Shown here one piece after another: positions 1 to 64,000 of a stretch of 64,000 nucleotides of DNA. The DNA is from Flavobacterium sp. N502536 (lineage in GTDB: Bacteria; Bacteroidota; Bacteroidia; Flavobacteriales; Flavobacteriaceae). A program made the translations under genes and the position numbers. Within the stretch, counting starts at the first letter, position 1; every line of letters starts with the position of its first letter. The stretch lies in NCBI RefSeq assembly GCF_025947345.1, contig NZ_CP110011.1, forward strand, positions 2,542,001 to 2,606,000. Direction: 5' to 3'. Under the pieces are notes generated by a model that saw only the letters and a program-made list of their open reading frames with translations, had not been told where the DNA came from and made no database searches.

Positions 1-173
1 GGATCCAAATTTCTTTGCACCATTATTTTTGTAATGATTCGGTTTATCAATCGGATGGCGTAGATTCCGACAAATAAAATGATAAATGCCGAGATTAATT
101 TTGGAGAATAATCAACTAATACGTTAATAAATTTAGTAGCATAACTACTAATCTGCTCTGGATAAATGTACAT
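1..173 (-). CDS. MscS-family mechanosensitive channel, N-terminal part
   Basis: The gene runs off the left edge, so only the first 57 codons are present. The translation starts MYIYPEQISSYATKFINV and continues into a hydrophobic helix (about residues 19-42) and a basic stretch rich in Arg and Ile. This is the usual start of short MscS channels in Bacteroidota, which are inner-membrane proteins that release solutes under hypo-osmotic stress. The pore helix and beta domain lie outside the window, so the family call rests only on the N-terminal helix. The ATG at 171-173 is the first possible start after the upstream hairpin. Confidence 0.6.
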   Translation of the reverse strand, partial: MYIYPEQISSYATKFINVLVDYSPKLISAFIILFVGIYAIRLINRIITKIMVQRNLD

Positions 174-183
174 GTTTTTCGAA

Positions 184-209
184 TAAAAAAACCTTCTCAG
201 GGAGAAGGT
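184..209 (-). terminator. Rho-independent terminator of the YtxH-like gene
   Basis: An 8-bp perfect stem (191-198 with 202-209, 3-nt loop) is followed on the minus strand by seven T residues (184-190). It separates the 261-668 gene from the mscS-like gene. Confidence 0.75.
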
Positions 210-260
210 ATATTAGTTTTGCAAATATAAAGATATTTCCTAAGATAAGAAAAAGTAGTT

Positions 261-668
261 TTATTCCTTCTCAGGAGTCTCGTCAATAACTTCATCCGCT
301 TTAGCAGCTGTTTTTTCGCTAATATCGGCTACGGTTTCTGAAACAACTGTTTTGGTTTCTCCGGTAAGCTCGCTGGTTTTTTCTTTTACGGTATCAATTA
401 CATCGCCTATCGAATCAGATGCTTTTTCTACATATTCGCTAACGAAGTCTTTCGCCTGATGTGCATAGTCCGTTGCCGTTTCGATCAATGGTTCTGATGC
501 CTCTTTGGCTTTTGTAAAAGTTTCTTCGGCAAAGGTTTCCGCTTTATCGATATAAGGAGCAGCAGCTTCTTTGGCCTGTTCAAAAGTAGTTTCGGCCTGT
601 TGTGCCAAATCAGTAGCAGAATCTTTGGCTGTGCCAAACAAATTCTTAAAGAATGAAGATAATCCCAT
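261..668 (-). CDS. YtxH/apolipoprotein-like amphipathic helical protein
   Basis: A protein of about 135 residues, almost entirely Ala, Glu, Lys, Thr and Asp, with repeated blocks such as FEQAKEAAAPYIDKAE and FTKAKEASEPLIETA. These predict long amphipathic helices like those of YtxH, apolipoprotein or LEA-type stress proteins. It opens with MGLSSFFKNLFGTA, a short hydrophobic segment that may associate with membrane. I chose the ATG at 666-668 because the recognisable protein starts there; an in-frame ATG at 698 would add ten residues. It is monocistronic with its own terminator. The function is unknown and a stress or envelope role is a guess. Confidence 0.65.
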   Translation of the reverse strand: MGLSSFFKNLFGTAKDSATDLAQQAETTFEQAKEAAAPYIDKAETFAEETFTKAKEASEPLIETATDYAHQAKDFVSEYVEKASDSIGDVIDTVKEKTSELTGETKTVVSETVADISEKTAAKADEVIDETPEKE

Positions 669-774
669 AGTTATGATATTGATTAGTTTAGAATACAATA
701 TTAACTATTTTTAAAGTATTATAACCTTTTTAGAGTAATAATTTGCTGATAATTAGTGGGATATGTTTTTGCGT

Positions 775-807
775 AAAAAAAGCGCCTACCAATGGCAGAC
801 GCTTTTT
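775..807 (-). terminator. Terminator of the Nfu gene
   Basis: The arms AAAAAGCG (777-784) and CGCTTTTT (800-807) pair, with further partial pairing inside. The T-run lies on the minus strand just downstream of the Nfu stop codon. Confidence 0.65.
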
Positions 808-831
808 GTTCTTTATTATCGGATAAAAATT

Positions 832-1731
832 TTAAGCATTTAAAGCTTCTACCTTAATTTCTTCATCGTTTAACATGCTTTTTAGCATATTTTCGATTCC
901 GCTTTTTAAAGTGAAAGTAGAGGACGGACAGCCGCTGCAAGCACCTTGTAGAATTACTTTTACCGTTTTGTCATTTTCATTATAAGAATCAAAAGCAATA
1001 TTTCCCCCATCAGCAGCTACTGCCGGTTTTACATATTCTTCCAGTATGTTGATGATTTGTTGTGAAGTAACATCTAATTTATCAAAAGCTTCGTCTTTGG
1101 TAATGTCGTTTTTAGTAGCCACTTCAATAAGGCTCTCATCCAAAACAGTTCCACCATTTTCAATAAACTGCTTGATAAAAGTTCTTACTTCAAGAGTAAT
1201 TTCCTGCCAGTCGTTGATGTCGTATTTGGTTACCGAAATGTAATTTTCATCAATAAAAACTTCTTTCACGTAAGGAAATTTGAACAATTCTTTAGCTAGT
1301 GGAGAAGAAGCAGTTTGATCGATATTTTTGTATTCAACCGCGTTTCTTGTCAGCATTCTGCTTACCACAAATTTCAGCGCAGCAGGATTTGGAGTTGTTT
1401 CTCCATAAACCGTGATGGGCTGTTTTTTAGCTGTGTTCTCATCCGCTTTGATAATTACACCACCTTTGTCTACAAATGCCGTAATTTGTTCTGCAACGGC
1501 ATCTTTTACATCATCCCATTCTACAATACTGTATCTTTCGATTGCGATAAAGTTTCCTGAAATATAAACGGTTTTTACGAACGGTAAATAGAATAATTGC
1601 TGCGCTAAAGGAGACGCTTGTGCCTCATCAATATTTTTGAATTCAAAACTTTGATTTTGAGTAATAAAATCTTCAAATTCAAATTTTAATATCGTTGGGT
1701 TTTGAGTTTCTTTTATGGTGATTTTTGTCAT
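832..1731 (-). CDS. NifU-like Fe-S scaffold with duplicated N-terminal domain
   Basis: This cytoplasmic protein should assemble or deliver iron-sulfur clusters. It has three parts: two successive Nfu N-terminal domains (about residues 1-90 and 105-195, both beginning with the pattern TPNP.xLKF or NPTILKF and containing the SPLAxxLF motif), then a NifU C-terminal domain (about 220-299) with the cluster-binding CSGC pair at Cys265 and Cys268. Typical Nfu proteins carry one N-terminal domain, so this is an internal duplication. The last codon is followed by a terminator, and a TAAATTTG -7 box lies 17-24 bp upstream of the ATG. It is transcribed alone, divergently from porP. The family is certain; client proteins are not visible. 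Confidence 0.93.
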   Translation of the reverse strand: MTKITIKETQNPTILKFEFEDFITQNQSFEFKNIDEAQASPLAQQLFYLPFVKTVYISGNFIAIERYSIVEWDDVKDAVAEQITAFVDKGGVIIKADENTAKKQPITVYGETTPNPAALKFVVSRMLTRNAVEYKNIDQTASSPLAKELFKFPYVKEVFIDENYISVTKYDINDWQEITLEVRTFIKQFIENGGTVLDESLIEVATKNDITKDEAFDKLDVTSQQIINILEEYVKPAVAADGGNIAFDSYNENDKTVKVILQGACSGCPSSTFTLKSGIENMLKSMLNDEEIKVEALNA

Positions 1732-1747
1732 GATTTGTAATTTTTTA

Positions 1748-1755
1748 CAAATTTA
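1748..1755 (-). promoter_or_regulatory. -7 box of the Nfu gene
   Basis: On the minus strand this reads TAAATTTG, matching the Bacteroidota -7 consensus TAnnTTTG, and lies just upstream of the Nfu ATG. No clear -33 TTG was seen. Confidence 0.5.
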
Positions 1756-1832
1756 GTAAAGTTATTTTTTGCTGATACCTACTATTTGATTTTTTAATAA
1801 AAGAATTAAGACTCTTTTCCAATAAATCTTAT

Positions 1833-1840
1833 TAAATTTG
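1833..1840 (+). promoter_or_regulatory. -7 box of porP/sprF-like gene
   Basis: TAAATTTG matches TAnnTTTG and lies 36 bp before the ATG at 1877. Confidence 0.5.
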
Positions 1841-1876
1841 TACTGCCTTAAATTTAGTTGATTAATATGTTGTTTT

Positions 1877-2866
1877 ATGAAGTTTAGAATCAGTGTTTTA
1901 TTGTTTTTTTTAATTGTATCGACCTACTCCTATTCACAAGAAGGAATTCCCGTTTACTCCGATTATTTGTCAGATAATTATTATTTAATTCATCCCTCTA
2001 TGGCGGGCGCTGCAAATTGCGCTAAGATAAGATTGACGGCCCGGAAACAATGGTTTGGTCAGGAAGATGCTCCCTCGCTACAAACACTGACTTTTAATGG
2101 CAGGATAGGGGAACGATCAGGTGCCGGAATCATTATTTTCAACGACAAAAACGGATACCATTCTCAAAAAGGATTAAAACTTACCTACGCACATCATATT
2201 ATGTTTTCGAGAGACGAAGTTGATTTAAATCAGCTGTCATTTGGTATTAGTGGTGGAGTGATTCAGAGCCAGCTGGATGAAACGAAATTCGGAACTACTT
2301 TTGATCCTATAGTTTTTGGTTCGATTCAAAAAGATTCATACTTCAATTTAGATATCGGAGCATCGTACAACTATCTTGATTTTTATGCCCATGCAACAGT
2401 TCAGGGCGTGCTGGAAACCAGAAGAGAATTATATACCGAATATGAGAGTGATAATCTGAGAAAATTTCTTTTTAGCGCCGGATATGTTTTTGGAAAAAGA
2501 AGTGATATTACCTGGGAACCTTCCGTATTGTTTCAGTTCTTTGATAAAACCAAAGAAAAAACAATCGATTTAAACCTTAAAGCTTACAAAAATATGGACT
2601 TCGGAAGTTTATGGGCTGCCTTGTCCTACAGAAAAAGTCTTAACGGTACGCAATACAGCACTAACAGTGGAGTAGCCGCTCAAAAACTACAGTACATTAC
2701 ACCAATCGTTGGTGTGAATTATAAAAATTTCATGTTTGCCTATACCTATTCTCAGGTTACCGGTGATGTAAAATTTAATACAGGTGGCTACCACCAAATT
2801 ACACTGGGAATCAATTTATTTTGTAAAAAGGAACGCTACGACTGCGCTTGTCCTGCAATTAATTAA
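1877..2866 (+). CDS. PorP/SprF family type IX secretion outer-membrane protein
   Basis: A 329-residue outer-membrane beta barrel. It has a signal peptide (MKFRISVLLFFLIVSTYSYSQ) and then the family signature around residues 30-55: YLIHPSMAGAANCAKIRLTARKQW. Alternating hydrophobic strands run to the C-terminus. PorP/SprF proteins work with the type IX secretion system; members next to giant adhesins (as SprF with SprB) assist their surface display. No adhesin gene adjoins this copy, so its substrate is unknown. The C-terminal end is Cys-rich (CKKERYDCACPAIN), which is unusual for a barrel whose last strand should be aromatic. The gene is followed 9 bp later by the hexapeptide-repeat gene. Confidence 0.88.
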   Translation: MKFRISVLLFFLIVSTYSYSQEGIPVYSDYLSDNYYLIHPSMAGAANCAKIRLTARKQWFGQEDAPSLQTLTFNGRIGERSGAGIIIFNDKNGYHSQKGLKLTYAHHIMFSRDEVDLNQLSFGISGGVIQSQLDETKFGTTFDPIVFGSIQKDSYFNLDIGASYNYLDFYAHATVQGVLETRRELYTEYESDNLRKFLFSAGYVFGKRSDITWEPSVLFQFFDKTKEKTIDLNLKAYKNMDFGSLWAALSYRKSLNGTQYSTNSGVAAQKLQYITPIVGVNYKNFMFAYTYSQVTGDVKFNTGGYHQITLGINLFCKKERYDCACPAIN

Positions 2867-2875
2867 AAATATAGT

Positions 2876-3400
2876 ATGCTGATTAAATCTGTAAATGGAA
2901 AAACACCTTTGATTCCAGAGGATTGTTATGTTGCCGAAAATGCAACAATTGTGGGTGATGTTACCTTTGGAGCTTCGTGCAGTGTTTGGTTTAATGCCGT
3001 TATCCGTGGTGATGTAAACTTTATTACCATTGGAAATAAGGTCAATATTCAGGATGGAGCCATTATTCATTGTACGTATCAAAAACACCCGACTATCATA
3101 GGAAACAATGTTTCAATCGGACACAATGCTATTGTTCACGGTTGTACCATTCACGATAATGTGCTGATCGGGATGGGGGCTATTGTTATGGACAATTGTG
3201 TAGTCGAAAGCAACTCTATTGTTGCGGCTGGCGCTGTGGTTACGCAAAATACGGTAATCACCTCGGGAAGTATTTATGCGGGTGTTCCGGCTAAAAAAGT
3301 CAAAGACATTGATCAATCTGATTTTGCAGGCGAAATAGAACGTATTTCAAACAATTATGTCATGTATTCCGGCTGGTTTAAAAACGATGAACAGGAATAA
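2876..3400 (+). CDS. Gamma-carbonic anhydrase family / hexapeptide-repeat protein
   Basis: A 174-residue left-handed beta-helix protein, with isoleucine/valine hexapeptide turns from about residue 20 to 145 (AENATIVGDVTFGASCSVWFNAVIRGDV). The gamma-CA Zn-binding histidines are present in IHCTYQKHP and SIGHNAIVHGC, so a metal site is plausible. Relatives (YrdA, CaiE, PaaY) are often annotated as carbonic anhydrases or thioesterase-like proteins with little biochemical proof. It lies 9 bp behind porP/sprF and may be cotranscribed, then ends at a strong bidirectional hairpin. The family is secure; the enzymatic role is inferred. Confidence 0.88.
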   Translation: MLIKSVNGKTPLIPEDCYVAENATIVGDVTFGASCSVWFNAVIRGDVNFITIGNKVNIQDGAIIHCTYQKHPTIIGNNVSIGHNAIVHGCTIHDNVLIGMGAIVMDNCVVESNSIVAAGAVVTQNTVITSGSIYAGVPAKKVKDIDQSDFAGEIERISNNYVMYSGWFKNDEQE

Positions 3401-3429
3401 ATATTTCAAAATTCCAAATTCCAAAAATC

Positions 3430-3473
3430 AAATTCCAAATTCCAAGGTTCGACACTTTTGGAATTTGGAATTT
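3430..3473. terminator. Bidirectional hairpin between convergent genes
   Basis: A perfect 16-bp stem (3430-3445 with 3458-3473) and 12-nt loop, followed by a T-rich tract. The left arm is a direct repeat of ATTCCAA units, and more of these units precede it from 3408. It separates the gamma-CA gene from the LytTR regulator gene. Confidence 0.75.
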
Positions 3474-3495
3474 TATTTTTTTGAAATTTAAAAAT

Positions 3496-4212
3496 TTAGA
3501 GGTTGATCTTTTCGAAAAAAGCCGTTTTATAGCTTTCGCTAATTGGGATTCGCTTGTCGCTAATCAGAACTTTATTTTTTTGAATGGATTTCACATGTTT
3601 TATATTGATGATATAAGAGCGGTGAATGCGTGAAAACCCTTTGTTTGAAAGCAGGTTTTCAAGTTTGATTAAGCTAATTAGAGTAAGAGTAAATTTATTA
3701 TCAATAGTATATATTTTTACGTAATCTTTAAGTCCTTCGATAAAAAGGATATCAGAAAAATTCATTTTTACATTTTCGTATTCAGCCCTTACGAACATAA
3801 AATCCTGTTCTGTTTCAGCTCCGGCGGTGTTTTCAGAAATAGCCTGAACCGTTGTGGCCGGGTGTAAAACCTGCTGTGCTCGTACGACCGATTTTAGAAA
3901 ACGATGGAACGGAATGGGTTTTACCAGATAATCTACTGCACCCAGATTAAAACCTTCTACAGCATAATCGGAAAAAGCGGTCGTAAAAATTACCAATGGT
4001 TTTTTTTCAATGGTATTTAAAAAATCGATTCCGGAGAAATGAGGCATCTGTATGTCCAGAAAAATCAGATCAATATTGTTTTGATTGATAAAAGAAACGG
4101 CATCAATGGCGTTGTTAAAAGTGTGCACCAATTCGAGAGAATCTACTTTTCGAACAAAATCTTCCAGTAACTCAACCGCTAAAGGTTCATCGTCTATAAT
4201 TACACATTTCAT
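3496..4212 (-). CDS. LytTR-family response regulator
   Basis: A 238-residue two-component regulator. The receiver domain (1-120) has the acidic pair Asp7/Asp8, the phosphoacceptor Asp53 in FLDIQMP and the conserved Lys98 in VKPIPF. A LytTR DNA-binding domain follows (about 138-238), with the typical segments IEGLKDYVKIYT and FSRIHRSYIIN. Its partner kinase lies upstream in the same direction, with about 165 bp between them that hold no convincing gene. LytTR regulators bind tandem direct repeats and usually control nearby envelope genes; here the plausible targets are the five envelope genes in this locus, which is inference. Confidence 0.93.
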   Translation of the reverse strand: MKCVIIDDEPLAVELLEDFVRKVDSLELVHTFNNAIDAVSFINQNNIDLIFLDIQMPHFSGIDFLNTIEKKPLVIFTTAFSDYAVEGFNLGAVDYLVKPIPFHRFLKSVVRAQQVLHPATTVQAISENTAGAETEQDFMFVRAEYENVKMNFSDILFIEGLKDYVKIYTIDNKFTLTLISLIKLENLLSNKGFSRIHRSYIINIKHVKSIQKNKVLISDKRIPISESYKTAFFEKINL

Positions 4213-4379
4213 CTGTTGAAGTTTTAATTTTAAAAATTTTGTTTAGAGCCAAAAGTACTTTTAAACCAGTAAAATAAGTTTTAAAATTATCATAAAATAC
4301 GGACCGGATTTTAAACGATCCTGCTACTTTCGGGGTCTTGTTTTGCGGTAAGCTGTTGTAAAATTGCAATTCATCGTAT

Positions 4380-5489
4380 TTAGTTTATGGCTGTTTGAAT
4401 TTTATCTAATTCCAGATTCAAATGCACACGAAAAAATTTGTCGTCTTGTGTGATATCCAATTTGTGCGCATTGGGATACAGCAAATCCAGTCGGTTTTGA
4501 ATATTCACCAACCCAATACCTGAATTGTCAGGATCTTTGCTATAGTTTTCGATCGTATTTTCGATCCAGAAATCGAGACTGCTGTTCAGAATGAATATTT
4601 TAATTTTAACATGAGCCGCACCTTTATAATCGGTTCCGTATTTGAACGCATTTTCGACAAACGAAATCAATAACAGAGGCTCAATAAATTTGTTTCGGGT
4701 GTCGCCATGAACATTGATAACGATGTCTTCGATATTGTTTAACCGTAGTTTTTGCAATTCGATATAGTTCTGGATGTAATTGATCTCTTTTTCCAAATCA
4801 ACGGTTTTATTATCGGTTTCATACAGCATATACCGCATGAGCTCGGATAAGGTAACGATGGCATCAGGAACTAAATCGGATTTTTTGTGTGCCAGCGAAT
4901 AAATACTGTTTAAGGAATTGAATAAAAAATGCGGATTGGTTTGTTTGCGCAAATAGATCAACTCGGTATTTGTTCGGTGGGTTTCGGCAATTAGTTTGTT
5001 TTGCTGATTGTTGTAAAAAGCTGTAAGTGTTCTGATAATCGCACTGATGGTGATGATTAAAATATAGAAAAACGATGGGCCAATTTTAAAAAATAAAGGC
5101 TGCTGTCTTGTTGCAAAAATTGCTTTTACTCTGGTGCCTTTGTACATTAATTTAAGATCTTCCGGAGGCGGCAAATTTTTTAAAGGTCTTGCCTGGCTAA
5201 AATCAGGAATAAAATAATTGATCCGGATAATCATAAAAAGTAAAATAAGAGCAAATACAAATACAAAATAGAGCCAGTATTTTTTCTCTAAAAGCAAAAC
5301 AGGAACCAGATAAAAATAATTCAGATAAAACAAAACAATTCCCGTACTCCATTGTACATAAAAATCGGTGCTGACCTTAAACGGACTTTCATAAAACTGA
5401 ATTAATGAAGTCAGAATAAAGAAAACCCAGATGATGGTATGGAACAAAATTTTGTTTGAACTTGTATTTCTGATCGTATCTAGTGTCAT
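4380..5489 (-). CDS. LytS-type sensor histidine kinase (His_kinase domain)
   Basis: A 369-residue inner-membrane kinase. Four predicted membrane helices (about 14-33, 47-66, 70-90 and 136-157) precede a coiled stretch and the His_kinase module, with the phosphorylated His187 in TNPHFLFNSLN. The ATPase has its N box around Asn280 (FVENAFKYG) and its G box at 322-334 (NSGIGLVNIQNRL). An extracytoplasmic loop (about 91-135) contains a Pro-rich stretch and may be the sensor. The ATG follows directly after the TAG stop of the DUF4907 gene, so translation is likely coupled and the kinase is made together with the envelope proteins upstream. It pairs with the LytTR regulator. Confidence 0.92.
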   Translation of the reverse strand: MTLDTIRNTSSNKILFHTIIWVFFILTSLIQFYESPFKVSTDFYVQWSTGIVLFYLNYFYLVPVLLLEKKYWLYFVFVFALILLFMIIRINYFIPDFSQARPLKNLPPPEDLKLMYKGTRVKAIFATRQQPLFFKIGPSFFYILIITISAIIRTLTAFYNNQQNKLIAETHRTNTELIYLRKQTNPHFLFNSLNSIYSLAHKKSDLVPDAIVTLSELMRYMLYETDNKTVDLEKEINYIQNYIELQKLRLNNIEDIVINVHGDTRNKFIEPLLLISFVENAFKYGTDYKGAAHVKIKIFILNSSLDFWIENTIENYSKDPDNSGIGLVNIQNRLDLLYPNAHKLDITQDDKFFRVHLNLELDKIQTAIN

Positions 5490-5825
5490 CTATAATTTTA
5501 TTTTTAATAAAATTAAATCATTTTTGGTTACTGTTGGCGATCTATTTTGATCGAGTCGGCTTGCGACTAAGTGCGCTACCTTTAAGGCATCACTTTCTGT
5601 GGCGAAACTTTTAGAGTCGTTTATGACGGGAATAATAGCCTGCTTGATGATGATTTTGTTCTTTATAGCAATCGAATAACCCCAACCTGACGTAGTTTTG
5701 AAGGCTTCGATTTTAAAAGTTTCATTTTTCGCGCAGGCTATAAATTGTAAAATAAGTACCGTAAGCAATACATTCTTCCGGATTTTACTCCAGAAGAACT
5801 GCATTTTTATTTTAGTTGTCATCAC
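5490..5825 (-). CDS. DUF4907 family lipoprotein
   Basis: A 111-residue protein with a signal segment ending in the lipobox-like FIACAKNE, so it is probably a lipoprotein. The rest is one small domain with the pattern FKTTSGWGYSIAIKNKIIIKQ.IPVI and a following DALKVAHLVASRL helix, which I recognise as DUF4907. Its start overlaps the end of the Kelch gene by 14 bp and its stop touches the kinase start, so all three are one transcription unit. No function is established for DUF4907; its recurrent pairing with Kelch proteins suggests a partner role. Confidence 0.8.
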   Translation of the reverse strand: MMTTKIKMQFFWSKIRKNVLLTVLILQFIACAKNETFKIEAFKTTSGWGYSIAIKNKIIIKQAIIPVINDSKSFATESDALKVAHLVASRLDQNRSPTVTKNDLILLKIKL

Positions 5826-6816
5826 TTGTTTGTTCCTCTAATGGTTTAAATTCCCAGGCATCATCAAAATACGTTGAACCTGTTCTTCCCAGCATATAAA
5901 ATCCGCGATTGTTGATGGCGAACCCCACAGCATCTGTTCGGCTGGCACCTTCCATAGGTGTTTTTTCTGCCCATAAATCGGTAGTTGGATTGTATTCCCA
6001 GATCGTTTTGATGTTTTCTCCACCCACAACATATCCTAAACCGTTCATTGCAAAACTTGAGGCATTTGAACGAACAATAGCATAATCGTCATTGTAAGAG
6101 TTGTCATCATCGGTATCTTTATCAATATCGCGTTTTCGGGTCCATACATCAGTTGCAGGATCAAATTCCCAAAAATCTTCCTGATAAACGCCATTATTGC
6201 TTCCTGTTCCAAGATATACTTTATCGGCGATCACAAAGGCTGTTGCGTTGCGTCGTTTATTCCCGCTAAAACCATTTACAAGTGTCCAGGCATTGGTCTG
6301 GTCGTTGTATTGGTAGAAATCTTTCAGGTAATTTCCATCATAACCGGTTCCAAAATAAGCTTTGCCACCCGCCTGAAAACCTACTGCTGCGTAACGGCCT
6401 GTTCCGGCAAAATCGGCTTTTTGAGCCCACGTATTGTTAGCGGGATTGTACTGATAAAAGTCTTTTAATTTATTCGTCCCGTCATAACCCAAACCAATGT
6501 ACCCTTTTTGATTCAGGGCAAAAGCCGAGGCAGAACTTCTTCCGATACCTGGAAAATCAGCTTTTTGCTCCCAGTAATCTCCGGTAGAATTGTAAGACCA
6601 TAAATCTTTCAAATAAACATCTCCGGTATAACCTGTTGCAACATAAGCATAATCGCCAATTACAAAACTGGTAGCACTGGATCTTGCAGGTCCGTCAAAT
6701 GCCGATTTTTTAATCCAGTTTCCTATTAAATCTTCGTCGCTGTCGTTGCTGCAGCCTATAAAAAAGAGACTTGAAAACAACGTTGCGAATACTATTCTTT
6801 TTTTAAAATTATTCAT
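5812..6816 (-). CDS. Kelch-repeat beta-propeller lipoprotein
   Basis: A 334-residue lipoprotein with a signal peptide ending at FFIGCSND (Cys22). Six Kelch-like blades follow at a spacing of about 47-50 residues, each with a pattern like YNPATNNTWAQKADFAGTGR then AxxFxxxxKxYxGxGY. The fold is that of galactose-oxidase-like or NanM-type propellers, which bind ligands or proteins outside the cytoplasm. No oxidase copper site is evident, so a binding or scaffold role is more likely than catalysis. It lies between the beta-barrel gene and DUF4907, overlapping the latter by 14 bp. The ligand is unknown. Confidence 0.87.
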   Translation of the reverse strand: MNNFKKRIVFATLFSSLFFIGCSNDSDEDLIGNWIKKSAFDGPARSSATSFVIGDYAYVATGYTGDVYLKDLWSYNSTGDYWEQKADFPGIGRSSASAFALNQKGYIGLGYDGTNKLKDFYQYNPANNTWAQKADFAGTGRYAAVGFQAGGKAYFGTGYDGNYLKDFYQYNDQTNAWTLVNGFSGNKRRNATAFVIADKVYLGTGSNNGVYQEDFWEFDPATDVWTRKRDIDKDTDDDNSYNDDYAIVRSNASSFAMNGLGYVVGGENIKTIWEYNPTTDLWAEKTPMEGASRTDAVGFAINNRGFYMLGRTGSTYFDDAWEFKPLEEQTSDDN

Positions 6817-6832
6817 AATGTATTAAGTTTAT

Positions 6833-7675
6833 TTAGTGTTTGTATTTGATGCCAATTCCTAAGACATAGCCATTGCCAGTATTAAAATCATAGACTTTAT
6901 GATGGTCTTTGTCCGTCAGACTGTATTTTTTGTTAAAATCATATCCGGCTTTAAAATTCAGAAACCAGTTTTTGTCTACATTTCTTTCATATTCAAATGC
7001 TGTCGTCATTTGTGATAAAGTAGCCTTCTCAGCACCGTTAATCGGTTGATTTTCGGCGTCTAAATGATAGAAATTACCATTGAAGCTGTTGGTCAGACTA
7101 AATTTGTTGCGGACATTATTAGAGTAGGTGATCTTTGAATCCGGAAAACCAATGAGCAAACTGCCCTCCGTGTTGAATTTATAATGCAAAGACAGTACAG
7201 GTAAGAACTTGGCATTGCCCAGTGCAGTCGATCTCGCAATTCCAATCTTAAGGCTTGTTTGTGAATTGAACTGCTGCTTCATTTCTAAACTTCCCAAAAC
7301 AGAAAGATCACTCAGCTCCGGACTACTCTGGAAATTTAGCGTTGGAACAATCGAAAAACTCATATGAGTTGTATTGGAAAGCGCATGCGTAATTTCAAAT
7401 TTGTTTTGAATCTGGTTGAATTGTTCCTCATTCTCCTTTGTTTTGTAACGTCCTAATTCATAATTCACGCTCAGATTCGAATAGGCTAATGTGTTTGTTA
7501 TTTCGTTTTTGCTACCTGTTTTTTTGCTGTAGGATAGGCCAATACTGCTTTGAGTGAAATCAATTTGATCTGTTGGTTCCGTTTTTAAACTCAGGTTGAC
7601 TTCAATATTTTCCTGAGCTTTCATCCCGAAAAACGAAATCAACAACATCGAACGAATGAGTACCCTTATTTTCAT
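6833..7675 (-). CDS. Outer-membrane beta-barrel protein (DUF6268-like)
   Basis: A 280-residue protein with a signal peptide (MKIRVLIRSMLLISFFGMKAQ) and alternating polar/hydrophobic strands throughout. It ends in GYVLGIGIKYKH, in keeping with an outer-membrane barrel of about 12 strands. I assign it tentatively to the DUF6268 type. It is the first gene of the minus-strand unit barrel-Kelch-DUF4907-kinase-regulator and starts 17 bp downstream of a TACTTTTG -7 box. It may be the membrane anchor or channel for the Kelch lipoprotein. No substrate can be deduced. Confidence 0.7.
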   Translation of the reverse strand: MKIRVLIRSMLLISFFGMKAQENIEVNLSLKTEPTDQIDFTQSSIGLSYSKKTGSKNEITNTLAYSNLSVNYELGRYKTKENEEQFNQIQNKFEITHALSNTTHMSFSIVPTLNFQSSPELSDLSVLGSLEMKQQFNSQTSLKIGIARSTALGNAKFLPVLSLHYKFNTEGSLLIGFPDSKITYSNNVRNKFSLTNSFNGNFYHLDAENQPINGAEKATLSQMTTAFEYERNVDKNWFLNFKAGYDFNKKYSLTDKDHHKVYDFNTGNGYVLGIGIKYKH

Positions 7676-7691
7676 TGTTTATTTATTGGTT

Positions 7692-7699
7692 CAAAAGTA
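7692..7699 (-). promoter_or_regulatory. -7 box of the barrel-Kelch-DUF4907-kinase operon
   Basis: The minus strand reads TACTTTTG, matching TAnnTTTG, 17 bp before the first ATG of the operon. The 230-bp divergent region up to 7906 probably also holds the DUF4270 promoter and any LytTR binding sites. Confidence 0.5.
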
Positions 7700-7906
7700 G
7701 GAGGCTACTGGTTTTAAAAAAAAGAAGATATATGTATGGGTATTTTTGATAGACTAAACAGCCGTTTTTAAGGCTGAATGCGGTATTTGTTGGTGTTGAT
7801 CTGTTATAGATGATTTTTGGCTGTTTGTAGTGCAAAAAAGCAGGACTGTATATGTTATGATGCAGCGCGAAAGAGTGCCATTTATATTTGTTCAAAAATT
7901 TAGATT

Positions 7907-9235
7907 ATGCACAAGTATATAGGGATGTTATTTTTAGCGATCAGCCTGTTTTCATGCGGAACCGATTCGGATGCCGGCGAATTTGTGGTTGGATCCGATT
8001 ATCTGGCCTTAGGCAATAAGGTTATTTTGATTGATACGATGAGTGTAGAGGTGTCAACCATAAACTTTGACTCTTTGGTAACATCTAATCAAAAGCGGAT
8101 TTTAATTGGGAATTATGAAGATCCCATTTACGGAAAGGTAAAATCGAACAGTTATTTTCAACTGGCTTCCGATTCTTATGCTTTAAAAAATGACGGATCG
8201 GATACGGAAACGACCAATTATGTTTTTGATTCTATTTCGATGATTCTCAAATACGACAAGTATTATTACGGAGATACCACCAGAGTACAGACTTTTGACA
8301 TTCGTCGACTGACTCAGAAAGTCAAGCCCAATACAAACGATTATAATTTTTACAACAATTCGGTTTTAAGTTATGGTGATGAGAGTCTGGGAACTATTTC
8401 ATACAAGCCCAGACCAGGTGAGAAAGACTCGATTAATGTAAAAATGAGCAGCACTTTTGGAGCCGCTCTTTTTCAGAAACTCAAGAAAAGAGAAATTACA
8501 GATTTTGATAGTTTTAGTGAATATCTAAAAGGGCTCGTTCTCGTTCCGTCTACTGCAAATTCGGGAAGCGTTATTGGTTTTCATGTCGCGACAAGTACAG
8601 TGCGGTTGTATTATTCGAAATATCAGGCAAACACCGAAGAAGTTCCATACATCATAGATTTTAAAATTTCGGATGCTCAAAAACAGTTTAATGCGATCTC
8701 TTTGGATAAAACGGGAACCATAATCCAAAATTTACCGGCTTCGAATAGTAAACTGCCGAGTTCGCTGACTAATCGACAGGGGTTTATTCAGGCGGGTACC
8801 GGAGTGGCCTGTAGGATTGATTTCCCCAACATTAAACAATTGAAGAATATCTCGGCTAATGGAGCAATTGTCGATGCGCAATTGTTTCTTAAACCGGTTA
8901 ACAATACCTACTCAGAAAAATACCCGCTGGCCGATTCTTTGAAAATTTATGTAAGCGATAATTTAAACCGAATTAGTGCTTCATTGGTCAATTCAGCCAG
9001 AAAGGAAGTATTTGGTGTTTTGAACAAAAAGAGCGATGAATTTAATGAGAACGTTGGTTATTCGATCCCTATTGGTTATTTCCTGCAGAAAGAAATGCTG
9101 AAACCATCCAATACAAGATCTTCTTTGATTCTCACCTTACCCGGGATTTCTAAGACAGTAGACCGGATTGTTTTAGGCGATCAGAAACATTTGAACAATA
9201 AACTCCTGCTTAAAATTTATTACATCTCTTATTAA
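7907..9235 (+). CDS. DUF4270 family lipoprotein
   Basis: A 442-residue lipoprotein with a signal peptide ending in the lipobox LFSCGTDS (Cys17). It contains the DUF4270 features: an early ISTINFDSL-type segment, the stretch LIGNYEDPIYGKVKSNSYFQL, and a C-terminal region with LKIYYISY. DUF4270 proteins are common surface or periplasmic lipoproteins of Bacteroidota without assigned function. The stop codon is directly followed by the ATG of the next outer-membrane gene, so the two are cotranscribed. They face away from the Kelch/kinase operon, which suggests joint control. Confidence 0.87.
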   Translation: MHKYIGMLFLAISLFSCGTDSDAGEFVVGSDYLALGNKVILIDTMSVEVSTINFDSLVTSNQKRILIGNYEDPIYGKVKSNSYFQLASDSYALKNDGSDTETTNYVFDSISMILKYDKYYYGDTTRVQTFDIRRLTQKVKPNTNDYNFYNNSVLSYGDESLGTISYKPRPGEKDSINVKMSSTFGAALFQKLKKREITDFDSFSEYLKGLVLVPSTANSGSVIGFHVATSTVRLYYSKYQANTEEVPYIIDFKISDAQKQFNAISLDKTGTIIQNLPASNSKLPSSLTNRQGFIQAGTGVACRIDFPNIKQLKNISANGAIVDAQLFLKPVNNTYSEKYPLADSLKIYVSDNLNRISASLVNSARKEVFGVLNKKSDEFNENVGYSIPIGYFLQKEMLKPSNTRSSLILTLPGISKTVDRIVLGDQKHLNNKLLLKIYYISY

Positions 9236-10471
9236 ATGAAAAGTAAAATTCTTTATTTAAGTGGGCTCATTTTGATGTCACTTACTTCGTTTTCTCAAAG
9301 TATTTCAAGTTCTCCTTATTCGCTGTATGGTTTAGGAAGCGTGTATGATTCCGATTTTGGAGATATTCCGTCTATTGGGTCGTCGGGAATTGCTTTGCCG
9401 TCTGCTACTTTTATCAATAATCTGAATCCGGCTTCTCTGGGGTATCTGCCACAGCATCATTTTATGTTTGATATTGGAGGAAAAGCCATTTCGACCACTT
9501 ACCAAAGCAGTTCACGAAGCGAAAGTCGTAACAATTTTCAATTTTCACATCTGGCTTTTGCATTTCCCGTAACTAAAAACTCGGGATTTAGCATCGCGAT
9601 ACGCCCTTACTCGAGTTCGGCTTTTAAAATTTCGAATTTAAAATTGCCAATCGAAAACAGTCAGGATTTTTATTATTTAACGGCAGCAGGTTCCGGCGGA
9701 TTAAACAATCTGGATTTGTCATATGGCTACCGATTTGGTAAGAAATTTTCTGTTGGAGCTTCGGCATCCGTGCTGTTTGGAAATACAACCGACAACAGGA
9801 GTTTTTTAATCATGAATTCGGTTACCAGCATTCAGAAAAAAACAAATTACAATGGTCTGCGTGCCACATTAGGGGCTCAATATCAAATTGATTCTACTTT
9901 TACGGTTGCGACAACTTTTAAAGTACCAAGTCAGATAAAGGCGTCCAAAGTACAAACCGTTCAAACCATTGCCAATGATGTGGTAACAACAATAGAATCG
10001 GATGTGGCTTCAGATACCGATGATTATTATATGCCTTTAGAGATGGGTATCGGGATCAGTAAACGCTTCAAAAACAATTTAAACATGACACTGGATTACG
10101 AAAAAAGTCTGTGGGGGAATACCAATCAATCTGAATTGTACGGCAATTTTGTAAACCAGGATCGGTTTGCTTTGGGATTTACCTACAGTGGAAGAAAAAA
10201 TGTTCGCAAGTACTGGGATAGGGTACAGTATGCTGCGGGAGCCAATTTTGACACGGGTTATCTTGAAATCGATGGAAAAAGAATCAACAATGCCGCAATT
10301 TCAATAGGGCTTACTTTGCCTATCGAAAATACAAACTCGTCTTTAAATATTTCTTATTCGTACGGACAAAGAGGGAGAATTTCGGATAATCTAATCAAAG
10401 AAAACTATCATAAAATATCCCTTAATTTATCTTTGGACGGAATTTGGTTCGTCAAGCGAAAGTTTGAATAA
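9236..10471 (+). CDS. Outer-membrane beta-barrel protein partnered with DUF4270
   Basis: A 411-residue barrel with a signal peptide (MKSKILYLSGLILMSLTSFSQ) followed by SSPYSLYGLGS, a motif typical of FadL-like outer-membrane proteins of Bacteroidota. It includes the early N.LNPASLGYLP segment seen in such barrels, and many aromatic-ended strands such as FALGFTYSGRK. It starts immediately after the DUF4270 stop. By analogy with lipoprotein/barrel pairs it may transport or anchor a hydrophobic ligand; this is inference. The gene ends 4 bp before the convergent murI stop. Confidence 0.75.
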   Translation: MKSKILYLSGLILMSLTSFSQSISSSPYSLYGLGSVYDSDFGDIPSIGSSGIALPSATFINNLNPASLGYLPQHHFMFDIGGKAISTTYQSSSRSESRNNFQFSHLAFAFPVTKNSGFSIAIRPYSSSAFKISNLKLPIENSQDFYYLTAAGSGGLNNLDLSYGYRFGKKFSVGASASVLFGNTTDNRSFLIMNSVTSIQKKTNYNGLRATLGAQYQIDSTFTVATTFKVPSQIKASKVQTVQTIANDVVTTIESDVASDTDDYYMPLEMGIGISKRFKNNLNMTLDYEKSLWGNTNQSELYGNFVNQDRFALGFTYSGRKNVRKYWDRVQYAAGANFDTGYLEIDGKRINNAAISIGLTLPIENTNSSLNISYSYGQRGRISDNLIKENYHKISLNLSLDGIWFVKRKFE

Positions 10472-10475
10472 GGCT

Positions 10476-11252
10476 TTAAAAATCCTTTTCAATTACGGGA
10501 TATTTGTACTCCAAAATCGATTTTAAAACCTCGGGATTAGAGTTGACATAAAATACAGGTTCGCTTTTTGGGTTGGTGGTAAAACCAACGGTCTCGCGCA
10601 GGATGTTTTGTGTTTGTCTGGCAACAGCCTCTCCCGAATCAATGATGTGAATGTGCTCCGGAAGTATCTTTTTGATTTGCGGAATCAAATAGGGGTAATG
10701 ACTGCATCCCAGTACAAGATAATCGATATTGGCATCGATCATAGGCTGTAAGTAGGATTCCAGTAACTGAGTCATTTCCGGCGAATAGAGCTTCCCGTCT
10801 TCAATGAGCTGAACGAGTCCGTAACCCACCTGTTCAATGATAGTCGTATGCTGAAACATTTCGGCAGTTTTATTGAACAGTTCGCTGTTTAGGGTTCCTT
10901 TGGTCGCCAGTATTCCAATAACCTGTGTTTTCGAATTGGTAGCAGCCGGTTTAATGGCCGGTTCAATTCCGATAAAGGGAATGTCGTAATCAGCGCGAAG
11001 TTCACGAATGGCATTGGTTGTTGCCGTATTGCAGGCTACGACGATTAGTTTGCAGTTTTGTTCCAGTAAAAAATCGACATTTTTTTTACTTAAAGCAACA
11101 ATCTCTTCTTTTGTTCTTTGACCGTAAGGAGCATTTTTACTGTCGGCTAAATAAATGGTCTTCTCGTTTGGAAGTAGCTCATGAATGGCGTTCCAGATGG
11201 AAGTTCCTCCAATACCGGAATCAAAAACGCCTATAGGATTGTTGTTTGTCAT
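10476..11252 (-). CDS. murI: Glutamate racemase
   Basis: A 258-residue cytoplasmic enzyme converting L-glutamate to D-glutamate for peptidoglycan. It has the N-terminal signature PIGVFDSGIGGTSIW and both catalytic cysteines in their motifs (VVACNTATTNAI near residue 75 and LGCSHYPYLIPQI near residue 182), plus the APYGQRTKEEI segment. Length and motifs are complete. It lies downstream of the bam/skp run but behind the OmpH terminator and a 270-bp spacer, so it probably has its own promoter. Gene order next to ompH is usual in Flavobacteriaceae. Confidence 0.96.
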   Translation of the reverse strand: MTNNNPIGVFDSGIGGTSIWNAIHELLPNEKTIYLADSKNAPYGQRTKEEIVALSKKNVDFLLEQNCKLIVVACNTATTNAIRELRADYDIPFIGIEPAIKPAATNSKTQVIGILATKGTLNSELFNKTAEMFQHTTIIEQVGYGLVQLIEDGKLYSPEMTQLLESYLQPMIDANIDYLVLGCSHYPYLIPQIKKILPEHIHIIDSGEAVARQTQNILRETVGFTTNPKSEPVFYVNSNPEVLKSILEYKYPVIEKDF

Positions 11253-11322
11253 AGTACAAATTTAATGTTTTTTGAAATATATGCATATCTCAATTTAAAG
11301 GAAATCTTTGAATGTTTTTTTG

Positions 11323-11346
11323 CTCGCGAAGACGCTAAGTCGCCAA
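11323..11346 (+). repeat. 8-bp-period degenerate repeat, 3 units
   Basis: Successive octamers CTCGCGAA, GACGCTAA and GTCGCCAA are followed by a T-run. They lie in the murI-ompH spacer and share the phase and G...C.AA pattern of other octamer tracts in this window. Confidence 0.55.
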
Positions 11347-11469
11347 GTTTTTTTTGGGTTACCGATATCTAACTCCTAAAAAAGTAGACAAAGCCGGTAT
11401 CTCGGAGAGATTACATATCGATAGAATATGAAAAGATGACAGGTTTTTTACAGTTGAATAGATCATAAT

Positions 11470-11505
11470 AAAAAACGGTCCGCACACAAGTACAGACCGT
11501 TTTTT
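11470..11505 (-). terminator. Terminator of the ompH pair
   Basis: The arms AAAAAACGGTC (11470-11480) and GACCGTTTTT (11495 on) pair, with a 14-nt loop. The T-run lies on the minus strand right behind the ompH stop. Confidence 0.8.
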
Positions 11506-11523
11506 ATATAAAGAATTCGTTTA

Positions 11524-12027
11524 TTAGAATCCTAAATCTTTTTTTACATCAGCAGTGATGTTTGGACCATCAGCTAATAATAAAGTAGAACCGTCTAATA
11601 CATATTGGAAACCTTTAGCTTTTCCAACTTTTTGGATAGAAGCTCTTACTTTTTCCATTAATGGTTTTACGATGTCAGTTTCTTTTTGTTGTAATTCTTT
11701 TTGAGCGTTGTCTCTGTAGTCAACAATTCTTTTTTGCATGTCCTGAACTTCTTTCGAACGTTCTCCGTTTACAGCATCAGTTACAGTTGCAGCTTCAGCT
11801 TCGTATTTTTTGATTTTTACTTGATATTCGTCAACCATTTTTTTGTATTCAGCATCATATGTACCACTTAATTTTTGTAGTTGATTTTGAGCATCTAGCA
11901 TTGCAGGCATTTTCGACATAATCTCGCTAACATCAACGTGAGCTACCTTAGCTTGCGCGTTCATCGTGTTGCTTGCTCCTAAAACTAGTATTGCAGCAAT
12001 TAGTAAAGTTTTGATTTGTTTCATCAT
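11524..12027 (-). CDS. OmpH/Skp-family periplasmic chaperone (short copy)
   Basis: A 167-residue secreted protein: signal peptide (about 1-25, ending MNAQA), the motif VAHVDVSEIMSKMPAM, a long charged coiled coil (about 45-125), and a C-terminal strand segment FQYVLDGSTLLLADG. This is the Skp architecture, a trimeric holdase that carries unfolded outer-membrane proteins to BamA. It follows the longer OmpH gene and bamA in the same direction, which fits that role. ATGs at 12027 and 12024 are both possible starts. The gene ends at a strong terminator. Confidence 0.92.
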   Translation of the reverse strand: MMKQIKTLLIAAILVLGASNTMNAQAKVAHVDVSEIMSKMPAMLDAQNQLQKLSGTYDAEYKKMVDEYQVKIKKYEAEAATVTDAVNGERSKEVQDMQKRIVDYRDNAQKELQQKETDIVKPLMEKVRASIQKVGKAKGFQYVLDGSTLLLADGPNITADVKKDLGF

Positions 12028-12042
12028 TTTTAAAAATATTAA

Positions 12043-13059
12043 TTAATTATTGGTCGTATTTGATTTTTGCATTTCGGCTTCTTTTGCTTTTTTCGCCGCT
12101 TCTCTTTCTTCTAAAATTTTCTTTCTTCTGTCTTCTAATTCTTTCTTGCGCTGTTCGTAAAGTTTTTGTCTTTCTTCAGCTTTATTTACTGCCGGTTGTG
12201 CCGGTGTTGTTCCTTCCGTTGGTGTAGCAGTGGTAGTGGCAGGTTTAGCTGTTGTACCGTCTGTTTTCACTGGCTCTGTTTTCGCAGGTTCAGAAACCGT
12301 GCCATTTTTTTTGGCATCCCTTTCGGCTGCTAGTGCTTTTCTTCTGTCGTCGTATTCTTTTTTCTTAGCTTCCTGCTCCAGTCTTCTGTCTTCAAGCAAT
12401 TTTAATCGGGCTGCTTTTTTGTCGTCCAATGTTTTTTGACGGTCAGCCATTTCCGGATTCTCATCAATTGCATTTTCCAGTTTTTCTTTAGCTTCCTGGT
12501 TTTTCAATTGTTTTTTAGACAGCTGTTCGCGTTTTTCAGTTCGGTTCAGAATACGAATAACCTGATCGCTGATGTCGTACTTTTTATTGCTAAAAAGCAT
12601 TGTTAAATCAGAGGATTTGTCAAAGATAAAATCGTAATTTTTTGCTTCGGCAATATCCTGTACCGCTGTAAAAACCTGATCTTGTATAGGCTTTGCCAAT
12701 CCTGCTTTCTGATGCATTAAATTACCGTCAGAACCAAATTGCTTCTGCTGATAATCCATCATTTCAGTTTCGAGAAATTTAATCTCGGTTTCTTTTTCCT
12801 CAATAAGCTCTTTCGTCAGTAAAGCTCTTTCGGCTTTAAGGCTTTCTTTAAGATTATTGATGTCTATTTTTTTGGTTTCTATTTCTTGTTTCCACTTTTG
12901 AGCCTTAAGCTCTAATTGTGCTTTTGCTTCTTTGTAATCAGAAACATTTTCCAAAATATACTCCATATCGATGTAGCCAATCCTTGTCGTTCTTGTTTGA
13001 GCCTGACTTGTATTTGCTACAATCAGGGCTAAAAATATAAATAAAAATTGTTTTCTCAT
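12043..13059 (-). CDS. OmpH/Skp-family chaperone with long charged extension
   Basis: A 338-residue secreted protein. The signal peptide (ending ANTSQAQ) and Skp core (about 25-175, with IGYIDMEYILENVSDY and YDFIFDKSS) are followed by an unusual tail of about 160 residues. The tail is a Lys/Glu/Arg-rich helix, a Thr/Pro/Ala linker (about 265-295) and a second charged helix. Ordinary Skp proteins end after the core. It sits between bamA and the short ompH with short gaps, so the three should be cotranscribed. The tail may contact the cell wall or the inner membrane, but this is a guess. Confidence 0.9.
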   Translation of the reverse strand: MRKQFLFIFLALIVANTSQAQTRTTRIGYIDMEYILENVSDYKEAKAQLELKAQKWKQEIETKKIDINNLKESLKAERALLTKELIEEKETEIKFLETEMMDYQQKQFGSDGNLMHQKAGLAKPIQDQVFTAVQDIAEAKNYDFIFDKSSDLTMLFSNKKYDISDQVIRILNRTEKREQLSKKQLKNQEAKEKLENAIDENPEMADRQKTLDDKKAARLKLLEDRRLEQEAKKKEYDDRRKALAAERDAKKNGTVSEPAKTEPVKTDGTTAKPATTTATPTEGTTPAQPAVNKAEERQKLYEQRKKELEDRRKKILEEREAAKKAKEAEMQKSNTTNN

Positions 13060-13101
13060 AACATTACTTTATTTGAAAATTTTTAACCAACTATTGTTTT
13101 T

Positions 13102-15773
13102 TTAAAATTGTTGTCCGATAATAAAATGAATTTCTTTACCATGCGCCTTAGTTTCTCCCGGTTGAGGATCGAAACCGTAACCCCAGTCAATTCCTAATAA
13201 TCCGAAGGCTGGCATGAATACACGTAAACCAACACCTGCTGAACGGTTCAGATCAAATGGATTGTAAGCTTTAAAAGTTGGGTATGATGAACCCGCTTCT
13301 AAAAACGCCAATGCATAAATCGATGCAGAAGCTTTTAATGTAATCGGATAACGCAATTCCATAGAGAACTTGTTGTAGATTGTTGCTCCAATCTGATCTC
13401 CATTTGCATTTACCGGAGTCAAAGAGTTATTTTCATAACCTCTTAACTGTACTGTTTCTCTACCATCCATCGAGTAGTTCGCCATTCCGTCTCCTCCTAA
13501 ATAGAAGCGCTCAAACGGTACAACACCTCTTTGCTGATTATAGGCTCCAAGGAATCCAAACTCTGTTAAAGTTCGCATTACTAATTTACCATAAAGTTTG
13601 GTATACCACTCACCTTTGAATTTAATTTTATAATATTCCAGCCAGTTGTATCTTTTTTGATCCACTTTACCCTGGTCTGTATCTGCACTTGCGTAATCAG
13701 AACCTACACTCACTACACCCGGTTGTCCGTTTATAGTTTCTGTTTTCGTGTAATCTCCAGTATTCATTGGTCTTCCATCTGCACCAGATGTTGGACTTCC
13801 TGTATATTGTGTTTTGTATTCTTTTTGATTTTTTAAATCACCATAATCAATTCCGTTAAATAAGGAATAAGGAGGTGTTACTTTTGCCGAAATACTAAAG
13901 TCTGAACCGTAGGTCGGGAATATTGGGTTAAGCCCTTTATTACTTCTCGAAAGTCCAATAGTATACGCTAAGTTTCTTGACGCTCCGTTACCAAAGGTAA
14001 ACAATCCTGTATTATAATTGTTCAAATCATAGTGCTGGTAACTTACAGATTGTGACAATACGAAGTAATCGTCCGGCACATTAAGTCTTTTTGCTAAACC
14101 AACTTGTAACGTTAAGATGTTAAAACTTTTGCTTTTATCTACATTTCTGGTAGCGAAGTTGTTTAAGAATTGTTTACTGTATGAGATAGATGAACTAAAT
14201 TGTACCGGTTTTTTTCCTCCAAACCATGGCTCTGAAAACGATACACTATAGGTTTGAAAGTAAGTACTTCCTTGTAAACGAAGGGCTACTTTTTGACCGT
14301 CTCCCATTGGTAATGGTTTGTACGATTCTTTGTTGAAAAGGTTTCTTGCTGAGAAGTTGTTGAACGATAATCCCAATGTTCCAATGAAACCTCCACCACC
14401 GTAACCTCCCTGAAGTTCGACCTGGCTGGATCCTTTTTCTACAACATGGTACTCAATATCAACAGTTCCAGCTGCGGCATCTACGTTCTTGAATTTTGGA
14501 TCAATTGCTTCAGGATCAAAGAATCCTAATTGTCCAATCTCGCGAATTGTTCTTACCAATTGCTCTTTACTGTATTTTTCTCCCGGTTTTGTTCTTAACT
14601 CACGATAGATAACGTGGTCATTTGTTTTATCGTTTCCTACAACCGATATTTTGTTGAAGTAAGCGATAGGACCTTCGGTAACTCTAATTTCAAAATCGAT
14701 AGTATCGTTTACTGTTTTTACCTCTACAGCGTTGATGTTAGAGAACAGGTAACCGTTGTTTTGATATAAGTTTGTGATGTCTTCTGCATCAGGTTTTGTT
14801 TTGTCGGCGATACGTTTTTCCAATAAAACACCATTGTAGGTTTCTCCTTTTTTGATTCCTAAGTAACGGTTTAATAATTGATCAGAGTAAACGGTATTTC
14901 CTAAGAATTTGATGTTTCCGAAGTAGTATTTGTTTCCTTCTTCAACTTTAATTTTGATGCCCAGCATGTTCTTGTTCTTGTTGTAAGTAACAGAATCATA
15001 AATAATACGGGCGTCACGATATCCTTTTTCTTTATAAGCAGCAACGACTTTTTCTAAGTCGGTTTTGTATTTTTCAGGAATGAATTTGGAAGATTTTAAG
15101 ATACGAAGTACATTTTTTTGCTTGGTATCTTTCATGGCAGATCGCAATTGATTTCCGGTAAGTTGTTTGTTACCTATGAAATCGATATTGCTAATTTTGA
15201 CTTTATCGCCTTTGTCTATCCGTACCAGAATGTTTACACGATGACCGTTTAGGGTATCAGGAGTGTTGGTAATGGTGACTTTGGTGTTGTAGAAACCTTC
15301 TTTTTTATATTTATTTTCAATATAATTTTTGGTTGTCGTGATTAAGTTTTCGTTGACAATTTTGTTTTTGGTTAAATTGTTGTCCTTAATTAATCCTTCG
15401 ATTTTATTTTTCTTAACCCCTACAAATTTAACTTCATTTAATTTAGGAAGCTCGACAATGTTCAGATCCAGATAGATACTGTCGTTGTCGATTTTATTAA
15501 CGTAAAAAGAGATTTCGTCAAAAAGTCCAAGTTTACCTAATTTTTTAATAGCGCCACTAATTTCTTCCCCCGAACTGCTATTTCCTGTCCTTTTTGAAGG
15601 CCAGAGAAAGTAACAACGGTTTGTTCGTTAAAGCTTATTTTACCAACAACAGAAACTTTAGCAAGAATATATTTTTTCCCTTGATCAAAAGGAACTCTTT
15701 CTTGTGCTTTAATTTGTGAAAAACTACCCAAAATAAGTAGGGTAAAGACTATTTGTATTCTTTTTTGCAACAC
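13102..15773 (-). CDS. bamA: Outer membrane assembly factor BamA, frameshifted
   Basis: BamA is the essential outer-membrane insertase: POTRA domains in the periplasm and a 16-strand barrel. The barrel half is intact down to the final strand GKEIHFIIGQQF, with GFDPQPG nearby. The reading frame is broken near 15566-15572: the N-terminal part reads GQEIAVRGKKLV then stops at 15537, while adding one C/G restores GQEIAVPGEEISGAIKKLGKLGLFDEI, a normal POTRA. The span is one base short of a multiple of three; corrected it would encode about 890 residues. I place the start at a GTG (15771-15773), 8 bp after the uppS stop. An internal start at 15147 would lose most POTRA domains and is not the real start. 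Loss of BamA should be lethal, so I infer a sequence error. Confidence 0.88.
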
Positions 15774-15780
15774 TAAAATA

Positions 15781-16521
15781 TTATTTAATTTGTTCACTGG
15801 TTTTTCCAAATCTACGTTCTCTTTTTTGATAACTAATAATAGCCTCATATAAATCTTGGTCTTTAAAGTCTGGCCATAAGACATTAGTAAAATATAGTTC
15901 TGCATAGGCGATCTGCCATAGCAAAAAATTACTTATTCTATGCTCTCCACTTGTTCTTATTAATAAATCTACGTCAGGTAAATTTTGCGTGTAAAGATGC
16001 TCATTTATAATTGAATCGTCAATAGCGTCTATTGAAATTATATTATTTTTAACTTTATCACTGATGATTCTCACGGCATTTACCAATTCTTCTCTTGATC
16101 CGTAACTTAATGCAAGAGTTAAGGTTAGACGCGTGTTATTTTTTGTTTTGTCGATTACATCCAAAAGCTCTTTTTGAGCTGATTTTGGTAGTTTTTCAAG
16201 GTTACCAATTGCATTAAGTTTGATGTTGTTTTCCTGTAAGGTAACAAGTTCTTTTTTTAATGAATTGATCAAAATTTTCATCAGTGCTTCGACTTCCAAT
16301 TTTGGACGATTCCAGTTTTCTGTCGAAAAGGCGTATAGTGTCAGGTATTCAATACCAAGTTTGGCACAGGTTTTTATGGTGTTTTTTACAGATTTTGTTC
16401 CGTTTTCGTGACCAAATGCTCTTAAAAAACCTTGTTGTTTTGCCCAACGACCATTTCCGTCCATAATAATGGCCAAATGTTTGGGTAAGTTTGTTTGATC
16501 TATAGATTCTAGTAAATTCAT
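15781..16521 (-). CDS. uppS: Undecaprenyl diphosphate synthase (isoprenyl transferase)
   Basis: This enzyme makes the C55 lipid carrier for cell-wall and surface polysaccharide synthesis by cis-condensing isopentenyl diphosphate onto farnesyl diphosphate. It has the motifs AIIMDGNGRWAKQQG (catalytic Asp), a central SYGSREELVNA and the C-terminal RTSGEHRISNFLLWQ plus AELYFTNVLWPDF. I start it at the ATG 16519-16521, giving MNLLESIDQTNLPKHLAIIMD, because the longer reading overlaps the end of the preceding gene. It lies between DUF6089 and bamA, as in other Flavobacteriaceae. Confidence 0.96.
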   Translation of the reverse strand: MNLLESIDQTNLPKHLAIIMDGNGRWAKQQGFLRAFGHENGTKSVKNTIKTCAKLGIEYLTLYAFSTENWNRPKLEVEALMKILINSLKKELVTLQENNIKLNAIGNLEKLPKSAQKELLDVIDKTKNNTRLTLTLALSYGSREELVNAVRIISDKVKNNIISIDAIDDSIINEHLYTQNLPDVDLLIRTSGEHRISNFLLWQIAYAELYFTNVLWPDFKDQDLYEAIISYQKRERRFGKTSEQIK

Positions 16522-16525
16522 TTTA

Positions 16526-17215
16526 TTATTCTGCGCAATAGCAAGGTTTTTGTCCAAAGGTATAAGTTAAAGTAATACCAGAGAAGACATACCAATCATT
16601 ATTATTTAAATTTCCAAACTGTAATATGTTCGTGTTTTTTGTATTTGGGTTGCTGGAGTCGATAGCATCTGTAAAAGTATATCGTGCTCCAACTTCGGCT
16701 CCAAGCACTAAATGTGGGGTAATGTTAGATTTTATACCCAATATAATAGGTATAGCAAATGAGTTTGAGCTCACCGATTGTGTTACGCTTGGACTTGATG
16801 TAAAGCGATACAACTTGTCGTACATAAAAAAGTTTAATCCTGAGAATATATAAGGAGTCACTTTTGGGTGGTAATCATGCAGATTAAAATCGAAAAAATT
16901 GAATTCCAAACCCGCAGAAAGTTCTTTTACATTATTTTTAAAGCTATAGCCTCTTCTGTTTCTTCCCGTTTCCTTAGAGTCTAAATCGTTTCCAACAACG
17001 GTTGATTGAGTGTAGGAGAAGCGATATGAGTGACGTGGACTCTTGTTCCATTTGTACAAAACGCCGAAAGCCAATTTTTCCGGTGAGATATAAGTAGTGT
17101 TGCCTACATCTCCTACAAAGTTGCTTCCGCCCAGAAAAACACCAATCTCATTGATTTGAGCATTTAGTGTGATAAAGGGGAAAAAACATAACAATAAATT
17201 AAAAATTTTCTTCAT
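16526..17215 (-). CDS. DUF6089 family outer-membrane protein
   Basis: A 229-residue protein with a signal peptide (MKKIFNLLLCFFPFITLNAQ) and a porin-like barrel sequence. The stretch EIGVFLGGSNFVGDVG and the tail SGITLTYTFGQKPCYCAE, with two C-terminal cysteines, are recognisable. DUF6089 genes recur between nadK and uppS/bamA in Bacteroidota, so a link with envelope assembly is likely though unproven. It heads the DUF6089-uppS-bamA-ompH-ompH unit, with a good promoter about 20 bp upstream of its ATG. Confidence 0.85.
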   Translation of the reverse strand: MKKIFNLLLCFFPFITLNAQINEIGVFLGGSNFVGDVGNTTYISPEKLAFGVLYKWNKSPRHSYRFSYTQSTVVGNDLDSKETGRNRRGYSFKNNVKELSAGLEFNFFDFNLHDYHPKVTPYIFSGLNFFMYDKLYRFTSSPSVTQSVSSNSFAIPIILGIKSNITPHLVLGAEVGARYTFTDAIDSSNPNTKNTNILQFGNLNNNDWYVFSGITLTYTFGQKPCYCAE

Positions 17216-17233
17216 TTAATTGGAAATTGCGTG

Positions 17234-17262
17234 CAAATATAATAATTATCGATACGAATCAA
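17234..17262 (-). promoter_or_regulatory. Promoter of the DUF6089-uppS-bamA-ompH operon
   Basis: On the minus strand, TTG (17260-17262), an 18-bp spacer and TATATTTG (17234-17241) fit the Bacteroidota -33/-7 consensus. Confidence 0.6.
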
Positions 17263-17388
17263 CGTTTGTTTAGCTAAATGTGCTTTTTTTTCAATTTACA
17301 ATATGATTTTAAGCCATTTAATGTCGATTCGCTATATGCAGAACGGGAAAATGTAGCATTATCGTATAGTGGTAATTCAGAAAAAAGC

Positions 17389-18276
17389 TTAATTTCTCTT
17401 GTCTTCTCCCCAAAGTAGCTTGTTTCTCAAGGTTTTTAAGAAAGTTTCGCCCGGTATTTCCACCATTTTTATTTTGAAATCCGTCTTTTTGATTTTTAAA
17501 ACAGATTCATTTTTTACAGAAGTGATTCTCGAATCTAAAGAGACTAAATACTGATCTTCTCTTCCGGTAACGCGAAGTTTGATCTCGGTATTGTCCGGGA
17601 TGACTAATGGTCTGGCGTTTAAATTGTGTGGTGCAATAGGAGTGATTACTAAACTTTCGACATTTGGGGTCAAAATAGGACCGCCACAGCTTAAAGAGTA
17701 ACCTGTTGAACCGGTAGGTGTTGAAATGATTAAACCATCTGCCCAATACGAATTCAGATATTCGTTGTTTAAATACGTTTCAACCGTGATCATCGAGGTG
17801 GTGTCTTTTCGGCTCACCGTAACTTCGTTCATCGCAAAGTTTAATTCGTCTTCGATAGCGTCGTTTTTCGGATCGCAGGTTAAACTCAATAAAGTCCTTT
17901 CGGAGATGGTGTATTTTTTGTCAATGATATATTGTAGAAAATTATCAATACTTTCTTTTGGAACGCTTGCCAGAAATCCTAATCTTCCTGCGTTGATGCC
18001 TAATATAGGAAGGCCCGAGTTGCGAACCAGGGTGGCAGCTCTTAAAATGGTACCGTCACCACCAATACTAATAAGCATTTCAAAACTATCATCTAACGAA
18101 GTAGTGGCCGAAAAGGTATTGTATTCCTTTTTAACGATCTTCTTTTCGTAGAGCATTTTCAGGAAGTTCTCTTCAATTACCATTTCGACATTATTGGAAT
18201 TGAAAAAAATAAAAATGTCTTTAATAATAGGCTCTGTACTGTTTTGGTAATACTGCCCGTAAATGGCTACTTTCAT
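17389..18276 (-). CDS. nadK: NAD kinase
   Basis: A 295-residue cytoplasmic enzyme that phosphorylates NAD to NADP. The catalytic ISIGGDGTILRAATLVR motif is near residue 72, followed by GINAGRLGFLA, the NE/D motif in LNFAMNEVTV and the conserved GLIISTPTGSTGYSLSCGGP. Length is typical. It follows the CBS gene across a 110-bp spacer that holds an AT-rich repeat, and precedes DUF6089 after 173 bp containing a separate promoter. Confidence 0.96.
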   Translation of the reverse strand: MKVAIYGQYYQNSTEPIIKDIFIFFNSNNVEMVIEENFLKMLYEKKIVKKEYNTFSATTSLDDSFEMLISIGGDGTILRAATLVRNSGLPILGINAGRLGFLASVPKESIDNFLQYIIDKKYTISERTLLSLTCDPKNDAIEDELNFAMNEVTVSRKDTTSMITVETYLNNEYLNSYWADGLIISTPTGSTGYSLSCGGPILTPNVESLVITPIAPHNLNARPLVIPDNTEIKLRVTGREDQYLVSLDSRITSVKNESVLKIKKTDFKIKMVEIPGETFLKTLRNKLLWGEDKRN

Positions 18277-18306
18277 TCTTTGTAATTAGATAATGAGGTA
18301 ATTAGA

Positions 18307-18373
18307 AATTAGATAATTAGTCAATGTGTTAATTAGATGATTTGTCAATAGGAAATTGTTTAATTATCTAATT
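18307..18373. repeat. AT-rich repeat with inverted arms (copy 1)
   Basis: It contains ATTAGATAATTAGTCAAT (18308-18325), identical to a segment at 49659-49676, and inverted 12-bp arms (18307-18318 with 18362-18373). It fills the spacer between the CBS gene and nadK. Confidence 0.55.
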
Positions 18374-18387
18374 TACTCATTGGTACA

Positions 18388-19047
18388 TTATATATTAAGG
18401 TATTTGTCCAGGTAATCTGAACGTTCTTTTAAACTGTTGATATAGGCGTCTTCCTGATGTTCTGAGATGATTTCGTAATTGTAGCGTCTAAACGTCTGAA
18501 TGATTTCATTCATAGGTCCAACCCCAATTTTTATGGTAATCTGGACATTGTCTAAATCAGCTTCAGAGATAAAACAGCCAAGGATTTTACCGTTGTTACT
18601 TTCTATAATTTGAGTCACTTGACCCATAGAGTAATCCAAAAGTCCTTTTTGAACGATAATAATACCGCCTTGCTCTTTTATGAATGGGGTTTCCTGAAAA
18701 AATTTCATGATGTCTTCCATTTCATAATAACCAACATAGGCATTATTTTCATCAAGAATCGGAATGGTATTGGTATGATTTTTTGCAAATACTTCCAAAA
18801 CATCGAGCCACAGCATTGATTTTCGGGCATAAAAACGTTCTAAAGTATATTTGTAATCAATTGCTTTTTTGTCGGTGTCAAAAGTTTCGACATCATCAGC
18901 GGCAATACTTCCAATAAAAATGCCGTTTTCCAGAACCGGAAAATGCGAAAAGTTCAAATCAGCAAAAAAGTCCTGAACCGATGCTATCGTTTCCTGACTA
19001 TCAATTGCCCTGAAATCATTGGTGATATAGTTTGTAATTTCTGTCAT
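18388..19047 (-). CDS. CBS-domain protein
   Basis: A 219-residue cytoplasmic protein. Two CBS domains (about 8-60 and 75-125) carry HFPVLENGIFIGSIAADDV and NTIPILDENNAYVGYYEMEDI. An ACT-like tail (about 135-200) includes GGIIIVQKGLLDYSMGQVTQIIES and a predicted ferredoxin-like fold. CBS domains bind adenosyl nucleotides, so this is probably a small-molecule sensor. It is the first gene in the minus-strand run nadK-DUF6089-uppS-bamA and is divergent from pdxJ, a conserved arrangement. The ligand and target are unknown. Confidence 0.9.
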   Translation of the reverse strand: MTEITNYITNDFRAIDSQETIASVQDFFADLNFSHFPVLENGIFIGSIAADDVETFDTDKKAIDYKYTLERFYARKSMLWLDVLEVFAKNHTNTIPILDENNAYVGYYEMEDIMKFFQETPFIKEQGGIIIVQKGLLDYSMGQVTQIIESNNGKILGCFISEADLDNVQITIKIGVGPMNEIIQTFRRYNYEIISEHQEDAYINSLKERSDYLDKYLNI

Positions 19048-19113
19048 AAATCTATTGAAGATATTTCATGCAAAATAATCAAAAAATAGCAAAAAACGCT
19101 ACGTTTTACTTTG

Positions 19114-19121
19114 TATTTTTG
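19114..19121 (+). promoter_or_regulatory. -7 box of pdxJ
   Basis: TATTTTTG matches TAnnTTTG and lies 42 bp before the pdxJ ATG in the divergent CBS-pdxJ region. Confidence 0.45.
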
Positions 19122-19163
19122 TCGTAACAAATATAGTGTTACTAGAATTAATTATCTATTTAT

Positions 19164-19877
19164 ATGACAAAGTTAAGTGTAAATATCAATAAAATTGCAA
19201 CGCTGCGAAATGCACGTGGCGGAAATGTTCCTGATTTATTAAAAGTTGCGGCCGATATTCAGAATTTTGGTGCGCAGGGAATCACGATTCATCCGCGTCC
19301 GGATGAGCGTCATATTCGTTATCAGGATGCACGCGATTTAAAAGCAATTGTACATACCGAATATAATATTGAAGGAAATCCACAGCATAATTTTATCGAT
19401 CTGGTTTTAGAATGCAAACCAACACAGGTGACTTTGGTTCCTGATGCCATTGGGGCGATTACCTCGTCTGCAGGCTGGGATACTGTAGCCAATCAATCGT
19501 ACTTAACCGAAGTTATTCAGGAATTTCAGCGCAACGGAATCAGAACTTCGATTTTTGTTGATCCGGTGCTGGAGGTTATTGAAGGAGCAAAAAAAACCGG
19601 AACAGATCGTATCGAATTGTACACCGAAGCTTTTGCACATCAATACGGCCTGGGGAATAAAAACGGAATCGATCCTTATGTTGAAGCTTCAAAATTAGCC
19701 AATGAATTAGGTTTGGGAATCAATGCAGGTCACGATCTTAGCTTGGATAATATTCAGTTCTTCAAACAAAATATTCCGGGATTGCTAGAAGTTTCTATTG
19801 GTCATGCTTTGATTTCAGAAGCGCTTTATCTTGGTTTGGATAATGTCGTAAATATGTATCTGAATAAGTTGAAATAA
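19164..19877 (+). CDS. pdxJ: Pyridoxine 5'-phosphate synthase
   Basis: A 237-residue TIM-barrel enzyme that condenses 1-deoxyxylulose 5-phosphate with 3-amino-2-oxopropyl phosphate to make vitamin B6. It has the N-terminal KLSVNINKIATLRNARGG, the ITIHPRPDERHIRYQDARDL motif with catalytic His/Arg residues, CKPTQVTLVPD, and NAGHDLSLDN near the end. It is full length and single, divergent from the CBS gene. Confidence 0.96.
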   Translation: MTKLSVNINKIATLRNARGGNVPDLLKVAADIQNFGAQGITIHPRPDERHIRYQDARDLKAIVHTEYNIEGNPQHNFIDLVLECKPTQVTLVPDAIGAITSSAGWDTVANQSYLTEVIQEFQRNGIRTSIFVDPVLEVIEGAKKTGTDRIELYTEAFAHQYGLGNKNGIDPYVEASKLANELGLGINAGHDLSLDNIQFFKQNIPGLLEVSIGHALISEALYLGLDNVVNMYLNKLK

Positions 19878-20017
19878 GTTTTCTGTTTTAGATGATTTCG
19901 TGACGCATTGCGTACCGAATTGAACAGAATGCCAATTCATTGAGGAAATAAAATAGCATATACGCTCAGAAAACATTGGGTAATTGTTTACTTTCGCACT
20001 TTTCTTATTAAAATCAA

Positions 20018-22297
20018 GTGCCAAAAACAATTACCCTCTTTTTTTTACTCTGTTTTTCCAATGTATTTGCCCAATCCAAAGCCAGCATTATTGGAAATAT
20101 AAAATCTTCTGAACACGAAAACCTCATTGGAGCAAGTGTTTCTTTAGAGGCGGATCAGCAGTACTATTACACAATATCAGATTCTATTGGTAATTTTTTA
20201 CAACAAATGCCCTTAGGGCAGGTAGAAATAGCCATTAGTCAATTGGGATATCTTAAGAAAGTTATTAAGCTTAAGGTCGTAAAAGATACCGTGCTTTCGA
20301 TTATACTTGAAAAAGATGTTGCTCATTTGAAAGAAGTCATAGTAAACAATGATAAAAAAAGTGCCATTACGACTTTATCAGGAGGCAAATTATCATTTAA
20401 TTTAAAAGAATTGTCGGCTGTTCCGACCGTTTTGGGAACCACCGATATCATCAAGCTTTTACAGTTGACACCCGGAGTGCAAAATTCGGGAGATGCAAAC
20501 GGATATTTATATGTTCGGGGTGGAGACCCGGGGCACAATGCCATTTTATACGATGGAACGCCTGTGTATGGAATGTCACACTTGTTGGGCATTTTTCCTT
20601 TTTACAATACCGATCATATTAAAGGTGTCGAGTTTGATAAATCAAGTTCGAATGCAAAATATGGCGGACGTTTAAGTTCAACCACACTTTTGATTCCGAA
20701 TAAAAAAGTACCTTCAGAATTGGGTATTCAGGGGAATGTTGGAATTTTAGCTTCACAACTTACCTTGACGGCTCCTATAGGTAAAAATTCGGGCTTGTAT
20801 ATCTCGGGCAGGAAAACGTATATTGATGAGATTGTTGCGCCATTACTGCGTTCCGGTTCAAAAAACAATGACGTTCAGAATATGAAATACGGTTTCTCTG
20901 ACGGAAATATGACTTTTATTTCTCAGGTTTCTAAGAACAATTTACTCTCTATAGATGCTTTTGTTAGTGGTGATGCATTAAAAATCAATGATGAAAATCT
21001 TGCTTTGCGCACAAGTTTAAAGTGGAGTAATATTACCATTTCGCCAACCTTAGTAACGACCATTTCGCCAAAAGTAAGCATGTCAAACGCTGTTTATTTT
21101 AGTAAATATTCTAATGAGCTGGATATGGAGCAGGCTACAATTGGGTTTGACGTTTCGTCCTATGTAAAAGACTTTGGATTTAATAATGTCTTCCGATATC
21201 AGATCAAAAATGTTCCTGTAGAATCTGGTCTGCAATATGTACATCATGATTTGCAGCCTCAAAAAGTCAATGTCGAAAACCTGACCGATGCCAATAGTGC
21301 TATTCAAAACAAAACAATTAATGCCAATGAAGCGGCTGTTTTTACTACTATACGACCAAAATTTACAGATCGTTTAAATGCTGAATTGGGTATTAGGGTT
21401 AATTATTACACGTCCGGTTCCCGTGATTCCTATTTGCATTTTCAGCCCCGTGTTTTGTTGAATTATAACTGGAACGAGAAATATTCTTTTTACGGATCTT
21501 ATAACAGACAATATCAGTATCTGAGTTTGATCACAACTTCAAGTGTCGGGATTCCTACTGATTTTTGGATCGCCAGTTCCGATGGTATAAAGCCGCAATT
21601 GTCAGATGAGTTTTCGATTGGTTCGAATCAGAATATTTCAAAGAACTTTACGACTTCTCTAGGAGGATTCTATCGCTCGATGAAAAATTTACTCGAATAT
21701 CCGTATGGGATTACTCAGTTTAATGAAACGACAACATTCAAAAACGATTTGTTGACAGGAAAAGGAAAAGCATACGGATTGGAAGTAATGCTGCGCAAAA
21801 GTAATGGGAAGTTTACAGGCTGGCTGAGTTATACGTTAAGCTGGTCCGATCGAAATTTTGCGGAATTGAATAATGGAAAAACATATTTTGCCAAATACGA
21901 CAGACGCCATAATTTGTCGATCGTTGGAATGTATGAGCTGAATGCCAAATGGAATTTTGGAGTAACACAGCTATTTGGTTCCGGAAACCGATTTACAATG
22001 CCTACTTCCTGGTATTTCATCAACAATAATCCCGTTAAAGAATATTCGGGCTACAACAATGCGCAGATGCCCAATTACATCCGGACAGACCTTTCGGTGA
22101 ATTACTTTTTCCTGAAAACGAATAAAAAAGAAAGTGCGCTGAATTTTTCAATTTACAACACCTTCAATATAGAAAATCCGATTTATGTGGTTTTGGATGT
22201 TAAGGTGAATAAAGATAAAAACAGTGTAATTGTAAAACAGGAAGAAAAGGTTTTGTATCGCATATTGCCTTCTGTAAGCTGGAGATTTAAATTTTAA
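20018..22297 (+). CDS. TonB-dependent receptor with CarboxypepD_reg-like domain
   Basis: A 759-residue outer-membrane receptor. It has a signal peptide (MPKTITLFFLLCFSNVFAQ), a carboxypeptidase regulatory-like domain (about 22-105, ENLIGASVSLEADQQ), a plug with VRGGDPGHNAILYDGTPVYG near residue 165, then a 22-strand-type barrel ending VLYRILPSVSWRFKF. The start is a GTG (20018-20020), chosen because it gives a clean signal peptide and no ATG fits. It is smaller than SusC-type receptors and is followed 3 bp later by a DUF4249 lipoprotein, its usual partner. The pair probably imports a ligand such as a chelate or peptide; the substrate is unknown. Confidence 0.92.
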   Translation: MPKTITLFFLLCFSNVFAQSKASIIGNIKSSEHENLIGASVSLEADQQYYYTISDSIGNFLQQMPLGQVEIAISQLGYLKKVIKLKVVKDTVLSIILEKDVAHLKEVIVNNDKKSAITTLSGGKLSFNLKELSAVPTVLGTTDIIKLLQLTPGVQNSGDANGYLYVRGGDPGHNAILYDGTPVYGMSHLLGIFPFYNTDHIKGVEFDKSSSNAKYGGRLSSTTLLIPNKKVPSELGIQGNVGILASQLTLTAPIGKNSGLYISGRKTYIDEIVAPLLRSGSKNNDVQNMKYGFSDGNMTFISQVSKNNLLSIDAFVSGDALKINDENLALRTSLKWSNITISPTLVTTISPKVSMSNAVYFSKYSNELDMEQATIGFDVSSYVKDFGFNNVFRYQIKNVPVESGLQYVHHDLQPQKVNVENLTDANSAIQNKTINANEAAVFTTIRPKFTDRLNAELGIRVNYYTSGSRDSYLHFQPRVLLNYNWNEKYSFYGSYNRQYQYLSLITTSSVGIPTDFWIASSDGIKPQLSDEFSIGSNQNISKNFTTSLGGFYRSMKNLLEYPYGITQFNETTTFKNDLLTGKGKAYGLEVMLRKSNGKFTGWLSYTLSWSDRNFAELNNGKTYFAKYDRRHNLSIVGMYELNAKWNFGVTQLFGSGNRFTMPTSWYFINNNPVKEYSGYNNAQMPNYIRTDLSVNYFFLKTNKKESALNFSIYNTFNIENPIYVVLDVKVNKDKNSVIVKQEEKVLYRILPSVSWRFKF

Positions 22298-22300
22298 AAG

Positions 22301-23161
22301 ATGAAAAAATATATACTGTTTCTTGTAGCTTTGATTGTGACGAGTTGTTCGAAAGACGATTTTAGTACGCAAAGTGCCGAATCTAAAATTGTAGTAGAAG
22401 GCTGGATTGAGGAAGGCGATTATGCTCAGGTTTTATTGTCGAGGAGTATTCCGGTTACCGAAATGATTGATTCTACCAATGTTTTAAATCATGTGATCCG
22501 ATCAGCCAAAATTACAGTTTCTGACGGTCAGACGTCGGAGATCTTAAAGGTTAAAAATGATAAAGACAGAGTGCCTCCGTTTGTCTATTATGGGACAACC
22601 TTAAAAGGAGAAGCAGGAAAAGAATATTCGCTAAAAATTGAATTCCTGAATCGGATTGTGGAAGCGACAACGAAAATTCCAAAAACCGTAGCGATAAAAA
22701 GTGCAGAGTACGTAAAGAAAACGGATACCGATACAACGGGTTATGTGTTTGTGAAATTTGACGATCCGGTAAACGAAAAGAACTATTATCAGATTGCGAC
22801 ACGAATAGAAGGGAAGGAGTCCATTTTTGTGCCTTCGTTTTATGGTAATTTAGATGATAAGAACTTTAGTACAACCACAGTATCCGTACAAATTAACAGA
22901 GGAGTTTTACTCTTTCCTAAAACTAAGTTTACGCCTTATTTTACAGACGGAGATTTAATTCATGTAAAATTGAGAACTCAAAATAAAGAAGCGCTGGATT
23001 TTTGGAACAGCTGGCAAAACGAAATCGTAAATAGCAGAAACCCTATTTATCCTGCAAACACCAGTTTAAAATCGAATATAAAAGGCGGTATAGGTATTTG
23101 GGCAGGATATGGTCAGAGTACTTTGATTGTAAAGACTCCGGAAAAAAGAAAGCCGTTTTGA
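22301..23161 (+). CDS. DUF4249 lipoprotein, TonB-receptor partner
   Basis: A 286-residue lipoprotein with a short signal and lipobox IVTSCSKD (Cys16). The start of the mature protein, KIVVEGWIEEGDYAQVLLSRSIP, is the DUF4249 signature, and EYSLKIEFLNRIVEATTKIP follows near residue 108. It lies 3 bp downstream of the TonB-dependent receptor. It should be a surface lipoprotein assisting substrate capture by that receptor, as SusD-like proteins do, although DUF4249 has an unrelated sequence. The last codons form the left arm of the terminator. Confidence 0.9.
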   Translation: MKKYILFLVALIVTSCSKDDFSTQSAESKIVVEGWIEEGDYAQVLLSRSIPVTEMIDSTNVLNHVIRSAKITVSDGQTSEILKVKNDKDRVPPFVYYGTTLKGEAGKEYSLKIEFLNRIVEATTKIPKTVAIKSAEYVKKTDTDTTGYVFVKFDDPVNEKNYYQIATRIEGKESIFVPSFYGNLDDKNFSTTTVSVQINRGVLLFPKTKFTPYFTDGDLIHVKLRTQNKEALDFWNSWQNEIVNSRNPIYPANTSLKSNIKGGIGIWAGYGQSTLIVKTPEKRKPF

Positions 23162-23182
23162 AAATGTTTTCAAAACGGCTTT
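23149..23182. terminator. Terminator overlapping the DUF4249 stop
   Basis: A perfect 16-bp stem (23149-23164 with 23167-23182) and 2-nt loop between convergent genes. The left arm includes the DUF4249 stop codon. Confidence 0.75.
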
Positions 23183-23203
23183 AAGGTTATCTTTTAAAAG
23201 CAA

Positions 23204-24586
23204 TTATCTTTGGAATGCTTTTACGAAATTCTCGAATTTAGTTTCAAGTGCTCCAAAACCTTCTGAGAAATAAGTACTCATTTCTACCTCAGTGTTGTCA
23301 CTGAATTTTAGGTAATAGATTTCTTCCATATAAGGTTGTGAAAATGATTCCCCTTGATTTGTACCCCATGACCAGTATTTGTCTTTCTCATTCCAAACAG
23401 GCAGGTTAAAAGTATGTTTACCTCTCGCTTCTGAATGTTGGATAATATCAGCTATTTTAGTTCCGTCTTTCTTAGAAACTAAGATCAATTTTATGTTTTT
23501 GTTGAAAAGAGCGACCAAACCTTCAGAGTATTTTTTCTCGTATGCGTTTAAAGCAGTGTAATAGGCTTTGTAGTCATTTTTAGGGTTGGTGTTGTCAGTT
23601 ATATAAGCAGGACGGATTATGCTTTTGTCTAATGCAATATCATCAGCTGCTTCAGTAGCTAAATCCATATTAGCAACAATAATAAAATTGTCCATTAACT
23701 TAATTAAACCATTTGCTTTTCCTCTGTATTGAACCAGTTCGCTATTTTCAAGTAAACCATCAATGTTTGCTGTACTTCCGGCGTTGAAATCAACTAATGT
23801 TTTTCCGTTAAAAGTAAAAGCTGCTTTTGAAGTGCTTTCAAGCGCTTTTTTACCACTCATTTCCCAGGCATAACCATCATTTAAAGTCATCTTGTAGGCA
23901 AAATCGTCCGGAATTTCTTTTTTGTTAGAATACTTTGCAGTTTGTGTAAAAGTAGCTGCCGGAGCATTATCAATTGTTAAGGTAGCATCTGCAGTTGTTG
24001 GTAAAAAGAAATAGTCATATACAGATGGACTTTGAGTGTATTGTTGTTTTACAGGGTCATACTTCCAGCTTCCATAAGTATCGATGCTTTTTACTTTGAT
24101 ATCAGATGAAGTGCTTTTAGCAGAGAATACTGCATTGTTTGTTGTTTGCGATGCTTTTGCAGGGAAAACAAACTTTAATTCTGTAGTAGAAGCTGTTTTA
24201 ACCCAGATTTTTGCAGTATTGTCCCAGGTATAAATACCGTAAACACCAGAAACATTTAAAATATCTTCTACTGCATTATCATTTTTCCCATTAAAAATAT
24301 CAATCTTTCTAAGGCCTAATAATCTGCCTAAGTTTTGTATTGCTTCAATAGCACCAGAACTTTTTGATTTGTCTAACTGAACCAGCATCTCATTCGCTTC
24401 AGCTTCTAATTTTACTTTTTGTTCCGCCGGAGTTAGTTTTGAATAAGGCTGTTTTACAAGATTTGCAATTTGTTCTGCCAGAGTCTGGTTTTGTTCAGTT
24501 GGAGTTTCTTCTTTGAGTTCGTCACTAGAACATGAAACCATAAGTTGAGAAGCAACTAACGATAGTAAAAATAATTTTTTAATCAT
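23204..24586 (-). CDS. Lipoprotein of unknown function
   Basis: A 460-residue lipoprotein with a signal peptide ending MVSCSSDE (Cys19). A Glu/Gln/Thr-rich linker follows, then a helical segment (about 35-95) and a large beta-rich region. I do not recognise a named family. It reads like the calcium-free, Thr/Ala/Lys-rich secreted proteins of Flavobacterium. It is monocistronic and convergent with the DUF4249 gene. The segment GVYGIYTWDNTAKIWVKTAS may be the best handle for homology searches. Confidence 0.75.
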   Translation of the reverse strand: MIKKLFLLSLVASQLMVSCSSDELKEETPTEQNQTLAEQIANLVKQPYSKLTPAEQKVKLEAEANEMLVQLDKSKSSGAIEAIQNLGRLLGLRKIDIFNGKNDNAVEDILNVSGVYGIYTWDNTAKIWVKTASTTELKFVFPAKASQTTNNAVFSAKSTSSDIKVKSIDTYGSWKYDPVKQQYTQSPSVYDYFFLPTTADATLTIDNAPAATFTQTAKYSNKKEIPDDFAYKMTLNDGYAWEMSGKKALESTSKAAFTFNGKTLVDFNAGSTANIDGLLENSELVQYRGKANGLIKLMDNFIIVANMDLATEAADDIALDKSIIRPAYITDNTNPKNDYKAYYTALNAYEKKYSEGLVALFNKNIKLILVSKKDGTKIADIIQHSEARGKHTFNLPVWNEKDKYWSWGTNQGESFSQPYMEEIYYLKFSDNTEVEMSTYFSEGFGALETKFENFVKAFQR

Positions 24587-24762
24587 GGTTGAGGTTTAAA
24601 TTAAATAAATTGAATCAAAAATTCACTTTGATTTTTAGAGCCGCAAGTTACGTTTAGTATTTGTGCTTTCTTTACGGGAAGCCGTAAGGCAGGAAACTTT
24701 TTTTCTACTAAAATAGCCTTATGAAGCCTAATTAGTTTAAAGGTGGATCCCTAAACTTTTTT

Positions 24763-24770
24763 TACCTTTG
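24763..24770 (+). promoter_or_regulatory. -7 box of the alpha/beta hydrolase gene
   Basis: TACCTTTG matches TAnnTTTG and lies 25 bp before the ATG at 24796. Confidence 0.5.
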
Positions 24771-24795
24771 TGAGCAGTTTTTAAAACCACAATAA

Positions 24796-25560
24796 ATGTT
24801 ATACTCAAAAATAGAAGGAGAAGGAAAACCTTTAGTCATCATGCACGGATTTTTAGGAATGTCTGATAACTGGAAAACACTAGCAGGACAATATGTCGAT
24901 GCTGGTTTTCAGGTTCATCTTTTAGATTTAAGAAATCACGGCCGCAGTTTTCATTCAGATGAATGGTCTTATGAGGCGATGGTACAGGACGTGTTTGAAT
25001 ATTGTCAGGCCCATCAGTTGCATAAAATAGATCTTTTGGGACATTCAATGGGAGGAAAAGTAGCCATGCTTTTTGCGACTACCTATCCTGAAATCCTTGA
25101 TAAATTAATTGTAGCCGATATTGGTCCGAGATTTTACAAACAACACCATCAGGATATACTGGCAGGTTTAAATGCCGTTGATTTTTCGGTAAAACCAAGC
25201 CGAAATGATGTTGAGGCAATCGTTGCACAATACGTTCCCGATTTTGGTACCCGACAATTTTTGCTGAAAAATTTATACTGGGCTGAACCAGGGCAGTTGG
25301 CTTTTAGATTCAATCTGGCTGTTTTTAATGACAATCTGGACGCTATCGGAAAACCATTGGCTGAAGGTCTGGTTTTCGATAAAGATACCTTATTTATTAG
25401 AGGAGGAGATTCAGGTTATATTGCAGATTCAGATTTTGATGCCATACGCGGGCATTTTCCAAAGGCTAAATTCGAAACCATTCCCAATGCCGGGCACTGG
25501 TTGCATGCCGAAAATCCGAAATTGTTTTTTGAACTGACCGCTACCTTTTTAAAAGAGTAG
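24796..25560 (+). CDS. Alpha/beta hydrolase (YbfF-like esterase)
   Basis: A 254-residue cytoplasmic alpha/beta hydrolase. It has the oxyanion HGFLGMSDNW, the DLRNHGRS segment, the nucleophile elbow LLGHSMGGKVAM (Ser near residue 83) and the catalytic His in NAGHWLHAENP near the end; the acid is likely in RGGDSGYI. This profile fits YbfF-type esterases acting on short acyl esters or acyl-CoA. It starts a run with the YdcF and holin-like genes. The physiological substrate is not visible. Confidence 0.9.
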   Translation: MLYSKIEGEGKPLVIMHGFLGMSDNWKTLAGQYVDAGFQVHLLDLRNHGRSFHSDEWSYEAMVQDVFEYCQAHQLHKIDLLGHSMGGKVAMLFATTYPEILDKLIVADIGPRFYKQHHQDILAGLNAVDFSVKPSRNDVEAIVAQYVPDFGTRQFLLKNLYWAEPGQLAFRFNLAVFNDNLDAIGKPLAEGLVFDKDTLFIRGGDSGYIADSDFDAIRGHFPKAKFETIPNAGHWLHAENPKLFFELTATFLKE

Positions 25561-25600
25561 GTTTTGATTTCAGACTGTAAATGCTGTTCCGCTTAAAAAG

Positions 25601-26089
25601 ATGAAAGTTATAATTGTATTAGGATCTCCAAACTCAGACAATGGAGACTTGGGGGAAATTGCTTTAGACCGTTTAAATTATTGTCTGGATATTTTTAGCC
25701 CTAAAGAGCATTGTATTATTTGTACAGGTGGTTTTGGCGAACATTTTAATAATACTCCGCATCCGCATGCCGATTATGCCATGAAACATTTACGAAACAA
25801 CGGACTTAGTACGGAAAATTTTTTAGAGGCCGCATTGTCTGCTAATACAGTTGAGGACGCTGTATTGTCTAAAAAAATAATCTTAAAGCATCATTTAAAT
25901 TCAGTTGTTGTCGTTACTTCCGATTATCATGTGGAAAGGGTAAAGCTTATTTTTGATGAAATTTTAGGATTTGATGGTATAGAATACGCCGGAGTAGTAC
26001 ACGACATGTCTGATGAGGAAAAAGAAAAATTGCTGGCTCACGAAAAAAAAGCAATCAGCGGAATTTTAACTAAAGGTTTATATTATTAA
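25601..26089 (+). CDS. YdcF-like DUF218 protein
   Basis: A 162-residue DUF218/YdcF domain protein. It has VIIVLGSPNSDNGDLGEIALDR at the N-terminus, the CTGGFGEHFN motif, a NTVEDAVLSKKII stretch and the VVVTSDYHVERVKLIF motif, all in the usual order. There is no signal or membrane segment, unlike ElyC-type members, so it is probably cytoplasmic. Proposed roles in cell-wall precursor metabolism are not proven for this branch. It follows the hydrolase after a 40-bp gap. Confidence 0.87.
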   Translation: MKVIIVLGSPNSDNGDLGEIALDRLNYCLDIFSPKEHCIICTGGFGEHFNNTPHPHADYAMKHLRNNGLSTENFLEAALSANTVEDAVLSKKIILKHHLNSVVVVTSDYHVERVKLIFDEILGFDGIEYAGVVHDMSDEEKEKLLAHEKKAISGILTKGLYY

Positions 26090-26128
26090 ATTTTAGTACT
26101 TTTAAATAAAATTTTAAATCAAAAAAAT

Positions 26129-26473
26129 ATGAAACTATTACTTAGACTCCTTGTTACCGCAGGCTTGGTTTTGTTAATCGCAAATTTCTTACCGGGTGTA
26201 CACGTAGCAAGTTTTACGACAGCAATAATTGTTGCGGTTGTTTTAGGGTTATTAAATCTGTTTATAAAACCAATATTAGTCATCCTGACATTGCCTGTGA
26301 CACTTATTACTTTAGGTTTGTTTTTACTGGTGATTAATGCGATCATTATTTTACTATGTACCAATATTGTCGGAGGATTTGCGGTCGATTCATTCTGGAC
26401 AGCCTTGTTCTTTAGTGTCATCTTGTCTATCCTTCAGTCTATTACCTACAAAATAGTAGGAGACGAGAATTAA
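26129..26473 (+). CDS. Phage-holin-4-2 family membrane protein
   Basis: A 114-residue inner-membrane protein with four predicted helices and the family pattern FLPGVHVASFTTAIIVAVVLGLLN, then KPILVILTLPVTLITLGLFLLVINAI. The Pfam name (Phage_holin_4_2) is historical; no other phage gene lies near, so it should be read as a conserved chromosomal membrane protein of unknown function. It is 40 bp downstream of the YdcF-like gene. Confidence 0.88.
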   Translation: MKLLLRLLVTAGLVLLIANFLPGVHVASFTTAIIVAVVLGLLNLFIKPILVILTLPVTLITLGLFLLVINAIIILLCTNIVGGFAVDSFWTALFFSVILSILQSITYKIVGDEN

Positions 26474-26530
26474 AACAAATTGAGAGAGCGTGATTAAAAC
26501 GTATTCAAATACAATAGATTAAAAACTTGG

Positions 26531-26557
26531 TTGGGTTGCAAAAATTTTATAATTTTG
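26531..26557 (+). promoter_or_regulatory. Promoter of tig
   Basis: TTG (26531-26533), a 16-bp spacer and TAATTTTG (26550-26557) lie 34 bp before the tig ATG. The spacing is a little short of consensus. Confidence 0.45.
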
Positions 26558-26591
26558 CGACCCAATTTTATTATGTAAATTAAAGAAGAAA

Positions 26592-27914
26592 ATGGATATT
26601 AAAAGAGTAGCAACAGACGCTGTGAACGAAACCATCGTAATGACAGTTGTTCACATGGATTATAAAGGTCAGGTAGCAAAAAGAATAAACGAAAAAATGC
26701 CATTGGCTACTGTAAAAGGTTTTAGAAAAGGACAGGTTCCTAAAGACCTTGTTGAAAAACAATACGGAAAAGCAATTAAGCAGGAAGAAGTTAAAAAAGT
26801 AGTTGATTTGGCTTTAGAGCGTTTTGTTCAATCTGAAAGATTAAATCTTTTAGGAACTCCACTTGCCAAAGAAAATGAAAATTTTGACTGGGATGCTGAA
26901 GAATTAACATTTGAATACGAAATTGGTTTAGTGCCAAACTTCGAAATTGATTTAGAAGCTAAAAACAATATCGTAAAATACATCGTAACTGCTGACGATA
27001 AATTAATCGACGGTCAGGTAGAGCGTATCCAAAAACAATTCGGAAAAGCAATTCCACAAGAAGCGGTAGTGGCTGATTCAGATTTGACAGGAACTTTCTC
27101 TAACGAAGAAAAAGGAATCAACAATACCACTACAATTGCTTTATCTACATTCAACAAAGCTACTGCTGATAAATTCATCGGTAAAAAAGTAGGTGATGTT
27201 GTAGCGGTAAGCACAAAAGGTTTATTCGAAGATGATCACCAATTAATGGATTACTTAAAAGTAGCTCATGATGATGTTCACGGTTTAGATATCGAAGTAA
27301 ACTTTACTATCGAAGCGATCAACGGAGCTGAATTGGCTGAATTGAACCAGGAGTTATTTGATAAACTTTTTGGTGAAGGAAAAGTAGCTTCTTTAGAGGA
27401 TTTGAAAGCTAAAATTAAAGAAGATGCTGAAGCTCAATTCGCACAGCAGGCAGATCAAAAATTATTGTTAGACGTTCAGGAATTCCTGATCGAAAGCACA
27501 AAATTTGATTTACCGGCTGAATTCCTTAAAAAATGGTTGCAAACTGTTGGAGAGAAAAAACTTTCTGCAGAAGAAGCTGAGGTTGAATACGCAAGATCTG
27601 AAAAAGGATTACGTTTTCAATTGATCGAAGGAAAAGCTATGGCTCAAAGCAATATCCAAATTACATTTGAAGATTTGAAAGCTTTTACAACAAACGCAAT
27701 CAGACAGCAAATGGCTCAATTTGGACAAACAAATCCAACTGACGAAGAAGTTCAGGGAATTGTTGCAAGAGTATTATCTAACCAGGAAGAAGTGAAAAGA
27801 CTTTCTGAGCAGGTAGTAGCTGAAAAATTATTGGAAGTGTTCAAAGAAAAAGCAAATCCAACAACAAAAGAAGTAACTTACGAAGAATTTATTGCCGCTT
27901 CATACGGAGAATAA
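26592..27914 (+). CDS. tig: Trigger factor
   Basis: A 440-residue ribosome-associated chaperone/peptidyl-prolyl isomerase that receives nascent chains. The ribosome-binding signature VKGFRKGQVP is at about residues 38-47, followed by a divergent central domain (about 150-240) and a long helical C-terminal domain ending EEFIAASYGE. It precedes clpP and clpX in the classic tig-clpP-clpX order, but a terminator and repeats separate the genes. Codon use looks adapted to high expression. Confidence 0.96.
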   Translation: MDIKRVATDAVNETIVMTVVHMDYKGQVAKRINEKMPLATVKGFRKGQVPKDLVEKQYGKAIKQEEVKKVVDLALERFVQSERLNLLGTPLAKENENFDWDAEELTFEYEIGLVPNFEIDLEAKNNIVKYIVTADDKLIDGQVERIQKQFGKAIPQEAVVADSDLTGTFSNEEKGINNTTTIALSTFNKATADKFIGKKVGDVVAVSTKGLFEDDHQLMDYLKVAHDDVHGLDIEVNFTIEAINGAELAELNQELFDKLFGEGKVASLEDLKAKIKEDAEAQFAQQADQKLLLDVQEFLIESTKFDLPAEFLKKWLQTVGEKKLSAEEAEVEYARSEKGLRFQLIEGKAMAQSNIQITFEDLKAFTTNAIRQQMAQFGQTNPTDEEVQGIVARVLSNQEEVKRLSEQVVAEKLLEVFKEKANPTTKEVTYEEFIAASYGE

Positions 27915-27936
27915 TTTCTAAAAAATAAGTATATTT

Positions 27937-27963
27937 GAGCGTCAGGAGTTTTTTCTGACGCTC
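27937..27963 (+). terminator. Terminator of tig
   Basis: A perfect 9-bp stem, GAGCGTCAG (27937-27945) with CTGACGCTC (27955-27963), followed by a long T-run. Confidence 0.88.
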
Positions 27964-27980
27964 TTTTTTTTGTTTCAAGT

Positions 27981-28064
27981 TTTTTTTGTTTCAGGTTACA
28001 AGTTCCAAGTTTTCGTTGGAACGAACGGTAAACAACCTGAAACTTGAAACCTGAAACAAAAAAA
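27981..28064. repeat. 24-bp inverted repeat between tig and clpP
   Basis: The arms 27981-28004 and 28041-28064 match at 23 of 24 positions around a 36-nt loop. The right arm contains ACTTGAAACCTGAAACAAAA, found again exactly at 28891-28910 between clpP and clpX. Confidence 0.65.
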
Positions 28065-28162
28065 GTAAGACAAATTGGCATCCTTTATAAAAAGGTATGA
28101 ACTTTGTCTTATCCGATTAAGTCACTTTCTGACTTTAGATTTTCAAACTTTAAACTAAAAAT

Positions 28163-28837
28163 ATGAACTACGGTAAAGAATTCAAAAAATTTGCTACAAA
28201 GCACCAGGGAGTAAACGCAATGTACTATGATAAAATCATAGCTGCAATGAATCCAACTAATATGACTCCATACATTATTGAAGAACGTCAGTTGAATATT
28301 TCTCAATTAGATGTTTTCTCGAGATTAATGATGGACAGAATTATCTTTTTAGGAACAGGTATCGACGATCAGATCGCGAATATCGTTCAGGCACAATTAT
28401 TATTTTTAGAAAGTGCTGATGCTTCAAAAGACATCCAAATTTATCTAAATTCTCCTGGAGGAAGTGTTTATGCAGGATTAGGAATTTATGACACCATGCA
28501 GTATATCAAACCAGACGTAGCGACAATTTGTACCGGTATGGCAGCCTCTATGGGAGCTGTTTTATTATGTGCAGGAGCAGCAGGAAAACGTTCGGCTTTA
28601 CCACATTCAAGAGTAATGATTCACCAGCCATCAGGAGGAGCTCAGGGAGTTGCAACAGATATGGAAATCAACTTACGCGAAATGTTGAAACTGAAAGATG
28701 AATTGTATCATATTATTTCTCAGCATTCAGGACAAACTTTTGACAAAGTACATAAAGACAGTGAGCGTGATTACTGGATGATTGCTGACGAAGCGAAAGA
28801 ATACGGAATGATTGATGAAGTATTAAGAAGAGGATAA
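28163..28837 (+). CDS. clpP: ATP-dependent Clp protease proteolytic subunit
   Basis: A 224-residue serine protease that forms the tetradecameric chamber used by ClpX. The catalytic Ser129 (ICTGMAASMGAVLL), His154 (SRVMIHQPSGG) and the RDYWM acid region are all present, as is the YLNSPGGSVYAGLGIYD motif. An N-terminal extension of about 38 residues precedes the conserved core; the ATG at 28163 is the only good start. clpX follows after 180 bp of repeat-rich DNA. Confidence 0.96.
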   Translation: MNYGKEFKKFATKHQGVNAMYYDKIIAAMNPTNMTPYIIEERQLNISQLDVFSRLMMDRIIFLGTGIDDQIANIVQAQLLFLESADASKDIQIYLNSPGGSVYAGLGIYDTMQYIKPDVATICTGMAASMGAVLLCAGAAGKRSALPHSRVMIHQPSGGAQGVATDMEINLREMLKLKDELYHIISQHSGQTFDKVHKDSERDYWMIADEAKEYGMIDEVLRRG

Positions 28838-28840
28838 TTT

Positions 28841-29012
28841 TTTAAAGGTTCAAAGTTGCAAAGTTATTAAGGTTATAAGATTAACTTGAAACTTGAAACC
28901 TGAAACAAAATTACACTTGAAACAAAAAATAAAAAGTTAAGAGGTTGCTAAGTTTTTAAGGTTTTAGTGATAAATCTTAGAAACTTAGTAACTTTGCAGC
29001 TTAGTAACTAAG
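28841..29012 (+). repeat. 8-bp-period repeats in the clpP-clpX spacer
   Basis: Three octamer tracts fall here: 28841-28880 (TTCAAAGT-like units), 28936-28967 (GTTGCTAA-like) and 28973-29012 (AAACTTAG, TAACTTTG, CAGCTTAG, TAACTAAG). A copy of ACTTGAAACCTGAAACAAAA lies at 28891-28910. The last tract ends 5 bp before the clpX ATG. Confidence 0.6.
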
Positions 29013-29017
29013 AAAGA

Positions 29018-30250
29018 ATGGCTAAAGTAGTATTAGAATGTTCGTTTTGTGGAAGAAAAAAGCCAGAAACCAATTTATTGATTGCAGGTATTAATGCACA
29101 TATCTGTGATAAGTGTATCGAACAGGCACATGGAATTGTATTAGAAGAATTAAAATCAAGCGGAAGCGCAAAACTTGTTGGGGATTTAATTTTAAAGAAA
29201 CCAAAAGAAATCAGAGCCTTCTTAGATCAATATGTTATTGGTCAGGATCAGACAAAAAAAGTAATGTCGGTTGCTGTTTACAATCACTACAAGCGTTTAA
29301 TGCAACAGCAATTAGACGACGAAGTAGAGATTGAGAAAAGTAACATCATCATGGTGGGACAAACCGGAACAGGAAAAACATTAGTAGCTAAAACAATTGC
29401 TAAAATGTTAGATGTTCCTTTGGCTATCGTTGATGCGACCGTACTTACAGAAGCAGGTTATGTAGGAGAAGATGTTGAAAGTATTTTGACACGTTTGCTG
29501 CAAGCTGCCGACTATGATGTAACCAAAGCCGAAAGAGGAATCGTTTTTATTGATGAGATCGATAAAATTGCCCGTAAGAGCGATAATCCATCCATTACCC
29601 GTGATGTTTCTGGTGAAGGAGTGCAGCAGGCTTTATTAAAATTATTAGAAGGAACAGTGGTTAACGTACCGCCAAAAGGAGGACGTAAACACCCGGACCA
29701 GAAATTTGTGGAAGTAAACACCCAAAACATCCTGTTCATCGCAGGAGGTGCTTTTGATGGTGTCGAACGCATTATCTCTAAACGTCTGAACCGTCAGGCC
29801 GTTGGATATTCGACTTCTAAAAATGTAGACAATATCGATAAAGACAATTTATTGCAATACATCATTCCAAAAGACATTAAAGATTTTGGTTTGATTCCTG
29901 AGATTATTGGACGTTTACCGGTTTTAACGCATATGGATCCTTTAGATAAAGAGACCTTGCGTGCAATTTTGACACAGCCTAAAAATGCTCTGGTAAAACA
30001 ATATCAAAAATTATTCCTGATGGATGATGTTGAGTTCACCATTACAGATGAAGCATTAGATTTTATTGTAGACAAAGCATTAGAGTACAAATTAGGTGCA
30101 CGTGGATTGCGTTCGTTATGCGAAGCAATTTTAACCGATGCCATGTACGAATTGCCAAGTTCAGACGATAAAATCTTAAGTATCGATAAAGATTATGCAA
30201 AACATACTTTGAATAAAAATCTATTGAAACGCATGGAAATCGCTTCATAA
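29018..30250 (+). CDS. clpX: ATP-dependent Clp protease ATPase subunit ClpX
   Basis: A 410-residue AAA+ unfoldase. Its N-terminal zinc-binding domain has Cys8, Cys11, Cys30 and Cys33. Walker A GQTGTGKT is at 114-121, Walker [11 protein letters not shown] follows, the pore loop is GYVGEDVES and the RKH loop GGRKHPDQ. The C-terminal sensor-2 region [14 protein letters not shown] is intact. It delivers substrates to ClpP, encoded just upstream. The region directly before the ATG is made of octamer repeats, and no strong ribosome binding site is seen. Confidence 0.97.
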
Positions 30251-30290
30251 GTTTCTAAAATTAGATTAAAACAGTTTATTAAAACCTGCT

Positions 30291-30310
30291 CGTTAATTCG
30301 GGCAGGTTTT
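30291..30310 (+). terminator. Terminator of clpX
   Basis: A 9-bp stem, AAAACCTGC with GCAGGTTTT, and a loop of two bases, followed by T residues. No gene is seen from here to 30496. Confidence 0.75.
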
Positions 30311-30496
30311 TTTATGCAGTAAAATATCTTCCTAATCTAGTTTGTTTTAAGTTTTTTCTTATATTTAAAAAAATGTATTGCTATGAAGAAGATGCTAGTC
30401 AGAGTAATTGACGATTATGCTAATTACGAGTTATAATTGAGAACTATTTGATTGACACCGTCCTAAAAATACCATTTTAATTAAACATAACACATT

Positions 30497-31006
30497 ATGA
30501 GTAAAGTATTAATTGTCTTAATGGTATTCTTTACAGTGCGGATTATATCGCTTGCCATATCTCTTGCAAATGAGAAAAAACTAAAAGCTGAGGGAGCAAC
30601 ACAATTTGGAAAACTAAATTCTTTTTTTCTATCCGTAACACATTTCCTTTTTTATGTATGCTCCTTTTATGAAGCCTATACCCAGAAAATAACGTTCAAC
30701 AGATATAGTGAATACGGGCTTTGCCTCATGATCTTTGGTTATACAATGCTTTTTTATATTATTTATCAGTTAAGGGAAATATGGACTGTAAAAATATATA
30801 TTGCTCCCAATCACAAAGTAGTCCGGTCATTTTTGTTTCGAACGATACGACATCCAAATTACTTTTTAAATATCATTCCCGAACTTGTGGGAGTCGGATT
30901 ATTGTGTAATGCATGGAAGACATTAACATATCTTTTCCCTGTGTATCTGGTACTTTTAGTGATTCGGATTATTCAGGAAGAAGAGGCGATGAAAAGCATA
31001 AAGTAA
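30497..31006 (+). CDS. Isoprenylcysteine carboxyl methyltransferase-like membrane protein
   Basis: A 169-residue integral membrane protein with about five helices. The C-terminal half has the ICMT/PEMT cofactor motif: VRSFLFRTIRHPNYFLNIIPELVG, with the RHPNY signature and a distal acidic EEEAM. Such proteins methylate lipids or small molecules using S-adenosylmethionine; bacterial members rarely have known substrates. It is single and converges on the GlxA-type regulator gene with 20 bp between stops. Confidence 0.85.
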   Translation: MSKVLIVLMVFFTVRIISLAISLANEKKLKAEGATQFGKLNSFFLSVTHFLFYVCSFYEAYTQKITFNRYSEYGLCLMIFGYTMLFYIIYQLREIWTVKIYIAPNHKVVRSFLFRTIRHPNYFLNIIPELVGVGLLCNAWKTLTYLFPVYLVLLVIRIIQEEEAMKSIK

Positions 31007-31026
31007 CCCATCTTTCAGGAACATTT

Positions 31027-31991
31027 TTACTGCACCCTGAACTTCTCTCTGTACTCAATAGGTTTCATACCCACCATTTTATAAAATACTTTTCTAAAAG
31101 CTTTGGGATCATTATAGCCCGTTTTCTCAATAATTTCAGAAATCGAAAGTTGAGTTTGCTCCAGATATTTTTTAGAACTTTCCACTCTTATATTTTGCAG
31201 ATACTCAATTGGCGGATACCTGTAACTTGCTTGAACCGTCTTGTCATGTTGCGGGCACTTGTAGGAATGTCTTTGGTAATTTCTTCCAGTTTTTCGATCG
31301 TGTGGTATTGGCTTTCTATTTTTTGTTGCAGCATCGCAACTAAGGTGTCATTGTGCAAATGATTCGGTCTAAAAGTGCTGAAATAGCTTTGTTTGTATCG
31401 GTTTAAATCAATCGAGAAAATCTTTGCAATTTGAACTGCAATTTCATTTCCACAGTATTTCTGAACCAAAAGAATCAGTAAGTGAAAAGTTGAGGTCGAG
31501 CCTCCGCTGGTATACAAACTACCGTCTGCGGTTAAAGTTTCCTCGGGTTTTAATTTTACCAATGGAAATGCTTTGGTGAAAGCGCTGCAGGCATCAACAT
31601 GTGTTGTGGCTAACTTTTCGTTAAGCAAACCCGAAGCTGCAAATAAAAAGGCACCAGTACAAAAACTCGCCAGTTCGGCTCCGGACTGATGGTGTTTTTT
31701 CAGCCAGGGGATGAAATTTTTGTTCTTTGCAATCATCTCACTCATATTATCAGTAGTAAAAGCGGGGATCAAAATAAGTTCAAGAATGGTGTCAGAATCT
31801 TCAATCGGATTAACCTTATACCCAAACAACTGTCCTTCATTGATCTGCTCAGCCGATTGAAATACCATAATTTCAAAAGGTTTTTCGTTTTCTTTAGAGA
31901 GTTTGTTGGCGGTTTCAAAAACTTCTAAAATGGCCGCTATGCTTAGTAATTTATAGTCGTGCGGAACAATTAATCCTACTTTCTTAGTCAT
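31027..31991 (-). pseudogene. GlxA-type AraC regulator with DJ-1/PfpI domain, frameshifted
   Basis: An N-terminal DJ-1/PfpI-like domain (about 1-180, with the ELASFCTGAFLFAASGLL elbow) is followed by an AraC helix-turn-helix. The frame breaks around 31211-31216: as written it reads KQVTGIRQLSICKI and stops at 31188, while one more C/G gives QVTGIPPIEYLQNIRVESSKKYL and a normal AraC C-terminus ending at 31027. The span is one base short of a multiple of three; corrected it would encode about 321 residues, usual for this family. Whether the break is real or a sequence error cannot be told here. It is divergent from the SRPBCC/VOC genes, which it may regulate. Confidence 0.85.
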
Positions 31992-32024
31992 GATAATATA
32001 GGTTTTTGGAAAAATGAATGTTTA

Positions 32025-32032
32025 CAAAAGTA
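32025..32032 (-). promoter_or_regulatory. -7 box of the GlxA-type regulator gene
   Basis: The minus strand reads TACTTTTG (TAnnTTTG) 33 bp before the regulator ATG. Confidence 0.45.
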
Positions 32033-32097
32033 AGTATTTTGTCTTAAATGCCCCTAAAATTGACTTTTAATGTAACCTAAAGCTAATCCTAAAAAAT

Positions 32098-32105
32098 TAA
32101 ATTTG
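32098..32105 (+). promoter_or_regulatory. -7 box of the SRPBCC/VOC genes
   Basis: TAAATTTG matches TAnnTTTG, 55 bp before the first SRPBCC ATG. Confidence 0.45.
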
Positions 32106-32160
32106 CTTTAAATAATTTGTAATTTTATAAAGAATGATCTTTTATTTTAATAAATAAACC

Positions 32161-32565
32161 ATGATAACAGTACAAAATACCATTAACGCACCCGTAAGCA
32201 AAGTCTGGGAGTTCTGGACAGCACCCGAACACATCACAAAATGGAGTTTTGGTTCTCCGGACTGGTCTACACCTTATGTCGAAAATGATTTGAGGGTTGG
32301 AGGTAAATTCAAATATACGATGGCCGCCAAAGACGGAACTGCGACTTTTGATTATGAAGGAGTTTATACCGGGGTAGAAACCTTTTTGGTAATAGCGTAT
32401 CAATTATCTGACAACAGAATCGGAAGTGTTCATTTTGAAGAAAATGGTGAAAAAGTAATTGTTACAGAGAAATTTCAACCTGAAACAGAAAATTCTGAAA
32501 GCATGCAAAGGCAATGGTGTCAGGCTGTGATAGACTGTTTTAAAGACTATGTTGAAAATAACTAA
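32161..32565 (+). CDS. SRPBCC (AHSA1-like) protein, copy 1
   Basis: A 134-residue START/SRPBCC-fold protein of the Aha1-C type. It has the family opening MITVQNTINAPVSKVWEFW and the stretch PEHITKWSFGSPDW, then beta strands and a long C-terminal helix (MQRQWCQAVIDCFKDYVEN). These cytoplasmic proteins bind hydrophobic ligands in a deep cavity; functions vary. It is a tandem duplicate of the next gene, with near-identical first halves and a diverged C-terminal half. Confidence 0.9.
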   Translation: MITVQNTINAPVSKVWEFWTAPEHITKWSFGSPDWSTPYVENDLRVGGKFKYTMAAKDGTATFDYEGVYTGVETFLVIAYQLSDNRIGSVHFEENGEKVIVTEKFQPETENSESMQRQWCQAVIDCFKDYVENN

Positions 32566-32620
32566 ATAAAAAACGAAACAAGATTTAAGTTTAAAAAAAA
32601 CAATTAAAAACAAAAACAAA

Positions 32621-33025
32621 ATGATAACAGTACAAAACACGATTAAGGCATCAATAGACAAAGTTTGGGAATTTTGGACATTACCCGAACACATCACAAA
32701 ATGGAGTTTTGCTTCTCCGGACTGGCATACACCTCATGCCGAAAATGACCTGAGAGTAGGAGGGAAATTTACATCGACTATGGCTGCAAAAGATGGCAGT
32801 ATGAGTTTTGATTTTGGAGGGGAATATACGGTAGTCGAAAAAAATAAAACCATTGAATATATTTTAGAAGATGGGAGAAAAGTAGAAATTGCTTTTAAAG
32901 AAACAGCAAACGGAGTGGAGGTCATTGAAAGTTTTGATCCTGAAACGCAAAATCCGGAAGAGATGCAGCGCGGCGGCTGGCAGGCGATCATGGATAATTT
33001 TAAAAGTTACACCGAGAGCAATTAG
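32621..33025 (+). CDS. SRPBCC (AHSA1-like) protein, copy 2
   Basis: This 134-residue paralog has the same length as the preceding gene. Residues 1-55 differ at only a few positions (MITVQNTIKASIDKVWEFW), and 28 consecutive bases around codons 23-32 are identical between copies. The helix GGWQAIMDNFKSYTESN closes the protein and matches the family norm better than copy 1. It is 55 bp downstream of copy 1. Confidence 0.9.
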   Translation: MITVQNTIKASIDKVWEFWTLPEHITKWSFASPDWHTPHAENDLRVGGKFTSTMAAKDGSMSFDFGGEYTVVEKNKTIEYILEDGRKVEIAFKETANGVEVIESFDPETQNPEEMQRGGWQAIMDNFKSYTESN

Positions 33026-33033
33026 TTTTTTTA

Positions 33034-33065
33034 GGCTCAAAGGTTCAAAGAAGCAAAGTGACAAA
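33034..33065 (+). repeat. 8-bp-period repeat, 4 units
   Basis: GGCTCAAA, GGTTCAAA, GAAGCAAA and GTGACAAA follow one another without gaps between the second SRPBCC gene and the VOC gene. Confidence 0.6.
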
Positions 33066-33115
33066 GGTGTCGATTGACATCACACAGATAGAGTTTAATT
33101 TTAAAAGCAGTAAGA

Positions 33116-33523
33116 ATGACAAAGCAAATATGGCTGAATTTGCCAGTAAAAGAGGTGGCAAAATCAAAAGCTTTTTTTTCGAAAATAGGATTCTCTTTTA
33201 ATGAAGAACACGATACACCAAGCTCGACTTGCATGGTGGTTGGAGAAGGAAAATTTGTAGTGATGCTTTTTGAAGAAGCATTGTTTGCCAGTTTTTCTCA
33301 AAATAAACTCACCGATACCCAAACAAGTTCAGAAGTTTTGATTTCGATTGATGCCGAAAGTATTGCCGAGGTCGATGAACTGGCGAGAAAAGTTACAGAA
33401 GCCGGAGGAACTGTTTTTGCTTCTCCTGCAGAAAGTCAGGGCTGGATGTACGGTTTCGGTTTTGCAGATTTAGACGGTCATCGTTGGAACGTATTATTTA
33501 TGGATTTTAGTAAACTATCATGA
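33116..33523 (+). CDS. VOC-family (glyoxalase-like) protein
   Basis: A 135-residue vicinal-oxygen-chelate protein with two beta-alpha-beta-beta-beta modules. It opens QIWLNLPVKEVAKSKAFFSKIGF and closes with GWMYGFGFADLDGHRWNVLFMD, the usual end of lactoylglutathione-lyase-like proteins. Few metal ligands can be assigned with certainty. Its last codons overlap the next SRPBCC gene by 4 bp, so they are translationally coupled. Confidence 0.87.
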   Translation: MTKQIWLNLPVKEVAKSKAFFSKIGFSFNEEHDTPSSTCMVVGEGKFVVMLFEEALFASFSQNKLTDTQTSSEVLISIDAESIAEVDELARKVTEAGGTVFASPAESQGWMYGFGFADLDGHRWNVLFMDFSKLS

Positions 33524-33963
33524 GTATGGAAACTTTAGAATTTAAAATTAGAATTAAAGCTCCGGCACAAAAAGTCTGGTCGGTTTTGTGGAATGACGAA
33601 ACGTATAAAAAATGGACAGGAGCTTTTTGCGAAGGTTCATATGCGGTAAGCGAATGGAATCAGGGTGATAAAATACATTTTCTGTCTCCAAACGGAGAAG
33701 GAATGAACAGCATTATCGAGACCAAAACGCCAAACGAGTACATGGCTTTTAAACATATAGGCGAAATCAAAGATTTTAAAGAACTGCCTATTGACGAAGA
33801 AACAAAAAAGTGGAGCGGCGCAATGGAAACCTATCGATTAACAGCCGACGATGAGTTTACTGATCTGGTGGCTCAGGTAGATGTAGTCGAAAAATACATT
33901 GACTACTTTAAAGAAGCTTTCCCTAAAGGGCTCGAAATGGCCAAAGAACTTTCAGAACAATAA
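33520..33963 (+). CDS. SRPBCC-family protein, third member
   Basis: A 147-residue SRPBCC protein, more distant than the first two: LEFKIRIKAPAQKVWSVLWNDETYKKWTGAF, then the cavity strands and the helix YIDYFKEAFPKGLEMAKELSEQ. Overlap with the VOC stop (4 bp) indicates an operon. Start ATGs at codons 1 and 3 are both possible. Confidence 0.88.
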   Translation: MSMETLEFKIRIKAPAQKVWSVLWNDETYKKWTGAFCEGSYAVSEWNQGDKIHFLSPNGEGMNSIIETKTPNEYMAFKHIGEIKDFKELPIDEETKKWSGAMETYRLTADDEFTDLVAQVDVVEKYIDYFKEAFPKGLEMAKELSEQ

Positions 33964-33968
33964 ATAAC

Positions 33969-34010
33969 AGACAACAAACGACAAACGACAAACGACAAAC
34001 AATAAACAAA
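33969..34010 (+). repeat. 7-bp tandem repeat (ACAAACG)
   Basis: About five units of ACAAACG or close variants occupy the spacer between the SRPBCC and second VOC gene and lead into an A-rich ribosome-binding region. Confidence 0.6.
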
Positions 34011-34024
34011 AAAAAACAAATATC

Positions 34025-34465
34025 ATGGCAACAGCAGTAAACCCCTATTTAATTTTTAACGGAAATTGTGAAGAAGCATTTCTGTTTTATCAATCCGTTT
34101 TTGGAGGAGAATTTCCGTTTCTTGGAAGATTTAATGAAATGCCGGAAGGCGAAGAAGGATGTGGTCCGGTATCCGAAAAAGACGGTAACCGAATCATGCA
34201 CGTGTCACTGCCAATTGGAAACACTATCCTGATGGGAAGTGATAGCAGCGAACAATCCGGTGATGTAGTTTTTGGCGGGAATTTTTCAATCTCCATAAAT
34301 GTAGACAGCGCAGCAGAAGGGGATCGAATTTTTAACGGACTCTCAGCAGGAGGAGCCGTTTTTATGCCAATGGCGAAAACCTTTTGGGGAGCTTATTTCG
34401 GAATGTTCAAAGACAAATTCGGTGTAAGCTGGATGGTAAACTTTGATGAAAATATACCGACTTAA
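34025..34465 (+). CDS. VOC-family PhnB-like protein
   Basis: A 146-residue VOC protein of the PhnB / 3-demethylubiquinone-methyltransferase-like subfamily, with AVNPYLIFNGNCEEAFLFYQSVFGGEFPF at the start and MPMAKTFWGAYFGMFKDKFGVSWMVNF at the end. It is likely cytoplasmic and dimeric; substrate unknown. It is the last member of the SRPBCC/VOC run. Confidence 0.9.
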   Translation: MATAVNPYLIFNGNCEEAFLFYQSVFGGEFPFLGRFNEMPEGEEGCGPVSEKDGNRIMHVSLPIGNTILMGSDSSEQSGDVVFGGNFSISINVDSAAEGDRIFNGLSAGGAVFMPMAKTFWGAYFGMFKDKFGVSWMVNFDENIPT

Positions 34466-34485
34466 AATAACTTCTTTCATTTTGT

Positions 34486-34538
34486 CCACCATAAAAAAGA
34501 TTTCAGGGATTCTTAATATAATCCTTGAAATCTGTGGT
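34486..34538. repeat. CCAC..GATT hairpin repeat (copy 1)
   Basis: 13-bp arms (34499-34511 and 34520-34532, one mismatch) are flanked by CCACC on the left and TGTGGT on the right. It resembles the elements at 61688 and 62528. Confidence 0.5.
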
Positions 34539-34607
34539 CAAAAAACAGTTTTGAGATCAAAAAAGTTAGGTTATTTTGATCCCGGAACTTAATTGTTAAA
34601 TTACTCC

Positions 34608-34633
34608 AAAAAGCACATTCTTAGGTGCTTTTT
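34608..34633 (+). terminator. Terminator-like hairpin before serB
   Basis: The arms AAAAAGCAC (34608-34616) and GTGCTTTTT (34625-34633) lie downstream of the VOC gene and upstream of serB; T residues follow. Confidence 0.55.
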
Positions 34634-34715
34634 CTTTTTAAAAAACAAGCAATATCTTTTTTTATCAACTTTAGATTGTCGATTTTTGTCACTCATAAAA
34701 TCAATAAAGATTAAG

Positions 34716-35945
34716 ATGGTAAGAGAAGACAAAGAGATTATTTTATTAAAAGTTTCAGGACATGATAAAATAGGAGTGACGGCAGGTTTGACTGCTGTGT
34801 TGGCAACCTACGATGCTAATATTTTAGATATTGGTCAGGCCGATATCCATGATACACTTTCTTTGGGGATTTTATTTGAAATTCAGGCAGGTTCCTCCTC
34901 GGGCCCGGTTTTAAAAGACTTGCTGTTCAAAGCTTATGAGCTGGAAATTAAAGTAAAATTTATTCCGATTTCTATTGACGATTACGAAAAGTGGGTAAAA
35001 TCACAATCGAAACAGCGTTACATTATCAATATACTGGGCGAAAAACTGACCGCTTCTCAGTTGGCTGCTGTAACTAAAATAATGTCAGACCAGCATCTGA
35101 ACATTGATTCTATTATAAGATTAACAGGGAGAACCTCTATTGTAGAAATAGAAGAATATCCACGCTCTTGCATACAATTATCCGTGACTGGTGAAATTGT
35201 AGATAAGATCCATATGACAGCAAGTTTCATGGAAATTTCCAGAACTTTGGATGTCGATATTTCATTCCAGGAAGACAATATTTACAGACGAAACAGACGT
35301 TTGGTTTGCTTCGATATGGACTCGACTTTAATTCAGACCGAAGTAATTGATGAACTGGCTGAGCTGAACGGAGTAGGAGATGAGGTTCGTGCGATCACTG
35401 AATCGGCAATGAATGGCGAGATTGATTTTAACGAAAGTTTCAAACAGCGTATGGCTTTGCTCGAAGGGCTGAGCGAAGATGTTTTGCAAAATGTTGCCCT
35501 CAATTTACCCATTACAAAAGGAGCCCATCGATTGATGAAAGCCTTAAAATATTACGGATATAAAACGGCAATATTGTCTGGAGGATTCACCTATTTTGGA
35601 GAGTATCTACAGAAAGAATTGGGTATCGATTATGTTCATGCGAATCGATTGGAAATCAAAGACGGTAAGCTAACAGGTAAATACATAGGCGATATTGTAG
35701 ACGGCCAAAAGAAAGCCGAATACCTTAAAGCAATCGCCGAAAAAGAAGGAATTCACATCAATCAGACCATAGCGGTCGGAGACGGTGCCAATGACTTGCC
35801 AATGCTAAATTTAGCAGGTTTGGGAATTGCTTTTCACGCCAAACCAAAAGTAAAAGAAAACGCGGCAACCTCAATTTCAAGTCTGGGTCTTGACGGAGTT
35901 TTATATTTATTAGGGTACCACGACAGGTATATTGATATGATGTAA
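34716..35945 (+). CDS. serB: Phosphoserine phosphatase with ACT domains
   Basis: This enzyme releases serine from phosphoserine, the last step of serine synthesis. I start it at the ATG 34716 (MVREDKEIILLKVSGHDKIGVT); the longer in-frame reading from 34593 has an unlikely Lys/Phe-rich leader. Two ACT-like domains (about 1-180) precede the HAD domain with FDMDSTLIQTEVIDELAE near residue 200, ILSGGFTYFGEYL, and AVGDGANDLPML. Fusion to tandem ACT domains is common in this phylum and suggests amino-acid feedback. It is followed by a good terminator. Confidence 0.95.
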   Translation: MVREDKEIILLKVSGHDKIGVTAGLTAVLATYDANILDIGQADIHDTLSLGILFEIQAGSSSGPVLKDLLFKAYELEIKVKFIPISIDDYEKWVKSQSKQRYIINILGEKLTASQLAAVTKIMSDQHLNIDSIIRLTGRTSIVEIEEYPRSCIQLSVTGEIVDKIHMTASFMEISRTLDVDISFQEDNIYRRNRRLVCFDMDSTLIQTEVIDELAELNGVGDEVRAITESAMNGEIDFNESFKQRMALLEGLSEDVLQNVALNLPITKGAHRLMKALKYYGYKTAILSGGFTYFGEYLQKELGIDYVHANRLEIKDGKLTGKYIGDIVDGQKKAEYLKAIAEKEGIHINQTIAVGDGANDLPMLNLAGLGIAFHAKPKVKENAATSISSLGLDGVLYLLGYHDRYIDMM

Positions 35946-35968
35946 ACCTGACAGTTGAAATAAATCAA

Positions 35969-36007
35969 AAAAAACCTTAGTTTTTCAATAAAAGCTAAGG
36001 TTTTTTT
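35969..36007 (+). terminator. Terminator of serB
   Basis: AAAACCTTAG (35971-35980) pairs with CTAAGGTTTT (35995-36004), followed by T residues. Confidence 0.8.
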
Positions 36008-36011
36008 ATGG

Positions 36012-36125
36012 GCATGTCCCGCTGAAAAAGCGGGTCGGGCTATCCGTTGCGCACGAGCGAAGCGAACTGACGAAGTAATCTTTTATGTCCGCCGCGGCGG
36101 ACACAAAAGGATTTCCACTTCTATC
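36012..36125. repeat. GC-rich palindromic intergenic element
   Basis: A GC-rich island in AT-rich surroundings. It holds the hairpin CCCGCT/AGCGGG (36018-36034), a GTTGCGCACGAGCGAAGCGA stretch, and the perfect 18-bp palindrome at 36086-36103 (TGTCCGCC centre CG), extendable to 30 bp with one mismatched pair (36080-36109). It resembles a REP-type dispersed repeat. No coding sequence is present. Confidence 0.65.
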
Positions 36126-36152
36126 CCTCATGCGATTCGGTAATATTGAGTC

Positions 36153-36398
36153 TTATTTTTCTCTGGATTTCAATTCTTCTTTGATGTCTTTTAAAGTCTT
36201 AAAATTTAAAACAAGTAGTGGCAGTAAAGCAATAGGAACAACCTGAGAAGCACTGAATCCTTTTTTAAAAACAAGATAGATGTTGACAATACATAATAAA
36301 AGTAAAATTACGGCAAAGCTATAGGTGGCTGTTTTTGACATCTTTTGGCTTTTAAGTAATTCTTCGGTAGTCATTTCGCTAAATTTTTTAGTACTCAT
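36153..36398 (-). CDS. Small two-helix membrane protein
   Basis: An 81-residue protein with a charged N-terminus (MSTKKFSEMTTEELLKSQK), two predicted membrane helices (about 26-46 and 51-67, separated by KKGFSASQ) and a charged tail. I recognise no catalytic motif; similar small redox-like or unknown membrane proteins are common in Flavobacteriaceae. It is oriented with the archaemetzincin gene, 43 bp away, so the two may be cotranscribed. Confidence 0.7.
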   Translation of the reverse strand: MSTKKFSEMTTEELLKSQKMSKTATYSFAVILLLLCIVNIYLVFKKGFSASQVVPIALLPLLVLNFKTLKDIKEELKSREK

Positions 36399-36441
36399 CT
36401 TATTTTGGTTTTTGGTTAATTGAATAGTGTATTTTGAGATT

Positions 36442-37032
36442 TCAGGTTGCAGGATGGTTTAGTTTCCACCCTTTCCCGATTAAATAGTTTTTACATTTTA
36501 AGCAAAAATTAGTTTCCTCATCTAAATGGTTTTTTCCTTCAGCATCTCGCATTAAACATGTTTTTACCGGACAATGAGGTAGACCTTCGGTATGGCCTAA
36601 CTCATGCAAAACAACTTTATAGAATTGTACTTCTTTGTTTCTTTTGCTCAGTCTAAAATCAGAAACCACGCAGGATTTGCCAGGATGATACCCCAGTCCC
36701 ATAACGCCCCAATCCTTGTTTTTACCTTTGGTAACGCTAATGTCGCTGTTGGATAAACCCACAATTACAGAATCTTTACCTACATTATCTTTGATGGTTT
36801 TAATAATAGTGTCGGCACGATACCTGTTTCTGGCCGGGTAAAATGCATTTTCCGGGAAGGGAATGTTGGCTCTTAAAACAACATTAGGGTTAATCGTTTG
36901 TATTTTATGATAAACATTTTTTGCCTGCTCTGTTTTGAAATTCCCCAAAGGTTGAAGAACAATTATTTTTGAATGCTGTTCTTTGGTACAGGAAACGAGA
37001 ATAAACAGTAAAATCAAAAGGGAACTTTTCAT
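36442..37032 (-). CDS. Archaemetzincin-like metalloprotease lipoprotein
   Basis: A 196-residue protein with a signal and lipobox (LVSCTKEQ, Cys15) and the zinc-protease motif HELGHTEGLPHC, followed by x4-C-x-M and a late CLKC pair. This fits the archaemetzincin (M54) pattern HExxHxxGxxHCx4CxM...CxxC, with 15 rather than 17 residues before the last pair. It should be an exported, membrane-anchored peptidase with two metal sites. Its start overlaps the upstream membrane-protein gene by 4 bp. Most bacterial members lack a known substrate. Confidence 0.87.
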   Translation of the reverse strand: MKSSLLILLFILVSCTKEQHSKIIVLQPLGNFKTEQAKNVYHKIQTINPNVVLRANIPFPENAFYPARNRYRADTIIKTIKDNVGKDSVIVGLSNSDISVTKGKNKDWGVMGLGYHPGKSCVVSDFRLSKRNKEVQFYKVVLHELGHTEGLPHCPVKTCLMRDAEGKNHLDEETNFCLKCKNYLIGKGWKLNHPAT

Positions 37033-37634
37033 TTTGCAGATTCTAAGTTCGTTAACTCAATATTTTTAATAGATCCGAGAGGGGCAATTTTGATCGCATT
37101 ATTTTTTGGAGTCAGATAAAAATAATAAGCGCTATTTACATCTATCAAAAAAATGGCTTCGGTTTCCCCTGTGTTAAAGGTGAGTTTTTGCTCGTATTTC
37201 AGTTTATTAAGCCTGATTTTCTCTGCAATTTTGTGACCTTCGCCAATTCCTAAGCCAAGGAAAAAACTAAGCAATCCAATTCCAATGGAAACTAGAAAAA
37301 AATGTTTCAGCTTGCTTTTGATCTCTAAGTCTGAAAATTTATCGCCATCCGGTTTAGTACCGATTAATTTTTTTGCCCAGCTTTTGTTGCGATCCTTGTA
37401 GCACAAACTCAGAAAAACTAAGATAAGAACGGCGAAAACAATTAGACTTAAAATGATAATCGGATTTGCAGTTAGATCAGCAATGGGGCTGATCAGAATA
37501 TCCATAATGGTGGAGTATTTCAGAATGTTTATTTTCAATTGGAAAAAGAAAACACATTCTTTTAAAATTCCCAGTACGACAAGAAACAGATAACCTATTG
37601 GAATTAAATTCTGGATTTTTTCTGTTGATTCCAT
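37029..37634 (-). CDS. Membrane protein cotranscribed with archaemetzincin
   Basis: A 201-residue protein with about three predicted helices (about 12-31, 54-76 and 110-130) and a C-terminal extracytoplasmic domain (FNTGETEAIFLIDVNSAYYFYLTPKNN). I recognise no family. The 4-bp overlap with the archaemetzincin gene (ATGA-type junction) points to coupled translation, so the protease may act on or with this protein. Upstream lies the GH3 gene in the same direction. Confidence 0.65.
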   Translation of the reverse strand: MESTEKIQNLIPIGYLFLVVLGILKECVFFFQLKINILKYSTIMDILISPIADLTANPIIILSLIVFAVLILVFLSLCYKDRNKSWAKKLIGTKPDGDKFSDLEIKSKLKHFFLVSIGIGLLSFFLGLGIGEGHKIAEKIRLNKLKYEQKLTFNTGETEAIFLIDVNSAYYFYLTPKNNAIKIAPLGSIKNIELTNLESAK

Positions 37635-37674
37635 TCTAACTAACGTGGTATTTCATTAAAGTTCTTATCAAAAA

Positions 37675-39183
37675 CTACATCTCTTTCAATTGCTCCAAAT
37701 AATCCCTCTGATTCGAAAGCCTTGGAATCTTATGCTGTCCGCCTAACTTGTCACGTTCTTTTAACCAGTCGTAAAACAAGTTCTCGCGTGCCACATTAAT
37801 CACCAGAGGATTTAAAGTCATATTGTTGTGACGTTTGGCTTCGTAATCAGAATTTAAAGTTTGTAGTGTTTCATCCAGCACTTTTTGAAAAAGCCCTACA
37901 TCAGCAGGTTTTTTCTTGAACTCAATCATCCATTCGTGAGCTCCTTTTTCCTTGTCCTGCATAAAAATAGGAGCAACGGTATAATCGATCACTTCGGTGT
38001 GCGTCAGCTGGCAGGCTTTGGCAATGGCCTGATCGGTATTTTCGACCATTAGTTCTTCTCCGAAAACATTAATATGATGTTTGGTTCTGCCTGTTACTCT
38101 GATTCTATAAGGGTTTAGAGAAGTAAAACGAACCGTATCTCCAATCAAATAGCGCCATAAACCGGAATTCGTTGTAATGACAATGGCATAGTTTTTATCG
38201 AGCTCCACATCGGCCAAACGAATTACTTTTTGATTTGGAGTACCAAAGGTATCCATGGCTATAAATTCATAGAAAATACCATAATCCAGCATCAGCAGTA
38301 AATCGCTCGAATTGTTTAAATCCTGAATAGCAAAAAAGCCTTCTGACGCATTGTAGATTTCGTAGTATCTGAAATCTTTGCTTGGTAAAATCTTTTTGTA
38401 TTGTTCTTTATATGGGGAGAAACTTACACCTCCGTGGAAATAAACTTCCAGGTTTGGCCAGAGGTCCAATAGACTTTCTTTACCTGTATTCTCCAAAACT
38501 TTATTCATTAAAACGAGCATCCACGACGGAACGCCTGCAAAACTGGTTACATTTTCGTTTTTCGTTTCATTTATAATCGCAGCAATTTTAGATTCCCATT
38601 CGCTCATTAGCGAAGTTTTGCTGCTCGGGGTACTGCTAAATTCAGCCCAGATAGGCATATTCTCAATCAAAATAGCAGATAAATCGCCAAAGAAGGTATT
38701 GTTGTTTTCATAGATTTGGGAACTTCCGCCCAGACGGAGACTTTTGCCCAGAAACAATTCCGAATCCTCATTGTTGTTGAGGTACAGACAAAGTAAATCT
38801 TTACTCCCTTTATAATGACAATCCTCGAGGGCTTCATTACTCACAGGGATAAACTTACTTTTGGCATTTGTAGTTCCGCTCGATTTGGCAAACCATTTTA
38901 TAGGGGTTTCCCAAAATACATTTTGTTCCCCTTGTCGGGTACGTTCAATCAAAGGCTGAAGCTCTTCGTAGGTAGCAATCGGCACCCTTTCGGCAAAAGT
39001 TTGATAAGAATTGATCGATGCAAAATCATACTGTTTCCCTACAATAGTATTTTCTGAAGCTGTCAACAAATTGTGCAGCAGCTCTTCCTGAACTTCATTC
39101 GGATATTTTAGAAAAAGTTCTATTTGATGTATCCTTTGTTTTAGGACCCAGGAAGCGAAAGAGTTGATTATTGATAAGGGCAT
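37675..39183 (-). CDS. GH3-family acyl-adenylate-forming protein
   Basis: A 502-residue protein of the GH3 auxin-responsive-promoter family, adenylating enzymes known from plants for conjugating hormones to amino acids. It has the ATP motif FAKSSGTTNAKSKFIPVS near residue 103, SEGFFAIQ, and RYLIGDTVRF with VTGRTKHHINVFGEELM near the C-terminus. Bacterial members such as this one have no known substrate. It is monocistronic, and the spacer before its ATG contains a long inverted repeat. Confidence 0.92.
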   Translation of the reverse strand: MPLSIINSFASWVLKQRIHQIELFLKYPNEVQEELLHNLLTASENTIVGKQYDFASINSYQTFAERVPIATYEELQPLIERTRQGEQNVFWETPIKWFAKSSGTTNAKSKFIPVSNEALEDCHYKGSKDLLCLYLNNNEDSELFLGKSLRLGGSSQIYENNNTFFGDLSAILIENMPIWAEFSSTPSSKTSLMSEWESKIAAIINETKNENVTSFAGVPSWMLVLMNKVLENTGKESLLDLWPNLEVYFHGGVSFSPYKEQYKKILPSKDFRYYEIYNASEGFFAIQDLNNSSDLLLMLDYGIFYEFIAMDTFGTPNQKVIRLADVELDKNYAIVITTNSGLWRYLIGDTVRFTSLNPYRIRVTGRTKHHINVFGEELMVENTDQAIAKACQLTHTEVIDYTVAPIFMQDKEKGAHEWMIEFKKKPADVGLFQKVLDETLQTLNSDYEAKRHNNMTLNPLVINVARENLFYDWLKERDKLGGQHKIPRLSNQRDYLEQLKEM

Positions 39184-39201
39184 GAGTGAAATTTATATTT
39201 T

Positions 39202-39424
39202 AGATTGCTGATTGTAGATTTTAGATTTTACAATTCGCGTAAAATCAGGAACCTTAAAATTTGAATATCGAAAGACAAATACTAACTTTGCCGTTGTATC
39301 AAAAATAGTGTTTTTTTGTAAAAAATAACATTCTATTTTTATTAAACATTCCGGTTCAGCTGAATTTTAATTCTTAAAATTCAGAATTCAGGCAGGCCAA
39401 TCTAAAATCTACAATCAGCAATCT
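39202..39424. repeat. 26-bp inverted repeat flanking the GH3-DUF2797 spacer
   Basis: The arms 39202-39227 and 39399-39424 are perfect inverted copies containing GATTGCTGATTGTAGATTTT. A related segment is seen at 53968-53992. The divergent promoters lie between the arms. Confidence 0.65.
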
Positions 39425-39432
39425 CAATTCTA

Positions 39433-40227
39433 ATGACATATCAAGGCGTACTTACAAAAATGCAAACTGAAATAGGGGCTCCAATTCAGTATTATTTGGT
39501 TTTCGAAGACAGTTTTCTAAACATGAATCAATTACTGAACAAAGAAATTGAGATTAATTTTGTGGGATTTGAATGTCTGAACTGTCATAAGAAGAAAAAG
39601 ATTTACCGACAAGGGTTTTGCTATGAATGCTTTTATTCGAGCCCTGCCGTTGGTGATTGGATTATGCGCCCGGAACTGAGTACGGCGCATCTGGGAATTG
39701 CAGACCGGGATTTGGAGTACGAACAAAAAGTACAGCTTCAGCCGCACGTGGTTTATCTGGCTTTAGCGAGTGAGGTAAAAGTTGGAGTAACCCGTAAAAC
39801 TCAGGTGCCGACACGTTGGATCGATCAGGGAGCAACTCAGGCGATTGCGATTGTTGAAGTTCCAAACCGATATTTGGCCGGAATTACGGAGGTCGCACTA
39901 AAAGACCATTATACCGACAAAACAAACTGGAGAAAGATGCTTCAAAATACAGGTGAAAGTTTTGACCTGCTTGCCGAGAAAGCAAAAGTGGAAAGCCTAA
40001 TTCCGGCAGAAGTACAGGAATATTTTTATTCGCAAAAGAATGATTTGTATGAACTGCACTATCCGGTTTTAAATTATCCGACTAAAGTAACAAGTCTTAA
40101 TCTGGATAAAACCCCAACTTTTCAGGGAAAACTAACCGGAATTAAAGGGCAGTATCTGATTTTTGAAAATGGAACCGTTTTTAATGTTAGAGGGTCCGAA
40201 GGTTATGTGGTGAGCATAGCGGTTTAA
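39433..40227 (+). CDS. DUF2797 zinc-ribbon protein
   Basis: A 264-residue cytoplasmic protein. A zinc-ribbon-like cluster lies at about 49-70 (CLNCHKKKKIYRQGFCYECF, four cysteines), and the conserved core is VVYLALASEVKVGVTRKTQVPTRWIDQGATQA, which resembles a GIY-YIG-type fold. DUF2797 proteins are widespread and their function is unknown; nucleic-acid binding is plausible. It is divergent from the GH3 gene. The 240-bp stretch after it shows no further gene. Confidence 0.9.
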   Translation: MTYQGVLTKMQTEIGAPIQYYLVFEDSFLNMNQLLNKEIEINFVGFECLNCHKKKKIYRQGFCYECFYSSPAVGDWIMRPELSTAHLGIADRDLEYEQKVQLQPHVVYLALASEVKVGVTRKTQVPTRWIDQGATQAIAIVEVPNRYLAGITEVALKDHYTDKTNWRKMLQNTGESFDLLAEKAKVESLIPAEVQEYFYSQKNDLYELHYPVLNYPTKVTSLNLDKTPTFQGKLTGIKGQYLIFENGTVFNVRGSEGYVVSIAV

Positions 40228-40467
40228 CATTTTAGAGAGAAAAAATATCTCGTAAAGTATTGATTGTTAATTTTTTATTATATTTATAACACTGTTTTTA
40301 GCATGTTGTAATCTGAATCCTGAAAGATTTGATTACAATTTTGTAATAATTATTTATTAGAAGATTTTTATTTTAGATCTAAAGAGAACCTAGTTTAGTA
40401 AAAGGATAAACGAAAGTTTTTTTTGAATTTCCAAAGACAAATATTTAATCAATAAATTAGTTAAAAG

Positions 40468-41547
40468 ATGAGTGTTTTAAAAAGAGTAAATGTGGTCAGG
40501 CGCAGCTTAATGCACTACCTCACTAAGAACATTGGAAAACCAAGAACAGAACAGAACATTGTTTTAGTAGATAAAAACGAAGTAAGGCGGGTTTTGATCT
40601 GTAGGCCAAATGCCAGACTGGGAAATTTATTATTGATTACACCACTTGTTCAGGAAGTCACCGATATGTTTCCAAATTGTAAAGTCGATTTGTTTGTTAA
40701 GGGAGCTTTAGCTCTGGTGATTTTTGGAAATTATCAAAATATTAATAAAGTAATCGGTTTGCCTAAAAAACCATTCAGCAATTTATTCCAATATCTGAAT
40801 GTCTGGATTTCAATAAAAAGACAAAACTACGATATCGCGATCAATGTCGATCAAAATTCTTCTTCAGGACGTTTAGCAGTCCAGTTCTCTAATGCTAAAT
40901 ATAAATTCTACGGAGATTCAAACGATGAATCTCAACTTCTAAAAAATGACTACGATCATATTGCGAAATACCCCGTTTATAATTTCCGAAATTATTTAAC
41001 GAAACTTGGATTAGCAAAAAGCAATAAAATAATAGCCCCGATTGACCTTAGATTGTCTTCTTCTGAAATTGTGGAAGGAAAGAAAATCTTAACTGATTTA
41101 GTACAAAACTCTAAAAGAACGATTTGTATTTTTACTTATGCAACAGGCGCAAAATGCTTGCCAGAGGAGTGGTGGGAGAACTTCTACACCCAACTAAAGG
41201 AAGAATATAAAGACTATAATATTATTGAAATTCTGCCTGTAGAAAATGTTTCGCAGATTGGCTTTCAGGCGCCAACTTTTTACAGCAAGGACATCCGAGA
41301 AATAGGATCTGTAATCGCCAATGCCGACTTGTTTATTGGTGCCGATAGCGGAATCATGCATTTGGCCAGCGCAGTACAGACTCCAACAATTGGACTCTTC
41401 TCGGTCTCCAACCTTAAAAAATACGAACCTTACGACAATTGCAGTATCGGAATAGATATTAATTTGCACACCAAAAAGGATTATGTGAAAATCATAAACT
41501 CCATCCTGAATAATGGGAAGCTTAGTACTATCGGACAAGCAATTTAA
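40468..41547 (+). CDS. Glycosyltransferase family 9 (heptosyltransferase-like)
   Basis: A 359-residue GT9 protein. It opens with a basic stretch, then VLICRPNARLGNLLLITPLVQEV, the N-terminal sugar-nucleotide fold, and the C-terminal nucleotide-binding site DLFIGADSGIMHLASAVQTPTIGLFSVSN near residue 290. GT9 enzymes add heptose or related sugars to the lipopolysaccharide core on the cytoplasmic side of the inner membrane. The acceptor here is unknown. No polysaccharide cluster adjoins it. Confidence 0.92.
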   Translation: MSVLKRVNVVRRSLMHYLTKNIGKPRTEQNIVLVDKNEVRRVLICRPNARLGNLLLITPLVQEVTDMFPNCKVDLFVKGALALVIFGNYQNINKVIGLPKKPFSNLFQYLNVWISIKRQNYDIAINVDQNSSSGRLAVQFSNAKYKFYGDSNDESQLLKNDYDHIAKYPVYNFRNYLTKLGLAKSNKIIAPIDLRLSSSEIVEGKKILTDLVQNSKRTICIFTYATGAKCLPEEWWENFYTQLKEEYKDYNIIEILPVENVSQIGFQAPTFYSKDIREIGSVIANADLFIGADSGIMHLASAVQTPTIGLFSVSNLKKYEPYDNCSIGIDINLHTKKDYVKIINSILNNGKLSTIGQAI

Positions 41548-41562
41548 AAATATAAGAACAAC

Positions 41563-41590
41563 AAAAAAGGCATCCGTAGATGCCTTTTTT
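41563..41590. terminator. Bidirectional terminator between GT9 and AsmA-like genes
   Basis: A perfect 12-bp stem (41563-41574 with 41579-41590) and 4-nt loop, with A/T runs on both sides, between convergent genes. Confidence 0.85.
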
Positions 41591-41592
41591 AT

Positions 41593-44187
41593 TTAGTTTT
41601 TCTTCTTAAACAAGCCATTTATTAAGTCGCTGGCTTTTTTAGTTACTTCCTGAGTTTTCTGCTCTTTTTCGGTTGCAGCTGCTTTTGTGGTGTCTTTTGC
41701 CTTTGTGTTTTTATTGATAAAATCATTTAGGGCCGAAGTTCCTTTTTGAGTCAGCTTGTCTCTTTGCTGATTCGCAACCTGTGCCGCCAGACTTGTCACT
41801 GCACTTTTCATATCCGTTGTTATTTTTGGATTCGAAAAATTACCGCTAACAATAGCATTTATCGGAATGTTTTGCAGTTTTGCAGCATCCGCAGGAGACA
41901 TTTTTGCCAGGAAAGCATTGGCTTCATTTCCTAAATATTTGGCAGGAACGTCTAATTTTAAATTGTAATTCATCGTTTGGTCAAAACCATGTGTTCCGCC
42001 AACTGTAATCTTAATGTCCTGATATTTGATGTCAAATGGCTTTACACTCACTTTTCCGTTATCAAAGGTCAAGGCTGCTTTAATATCGTTTAGATTTATT
42101 TTATTTGGATCAATAAACTTCAGGTTTGAAGTTAAGGCATTTAAAACCGTTGAGTTTTTAGAATTTACAGTAGTCGAAAGCAACTGACCTATCAAATCTC
42201 CTGAAATCGATTTTAAGTCCGGAGTTAACTCTTTGTCGTCTAAGTTTCCGTTTAATTTTATAGTCGAATTTAATTTTCCGTTGATGATTCCGGCCAAAGG
42301 AGCAATTTTTTTCATCATGTCCAATTGCGTAAAAGTTTGCGCAATATCCACCTGATTGAAACCTAAATTCATATCAAAAGTAGGCACCTTTGTTTTGGTA
42401 GAAACAGCTCCGTTCAGACCAATTGTTCCGCCAAAAATCGATGTTTTAAAGTTTTCTAAAGTTGCTTTTTCATCCTTCACAATCAACCTGCCCGAAACGT
42501 CTTTTAGTTTTAGATTGTCATATAAAACCGTAGTCGCTTTGGCATTTAAAGTACAATTTAAAAAAGCAGGAATCTTCATGGCTTCAGATGGTTTGGCAGC
42601 CGTTTTCTCTGTTGCAGCCGTTCCCGAAGTCATAAAATCATCAACCGCTAACTGGTTTGAACTCATATTGAAATTCCCTCTCAGCTCTTGTTTTTTGAAC
42701 ATAAAACCATAGAAATTTTCCAGTACACCATTAATGCTTAAATCACTTTTTCCGGTCGTAGCATCAAATTTCTTCAGGTTTATGGTACTCGGATTAAACT
42801 CAACCAATGCTGTACTAATGTTCATCGATTTGTTGTTCTCGTCGGTATATTTAAATCCTGACAAGCTCATTGTTCCGGCGTTTTTAATATTTTGATATTG
42901 ACTCTTTTCAACAGAAGCCATATCAAATTGTGTGGTAACATCGGCCTTTAAAATACCCGCAAGAGGTTTGTCCATCTTAATTGGATACGCTTTAGAAAGA
43001 TTCGACAAGTTGATCGTCCCTTTTAAAGCGGCATTCACCATCGGATTTTGTGTTATGTTTTTAATGTTGGCTTTGGCATTAAAAACATCTTGATCAATTC
43101 GGAAAGAAAGTTTATCCAGATTCACATAAGTATCATTCAGAATTCCCGTTTCATTGATGATTTTTGTATCAATTACAATATTCTGAACTGACTTTGGCAG
43201 GTTTGGATATTGAAACGAAGCATTGTTCGAAGCAATCGCAATATTAAATTTAGGAACCGTGGTCTCCGTCAGTTCTCCTTTAGCAAAACCGGCTACTGTA
43301 AAATCTCCGGTAGTCTTTACACCATCCAGACTAGAAGCATAAGCGGAAGGAATTAATCCAAGAAAGTTTGTAAAAGATGAGGTAGGCGTCTTAAACTTCA
43401 GATCGTAAATTTGTTTGGCATCTGCCATCTGAATAAATCCGTCAAACTCTAAAGGCAATTGATTGATTAAAGCTTTGTTCTCTTTAAACGTATACTTGCT
43501 CTTTTCAAGGTCAATTCCTAACACAGCATCTAAAGTCAGTTTTACATTTTTCATGTAATTGATTTTATCCATATCCAAAGAAACGTTAGCCGTAGACTTT
43601 GTTGTCAAATCTAATTTTGAATTGGTAAAATCACCCGTTCCTTCGTGATTCAAACTGTCGATTACCATTCTTATTTTAGATCCCTGATCGATATATCTGA
43701 AAGTAAATTGTTCAATTTTATAGTTTTGAATTTTCAGCGAAAGCGGTTTGCTTTTATCGTCTTTCACCTCTTTTTCTTTGTTTTTTAGGGCAATATCAAA
43801 ATTCCCAACACCATCTTTGTTAAAAATAATATTGATCAGACCATTTGTAGAACTGATTCCCTGTATGTTCAAAGGTTCGTCTTTTCCTTTAAAAAGCTCT
43901 TTAATGCTCATCTTCAAATTCAGTTCGCCTAACGAAACCAAAGTGTCCCCTTCAAAAGGAGCTTTATTGATAATCACCAGTTTTTCGATCCCCACTGTGG
44001 CGTTCGGAAAGTTGCGAAACAAACTTAAATCGGCATCCGTAAAACTTACTTTCGCGTCAACACTTTCGTTGATGGCTTCTGAAATTTTGGCTTTTATTTG
44101 ATCTTTAAAGAAATACGGAATGGCAAATAAGGCCGCTATTAAGACCACAAGAACTATGGCTGTTATTTTTAAAATTTTCTTTAACAT
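41593..44187 (-). CDS. AsmA-family protein
   Basis: An 864-residue protein anchored by an N-terminal membrane helix (MLKKILKITAIVLVVLIAAL) with a long periplasmic beta-taco region. AsmA-type blocks occur at both ends, for example DADLSLFRNFPNATVGIEKL near residue 50 and FDNGKVSVKPFDIKYQDIKITVGG near 720, and a charged Lys/Thr-rich tail closes it. I use the ATG at 44185-44187; a start at 44277 would precede the membrane anchor with an unlikely leader. AsmA-like proteins bridge the envelope and carry phospholipids to the outer membrane. A TATTTTTG -7 box lies at 44227-44234. Confidence 0.92.
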   Translation of the reverse strand: MLKKILKITAIVLVVLIAALFAIPYFFKDQIKAKISEAINESVDAKVSFTDADLSLFRNFPNATVGIEKLVIINKAPFEGDTLVSLGELNLKMSIKELFKGKDEPLNIQGISSTNGLINIIFNKDGVGNFDIALKNKEKEVKDDKSKPLSLKIQNYKIEQFTFRYIDQGSKIRMVIDSLNHEGTGDFTNSKLDLTTKSTANVSLDMDKINYMKNVKLTLDAVLGIDLEKSKYTFKENKALINQLPLEFDGFIQMADAKQIYDLKFKTPTSSFTNFLGLIPSAYASSLDGVKTTGDFTVAGFAKGELTETTVPKFNIAIASNNASFQYPNLPKSVQNIVIDTKIINETGILNDTYVNLDKLSFRIDQDVFNAKANIKNITQNPMVNAALKGTINLSNLSKAYPIKMDKPLAGILKADVTTQFDMASVEKSQYQNIKNAGTMSLSGFKYTDENNKSMNISTALVEFNPSTINLKKFDATTGKSDLSINGVLENFYGFMFKKQELRGNFNMSSNQLAVDDFMTSGTAATEKTAAKPSEAMKIPAFLNCTLNAKATTVLYDNLKLKDVSGRLIVKDEKATLENFKTSIFGGTIGLNGAVSTKTKVPTFDMNLGFNQVDIAQTFTQLDMMKKIAPLAGIINGKLNSTIKLNGNLDDKELTPDLKSISGDLIGQLLSTTVNSKNSTVLNALTSNLKFIDPNKINLNDIKAALTFDNGKVSVKPFDIKYQDIKITVGGTHGFDQTMNYNLKLDVPAKYLGNEANAFLAKMSPADAAKLQNIPINAIVSGNFSNPKITTDMKSAVTSLAAQVANQQRDKLTQKGTSALNDFINKNTKAKDTTKAAATEKEQKTQEVTKKASDLINGLFKKKN

Positions 44188-44304
44188 ATAAATAAATTGA
44201 GGGGTTAAATTGCTAACTGATTGCTGCAAAAATAGTTTTTTTTGGTGGAGTTCGTATATAAAGTTTTTGTAAAACATAAGAGTATACTCCTGTTTCTTAA
44301 AAAC

Positions 44305-44341
44305 AAAAAACCGTCTGAATTATATATTCAAACGGTTTTTT
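44305..44341 (-). terminator. Terminator of the S33 hydrolase gene
   Basis: AAAAAACCGT/ACGGTTTTTT arms with an additional TGAAT/ATTCA pairing separate the hydrolase from the AsmA-like gene. Confidence 0.7.
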
Positions 44342-44360
44342 AAGGATTTTATGATTGGGA

Positions 44361-45308
44361 TTATTTTTTAATGAAAGAAACAATCTTATCGATCATGATT
44401 TGGGAGACAGGCAAACTTTCGTTTTTATAACTTTCCAGATTGGCCTGATGGTCTCCGTCGACGATTTTCATGATATGATTCATTTTGTCAACGATCAGGA
44501 GTTCCGCATTTTTATTGGCTTGAGATAACTGTTCTGCATCTTTTACGGTTACTTGTAAATCCTGATTTCCCTGAACGATTAAAATAGGGAGATTCAACTT
44601 TTTGATTTCGGTTTGCGGATTGTATTTAAACCACGAAATTAAATAGGGCTGAATGCTTGGTCTAAAAAGAGAATTCAGCATTGGATCTACTTTATTTACC
44701 GTATGACCGCTTTTCAGGCTGTCAATAATAGGGAAAGTCATTTCCTCTATTTGTTTGTTTGATTTAGAAGCAATTTGCGTTTTGATCAATTGGTCAGCAG
44801 ATTCTCCCGCTCCCGCAATGGAGATGAACTTATTGGCTTTTGCTCCGGCAATCATTCCAATTAAAGAGCCTTCGCTGTGTCCAATTACAATGATCTGAGA
44901 AAAACGAAGGTCTTGCTTTAACAGATTGATCCAGCTTTTGGCATCTTCAGTGTAATTTTCAAATACAAGAGTTTGTTCTGAAATGGCCGATGGTTTGCTT
45001 TCTCCAATTCCTCTTTTATCGTATCGCAATGAGGCAATTCCGTTTTTTGCCAGGGCTTCTGCCAGCATTTTCAGAGAATTGTTTTTCATCATCGGATTGT
45101 TGCCGTTGCGATCCGTAGGGCCCGAACCCGAAATGATTAAGGCTACCGGACATTTTGTTTTTAAATCCGGCATTGTCAACGTACCAAAAAGCTGATCGAT
45201 GTTGATTTTTAAAACGATCGGAGTTTCTTTAAAAGGAACTTCCGTTTTATTTTGGGCATTTACAAAACTCAGAAACAAAAGAGCAGCAAGCGCAAATAAC
45301 TTTTTCAT
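44361..45308 (-). CDS. Secreted alpha/beta hydrolase (S33-type)
   Basis: A 315-residue exported hydrolase with a signal peptide (MKKLFALAALLFLSFVNAQ). The oxyanion segment LIISGSGPTDRNGNNP, LRYDKRGIGES, the nucleophile elbow VIGHSEGSLIGMIAG (Ser near 147), VQGNQDLQV with the acid, and MNHIMKI with the catalytic His are all present. This matches the serine aminopeptidase S33 group of esterases/peptidases. It lies directly behind sppA (13 bp), suggesting one transcript. Confidence 0.9.
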   Translation of the reverse strand: MKKLFALAALLFLSFVNAQNKTEVPFKETPIVLKINIDQLFGTLTMPDLKTKCPVALIISGSGPTDRNGNNPMMKNNSLKMLAEALAKNGIASLRYDKRGIGESKPSAISEQTLVFENYTEDAKSWINLLKQDLRFSQIIVIGHSEGSLIGMIAGAKANKFISIAGAGESADQLIKTQIASKSNKQIEEMTFPIIDSLKSGHTVNKVDPMLNSLFRPSIQPYLISWFKYNPQTEIKKLNLPILIVQGNQDLQVTVKDAEQLSQANKNAELLIVDKMNHIMKIVDGDHQANLESYKNESLPVSQIMIDKIVSFIKK

Positions 45309-45321
45309 TTTTAAAATGGAA

Positions 45322-47078
45322 TTATTTAATGTTTATTCCAAAAGGAAGCATCGCCTGAACGCCTTTTTGTTGCTGAAGTCTTTTTACCTGCTCGATAAGC
45401 ATGTAATTTTCTTCACCAATTTCTTCCTTAATAAAAGCTTCTTTTGATTGCGCAAAAGGCAATCTTGAAATAAGGTCATTGAATGTTTTTTCGTATTCAG
45501 GATAGTTTTGTGTGCTGTACGTTTTGATTTTTGCAATTTTCGCCGCTTCAGCAATCGCATCATTCAAGCCTCCGATTTGATCCACTAATCCAATTTTTAA
45601 AGCTTCACTTCCTGACCAGACTCTTCCTTGTGCGATAGCATCTACCTGAGCAAAAGTCATTTTTCGGCCTTCCGCCACATGCGTTACAAAAGTGTTGTAA
45701 ATGTGTTCTACACCTTCTAAAGTAAAGGCTTTAAATTTTTCGTCCACACGTACAAACGGGCTGTAATTTGCCGAGTTTTCATGCGTTTTTACCTGTTCGG
45801 TGTTTATGCCCAGTTTATTGGCTAAAGGCGTAAAGTTGGGTAGTATCCCGAAAACACCTATAGAACCTGTAATCGTATTGCGCTCTGCAAAAATTTTGTT
45901 GGCGTTACACGCAATATAGTAACCGCCTGATGCAGCATAATTTCCCATAGAAACCACAACCGGTTTTACTTTTTTGGTAATCTCAATTTCTCTCCAGATC
46001 AGATCAGAAGTTAAGGCACTTCCTCCCGGCTGTCTATTCTGAGGACGATTGCTTTTACATCTTCATTTTTGCGGGCTTCCTGTAAAGAACGTCGCATAGA
46101 ACCTTCACCAATTACCGTAACATCTCCTTCACCGCTTTGTATTTCGCCCTGAGCATAAATAATAGCAATTTGATCCGTTGCCGTATTGGTTAAAGCTGTT
46201 GTAATGTTATTTTGCGTATAATCTGAAATAGAAATCTTGTTGTAATCGTCGTCTCCCGTTACTTTCAGAGCTTTTTTGATTGCATTATGGTAAACGTCCT
46301 CATAAGCAATAATATCTACCAGATGTTGTGCTTTGGCCATTTCCGGAGTTCTCGCTAATAAACCATTGGCGATTTCATTTAATTTGGCCAGCGGAATATT
46401 TCTGCTTTTTGAAATATCCGTTGAAACAGTAGTCCAGATCGAGTTTAAAAGCGCAGTCACTTGTTCTCTGTTGGCATCACTCATCTTATTTTCAAGAAAA
46501 GGCTCAACAGCACTTTTGTATTTTCCGTGACGAATCACTTCCATATGGATACCTGATTTATCCTGAAAATCTTTGAAGAACATCACCTCAGATGAAAGAC
46601 CTTTAAAGTCTAAATCACCGGCAGGATTCAAATAAATAGTATTGGCTACTGAATTAAGGTAATATTCTTTCTGAGAGTAGGTATTGGCATAAGCCCAAAC
46701 AAATTTTCCTGATTTTTTGAAACTTTCAAGCGCATTTCTCAAATCTTTGTATTGTGCCAAACCTAAAGAAGACTCGTCATTTAAAATAGAAATTCCTTTA
46801 ATATTGTCATCTGTTTTTGCCGCTTCGATAGCATTGATCACATCGGTTAAGCCGATGCCTTTTTTATCCGAGAAAACAGTTACCCAAGGGTCTTTGTACT
46901 TTCCGGCATAGTCGTTTTGAATTTGTTTTAAATTTAATTCGATTACAGAATCATTTTTGACAGAAACAGCATCGTCTCCTCCAAAAATTGCTCCAATAAG
47001 AATTACCCCAAAAAAGAAGAGGATAATAAACACAAAAATACCAATAACGGTGGCAATTATATTTCCTAAAAACTTCAT
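45322..47078 (-). CDS. sppA: Signal peptide peptidase SppA, frameshifted
   Basis: SppA is an inner-membrane serine protease that degrades cleaved signal peptides. The N-terminal membrane helix and first peptidase repeat (with VIRHGKYKSAVEPF, the catalytic Lys) are in one frame; the second repeat with the catalytic Ser (VSMGNYAASGGYY) is in another. The break is at 46025-46030: it reads RIDSREEVP and stops, whereas one more C/G restores RIDSPGGSALTSDLIW, the family's conserved SPGG turn. The span is one base short of a multiple of three and would encode about 585 residues. I infer a sequence error. The S33 hydrolase gene follows by 13 bp. Confidence 0.88.
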
Positions 47079-47122
47079 AAGTGTATTTTTTTTAATAAGT
47101 ATCTAAAAAGGTTGGTTTGTTA

Positions 47123-47130
47123 CAAAAGTA
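47123..47130 (-). promoter_or_regulatory. -7 box of sppA
   Basis: The minus strand reads TACTTTTG (TAnnTTTG) 44 bp before the sppA ATG. Confidence 0.45.
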
Positions 47131-47281
47131 GTCTAAAAACAAAGTAATTTGAATACAGAATTTGATGAAATAGCTGTAACTGCTATGTTTTGGGACATTA
47201 AATTAAAGATAAGATATTTAGTAAGATAAATATTGTTTGAGCTTAGAATATTTTATATTTGATGAAAACAATTGTTGTACT

Positions 47282-48469
47282 ATGAAAGATAAAGTGATCA
47301 TTTTAACCCTTTTCTTCTTTGGGTTTTATGCCGGGGCTCAAAAAATACAAACTAAAAAAGTAGTAGTCGATAAATTGACAAAACTTCCCTTGGAAAATGT
47401 AAGTGTTTACAATCAAAAAGACAACTCGATGACCAATGCTGACGGTGCTTTTTCTTTTATTTCAGATCAGGATGAATTGAATTTTAGTTTGATTGGCTAT
47501 GAAAATCTTAAACTCAGCTTTGCGGAAATAAACAAACAGGACACCATCTTTTTAGAAAGCAAAACCATTGAATTGGAAGAGGTAGTAGTGGGCGCCGAAA
47601 TGGCAATCATGAAAAAAGCATATGCCAAAGTGAAAGAGAATTATATCTTCGAACCTTACAATGAAAATTTCTTTTTGCGCTGTGTTTTGAAGAGAAATGG
47701 AGAAATGCAACGACTGCAGGATATTTATGGAAAAGTATCGAGAAAGGGTATTTTTAAAACAAAATCACAACCGGATAATAAATGCGAAGTAGAGATTTTG
47801 AATATGAGGAAAGCCGGAATAAAAGTGAAGGAGGATTTTGTGTATTTTGAATTTCAGAGTTTTGAAAAATTATTTGATTTAAATGCGATGATATTAATCA
47901 ATCTGGAAGACTTTGAGCTAACTCAGGAAAAAAAGATAAACGGTAATTTTTTTAAAATTAGTTTTATCCGAAAAACGGAGAATGCGAGTGGGCAAAAAAG
48001 GAGTGGTTATTTTATCATCAACAAGGACGACTATGCTATTGTAGAAACCTATTTTGATTTTAATGATAATGAGGAAAAGATACCGTTTCAAAAAAAGGGT
48101 AAAGTCGAATATCGAACGACTGTTTTAAAAATCAGCGCCAACTATAAAAAAAGCAGCAGTACCCATAAATATTATCTGAATAACGCAAAATCAGAGGTTA
48201 GAGTAGAATTGCTTGAAAACGAAGTAGTGAAAAAAGCGTTTTACGATTATTCGACCAATTTTTTTGTAACGAATAGTTTTATTGCCGAAAAAGCAAAGTC
48301 AAATCTGTCGATGGATAAGGATCTTTTTAAAGTCAAATACCCGTACTCGCAACAATTTTGGAAAAGCCAGAATCAGCTGCCGTTAACAAATGATTTAAGT
48401 GCGTTTTTGAAACGGGTTTCAGAAAACAAAGACAACAAGAAAGAGTTTGAAATAGATGGAAACTTCTAG
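47282..48469 (+). CDS. Secreted protein with CarboxypepD_reg-like domain
   Basis: A 395-residue exported protein. I start it at the ATG 47282, which gives a good signal peptide (MKDKVIILTLFFFGFYAGAQ). A carboxypeptidase-like regulatory domain (about 20-105) has KLPLENVSVYNQKDNSMTNADGAF, as in TonB receptor N-termini, but no plug or barrel follows. The rest is a beta-rich region of unknown type. Such receptor-less proteins are common in Bacteroidota. No partner gene is evident; folK-dNK follows at 58 bp. Confidence 0.82.
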   Translation: MKDKVIILTLFFFGFYAGAQKIQTKKVVVDKLTKLPLENVSVYNQKDNSMTNADGAFSFISDQDELNFSLIGYENLKLSFAEINKQDTIFLESKTIELEEVVVGAEMAIMKKAYAKVKENYIFEPYNENFFLRCVLKRNGEMQRLQDIYGKVSRKGIFKTKSQPDNKCEVEILNMRKAGIKVKEDFVYFEFQSFEKLFDLNAMILINLEDFELTQEKKINGNFFKISFIRKTENASGQKRSGYFIINKDDYAIVETYFDFNDNEEKIPFQKKGKVEYRTTVLKISANYKKSSSTHKYYLNNAKSEVRVELLENEVVKKAFYDYSTNFFVTNSFIAEKAKSNLSMDKDLFKVKYPYSQQFWKSQNQLPLTNDLSAFLKRVSENKDNKKEFEIDGNF

Positions 48470-48527
48470 TTCTTGAATCAAATAATGTGGTTAATTCTAA
48501 AATAGTTTTAGTTAATTTGCATTAATT

Positions 48528-49667
48528 ATGAAGTCACAACATCAGATCGTTTTATCAATAGGCAGTAATCAGGGAGACAGGTTAGCAAACATCGAAACGT
48601 GTATCAGTTTGATACATAAAGAAGTGGGGACTGTAATCAGAGTTTCAAAACTCTATGAAACTCCTGCCTGGGGGTTTGAAAGCGATGCATTTTATAATTG
48701 CGCGCTGGTTTTGCATACCTACTTATCGGCACAAAAAGTATTAAGTCAGGTTTTAAAAGTCGAAAAACAATTAGGTCGAATCAGGTTGGAGCAACAAGGG
48801 TATCAATCCCGGATTATCGATATTGACCTGATTACTTTTGATGATGAAATTATTGAGTCTGAAAAATTACAGATTCCACATCCATTAATGCAAAACAGAA
48901 ATTTTGTTTTGCTTCCTATGCAAGATTTAAGCTTAGACTGGAAACACCCAGTTTTTCAGAAATCTGTTTCAGAGTTAATTGCCATTTCGCCGGACGATAG
49001 TATTTGCAAAGTCGTTCAGCATTTGAAAAATCCTTTGCGCGAAATTGTACTCGAAAACTTCAATTATATTGCTTTTGAAGGGAATATCGGAGCAGGGAAA
49101 ACGACTTTGGTGCAAAAAATAGCCGAAGATTTTAATGCTAAAACAGTCTTAGAGCGTTTTGCCGATAATCCGTTTTTGCCTAAATTTTATAAAGATCAAA
49201 ATCGCTATGCTTTTCCGTTGGAAATGTCTTTTCTGGCCGATCGCTACCAGCAGTTATCAGATGATCTGGCACAGTTTGATTTGTTTAAGGATTTTATTGT
49301 AGCCGATTATCACATCTTTAAGTCCTTGATTTTTGCTAAAATTACCCTTGCAGAAGATGAATATCGCTTGTATCGAAATTTGTTTGATATCATCTATAAA
49401 GAAATGCCAAAACCTGATTTGTATATTTATTTGTATCAGAATACGGAAAGATTGCTGCAAAATATCAGGAAACGCGGACGAAATTACGAACAGAATATTG
49501 AGGCCGGTTATCTGGATAAAATCAACAACGGTTATTTGGAGTACATTAAATCTCAAACCGATCTGAACGTACTGATTATTGACGTTTCAGATCGCGATTT
49601 TGTGAAAAACCACAAGGATTATCTTTTTATCTTAGATGAAATTCAGAAGAAGATTTTAATTAGATAA
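48528..49667 (+). CDS. folK: HPPK-deoxynucleoside kinase fusion
   Basis: A 379-residue fusion of two enzymes. The N-terminal part (about 1-160) is hydroxymethyldihydropterin pyrophosphokinase of folate synthesis: SIGSNQGDRLANIE, YETPAWGFESDAFYN, IDIDLITFDDE and IPHPLMQNRNFVLLP. The C-terminal part (about 175-379) is a deoxyadenosine/deoxyguanosine-type kinase: P-loop GNIGAGKTTL near residue 184, the DR-type motif in ADRYQQLSD, and the lid RKRGRNYEQNIEAGY. Cytoplasmic. The two activities are not in one pathway, but both feed nucleotide metabolism. The last codons lie inside an AT-rich repeat, which supplies the TAA stop. Confidence 0.95.
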   Translation: MKSQHQIVLSIGSNQGDRLANIETCISLIHKEVGTVIRVSKLYETPAWGFESDAFYNCALVLHTYLSAQKVLSQVLKVEKQLGRIRLEQQGYQSRIIDIDLITFDDEIIESEKLQIPHPLMQNRNFVLLPMQDLSLDWKHPVFQKSVSELIAISPDDSICKVVQHLKNPLREIVLENFNYIAFEGNIGAGKTTLVQKIAEDFNAKTVLERFADNPFLPKFYKDQNRYAFPLEMSFLADRYQQLSDDLAQFDLFKDFIVADYHIFKSLIFAKITLAEDEYRLYRNLFDIIYKEMPKPDLYIYLYQNTERLLQNIRKRGRNYEQNIEAGYLDKINNGYLEYIKSQTDLNVLIIDVSDRDFVKNHKDYLFILDEIQKKILIR

Positions 49668-49730
49668 TTAGTCAATTAGAAAATGTGATAATTCCTTAAT
49701 CAATTACCTCATTTTCTAATTATCTAATTG
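49658..49730. repeat. AT-rich repeat with inverted arms (copy 2)
   Basis: It contains ATTAGATAATTAGTCAAT (49659-49676), identical to 18308-18325. The 14-bp arms 49658-49671 and 49717-49730 are perfect inverted copies. It overlaps the folK-dNK stop codon and fills the gap to the convergent SpoU gene. Confidence 0.6.
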
Positions 49731-49739
49731 CCTCATTGC

Positions 49740-50276
49740 CTATTTTGGCCAGTTTAATTTCTGAAACAGATCCCAAACAACAATTCCGGCACTTACCGCA
49801 ATGTTTAAAGAGTGTTTGGTGCCTAATTGCGGAATTTCAATACAACCATCGCAAAGCGCAACGGCTTCCTGAGCAACACCGTAAACTTCATTACCAAAAA
49901 CCAATGCATATTTTTGATTTTCCTCGGTTTTAAAATCCTGAAGAAAAATAGCGCTCTCCACCTGTTCAATGGCAAGCGTCAGTACATTTTCTTTTTTAAG
50001 ATTTTCGATCACCTCGAGTACATTCTCGTGATGCTCCCAGGCTACAGTTTCGGTAGCGCCAAGAGCTGTTTTGTGGATTTCTTTATTGGGTGGAGTGGCG
50101 GTAATGCCACACAGGATTATTTTTTCGATCAAAAAAGCATCGGCGGTTCTAAACACAGATCCAATATTGTGCAGACTGCGAATATCATCTAAGACTAAAA
50201 TTAAGGGAGTTTTGTCTGATCTCTTAAAATCTTCAATTGATTTTCGGTCCAGTTCGCTATTTTCAAGTTTTCTCAT
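49740..50276 (-). CDS. SpoU/TrmH-family RNA methyltransferase
   Basis: A 178-residue SPOUT methyltransferase with a trefoil knot. It has the motif-1 LDDIRSLHNIGSVFRTADAF, motif-2 LVFGNEVYGVAQEAV and motif-3 IEIPQLGTKHSLNIAVSAGIV, in the order of TrmH/TrmL enzymes. It methylates 2'-O of tRNA or rRNA; the target nucleotide cannot be read from sequence alone. It is compact, without an N-terminal substrate domain. It precedes the terminator of the DUF1573 gene. Confidence 0.93.
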   Translation of the reverse strand: MRKLENSELDRKSIEDFKRSDKTPLILVLDDIRSLHNIGSVFRTADAFLIEKIILCGITATPPNKEIHKTALGATETVAWEHHENVLEVIENLKKENVLTLAIEQVESAIFLQDFKTEENQKYALVFGNEVYGVAQEAVALCDGCIEIPQLGTKHSLNIAVSAGIVVWDLFQKLNWPK

Positions 50277-50295
50277 ATTGTTTGTATTCAGGTCA

Positions 50296-50331
50296 TAAAA
50301 AAAGCCTCCAAAGATAAGGAAGCTTTTTTAA
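50296..50331 (-). terminator. Terminator of the DUF1573 gene
   Basis: An AAAAAAGC...CTCC / GGAAGCTTTTTT hairpin with one bulge lies just downstream of the DUF1573 stop on the minus strand. Confidence 0.65.
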
Positions 50332-50353
50332 TTATTTTATTTTACTTTTCAGA

Positions 50354-50776
50354 TTAGCTTTTTACCGGATCTGGTAAAACAGTACCTTTAATAGTAAGAA
50401 CTTTTGTTGGTTGTCCTTCAGCATTAGAAGTAACAGTTACTGTTTTTGTAAAAGCACCAACTCTGTCAGTAGCATATTTTACACCAATAATACCTTTAGC
50501 TCCCGGAGCGATTGGCTCTTTTGGAGTTGTTGGTACAGTACAACCACATGATCCTGTTGTGTTTGTGATGATTAATGGTTTTGTTCCGTTGTTTACAAAA
50601 ACAAACTCACGTTTTCCATCTGCATTGTGAGCGATAGTTCCGTAATCAATAGTTTCTGTTTCGAAAGCCATTCCAGCACCTTCAACTTTAGGAGCTTTAC
50701 CTTTTTTAGCGCTTTGAGCGTTAGAAGCTGTAATTCCAACTACAGCTAACATAGCGATTAAAATTATTTTTTTCAT
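50354..50776 (-). CDS. DUF1573 secreted protein
   Basis: A 140-residue secreted protein with a signal peptide (MKKIILIAMLAVVGITASNAQ) and one immunoglobulin-like DUF1573 domain (about 40-135). The pattern IDYGTIAHNADGKREFVFVNNGTKPLIITN and GSCGCTVPTTPKEPIAPG, with its two conserved cysteines, is clear. It is a periplasmic or surface protein of unknown function. A TAGATTTG -7 box lies at 50803-50810 on the minus strand. Confidence 0.93.
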   Translation of the reverse strand: MKKIILIAMLAVVGITASNAQSAKKGKAPKVEGAGMAFETETIDYGTIAHNADGKREFVFVNNGTKPLIITNTTGSCGCTVPTTPKEPIAPGAKGIIGVKYATDRVGAFTKTVTVTSNAEGQPTKVLTIKGTVLPDPVKS

Positions 50777-50802
50777 CTTTTAGAGTCTTTTTTAATTATG
50801 AC

Positions 50803-50810
50803 AAATCTAT
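50803..50810 (-). promoter_or_regulatory. -7 box of the DUF1573 gene
   Basis: The minus strand reads TAGATTTG, matching TAnnTTTG, 27 bp before the ATG. Confidence 0.45.
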
Positions 50811-50932
50811 GTAAAATTCTTATATCTCAACTTAAAAAAAGCTTAAAATATTTTAATTTTTGAACGACTTCTATATTCCTCCAAAAAATCATAAATTCGC
50901 TGTCTTAATTTTTTCATTTAAAATACAATAAT

Positions 50933-53539
50933 TTGGCAGCGAAAGAGAAAGTGGTGAAAGAAACACCTTTAATGAAACAGTACAACGAGATCAAGAGAAA
51001 ATATCCTGATGCATGTTTGCTTTTTAGAGTAGGTGATTTTTATGAAACCTTTGGAGAAGATGCTATTAGAGCCTCAAAAATTCTGGGAATAACGTTAACC
51101 AAAAGAGGTGCAGGTTCTGATACAGAAACTGCTTTGGCTGGTTTCCCGCACCATTCTATTAATACGTATTTGCCAAAATTGGTCAAAGCCGGACTTCGTG
51201 TGGCCATCTGTGATCAGCTTGAAGATCCGAAAATGACCAAAACCATCGTGAAACGTGGTGTAACGGAGCTTGTAACTCCCGGAGTTTCTTTAAACGATGA
51301 GGTTTTACAGTCTAAATCAAATAACTTTTTAGCATCGGTTTATTTTGCTAATAAAAATATCGGAGTTTCCTTTCTGGATGTTTCCACAGGAGAGTTTCTA
51401 ACGGCTCAGGGAAATGCCGAGTATATCGATAAATTGTTGCAAAACTTTAACCCAAGTGAGGTTTTGGTTCCGAAAAACAATAAGGGCGATTTTAAAATTG
51501 CTTTTGGAGATGATTTTCATAGCTTTTATTTAGAAGACTGGATTTATAAGGAAGATTATGCTTTGGAAACGCTGACAAAGCACTTTCAGACTTCTTCCTT
51601 AAAAGGTTTTGGTGTAGAAGAATTAAAAGAAGGAATCATTGCTTCCGGAGCAATCTTGTATTACCTGTCCGAAACACAGCACAACCGCGTGCAGCACATT
51701 ACAGCCATTCAGCGTATTGCTGAAGATGCCTATGTGTGGATGGATCGTTTTACCATCAGAAACTTAGAATTGTATCACAGTTACAATCCGAATGCAGTAA
51801 CCCTTCTGGATGTGATTGACAGAACACTTTCGCCAATGGGAGGACGTTTGTTGAAACGCTGGCTGGCTTTGCCTTTAAAGGATAACGCTAAAATAAAAGG
51901 ACGTCATGATGTCGTTTCGTATTTAAAATCCAATTCCGAAGTTTTACAAAGTATCCAATATCAGATCAAGCAAATTTCGGATTTGGAACGTTTGATTTCT
52001 AAAATTGCAGCTGGGAAAGTTTCACCGCGTGAGATTGTTTATCTGAAGGAATCTCTGGATGCTATTATTCCGATCAAAACCCTTGCACTTGAAAGTCCGC
52101 AACAAGCGGTGAAGGTTATTGGAGATAGTTTGCATGCCTGCGATTTGTTACGAGAGAAAATTGGAACCACCTTAAATCAGGATGCGCCGGTTGCTGTGGC
52201 TAAAGGAAATGCCATTGCCAAAGGAATCAGTGAAGAGCTGGATGATTTGCGTGCTATTTCAACTTCGGGAAAAGAATATCTGGAGGGGATTGAAAAAAGA
52301 GAATCAGAGCGTACAGGAATTTCCTCGCTTAAAATTTCATTCAATAATGTTTTTGGGTACTATATTGAAGTTAGAAACACCCATAAAGATAAAGTTCCTG
52401 GAGAATGGATTCGTAAACAAACACTGGTAAATGCGGAGCGTTATATTACAGAAGAGTTAAAAGAATACGAAAGCAAAATTCTGGGAGCAGAAGAGAAAAT
52501 TTATAAAATAGAATCGGAGCTTTTTGAGCAATTGGTTGCCTGGATTGCAACTTATATCAAACCGGTACAAATGAATGCCAATTTGGTGGCGCAGTTGGAC
52601 TGTTTGTGTTCGTTTACGCAATTGGCTATAGAAAACCAATATGTATGTCCGGAGATCGATGAAACTTTTGAATTGGAGATCAAAAACGGACGTCACCCTG
52701 TTATTGAAAAACAATTGCCGGTTGGCACTCCTTATATTGCTAATGATGTTTATCTGGACAGAGAGACACAGCAGCTGATTATGATTACCGGTCCGAACAT
52801 GTCGGGTAAGTCTGCTATTTTAAGGCAAACCGCTTTAATCGTATTGTTGGCTCAAATGGGAAGTTTTGTTCCTGCTGATAGTGTTAGAATGGGAGTTGTG
52901 GATAAAATCTTCACCAGAGTAGGGGCGTCGGATAATATTTCGATGGGAGAATCTACGTTTATGGTTGAGATGAATGAGACGGCTTCTATTTTGAACAATA
53001 TCTCAGATCGCAGTTTGGTACTTCTAGATGAAATAGGACGAGGAACCAGTACTTATGACGGGATTTCGATTGCCTGGGCGATTGCCGAGTTTTTACACGA
53101 ACACCCATCAAGGCCTAAAACCTTGTTTGCAACACATTATCACGAATTAAATGAGATGACGGAATTGTTGCCTAGAATTCAGAATTATAATGTTGCGGTA
53201 AAAGAGTTAAAAGATAATGTTCTTTTCATTCGTAAACTGGTAAAAGGAGGAAGTGCTCATAGTTTTGGAATTCATGTGGCAAAAATGGCCGGAATGCCTC
53301 AGATCGTAATTTTGAAGGCGCAAAAGTTATTGAAGAAACTGGAGAAAAACCATTCAAGTGAAGCGTTAAATGGTGTTAAGTCTGAAAATGACGAAATGCA
53401 GATGAGTTTCTTTAATTTGGATGATCCTTTATTGGAAGAGATAAAAGAAGAAATTCTGGGGCTTGATATCAATGCGATTACACCAGTCGAAGCACTGATG
53501 AAACTCAACGAGATTAAAAGGATGTTAGTTCGAAAATAA
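50933..53539 (+). CDS. mutS: DNA mismatch repair protein MutS
   Basis: An 868-residue MutS that recognises base mismatches and recruits MutL. The N-terminal mismatch-binding motif [17 protein letters not shown] (the FxE pair) is near residue 30, and the C-terminal ATPase has [13 protein letters not shown] near 620, then [13 protein letters not shown] and [14 protein letters not shown]. The start is a TTG at 50933 because no ATG precedes the conserved N-terminus. It is complete and single, upstream of two tRNA genes. Confidence 0.96.
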
Positions 53540-53606
53540 ATTTCATTTTTAAAGTTTAGGTTATCAGAAAGTTATAAAATAAGTCGATTTTTTTTTCGAA
53601 AAACGC

Positions 53607-53636
53607 TTGTGTAATTGAATAAATGTCCTAAATTTG
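53607..53636 (+). promoter_or_regulatory. Promoter of the tRNA-Gly/tRNA-Leu unit
   Basis: TTG (53607-53609), a 19-bp spacer and TAAATTTG (53629-53636) match the Bacteroidota promoter consensus exactly. It lies 54 bp before tRNA-Gly and is the best such match in the window. Confidence 0.75.
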
Positions 53637-53690
53637 CACTCGCAATACAGAACAAGTCAAGTATTGTAGTTCTTAATTAGAATTTGAAAT

Positions 53691-53763
53691 GCGAAAATAG
53701 CTCAGTTGGTAGAGCGCGACCTTGCCAAGGTCGAGGTCGCGGGTTCGAGCCCCGTTTTTCGCT
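53691..53763 (+). tRNA. tRNA-Gly (GCC)
   Basis: A complete cloverleaf: acceptor GCGAAAA pairs with TTTTCGC, the D arm carries AGCTCAGTTGGTAGAGC, the anticodon stem CGACC/GGTCG encloses TTGCCAA (anticodon GCC), and the T arm has GGTTCGAGCCCC. CCA is not encoded. Confidence 0.97.
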
Positions 53764-53777
53764 CAATACCAAATAAT

Positions 53778-53863
53778 GCTCGGATGGTGAAATTGGTAGA
53801 CACGCTGGACTTAAAATCCAGTGAACAGCAATGTTCGTGCGGGTTCAAGTCCCGCTCTGAGTA
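53778..53863 (+). tRNA. tRNA-Leu (TAA)
   Basis: A long class II tRNA of 86 nt. The acceptor GCTCGGA/TCTGAGT has G-T pairs, the anticodon stem CTGGA/TCCAG encloses CTTAAAA (anticodon TAA), a long variable arm follows, and the T arm is GCGGGTTCAAGTCCCGC. It is 14 bp behind tRNA-Gly and shares its promoter. Confidence 0.97.
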
Positions 53864-53865
53864 CT

Positions 53866-53895
53866 AAAGCCTCTTCTTTTGAAGAGGCTTTTTTT
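53866..53895 (+). terminator. Terminator of the tRNA unit
   Basis: A perfect 11-bp stem, AAAGCCTCTTC (53866-53876) with GAAGAGGCTTT (53881-53891), with T residues after it. It starts 3 bp after tRNA-Leu. Confidence 0.9.
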
Positions 53896-54010
53896 ATGGC
53901 GTAAACTCACGCGTTTAATAATGAACTCACGAAGTGAATTTATTACTAAGAATCTAGGATTCTAAGAAATCTAAAATCAACAATCTGAAATTTAAAATCT
54001 AAAATAATAT

Positions 54011-54391
54011 ATGGGTGCCTTTGTAATTAGTAAGCGGTTTAATGATGAATACAAATTCGTGTTTACTTCGAGGAAAGGTAAAGTGATATTTACGAGTCTG
54101 AGTTATGAATTGAAGTTTGAATGCGAGGAGGATGTTGAGAAATTTAAGGTGAATATTGACATGGCCAGGTTTTTGAAATTTAAAGGCTCTGGAGGAAAGT
54201 ATTTTTTTAAATTGATGTTGGGGGAGGTTCACTTTGCGACAAGCCGAAAATACACTACTGAATTGCTTTTGCAAAAGGGGATCAAGGAAATTGTAACGTA
54301 TGCTTCACGGTCGGAGATTTTGGACTTCTCGTCAAGTGAGTCAATTTTTGAGGATGAGGAAGTGAATGAGGAGGAGGAAGTGATGGATTAA
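54011..54391 (+). CDS. DUF1508 (YegP-like) protein
   Basis: A 126-residue protein. It has a YegP-type repeat (about 1-35, FVISKRFNDEYKFVFTSRKGKVIFTS) and a second, weaker one around FLKFKGSGGKYFFKLMLG, then an acidic tail (EDEEVNEEEEVMD). YegP domains bind small ligands or proteins; the function is unknown. The 120 bp upstream hold a copy of the AATCTAAAATC repeat family (53968-53992). A terminator follows 4 bp after the stop. Confidence 0.8.
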   Translation: MGAFVISKRFNDEYKFVFTSRKGKVIFTSLSYELKFECEEDVEKFKVNIDMARFLKFKGSGGKYFFKLMLGEVHFATSRKYTTELLLQKGIKEIVTYASRSEILDFSSSESIFEDEEVNEEEEVMD

Positions 54392-54394
54392 TAC

Positions 54395-54420
54395 AAAAGT
54401 ATCTTTGAGATACTTTTTTT
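54395..54420 (+). terminator. Terminator of the DUF1508 gene
   Basis: A 10-bp stem, AAAAGTATCT with AGATACTTTT, a 3-nt loop and a T-run. Confidence 0.85.
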
Positions 54421-54436
54421 TGGTGTATGGGTATAA

Positions 54437-54466
54437 AAAAAGCTATCTTTTAAAAGATAGCTTTTT
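54437..54466. terminator. Terminator of the heptad lipoprotein gene
   Basis: A 15-bp perfect palindrome (54437-54451 with 54452-54466) with A and T runs on both sides, usable from either direction. Confidence 0.85.
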
Positions 54467-54487
54467 AATTTTTTGTGTAATTTAGAA

Positions 54488-54712
54488 TTACTTTTTAGCA
54501 GGAGCAGCAGCCTCTTCAACTTTTGCAGCAGCAGAGTCAACTTTAGCAGCAGCAGAATCAACAGTTGCAGCAGCAGAATCAACTACAGCAGCAGCAGAAT
54601 CAACAGCAACAGCAGTAGAATCTACAGCTTCAGTAGCTGCAGCGTCAGCTTTTTTACAAGATACAACAGTTAAAACAGCAACAACAGCTAAACTTAAAAA
54701 TACTTTTTTCAT
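54488..54712 (-). CDS. Small lipoprotein with VDSAAA heptad repeats
   Basis: A 74-residue lipoprotein: signal and lipobox VVSCKKAD (Cys19), then a nearly pure helix built of seven-residue units VDSTAVA, VDSAAAV, VDSAAAT, VDSAAAK, VDSAAAK and VEEAAAP, and a Lys-rich end (PAKK). A heptad repeat on a lipid anchor with a terminal lysine recalls Braun's lipoprotein Lpp, but there is no sequence homology and no evidence of peptidoglycan attachment. The DNA is a 21-bp tandem repeat, so it may vary in length between strains. A -7 box (TATCTTTG) lies at 54750-54757. Confidence 0.8.
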   Translation of the reverse strand: MKKVFLSLAVVAVLTVVSCKKADAAATEAVDSTAVAVDSAAAVVDSAAATVDSAAAKVDSAAAKVEEAAAPAKK

Positions 54713-54749
54713 CTTACTTTATTATAAAAGGTTAATTATTAATTCGTGG

Positions 54750-54757
54750 CAAAGATA
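54750..54757 (-). promoter_or_regulatory. -7 box of the heptad lipoprotein gene
   Basis: The minus strand reads TATCTTTG (TAnnTTTG), 38 bp before the ATG. Confidence 0.5.
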
Positions 54758-54990
54758 TAAATTTTTTAATATGTAAAATATTTTTTTATTTTTTTTTTAA
54801 AATATTTTCATTGCTCACGATTATCTTATTTATCAAAGAATATGCCAAAGTAATAAAAAATTGTTAAATTGCTGTATATTTTGTCTAAATTATTTTTCGC
54901 TGAGGATTTCATAAGAGAATTGGGGGTTTTTGTTCTCTTAGTTGCAGTTTGTTTTGTTTTTTACAGTTTACGGAGTTGCATCAGGAAAAA
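54758..54990. other. AT-rich stretch with no recognisable gene
   Basis: This part of the spacer between the heptad lipoprotein and waaA is very AT-rich, with long T and A runs. I see no coding sequence, RNA gene or repeat of the families found elsewhere in the window. Confidence 0.6.
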
Positions 54991-54992
54991 CA

Positions 54993-55016
54993 AAAAGAGC
55001 TTAAATAAGCTCTTTT
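54993..55016 (-). terminator. Terminator of waaA
   Basis: An 11-bp stem, AAAAGAGCTTA with TAAGCTCTTTT, and a 2-nt loop just downstream of the waaA stop on the minus strand. Confidence 0.85.
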
Positions 55017-55061
55017 GTATATAATAAGGTTACCGTACTTCGTGTGATTTGAAAAAAGGGC

Positions 55062-56291
55062 TTAGGCAACGAGATTCATAATGCTGTTAGTAGCGCCAAT
55101 GTTGTCCTGAATATACGATTTACAGATCTGACTTTTTTCTTCCAGGTATTCTTTGTTGTGAAGCAAAAGATCCAGCTGCTGTTTTAGTTCAGAAGGATTA
55201 GAGATTACCAGACATCCTCCAAGTTTGACCAGCTGGACAGCTTCGGCAAAATTGGAGTAATTAGGGCCAATCACAATCGGGATTCCAAATGTTGCAGGTT
55301 CCAGAATGTTGTGGATTCCCGGGTTTCCAAAACCACCTCCTACATAGGCGATTGTTCCGTAACTGTAAATTTTGGTCAGCAATCCTATAGTATCTATAAT
55401 AAAGACGTTATAGCCGGACAAGTCTTTGTCTTTTTTTTCTGAGAATAAAACAGTCGATTTCGTGATTTGTGCTTTTAGGCTTGCAATCTGATCGGTCTTA
55501 ATATTGTGCGGTGCAATGATGAATTTTACATCTTCTCCTGCCTGATTAATATATTCAGCTAGTAATGCTTCGTCTTTGGGCCATGAGCTTCCTATAACTA
55601 TGGTTGGGGTGCTGTTTTTGAATTGTTCGATAAAATCCAGTGTGTTGTCTCTTTCTAAAATAGCATTTACGCGGTCAAAGCGGGTGTCGCCTGAAACCAC
55701 AACATTGTGAAAACCGATACGTTCTATTTTTTCTTTCGAACTTTTATTCTGAACAAAAAAGTAAGTGAATGCTTTTAGCGCTTTTCTGTAAAAACCACCA
55801 TACCATTTAAAGAACATCTGACTGTCTCTGAAAATTCCGGAAATCAAATAAGTCGGAGTCTGAGTCGTTTCTAATTGATTTAGATAGTTCAGCCAGAATT
55901 CGTATTTTATGAAAAAAGCCAACTCAGGATGGGCTAGTTTTAAAAACTTTTTCGCATTGCTTTTGGTGTCCAGAGGAAGGTATAGCGTAACATCTGCAAC
56001 AGTATTGTTTTTGCGCACTTCGTAACCGGAAGGAGAGAAAAAGGTAACGATGATTTTGTGAGCAGGATATTTTTCTTTGATTTTTTCAATTACCGGCAGG
56101 CCTTGTTCGTACTCGCCAAGTGAGGCAGAATGGAACCAAATCGTTTTATCTGATGGTTTTATTTTTTCTTCCAGAATGGCGAAAACGTTTTTACGACCGT
56201 CGATAAAAAGCTTAATTTTCGGACTAAAAAGTGCAACAATTTTCAGAAAAAAGCCAGCAATAGAAATAACTAAATTATAGAGAAAAAGCAT
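55062..56291 (-). CDS. waaA: 3-deoxy-D-manno-octulosonic acid transferase
   Basis: A 409-residue GT30 glycosyltransferase that adds Kdo to lipid A precursor at the inner face of the cytoplasmic membrane. An N-terminal membrane anchor (about 1-22) precedes IWFHSASLGEYEQGLPVIE, IVTFFSPSGYEVRKN and FIKYEFWLNYL, and a nucleotide-binding half with VIGSSWPKDE, IIAPHNI and the GGGFGNPGIHNILEPATFGIPIVIG motif. Length is normal. It is monocistronic and divergent from the aminotransferase-galE genes, so this region serves surface glycan synthesis. Confidence 0.95.
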   Translation of the reverse strand: MLFLYNLVISIAGFFLKIVALFSPKIKLFIDGRKNVFAILEEKIKPSDKTIWFHSASLGEYEQGLPVIEKIKEKYPAHKIIVTFFSPSGYEVRKNNTVADVTLYLPLDTKSNAKKFLKLAHPELAFFIKYEFWLNYLNQLETTQTPTYLISGIFRDSQMFFKWYGGFYRKALKAFTYFFVQNKSSKEKIERIGFHNVVVSGDTRFDRVNAILERDNTLDFIEQFKNSTPTIVIGSSWPKDEALLAEYINQAGEDVKFIIAPHNIKTDQIASLKAQITKSTVLFSEKKDKDLSGYNVFIIDTIGLLTKIYSYGTIAYVGGGFGNPGIHNILEPATFGIPIVIGPNYSNFAEAVQLVKLGGCLVISNPSELKQQLDLLLHNKEYLEEKSQICKSYIQDNIGATNSIMNLVA

Positions 56292-56336
56292 CTGTTTGTT
56301 TTTGTGGCTAAATTACGGTTCTTTCGATTATTTTCA

Positions 56337-56367
56337 TTGGTTTGAAGGTATTAAATAACTATTTTTG
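56337..56367 (+). promoter_or_regulatory. Promoter of the aminotransferase-galE operon
   Basis: TTG (56337-56339), a 20-bp spacer and TATTTTTG (56360-56367), 59 bp before the ATG at 56427. Confidence 0.6.
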
Positions 56368-56426
56368 TTCCTCCTTTTAGAGACGCTGTATGAAATGCAA
56401 GTCTTTAATTTTAAAATATATTGAAA

Positions 56427-57560
56427 ATGAAAAAAATTCAAATGGTTGACCTAAAAAGTCAATACGAAAAAATAAAAACTACAGTTGACGCCTCTATTCA
56501 GGAGGTTTTGGATACCAATACTTATATCAATGGACCTCTTGTACATCAGTTCCAGAAAAATCTGGAAGACTATCTGGGAGCAAAACATGTGATTCCGTGT
56601 GCAAATGGAACAGATGCTTTACAGATTGCCATGATGGGATTGGATTTAAAACCGGGCGATGAGGTAATTACTGCCGATTTTACTTTTGCAGCTACAGTTG
56701 AAGTTATTGCTTTATTGCAATTAACGCCTGTTTTGGTTGATGTGGATGTGGTAAATATGAACATCGATATCGAAGCAATCAAAAAAGCAATTACGCCAAA
56801 AACAAAAGCGATTGTTCCGGTACATTTATTTGGACGTGCAGCAAACATGGATGCTATTATGGAAATTGCTGCCGAACATAATTTATATGTAATTGAAGAC
56901 AATGCACAGGCAATTGGAGCAGATTATATTTCTAAATCGGGAGTAAAAAGCAAAGTTGGTGTAATTGGTCATGTAGCAGCTACTTCATTTTTTCCCTCTA
57001 AAAATTTAGGTTGTTATGGAGATGGAGGAGCAATTTTTACGAATGATGATAAATTAGCACACATCATACGAGGAATCGTAAATCACGGAATGTACGAACG
57101 TTACCATCATGATGTTGTGGGAGTAAATTCACGTTTGGATAGTATTCAGGCAGGAGTTTTAAACGCAAAATTACCATTATTGGATGAGTACAATGCAGCA
57201 CGTCGTTTGGCGGCTACAAAATACAATGCAGCTTTTGCGGGTAATGCACATATTATTACACCTGAATTTGATGCAAACGAAAACGATCATGTTTTCCATC
57301 AGTATGTATTGAGAATTATTGATGCAGATCGTAATGCTTTGATGCAGCATTTATTGGATAAAGCCATTCCTTGTGCTATTTATTATCCAATTCCATTGCA
57401 TTCGCAAAAAGCTTATGTTGATTCTCGTTATAAAGAAGAGCAGTTTCCGGTTACCAACCAATTGGTGAAAGAAGTAATTGCTTTGCCAATGCATACAGAG
57501 CTGGATGATGAGCAAATCAAATTTATAACGGATTCTGTTTTGGAATTTTTGAATAAATAA
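56427..57560 (+). CDS. DegT/DnrJ/EryC1/StrS aminotransferase
   Basis: A 377-residue PLP-dependent sugar aminotransferase. I use the ATG at 56427 (a TTG two codons earlier is less likely). It has KIQMVDLKSQYEKIK, the PLP phosphate pocket CANGTDALQIA, the Asp/Gln pair in VIEDNAQAIGADY and the Schiff-base Lys in SFFPSKNLGCYGDGGAI, then the NSRLDSIQAGVLNAKL motif. These enzymes aminate 3- or 4-keto nucleotide sugars for surface glycans. It lies 44 bp upstream of galE. The exact sugar is unknown. Confidence 0.93.
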   Translation: MKKIQMVDLKSQYEKIKTTVDASIQEVLDTNTYINGPLVHQFQKNLEDYLGAKHVIPCANGTDALQIAMMGLDLKPGDEVITADFTFAATVEVIALLQLTPVLVDVDVVNMNIDIEAIKKAITPKTKAIVPVHLFGRAANMDAIMEIAAEHNLYVIEDNAQAIGADYISKSGVKSKVGVIGHVAATSFFPSKNLGCYGDGGAIFTNDDKLAHIIRGIVNHGMYERYHHDVVGVNSRLDSIQAGVLNAKLPLLDEYNAARRLAATKYNAAFAGNAHIITPEFDANENDHVFHQYVLRIIDADRNALMQHLLDKAIPCAIYYPIPLHSQKAYVDSRYKEEQFPVTNQLVKEVIALPMHTELDDEQIKFITDSVLEFLNK

Positions 57561-57604
57561 TTAAAGATTAAACCAAATAAACAACAACACAAAATAACCA
57601 CAAA

Positions 57605-58618
57605 ATGAAAGTATTAGTAACAGGAGGATTGGGATTTATCGGTTCTCATACTGTAGTCGAATTGCAAAACGAAGGATTTGAGGTAGTAATCATCGATAAT
57701 CTTTCCAATTCTACAGAAGATGTTTTAAAAGGAATCACAGCCATTACCGGTAAGACGCCTTTGTTTGAAAAATTAGATTTAAGAGAAAAAGCAGCTGTTC
57801 GGGAGTTTTTTAAAAAACATAGCGATGTTACAGGGGTAATTCATTTTGCGGCTTCAAAAGCAGTTGGAGAAAGTGTTGAGAATCCATTGTTGTACTATGA
57901 AAACAATATTGCTTCCTTAGTATATTTATTGCAGGAATTACAGCAAAAACCAGAGGCAAGTTTTATTTTTAGTTCGTCTTGCACAGTTTATGGTCAGGCT
58001 GAAAAAATGCCAATTACAGAGGATGCTCCGGTACAGGCGGCAATTTCGCCTTACGGAAATACCAAGCAAATAGGAGAAGAGATTATTACTGATACGGCCA
58101 AAGTAACCAACATCAGTGCTATTTTGTTGCGTTATTTTAATCCGGTTGGCGCTCATGCTACAACTGAAATTGGGGAGTTGCCAATTGGTGTTCCTCAAAA
58201 CTTAGTGCCTTTTATTACACAAACAGGAGTGGGATTACGTCAGGAATTATCGGTTTTCGGAGATGATTATCCAACTCCGGACGGAACAGCAGTTCGTGAT
58301 TATATTCATGTGGTAGATTTAGCGAAAGCGCACGTAATTGCATTACAGCGTTTGTTTAATAAAAAGAACTTACAGAAAGTAGAAACTTTCAATTTAGGAA
58401 CCGGGAAAGGAAGTTCGGTTTTGGAAGTAATTCATAGTTTTGAAAAAGTAAGCGATAAAAAATTACCGTATAAAATTATGCCGCGTCGTGAAGGAGATAT
58501 TACCGAAGCCTACGCAAATACTGATAAAGCAAACAGTGTTTTGGGCTGGAAAGCACAACTAAGCTTAGACGAAGCTATGGCAAGTGCCTGGAAATGGGAA
58601 CAGAAAGTTCGTTCTTAG
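57605..58618 (+). CDS. galE: UDP-glucose 4-epimerase
   Basis: A 337-residue short-chain dehydrogenase-type epimerase interconverting UDP-glucose and UDP-galactose. It has the NAD motif VTGGLGFIGSHTVVEL, FAASKAVGESVENPLLYY, the SSSCTVYG Ser/Thr site and the catalytic Tyr-x3-Lys in SPYGNTK, followed by ILLRYFNPVGAH and RDYIHVVDLAKAH. It follows the aminotransferase gene and ends at a strong terminator. Confidence 0.95.
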   Translation: MKVLVTGGLGFIGSHTVVELQNEGFEVVIIDNLSNSTEDVLKGITAITGKTPLFEKLDLREKAAVREFFKKHSDVTGVIHFAASKAVGESVENPLLYYENNIASLVYLLQELQQKPEASFIFSSSCTVYGQAEKMPITEDAPVQAAISPYGNTKQIGEEIITDTAKVTNISAILLRYFNPVGAHATTEIGELPIGVPQNLVPFITQTGVGLRQELSVFGDDYPTPDGTAVRDYIHVVDLAKAHVIALQRLFNKKNLQKVETFNLGTGKGSSVLEVIHSFEKVSDKKLPYKIMPRREGDITEAYANTDKANSVLGWKAQLSLDEAMASAWKWEQKVRS

Positions 58619-58646
58619 CTTTTTTCAGACGAAAACAAAATATAAG

Positions 58647-58685
58647 AAAAATCCCAAATAATATAAAAAATTATTTGGGATTTTT
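58647..58685 (+). terminator. Terminator of galE
   Basis: A 16-bp perfect stem (58647-58662 with 58670-58685) and 7-nt loop, followed by T residues. Confidence 0.88.
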
Positions 58686-58736
58686 ATTTTTGGTTTATTT
58701 TATTTTGTAAATTTGTAAGAATAAATTGTAGGAATT

Positions 58737-58934
58737 ATGAAAAAGAAAAATGAAAAACCCAGAGTTAGTAAGGTGGAAGAGCCTGCTGTAGAATATGAAG
58801 TTCAAAAATCTAACTTTAAAGGAATCGACGGGGAAACTTTTGATTTTGATGCCGAGTTTGCAAAAGGATTAACACCGGAAGAATTTAAAGCCGAAATGTT
58901 TAAGAGAATAGAGGCTTATCCGTGGAAAAAATAA
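58737..58934 (+). CDS. Probable antitoxin of a RelE/ParE-type pair
   Basis: A 65-residue, highly charged protein (MKKKNEKPRVSKVEEP at the start, then a DAEFAKGLTPEEFKAEMFKRIEAYPWK helix). It shows no named DNA-binding fold. Its end overlaps the following RelE/ParE-like gene by 13 bp, the typical antitoxin-toxin layout, so I call it an antitoxin from context. Small, charged, upstream, and overlapping fit; sequence alone does not prove it. Confidence 0.6.
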   Translation: MKKKNEKPRVSKVEEPAVEYEVQKSNFKGIDGETFDFDAEFAKGLTPEEFKAEMFKRIEAYPWKK

Positions 58935-59239
58935 TTTTTGAAAAAGAAGTTCTTAACTCCTTTGAAGATTTAGTTTTTGCACTTTTTAAAGAGGACTATT
59001 TTGGTTATCTGGAGTCCTCTCAGAATTATGTAGGCAAAATAGTTGATTTTATTATTTCAGGTATTTCAAGTTTCCCTCATAAGAAAACACCAAAAGCACT
59101 TAAATATTTAGGTTCAAACTATGTTTTTTACAAACCGAATGCCAGGACAACCTGGTATATTTTCTTTGATAAAAAAGATCAAAATTATTTGATTACAGGA
59201 ATTACAAATAATTATTGTGTAGAAGCAAAAGAGTTATAA
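58922..59239 (+). CDS. Probable RelE/ParE-family toxin
   Basis: A 105-residue protein starting at a GTG (58922). The C-terminal half has the RelE/ParE-like strand pattern YFKPNARTTWYIFFDKK-type: KALKYLGSNYVFYKPNAR, TTWYIFFDKKDQNYLITGITNN, where the Arg before TTWYIFF matches the RelE core. The N-terminal helical pair (SFEDLVFALFKEDYFGYLESS) is consistent. It would be a ribosome-dependent mRNA interferase or gyrase inhibitor, depending on subgroup. It overlaps its upstream gene and ends at a hairpin. Confidence 0.6.
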   Translation: MEKIIFEKEVLNSFEDLVFALFKEDYFGYLESSQNYVGKIVDFIISGISSFPHKKTPKALKYLGSNYVFYKPNARTTWYIFFDKKDQNYLITGITNNYCVEAKEL

Positions 59240-59243
59240 AGAC

Positions 59244-59276
59244 AAATCCTCATAAACCATTGGTTCATGAGGATTT
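59244..59276. terminator. Bidirectional terminator between toxin-like gene and fabD
   Basis: 16-bp arms with one mismatch and a 1-nt centre between convergent genes, flanked by A and T residues. Confidence 0.75.
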
Positions 59277-59318
59277 TATTTATATCGTCAGCAACTGAAA
59301 ACTGCGACTGAATGCTAA

Positions 59319-60194
59319 TTATGCATTTGCAGTAACCGCTTCTTTGTCAATTTTATTGATCAAACCTGCTAATACTTTTCCTGGGCCAACTTCGGTAAAC
59401 AAAGTAGCACCATCAGCGATCATTTGCTGAACAGATTGTGTCCATTTTACCGGAGCAGTCAATTGTATGATTAAGTTCTTTTTGATTTCGTTTGCATCAG
59501 AAACAGCATTTGCGGTTACGTTTTGGTAAACCGGACAAACTGGAGTTGAGAATGTAGTTGCTTCAATAGCAGCAGCCAATTCTTCTCTTGCTGGTTCCAT
59601 CATTGGAGAGTGAAATGCTCCTCCAACAGGCAAAATTAAAGCGCGTTTTGCTCCGGCAGCTTTCATGGCTTCGCAAGCTTTTTCAACTGCTGAAGTTTCT
59701 CCTGAAATTACCAGCTGTCCCGGACAGTTGTAATTTGCAGCAACAACGATTCCGTCAATAGAAGCGCAAACTTCTTCAACGATGTTATCAGCCAAACCTA
59801 AAACCGCTGCCATTGTAGATGGAGTGATTTCACAGGCTTTTTGCATGGCTAAAGCACGTTGAGAAACTAATTTAAGTCCATCTTCAAACGATAAAGTTCC
59901 GTTTGCAACCAAGGCTGAAAACTCTCCTAAAGAATGTCCTGCAACCATTTCAGGTTTAAAATCTTCGCCTAAAGTTTTTGCTAAAATAACCGAATGTAAA
60001 AATACAGCCGGTTGTGTAACTTTAGTTTCTTTTAGTTCTTCGGCAGTACCTTCAAACATAATATCTGTAATTCTAAAACCTAAGATTTCATTAGCTTTTT
60101 CGAACAATTCTTTGGCTAAAGCCGATGTTTCATATAGGTCCTTGCCCATTCCTGTAAATTGTGCGCCCTGACCCGGAAATACGTATGCTTTCAT
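59319..60194 (-). CDS. fabD: Malonyl-CoA:ACP transacylase
   Basis: A 291-residue enzyme that loads malonate onto acyl-carrier protein at the start of fatty-acid synthesis. It has the GQGAQFTGMGKDLY motif, the catalytic Ser in VAGHSLGEFSALVA, the Arg in QRALAMQKACE, and the catalytic His in GGAFHSPMMEPA. Complete and cytoplasmic. A TATTTTTG -7 box lies at 60251-60258 on the minus strand. Confidence 0.96.
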   Translation of the reverse strand: MKAYVFPGQGAQFTGMGKDLYETSALAKELFEKANEILGFRITDIMFEGTAEELKETKVTQPAVFLHSVILAKTLGEDFKPEMVAGHSLGEFSALVANGTLSFEDGLKLVSQRALAMQKACEITPSTMAAVLGLADNIVEEVCASIDGIVVAANYNCPGQLVISGETSAVEKACEAMKAAGAKRALILPVGGAFHSPMMEPAREELAAAIEATTFSTPVCPVYQNVTANAVSDANEIKKNLIIQLTAPVKWTQSVQQMIADGATLFTEVGPGKVLAGLINKIDKEAVTANA

Positions 60195-60250
60195 TTGTCT
60201 AATTTAAAGATTGAATTTTTTTGAATTGAAAATTAGTTTCAATTGAAAGG

Positions 60251-60258
60251 CAAAAATA
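60251..60258 (-). promoter_or_regulatory. -7 box of fabD
   Basis: The minus strand reads TATTTTTG, matching TAnnTTTG, 57 bp before the fabD ATG and 9 bp beyond the DUF983 stop. Confidence 0.45.
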
Positions 60259-60266
60259 ACATTTTT

Positions 60267-60629
60267 TTATTTCGTATAATCCTTAAACATGTAAATCCAC
60301 GCTAATCTTGAAAATCGGAGATTAAAAGAAGTGAGCAGGGTAATGACAATAGCAATAATTGGAATGATTCTTAAATCGAAATTCTTTTCGAAGAAGAATT
60401 GTGCAATACAATACGTTGCAATTCCCTGAGCTACTGTTAATCCGTAGTTTACATACATAGCGCCAAAGAAATAACCTGGTTCTTTTTGAAATTTGTAATG
60501 ACAGTGACTGCAATATTCGTTCATTTTTGGAAAACCAAAAGTTAAAAAAATATTTTTATCCGTAAAAACTTTTCCTTTATGACAAATAGGACATTCGTTG
60601 CTTAAAATATGGGTTAATGCACTTGACAT
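60267..60629 (-). CDS. DUF983 membrane zinc-finger protein
   Basis: A 120-residue membrane protein. Two CxxC pairs at the N-terminus (CPICHKGK and CSHCHYKF) form a zinc-ribbon-like head, then about two to three helices follow with EPGYFFGAMYVNYGLTVAQGI, the DUF983 hallmark, and a basic end FNLRFSRLAWIYMFKDY. Function unknown. A TACCTTTG -7 box lies at 60653-60660. Confidence 0.92.
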   Translation of the reverse strand: MSSALTHILSNECPICHKGKVFTDKNIFLTFGFPKMNEYCSHCHYKFQKEPGYFFGAMYVNYGLTVAQGIATYCIAQFFFEKNFDLRIIPIIAIVITLLTSFNLRFSRLAWIYMFKDYTK

Positions 60630-60814
60630 GATCTTGTTGTTTTTTATTTATACAAAGGTAATCCAGAGATGTATTAAAGTCTTTTTTATATCTTCGCTAC
60701 TTATAGCACAATAAAGACATTTATTATGACATCGTCTACCTTAAACGAATTTGTAAACGAAAAACAGGATTGGGCGATCGCATATATGACCAATAAAAAA
60801 TAAATTCTATAGAT

Positions 60815-61678
60815 ATGAAAAAGTACCCGGTTTATAGTGTTCAGAATTTTAGCTGTAACGATATTCATCGTGATTTTTATGTCAATACGTTCAAAGAGCA
60901 TTTAAAAAGTCACAGTTTTGTTGAAGAACCGCATCGGCATGATTCGTATCTTATGGTGTTTTTTACGAAAGGCTCAGGGCAGCATGAAGTTGATTTTGAT
61001 CAGTTCGAAATCAAAAAAGGAAGCTTGTTTGTGTTGCAGCCCGGACAAATGCATCATTGGAGCTTATCTGAAGATATTGAGGGGTTTGTGATTATTTTTT
61101 CGCAGGAATTATATAATTTATATTTCGGACAGAAAAACATCAACGAGTATAATTTTTACCATTCGATTCACAATCGTCCGGAAATGGTTTTTGAAGAAAA
61201 GGGAATCCTTAAAATCAGGCCCTATTTTGATTTATTAATTCAGGAGAGTATTCAGGATAACAGATACCAGCTCGATAAAATGCTGAATTTATTAGATTGT
61301 ATTCATATCGAGATCGCGCGCAAATACATTGAAACGTATTCGCATCAAACGCATTCGTATAATATTAAAATTGATAAGTTCGAAATGCTTTTGGAGCAAT
61401 ACTTCAAACAGGAAAAATTACCCTCTTTTTATGCAGAAAAACTAAGTATCACTTTAAAACATCTAAACCGGATCTGTAATGAAATTCTACAAAAAACTGC
61501 AACGGAAGTTATTACAGACAGGGTGGTTTTAGAGATAAAGAGAATGCTGATTGATAAACAGTTAGCGGTTAACGAAGTGGCGTTTAAAGTAGGTTACGAA
61601 GATTATTCGTATTTCTCCCGATTCTTTAAAAAACAAACCGGAATGTCGCCTACAGAATTCCGAAATACTGTGCGATAA
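60815..61678 (+). CDS. AraC-family transcription regulator with cupin domain
   Basis: A 287-residue regulator. The N-terminal AraC-type cupin (about 25-110) has EEPHRHDSYLMVFFTKGSGQHEVDF and KKGSLFVLQPGQMHHW; the C-terminal helix-turn-helix pair (about 185-287) has LSITLKHLNRICNEILQKT and VAFKVGYEDYSYFSRFFKKQTGMSPTEFRN. It senses a small ligand and regulates nearby or distant genes. It is alone on the plus strand, 140 bp beyond its neighbours, and could regulate the yceI/pirin genes downstream, but the palindrome there is not typical of AraC sites. Confidence 0.92.
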   Translation: MKKYPVYSVQNFSCNDIHRDFYVNTFKEHLKSHSFVEEPHRHDSYLMVFFTKGSGQHEVDFDQFEIKKGSLFVLQPGQMHHWSLSEDIEGFVIIFSQELYNLYFGQKNINEYNFYHSIHNRPEMVFEEKGILKIRPYFDLLIQESIQDNRYQLDKMLNLLDCIHIEIARKYIETYSHQTHSYNIKIDKFEMLLEQYFKQEKLPSFYAEKLSITLKHLNRICNEILQKTATEVITDRVVLEIKRMLIDKQLAVNEVAFKVGYEDYSYFSRFFKKQTGMSPTEFRNTVR

Positions 61679-61687
61679 TTTTTTATA

Positions 61688-61748
61688 GCCACGAATTCAT
61701 GAATTGTTTTTCTAAGCTTTGTAAAATGAAAATTCATGAATTCGTGGC
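61688..61748. repeat. GCCAC..GAATT hairpin repeat (copy 2)
   Basis: Perfect 18-bp inverted arms, GCCACGAATTCATGAATT (61688-61705) and 61731-61748, around a 25-nt loop, between the AraC and yceI genes. Confidence 0.7.
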
Positions 61749-61757
61749 AAACAAAAA

Positions 61758-61782
61758 ATCCTGTACTTGAAGAGTACAGGAT
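61758..61782 (-). terminator. Terminator of yceI
   Basis: A 10-bp stem, ATCCTGTACT with AGTACAGGAT, followed by T residues on the minus strand. Confidence 0.85.
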
Positions 61783-61818
61783 CTTATAACCAACCAAATT
61801 AAATCTATTTTTGAAGAA

Positions 61819-62352
61819 TTAGGCTTGCTTTGCAAATTGTAATTCAATGTTCAAACGAACTTCTTCCCCTACTAAAACACCTCCAGTTTCAAGAGCGGAG
61901 TTCCAGTTTAGTCCCCAGTCTTTACGATTGATTTTTCCTTCGATGCTTAATCCTGCTTTTGTATTTCCCCAGGGATCAGTCATAATTCCGCTAAATTCTA
62001 CCGGAAACGTTACTGATTTTGAAACACCTTTGATGTTTAAGTCTCCCGTTAATTCATAGGCTCCAGCATTGATTTTTTTGAAAGAAGAACCTTTGAATGT
62101 TAGTTTTGGGTGATTTTCAGCATCAAAGAAATCGCTGCTTCTTAGGTGATTGTCTCGGTCTGTGTTTGCAGTATCGATAGAAGTGATGTCTCCTGTAAAT
62201 TCGATTGCGGCATTTTCGAAGTTGTCTCCGTCTGTGTTAATTGTTGCGTCGTAAGTTCCAAATTTACCTGAAACATTTGTAAACATCATGTGTTTAACTT
62301 TAAAACCAATTTCTGAATGTGTTGGGTCAATTGACCATTTTGTAGTTGCCAT
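61819..62352 (-). CDS. YceI-family lipocalin-like protein
   Basis: A 177-residue YceI beta-barrel that binds polyisoprenoids in its family. I start it at the ATG 62352 (MATTKWSIDPTHSEIGFKVKHMM) since the longer form lacks a signal peptide as well. It has SIDTANTDRDNHLRSSDFFDAENHPKLTFKG and the end GLNWNSALETGGVLVGEEVRLNIELQF. No signal peptide is seen, so it may be cytoplasmic. A near-palindrome and a TAACTTTG -7 box lie upstream (see the regulatory entry), shared in layout with the pirin gene. Confidence 0.93.
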   Translation of the reverse strand: MATTKWSIDPTHSEIGFKVKHMMFTNVSGKFGTYDATINTDGDNFENAAIEFTGDITSIDTANTDRDNHLRSSDFFDAENHPKLTFKGSSFKKINAGAYELTGDLNIKGVSKSVTFPVEFSGIMTDPWGNTKAGLSIEGKINRKDWGLNWNSALETGGVLVGEEVRLNIELQFAKQA

Positions 62353-62391
62353 AATTTTATTTTTTAAATAATTAATTTCATTTTGATAGGA

Positions 62392-62437
62392 CAAAGTTAC
62401 GGCGGTAGTGAGGGTAAGGGACTTAACCTAGATTAAG
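62392..62437 (-). promoter_or_regulatory. yceI promoter with CTTAAnnTAGATTAAG palindrome
   Basis: On the minus strand, a TAACTTTG -7 box (62392-62399) lies 22 bp below the 16-bp near-palindrome CTTAACCTAGATTAAG (62422-62437; 7 of 8 base pairs). The palindrome covers the -33 region. The same arrangement and spacing occur at the pirin gene. Confidence 0.65.
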
Positions 62438-62441
62438 AAAC

Positions 62442-62478
62442 AAAAAATGCGATGACTTTTTTGAGTATCGCATCTTTT
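62442..62478 (-). terminator. Hairpin downstream of the ferredoxin-like gene
   Basis: AAAATGCGAT and ATCGCATCTTTT arms between the yceI palindrome and the ferredoxin-like gene, consistent with a minus-strand terminator. Confidence 0.6.
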
Positions 62479-62527
62479 ATTGTTGCTTTGAGAGCTCCCG
62501 ATTAGAGGGAAGAGTCTTGGTTTTTTT

Positions 62528-62604
62528 GCCACGGATTAAAGGATTTTCATTGATTAGTATGTTTCAATTCAGAAAAAATCTTTTTAATCTATATAATCTG
62601 TGGC
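62528..62604. repeat. GCCAC..GATT hairpin repeat (copy 3)
   Basis: The outer arms GCCACGGATT (62528-62537) and AATCTGTGGC (62595-62604) pair with one mismatch, and both arms repeat GATT every 8-10 bases inward. It resembles the elements at 34486 and 61688. Confidence 0.55.
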
Positions 62605-62611
62605 AAGAAAA

Positions 62612-62842
62612 TTAGCTTTTGTTATTCATGTAAAAAGTCAAAGCGCCCGAAGGACATTTTTGAACCGTTTGTATTATTTTTTCGGTGGTAGATTGTTCAG
62701 GAAGGATCCATGGTTTTTCTTTTGGATGAAAAACATCGGGATTGTTTTTTACGCAATTGGCAGAATGAATGCATTTTCCGGATTCCCAGACAATGGTAAC
62801 TTCTCCATTAGTATATTCTTTGATTAGGTTGTTTGGATTCAT
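62612..62842 (-). CDS. Mono-cluster ferredoxin-like protein (Fer4_19 type)
   Basis: A 76-residue protein with cysteines at 24, 30 and 63 in KCIHSANCVKN and QKCPSGAL, the divergent 4Fe-4S pattern of the Fer4_19 family, and the family's PWI(L)xP stretch. It is likely a small cytoplasmic electron carrier. It lies between yceI and pirin, on the same strand, but is not obviously preceded by the palindrome found at those genes. Partner unknown. Confidence 0.88.
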   Translation of the reverse strand: MNPNNLIKEYTNGEVTIVWESGKCIHSANCVKNNPDVFHPKEKPWILPEQSTTEKIIQTVQKCPSGALTFYMNNKS

Positions 62843-62943
62843 GGTTGAAAATTTTAGCGGTTAATTTTAGTTTTAAATTCAGACCAATTTTCTACTATAA
62901 AGTTAGTATTTCTTTTTGGCTTTACTGGGAATTTAGATAAAAA

Positions 62944-62991
62944 AAAGAAACGATAACATGCTGTTGTTCAGGTTTGTTATCGTTTCTTTTG
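62944..62991 (-). terminator. Terminator of the pirin gene
   Basis: A perfect 15-bp stem (62944-62958 with 62977-62991), with T residues on the minus strand behind the pirin stop. Confidence 0.85.
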
Positions 62992-63017
62992 AAAAAGTGC
63001 AAGCTGTGTTTGATGAA

Positions 63018-63734
63018 TTAATAATTCATAGGAACTTCCATCAACAGAAATTCGGCAGCTGTATTTGCTTTGATGTTTAAAGCTTCAAAATCAGAGATTC
63101 CCATAGCGTCACGAGTGTTTAATTCCTGACCGTTAATCGTTACATCTCCTTTTAAAATGAATATATAAACTCCGTTTCCTTCTTTTTTTAGTTTGTAGGT
63201 TGTCGCGATTCCGGCATCAAAATTCCCCATATGAAACCAGGCATCCTGATGGATCCACACTCCTTCATCATCAGCATTTGGAGATAAAACCTGAGACAGT
63301 TTGTTGTGTCTGTCGGCAACATCCAAAGTAATTTGTTGGTAACGCGGCGTTACATTTCTTTTGTTAGGAAATAGCCAGATTTGCAACAACTTAGTTTGCT
63401 GATCGGCATTTGGATTGAACTCACTATGCTGAATTCCGGTTCCGGCGCTCATGACCTGAATATCACCATTTTTAATGATTTCGGTATTTCCCATGCTGTC
63501 TTTGTGTGCTAAATCGCCTTCTAACGGAATTGTGATGATTTCCATATTATCGTGGGGATGTGTTCCAAAGCCCATTCCACCCGCAATAGTGTCATCGTTC
63601 AGAACGCGAAGTGCTCCAAACTGAATTCTTTCCGGATTGTACCAGCTCGCAAAGCTAAAACTGTGGTAGGCATTAAGCCATCCGTGATTTGCATTTCCTC
63701 TTGTTTCTGCCTTGTGTATTATTATGTTTTCCAT
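63018..63734 (-). CDS. Pirin-family bicupin protein
   Basis: A 238-residue two-cupin protein. I use the ATG at 63732-63734 (MENIIIHKAETRGNANHGWLN), since the longer form adds an unusual Tyr/Asn-rich leader. The first cupin has the metal site FGTHPHDNMEIITIPLEGDLAHKDSMGN and HSEFNP; the second ends with the family's FLLMEVPM. Pirins are iron proteins with quercetinase-like or regulatory activity and often respond to stress. The upstream region has the same palindrome and spacing as yceI. Confidence 0.94.
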   Translation of the reverse strand: MENIIIHKAETRGNANHGWLNAYHSFSFASWYNPERIQFGALRVLNDDTIAGGMGFGTHPHDNMEIITIPLEGDLAHKDSMGNTEIIKNGDIQVMSAGTGIQHSEFNPNADQQTKLLQIWLFPNKRNVTPRYQQITLDVADRHNKLSQVLSPNADDEGVWIHQDAWFHMGNFDAGIATTYKLKKEGNGVYIFILKGDVTINGQELNTRDAMGISDFEALNIKANTAAEFLLMEVPMNY

Positions 63735-63764
63735 GATGCTAATTGTTTTGTTATTTTTATAGTA

Positions 63765-63810
63765 CAAATTTACGATCAACATGCATGAAAAGCACTTAAT
63801 GTAGATTAAG
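63765..63810 (-). promoter_or_regulatory. Pirin promoter with CTTAATGTAGATTAAG palindrome
   Basis: On the minus strand, a TAAATTTG -7 box (63765-63772) lies 22 bp below the 16-bp near-palindrome (63795-63810; 7 of 8 base pairs). The spacing is exactly that of yceI. Confidence 0.65.
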
Positions 63811-63814
63811 AAAA

Positions 63815-63878
63815 GGGTCTGAGGTTCTGAGGCTCTGAGCTGCTAAGCTTCTTAGGTTCAAAGGTACAGAGGTTTTGC
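63815..63878 (+). repeat. 8-bp-period repeat, 8 units
   Basis: Eight consecutive octamers (GGGTCTGA, GGTTCTGA, GGCTCTGA, GCTGCTAA, GCTTCTTA, GGTTCAAA, GGTACAGA, GGTTTTGC) follow directly after the pirin palindrome. The rest of the window to 64000 contains a looser 9-bp TCTAAGAAG repeat and no gene. Confidence 0.65.
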
Positions 63879-64000
63879 GGCGACTGAGATTGGCTGGATC
63901 TTCGTGTTTATGATCTAAACATTCTAAGAATCGAATAGTCCAAATAATCTAAGAAGTCTAAGAAGTCTAGCTGTATTGTGAAATAAACTGCTGCACAACG

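Follow-up and report, generated by a model that had tools for sequence, protein, structure and literature searches.

A promoter palindrome conserved before pirin and yceI genes of Flavobacterium is a probable operator of a Crp/Fnr-type regulator

Two promoters in the window – the whole 64,000-nucleotide stretch of the Flavobacterium sp. N502536 genome analysed here – carry a near-perfect palindrome at an identical distance from the -7 element, one upstream of yceI and the other upstream of a pirin gene (Table 1). We consider this palindrome likely to be the operator of a Crp/Fnr-type protein, here termed TF-A, which would act as a class II activator of yceI, pirin and pirin-osmC genes. The scheme that we infer for binding, activation and the inducing signal is as follows. 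Once activated, a TF-A dimer would bind about 42 bp upstream of the transcription start and recruit RNA polymerase to a TAnnTTTG promoter that lacks a good -33 element. The targets activated by TF-A in this genome would be yceI, a pirin gene, an operon with a second pirin and osmC and, probably, the gene for a 104-aa protein; in larger relatives they would also include a glyoxalase-type dioxygenase and an alpha/beta-hydrolase gene cluster. The regulon would likely serve in defence against quinones, electrophiles or related oxidants.

A preliminary description of this DNA had read the two palindromes as the site of one transcription factor, and its measurements hold: the two agree at 14 of 16 bases, each lies exactly 22 bp from its TAnnTTTG box, and the window contains no further near-perfect site. 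In each palindrome we find a single pair that breaks self-complementarity. One detail needs correction, namely that the palindrome was said to cover the -33 position. In F. psychrophilum TAnnTTTG is the sigma-A box at -12 to -5 (PMC9723704). With the box so placed, the palindrome reaches from about -50 to about -35, is centred near -42 and abuts the -33 position. In a loose form (up to three mismatches) the motif matches 15 times in the window against 15.04 expected; we thus rejected the motif count as evidence on its own, and it is the combination with the promoter that carries the weight. A stem-loop just 3′ of pirin, with a run of seven T behind it (minus strand), is a possible terminator parting pirin from the Fer4_19 gene. 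Its loop of 18 bases falls outside the rule of our terminator scan, which did not list it; the promoter and terminator scan applies sigma-70 rules, a poor fit to Flavobacterium.

Table 1. Features of the window bearing on the predicted regulon (positions are those of the window).
Feature	Position	Strand	Details
AraC-type regulator gene	60815-61678		adjoins yceI
yceI, predicted target	61819..62352	-	177 aa, PF04264
yceI -7 element TAACTTTG	62392..62399	-	22 bp downstream of operator
yceI operator, predicted TF-A palindrome	62422..62437	-	CTTAACCTAGATTAAG on forward strand, CTTAATCTAGGTTAAG on minus strand
Fer4_19 ferredoxin-like gene	62612..62842	-	76 aa; no operator, no direct target here
Stem-loop, possible terminator	62940..62986	-	11-bp arms 62947-62957 and 62976-62986, by eye
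pirin, predicted target	63018..63734	-	238 aa, PF02678 and PF17954
pirin -7 element TAAATTTG	63765..63772	-	22 bp downstream of operator
pirin operator, predicted TF-A palindrome	63795..63810	-	CTTAATGTAGATTAAG on forward strand, CTTAATCTACATTAAG on minus strand

When one mismatch is tolerated, CTTAATNTAGATTAAG has six matches in the whole 5.05-Mb genome. Three of these have TAnnTTTG exactly 22 bp downstream and stand before yceI, pirin and a second pirin gene; the operon of the last runs from pirin (assigned by Pfam) through an OsmC-like gene, whose assignment scores below the model's cut-off, to a small acetyltransferase-like gene recognised by eye. The fourth place, with its box at 21 bp, precedes the gene for a 104-aa protein (L089 1935-2246), which is probably a target of the same site. 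The others we discarded as chance matches: one (L003) has no TAnnTTTG at the proper distance, and one (L004) lies within a long reading frame. When site, spacing and TAnnTTTG are searched for together, the whole genome yields 30 matches – 3 perfect and 27 with two or three mismatches – and a reversed control pattern yields 33.

Conservation across the genus is where the palindrome stands out. Recurrence at the same spacing before yceI and pirin orthologues, which the preliminary description had named as the check to be made, is found throughout 80 named Flavobacterium loci collected by searching with the TF-A protein: CTTAAYCTANRTTAAG lies, with zero mismatches, upstream of 80/80 pirin and 79/79 yceI genes, spaced by 22 bp in 79 of the pirin promoters (21 in the other one) and in all 79 of the yceI promoters. 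The exact pattern (TTAATCTANNTTAA, 21-25 bases, TANNTTTG) is present in 81 of 150 genomes of the genus with 203 matches, compared to 5 matches for the reversed pattern in the same 150 genomes. Under a pattern allowing 21-23, 244 of 255 distinct promoters have a spacing of 22 and the remaining 11 a spacing of 21. Information content was taken from the 79 pirin and 79 yceI promoters of the named loci with 22-bp spacing. Per column, the site averages 1.84 bits for pirin and 1.99 for yceI, the -7 box 1.79 and 1.98, the spacer 1.21 and 1.05, and the 30 bases upstream 0.45 and 0.75: site and -7 box are the best-conserved promoter parts, and in the named loci the spacer is fairly conserved too. The proposal of a single transcription factor acting through a dimeric site at a common promoter position thus draws support from genus-wide conservation. 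For the site outside Flavobacterium the case is weak: among 299 genomes of the family, seven from other genera have one match each as against two control matches, and the one genome of another genus with a TF-A homologue (E <= 1e-50) has no site within the surrounding 2.6 kb.

TF-A is a 191-aa protein of Crp/Fnr type. The orthologue of this genome, 77% identical, is encoded 4.7 kb beyond the end of the window (G000:C1:2610707-2611279), on the same strand as yceI and pirin. In 80/80 loci fetched with TF-A its gene and pirin share a strand, with TF-A 0-8 kb upstream – directly upstream of the pirin promoter in L059-L062 and L067 – and the linked regulator is of Crp/Fnr type in 80/80 named loci, a count to be read with the fact that TF-A itself was used to fetch them. 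Between TF-A and pirin, L087 (1971-6643, past the end of the window) holds an XRE/ScfRs-type regulator gene together with genes that we take, from their sequence, to be those of malate synthase and isocitrate lyase (glyoxylate shunt); homologues of the XRE and isocitrate lyase genes occur in 74 of the 80 named loci. Upstream of the TF-A gene itself the best matches in the 80 loci have three to six mismatches, and autoregulation through the palindrome was rejected for want of a site there.

The assignment of TF-A to the Crp/Fnr superfamily comes from sequence and predicted fold. The orthologue in L059 matches PF00027 (E 1.4e-8; 35.1 bits against a cut-off of 27.5), and the AlphaFold model (pLDDT 92.5) comprises a beta-rich N-terminal domain, a 26-residue helix and a C-terminal helical domain, the last with no Pfam match in the L059 orthologue. 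Its best relatives in the PDB are 3dn7, matched in sequence at E 1.6e-40 over profile positions 4-188 with about 34% identity, then FNR (8qto) and CRPs; Foldseek aligns the model with 8qto over 199 columns (TM 0.86 by query length), and CRPs also match. TF-A has the N-terminal beta-roll domain of cyclic-nucleotide-binding type that is expected of a member of the superfamily, and a predicted two-fold symmetric operator, with the caveat that the covariation of residue 183 described below rests on few cases. The NCBIfam CRP model gives 30.1 bits, far under its cut-off of 266. Over 131 TF-A rows the most frequent cysteine columns are 44 (125 rows), 73 (121) and 155 (53), none of which is close to the N-terminus; without an N-terminal cysteine cluster, TF-A is therefore no iron-sulphur FNR. 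Cys44 was considered and rejected as a proven sensor: the column is Ala in 5 of the rows, and paralogues have cysteine there too.

Evidence that TF-A and the palindrome belong together came firstly from their distribution. At a threshold of E <= 1e-60, TF-A is present in 97 of 150 genomes, one copy each. Site and TF-A occur together in 79 genomes, the site alone in 2, TF-A alone in 18 and neither in 51 (p 4e-22). The two assemblies with the site alone are 79% and 83% complete; among the 125 genomes that are at least 90% complete, the corresponding counts are 75, 0, 13 and 37. In 17 of the 18 genomes with TF-A alone, pirin is preceded by a variant of the palindrome (CTTAACCTACATTAAG in 9), with TAnnTTTG at a distance of 21-22 bp, while for the eighteenth the stretch examined was not the pirin promoter. 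Gene content offers no explanation of the co-occurrence, given that pirin is present in 144 of the 150 genomes. We opened 20 of the 53 TF-A-less genomes, picked for a pirin that matched the query well, and at the pirin promoter 19 were without the site. In the exception, G131 (L360, G131:C90), the pirin operator is kept and the slot for TF-A between a DUF6370-like gene and pirin is empty: this looks like recent loss.

Genomes of one genus are not independent, and the co-occurrence is therefore partly phylogenetic. We built a tree from 95 pirin proteins, after leaving out six loci without a pirin match and dropping duplicates. Of these proteins, 69 come from TF-A loci, every one with the site, and 26 from TF-A-less loci, one with the site. 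The tree yields only six supported independent contrasts, in which the site tracks TF-A in 5.7 on average and opposes it in 0 (median p 0.03). Many branches of this tree are weak and some are long, so its support is modest.

A second tie between protein and palindrome lies in the recognition helix, which reads TPEFFSKMK in nearly all loci. Position 183, numbered on the full 191-aa TF-A, is Lys in 173 of 179 TF-A loci and Arg in the other 6, which come from three genomes in two lineages. The fourth half-site position is G in 0/196 distinct pirin and yceI sites of Lys183 loci; Arg183 genomes have TTGA/TCAA half-sites in four of five distinct sites, with G in CTTGACATAGGTCAAG, in CATAATCTAGGTCAAG (twice, with differing spacers) and in GATAATCCAGGTCAAG, and without it in CATAATCTAGGTTAAG. 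The site scored was the best TTAA-like palindrome 21-22 bp before TAnnTTTG, a rule under which TTGA sites are still admissible. Left out were 15 gene rows of TF-A genomes that had no scored site (12 yceI, 3 pirin), the three pirin rows having a two-mismatch palindrome before TAnnTTTA. FNR has arginine at the matching position and reads TTGAT. The covariation ties TF-A to the palindrome, albeit through few cases; counting against a simple code is a paralogue, TF-B (below), that has Lys at the position matching 183 and yet TTG half-sites.

A separate question is the sign of regulation. If TAnnTTTG occupies -12 to -5 then the palindrome is centred at about -42.5, and its spacing is fixed; CRP and FNR bind at such a fixed place near -42 when they act as class II activators. 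Moreover, TTG at -33 (spacer 15-19) is found in 7 of the 255 distinct promoters, compared to a mean of 29 in shuffled spacers, a baseline of shuffles rather than of ordinary promoters. The position of the centre, together with the scarcity of a -33 TTG, fits an activator better than a repressor, and the dimeric repressor originally envisaged finds no support in a site that lies upstream of the core promoter. That TF-A binds the palindrome as a repressor, to be released by a ligand or by thiol modification, we regard as unlikely. The end of the palindrome, only 22 bp from the -7 box, is near enough to contact polymerase, but near-invariant spacing and a -33 TTG rarer than in shuffles are not what such a mechanism leads one to expect; and while quinone-stress regulons with similar genes are indeed under repressors, for instance MhqR of Staphylococcus and Bacillus, the MhqR operator sits at -6 to +12, over the start (PMC6798810), and the palindrome at about -50 to -35. 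The same position bears on the family of the regulator, for which MarR, TetR, HxlR and Crp types had been suggested. Operators of the first three would be expected over the core promoter or the start, a placement that the palindrome does not have, and the regulator is likely none of them; the Crp type is the one that co-occurrence and covariation favour.

The palindrome might instead be bound by another protein: the AraC-type regulator encoded next to yceI, the XRE regulator, or a MarR, TetR or HxlR protein encoded elsewhere. The AraC gene lies within 78 of the 80 named loci and the XRE gene within 74, and AraC is itself associated with the site over the 150 genomes (52/29/9/60, p 9e-11). However, an AraC orthologue (E <= 1e-70) is missing from 29 of the 81 site genomes, compared to only 2 of 81 for TF-A, and 20 divergent TF-A loci (fetched at 3-5.5 kb) show neither an AraC nor an XRE gene, on which grounds we rejected the AraC neighbour and, with less evidence, the XRE neighbour. 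Any such regulator, moreover, would leave the covariation between residue 183 and the half-site without explanation, and we judge this alternative quite improbable.

Many genomes that lack TF-A contain the Crp/Fnr paralogue TF-B, which is 37-41% identical to TF-A and whose gene was directly upstream of pirin and yceI in 7 of 8 TF-A-less loci opened. The palindrome in these loci is CTTGTCCTAGTTCAATG or CTTGTCCCAGTTCAATG and stands about 21 bp upstream of the -7 box, frequent forms of which are CAnnTTTG and GAnnTTTG; in G030, which has both regulators, the TF-B palindrome is CTTGAACTAGTTCAATG. The exact TF-B pattern (CTTGNNCYAGTTCAATG, with the box as NANNTTTG) occurs in 23 of the 150 genomes and 0 times in controls. 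All 23 have TF-B (E <= 1e-80), which 25 genomes have in all. TF-B is present in G131. Five genomes have both sites, and the same five, with no others, have both proteins. The pairing of TF-B with its site, along with the five double genomes, suggests a joint exchange of regulator and operator at these promoters. In 33 of the 150 genomes there is no TF-A and no strong match to TF-B, yet 27 of them still have pirin; the twelve that were opened (pirin at 69-76% identity) showed no TF-A-like site, so that pirin regulation has been lost there or passed elsewhere. Two incomplete genomes among the 33, G122 and G144, carry the exact TF-A site.

We put forward tentatively, at somewhat short of an even chance, that TF-A (TTAAT) and TF-B (TTGWNC) have replaced each other over a pirin-yceI detoxification regulon within one genus, the operators being rewritten at a fixed position, and that the change of Lys183 to Arg accompanied by TTAA to TTGA is a natural recoding within TF-A. 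A structural role for the palindrome, or one as an extension of the core promoter, with no specific regulator bound, might have been suggested by its rigid spacing to TAnnTTTG but is scarcely credible: no more than 3 or 4 promoters of this genome have the palindrome, nearly all of the TF-A-less genomes opened lack it before pirin, and in TF-B genomes it gives way to a different palindrome in the same place.

Some individual promoters are of note. Before pirin in L298 (G030:C9) there are two similar tandem copies of a TF-B promoter, each with CTTGAACTAGTTCAATG and a -7 region, 90 bp apart. The gene for the 104-aa protein in the same locus has a hybrid palindrome, CTTGAACTAGATTAAG, with one TF-A-like and one TF-B-like half, and the pirin promoter of L353 (G132) has another, CTTAATCTAGGTCAAT, of the same composition. 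G132 has no TF-A, and its hybrid site adjoins a diverged TF-B-like gene. The 104-aa protein has no match in Pfam or NCBIfam, and a homologue is present in 6 of 10 TF-B loci; though uncharacterised, it is a probable member of the pirin/yceI response.

As to the content of the regulon, larger relatives have the site also before an alpha/beta-hydrolase gene, followed in L053 by isochorismatase, amidohydrolase, DoxX, ferritin-like and carboxylesterase genes on the same strand, and a separate site before a glyoxalase-type dioxygenase gene (both in L053, with L056 alike by eye). In some loci pirin is followed by FMN reductase and Fer4_19 genes, the latter inside the pirin operon in L059, L060, L061 and L062. 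The suggestion that the ferredoxin-like gene is a direct target is unsupported here: we found the gene in 35 of the 80 named loci, and the best match upstream of it has 4-6 mismatches. A small stress-linked regulon, on the other hand, is upheld, with the link to stress itself only probable. The protein families of the targets make a role in quinone, electrophile or oxidant defence about evenly balanced. What favours it is that the dioxygenase and carboxylesterase correspond to the MhqE/MhqD pair, which belongs to the MhqR quinone-stress regulon (PMC6798810).

Should the signal prove to be a quinone or electrophile, TF-A would be a Crp/Fnr-type electrophile-responsive activator in the role that MarR-type repressors play in Firmicutes. 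Few Bacteroidota regulators, to our knowledge, have a known operator. The present analysis provides a Crp/Fnr protein, a probable operator, a promoter geometry and a target list for a large part of Flavobacterium, a genus in which some species, F. johnsoniae for one, are genetically tractable, and places proteins of vague function – pirin, YceI, OsmC-type and the 104-aa protein – in one response. The correspondence between residue 183 and the half-site is directly and cheaply testable; and TF-A and TF-B, as a natural regulator pair with swapped operators, are useful for the study of how DNA recognition evolves.

We found no description of a TF-A regulon in the open literature, a search that left most subscription journals outside and in which the spelling 'Crp/Fnr' could partly be missed; it is fairly described as a new regulon under a regulator of known kind, the newest part being the exchange of two regulator-operator pairs. 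With the MhqR/QsrR regulons of Firmicutes (PMC6798810) it shares protein types: a glyoxalase-fold dioxygenase and a phospholipase/carboxylesterase near sites in larger relatives, and an FMN reductase in some pirin operons. MhqR, however, belongs to the MarR type and represses from an operator that covers the start, whereas TF-A is a Crp/Fnr protein placed upstream of the -7 box, and we claim no membership. The -7 element of TF-A promoters is identical to the TAnnTTTG of Flavobacterium sigma-A promoters described in PMC9723704, in whose main text Crp, pirin, YceI and palindrom have no match. By sequence and by fold alike (TM 0.93 by target length) the nearest solved relative is 3dn7 of Cytophaga hutchinsonii, a cyclic nucleotide binding regulatory protein, an entry with neither operator nor regulon in our results. 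A close parallel in promoter layout is with class II promoters of FNR and CRP (Escherichia coli, and FNR of Aliivibrio fischeri), where a dimer of the same fold family has its palindrome at about -42. The FNR site, TTGAT-N4-ATCAA, is close to the TTAAT-N4-ATTAA of TF-A, and its TTGA is that of the Arg183 variants. TF-A differs from FNR and CRP in its short length of 191 aa, in having no N-terminal cysteine cluster and in its TTAA half-site, and its regulon differs in the Bacteroidota promoter TAnnTTTG and in the genes that it would control.
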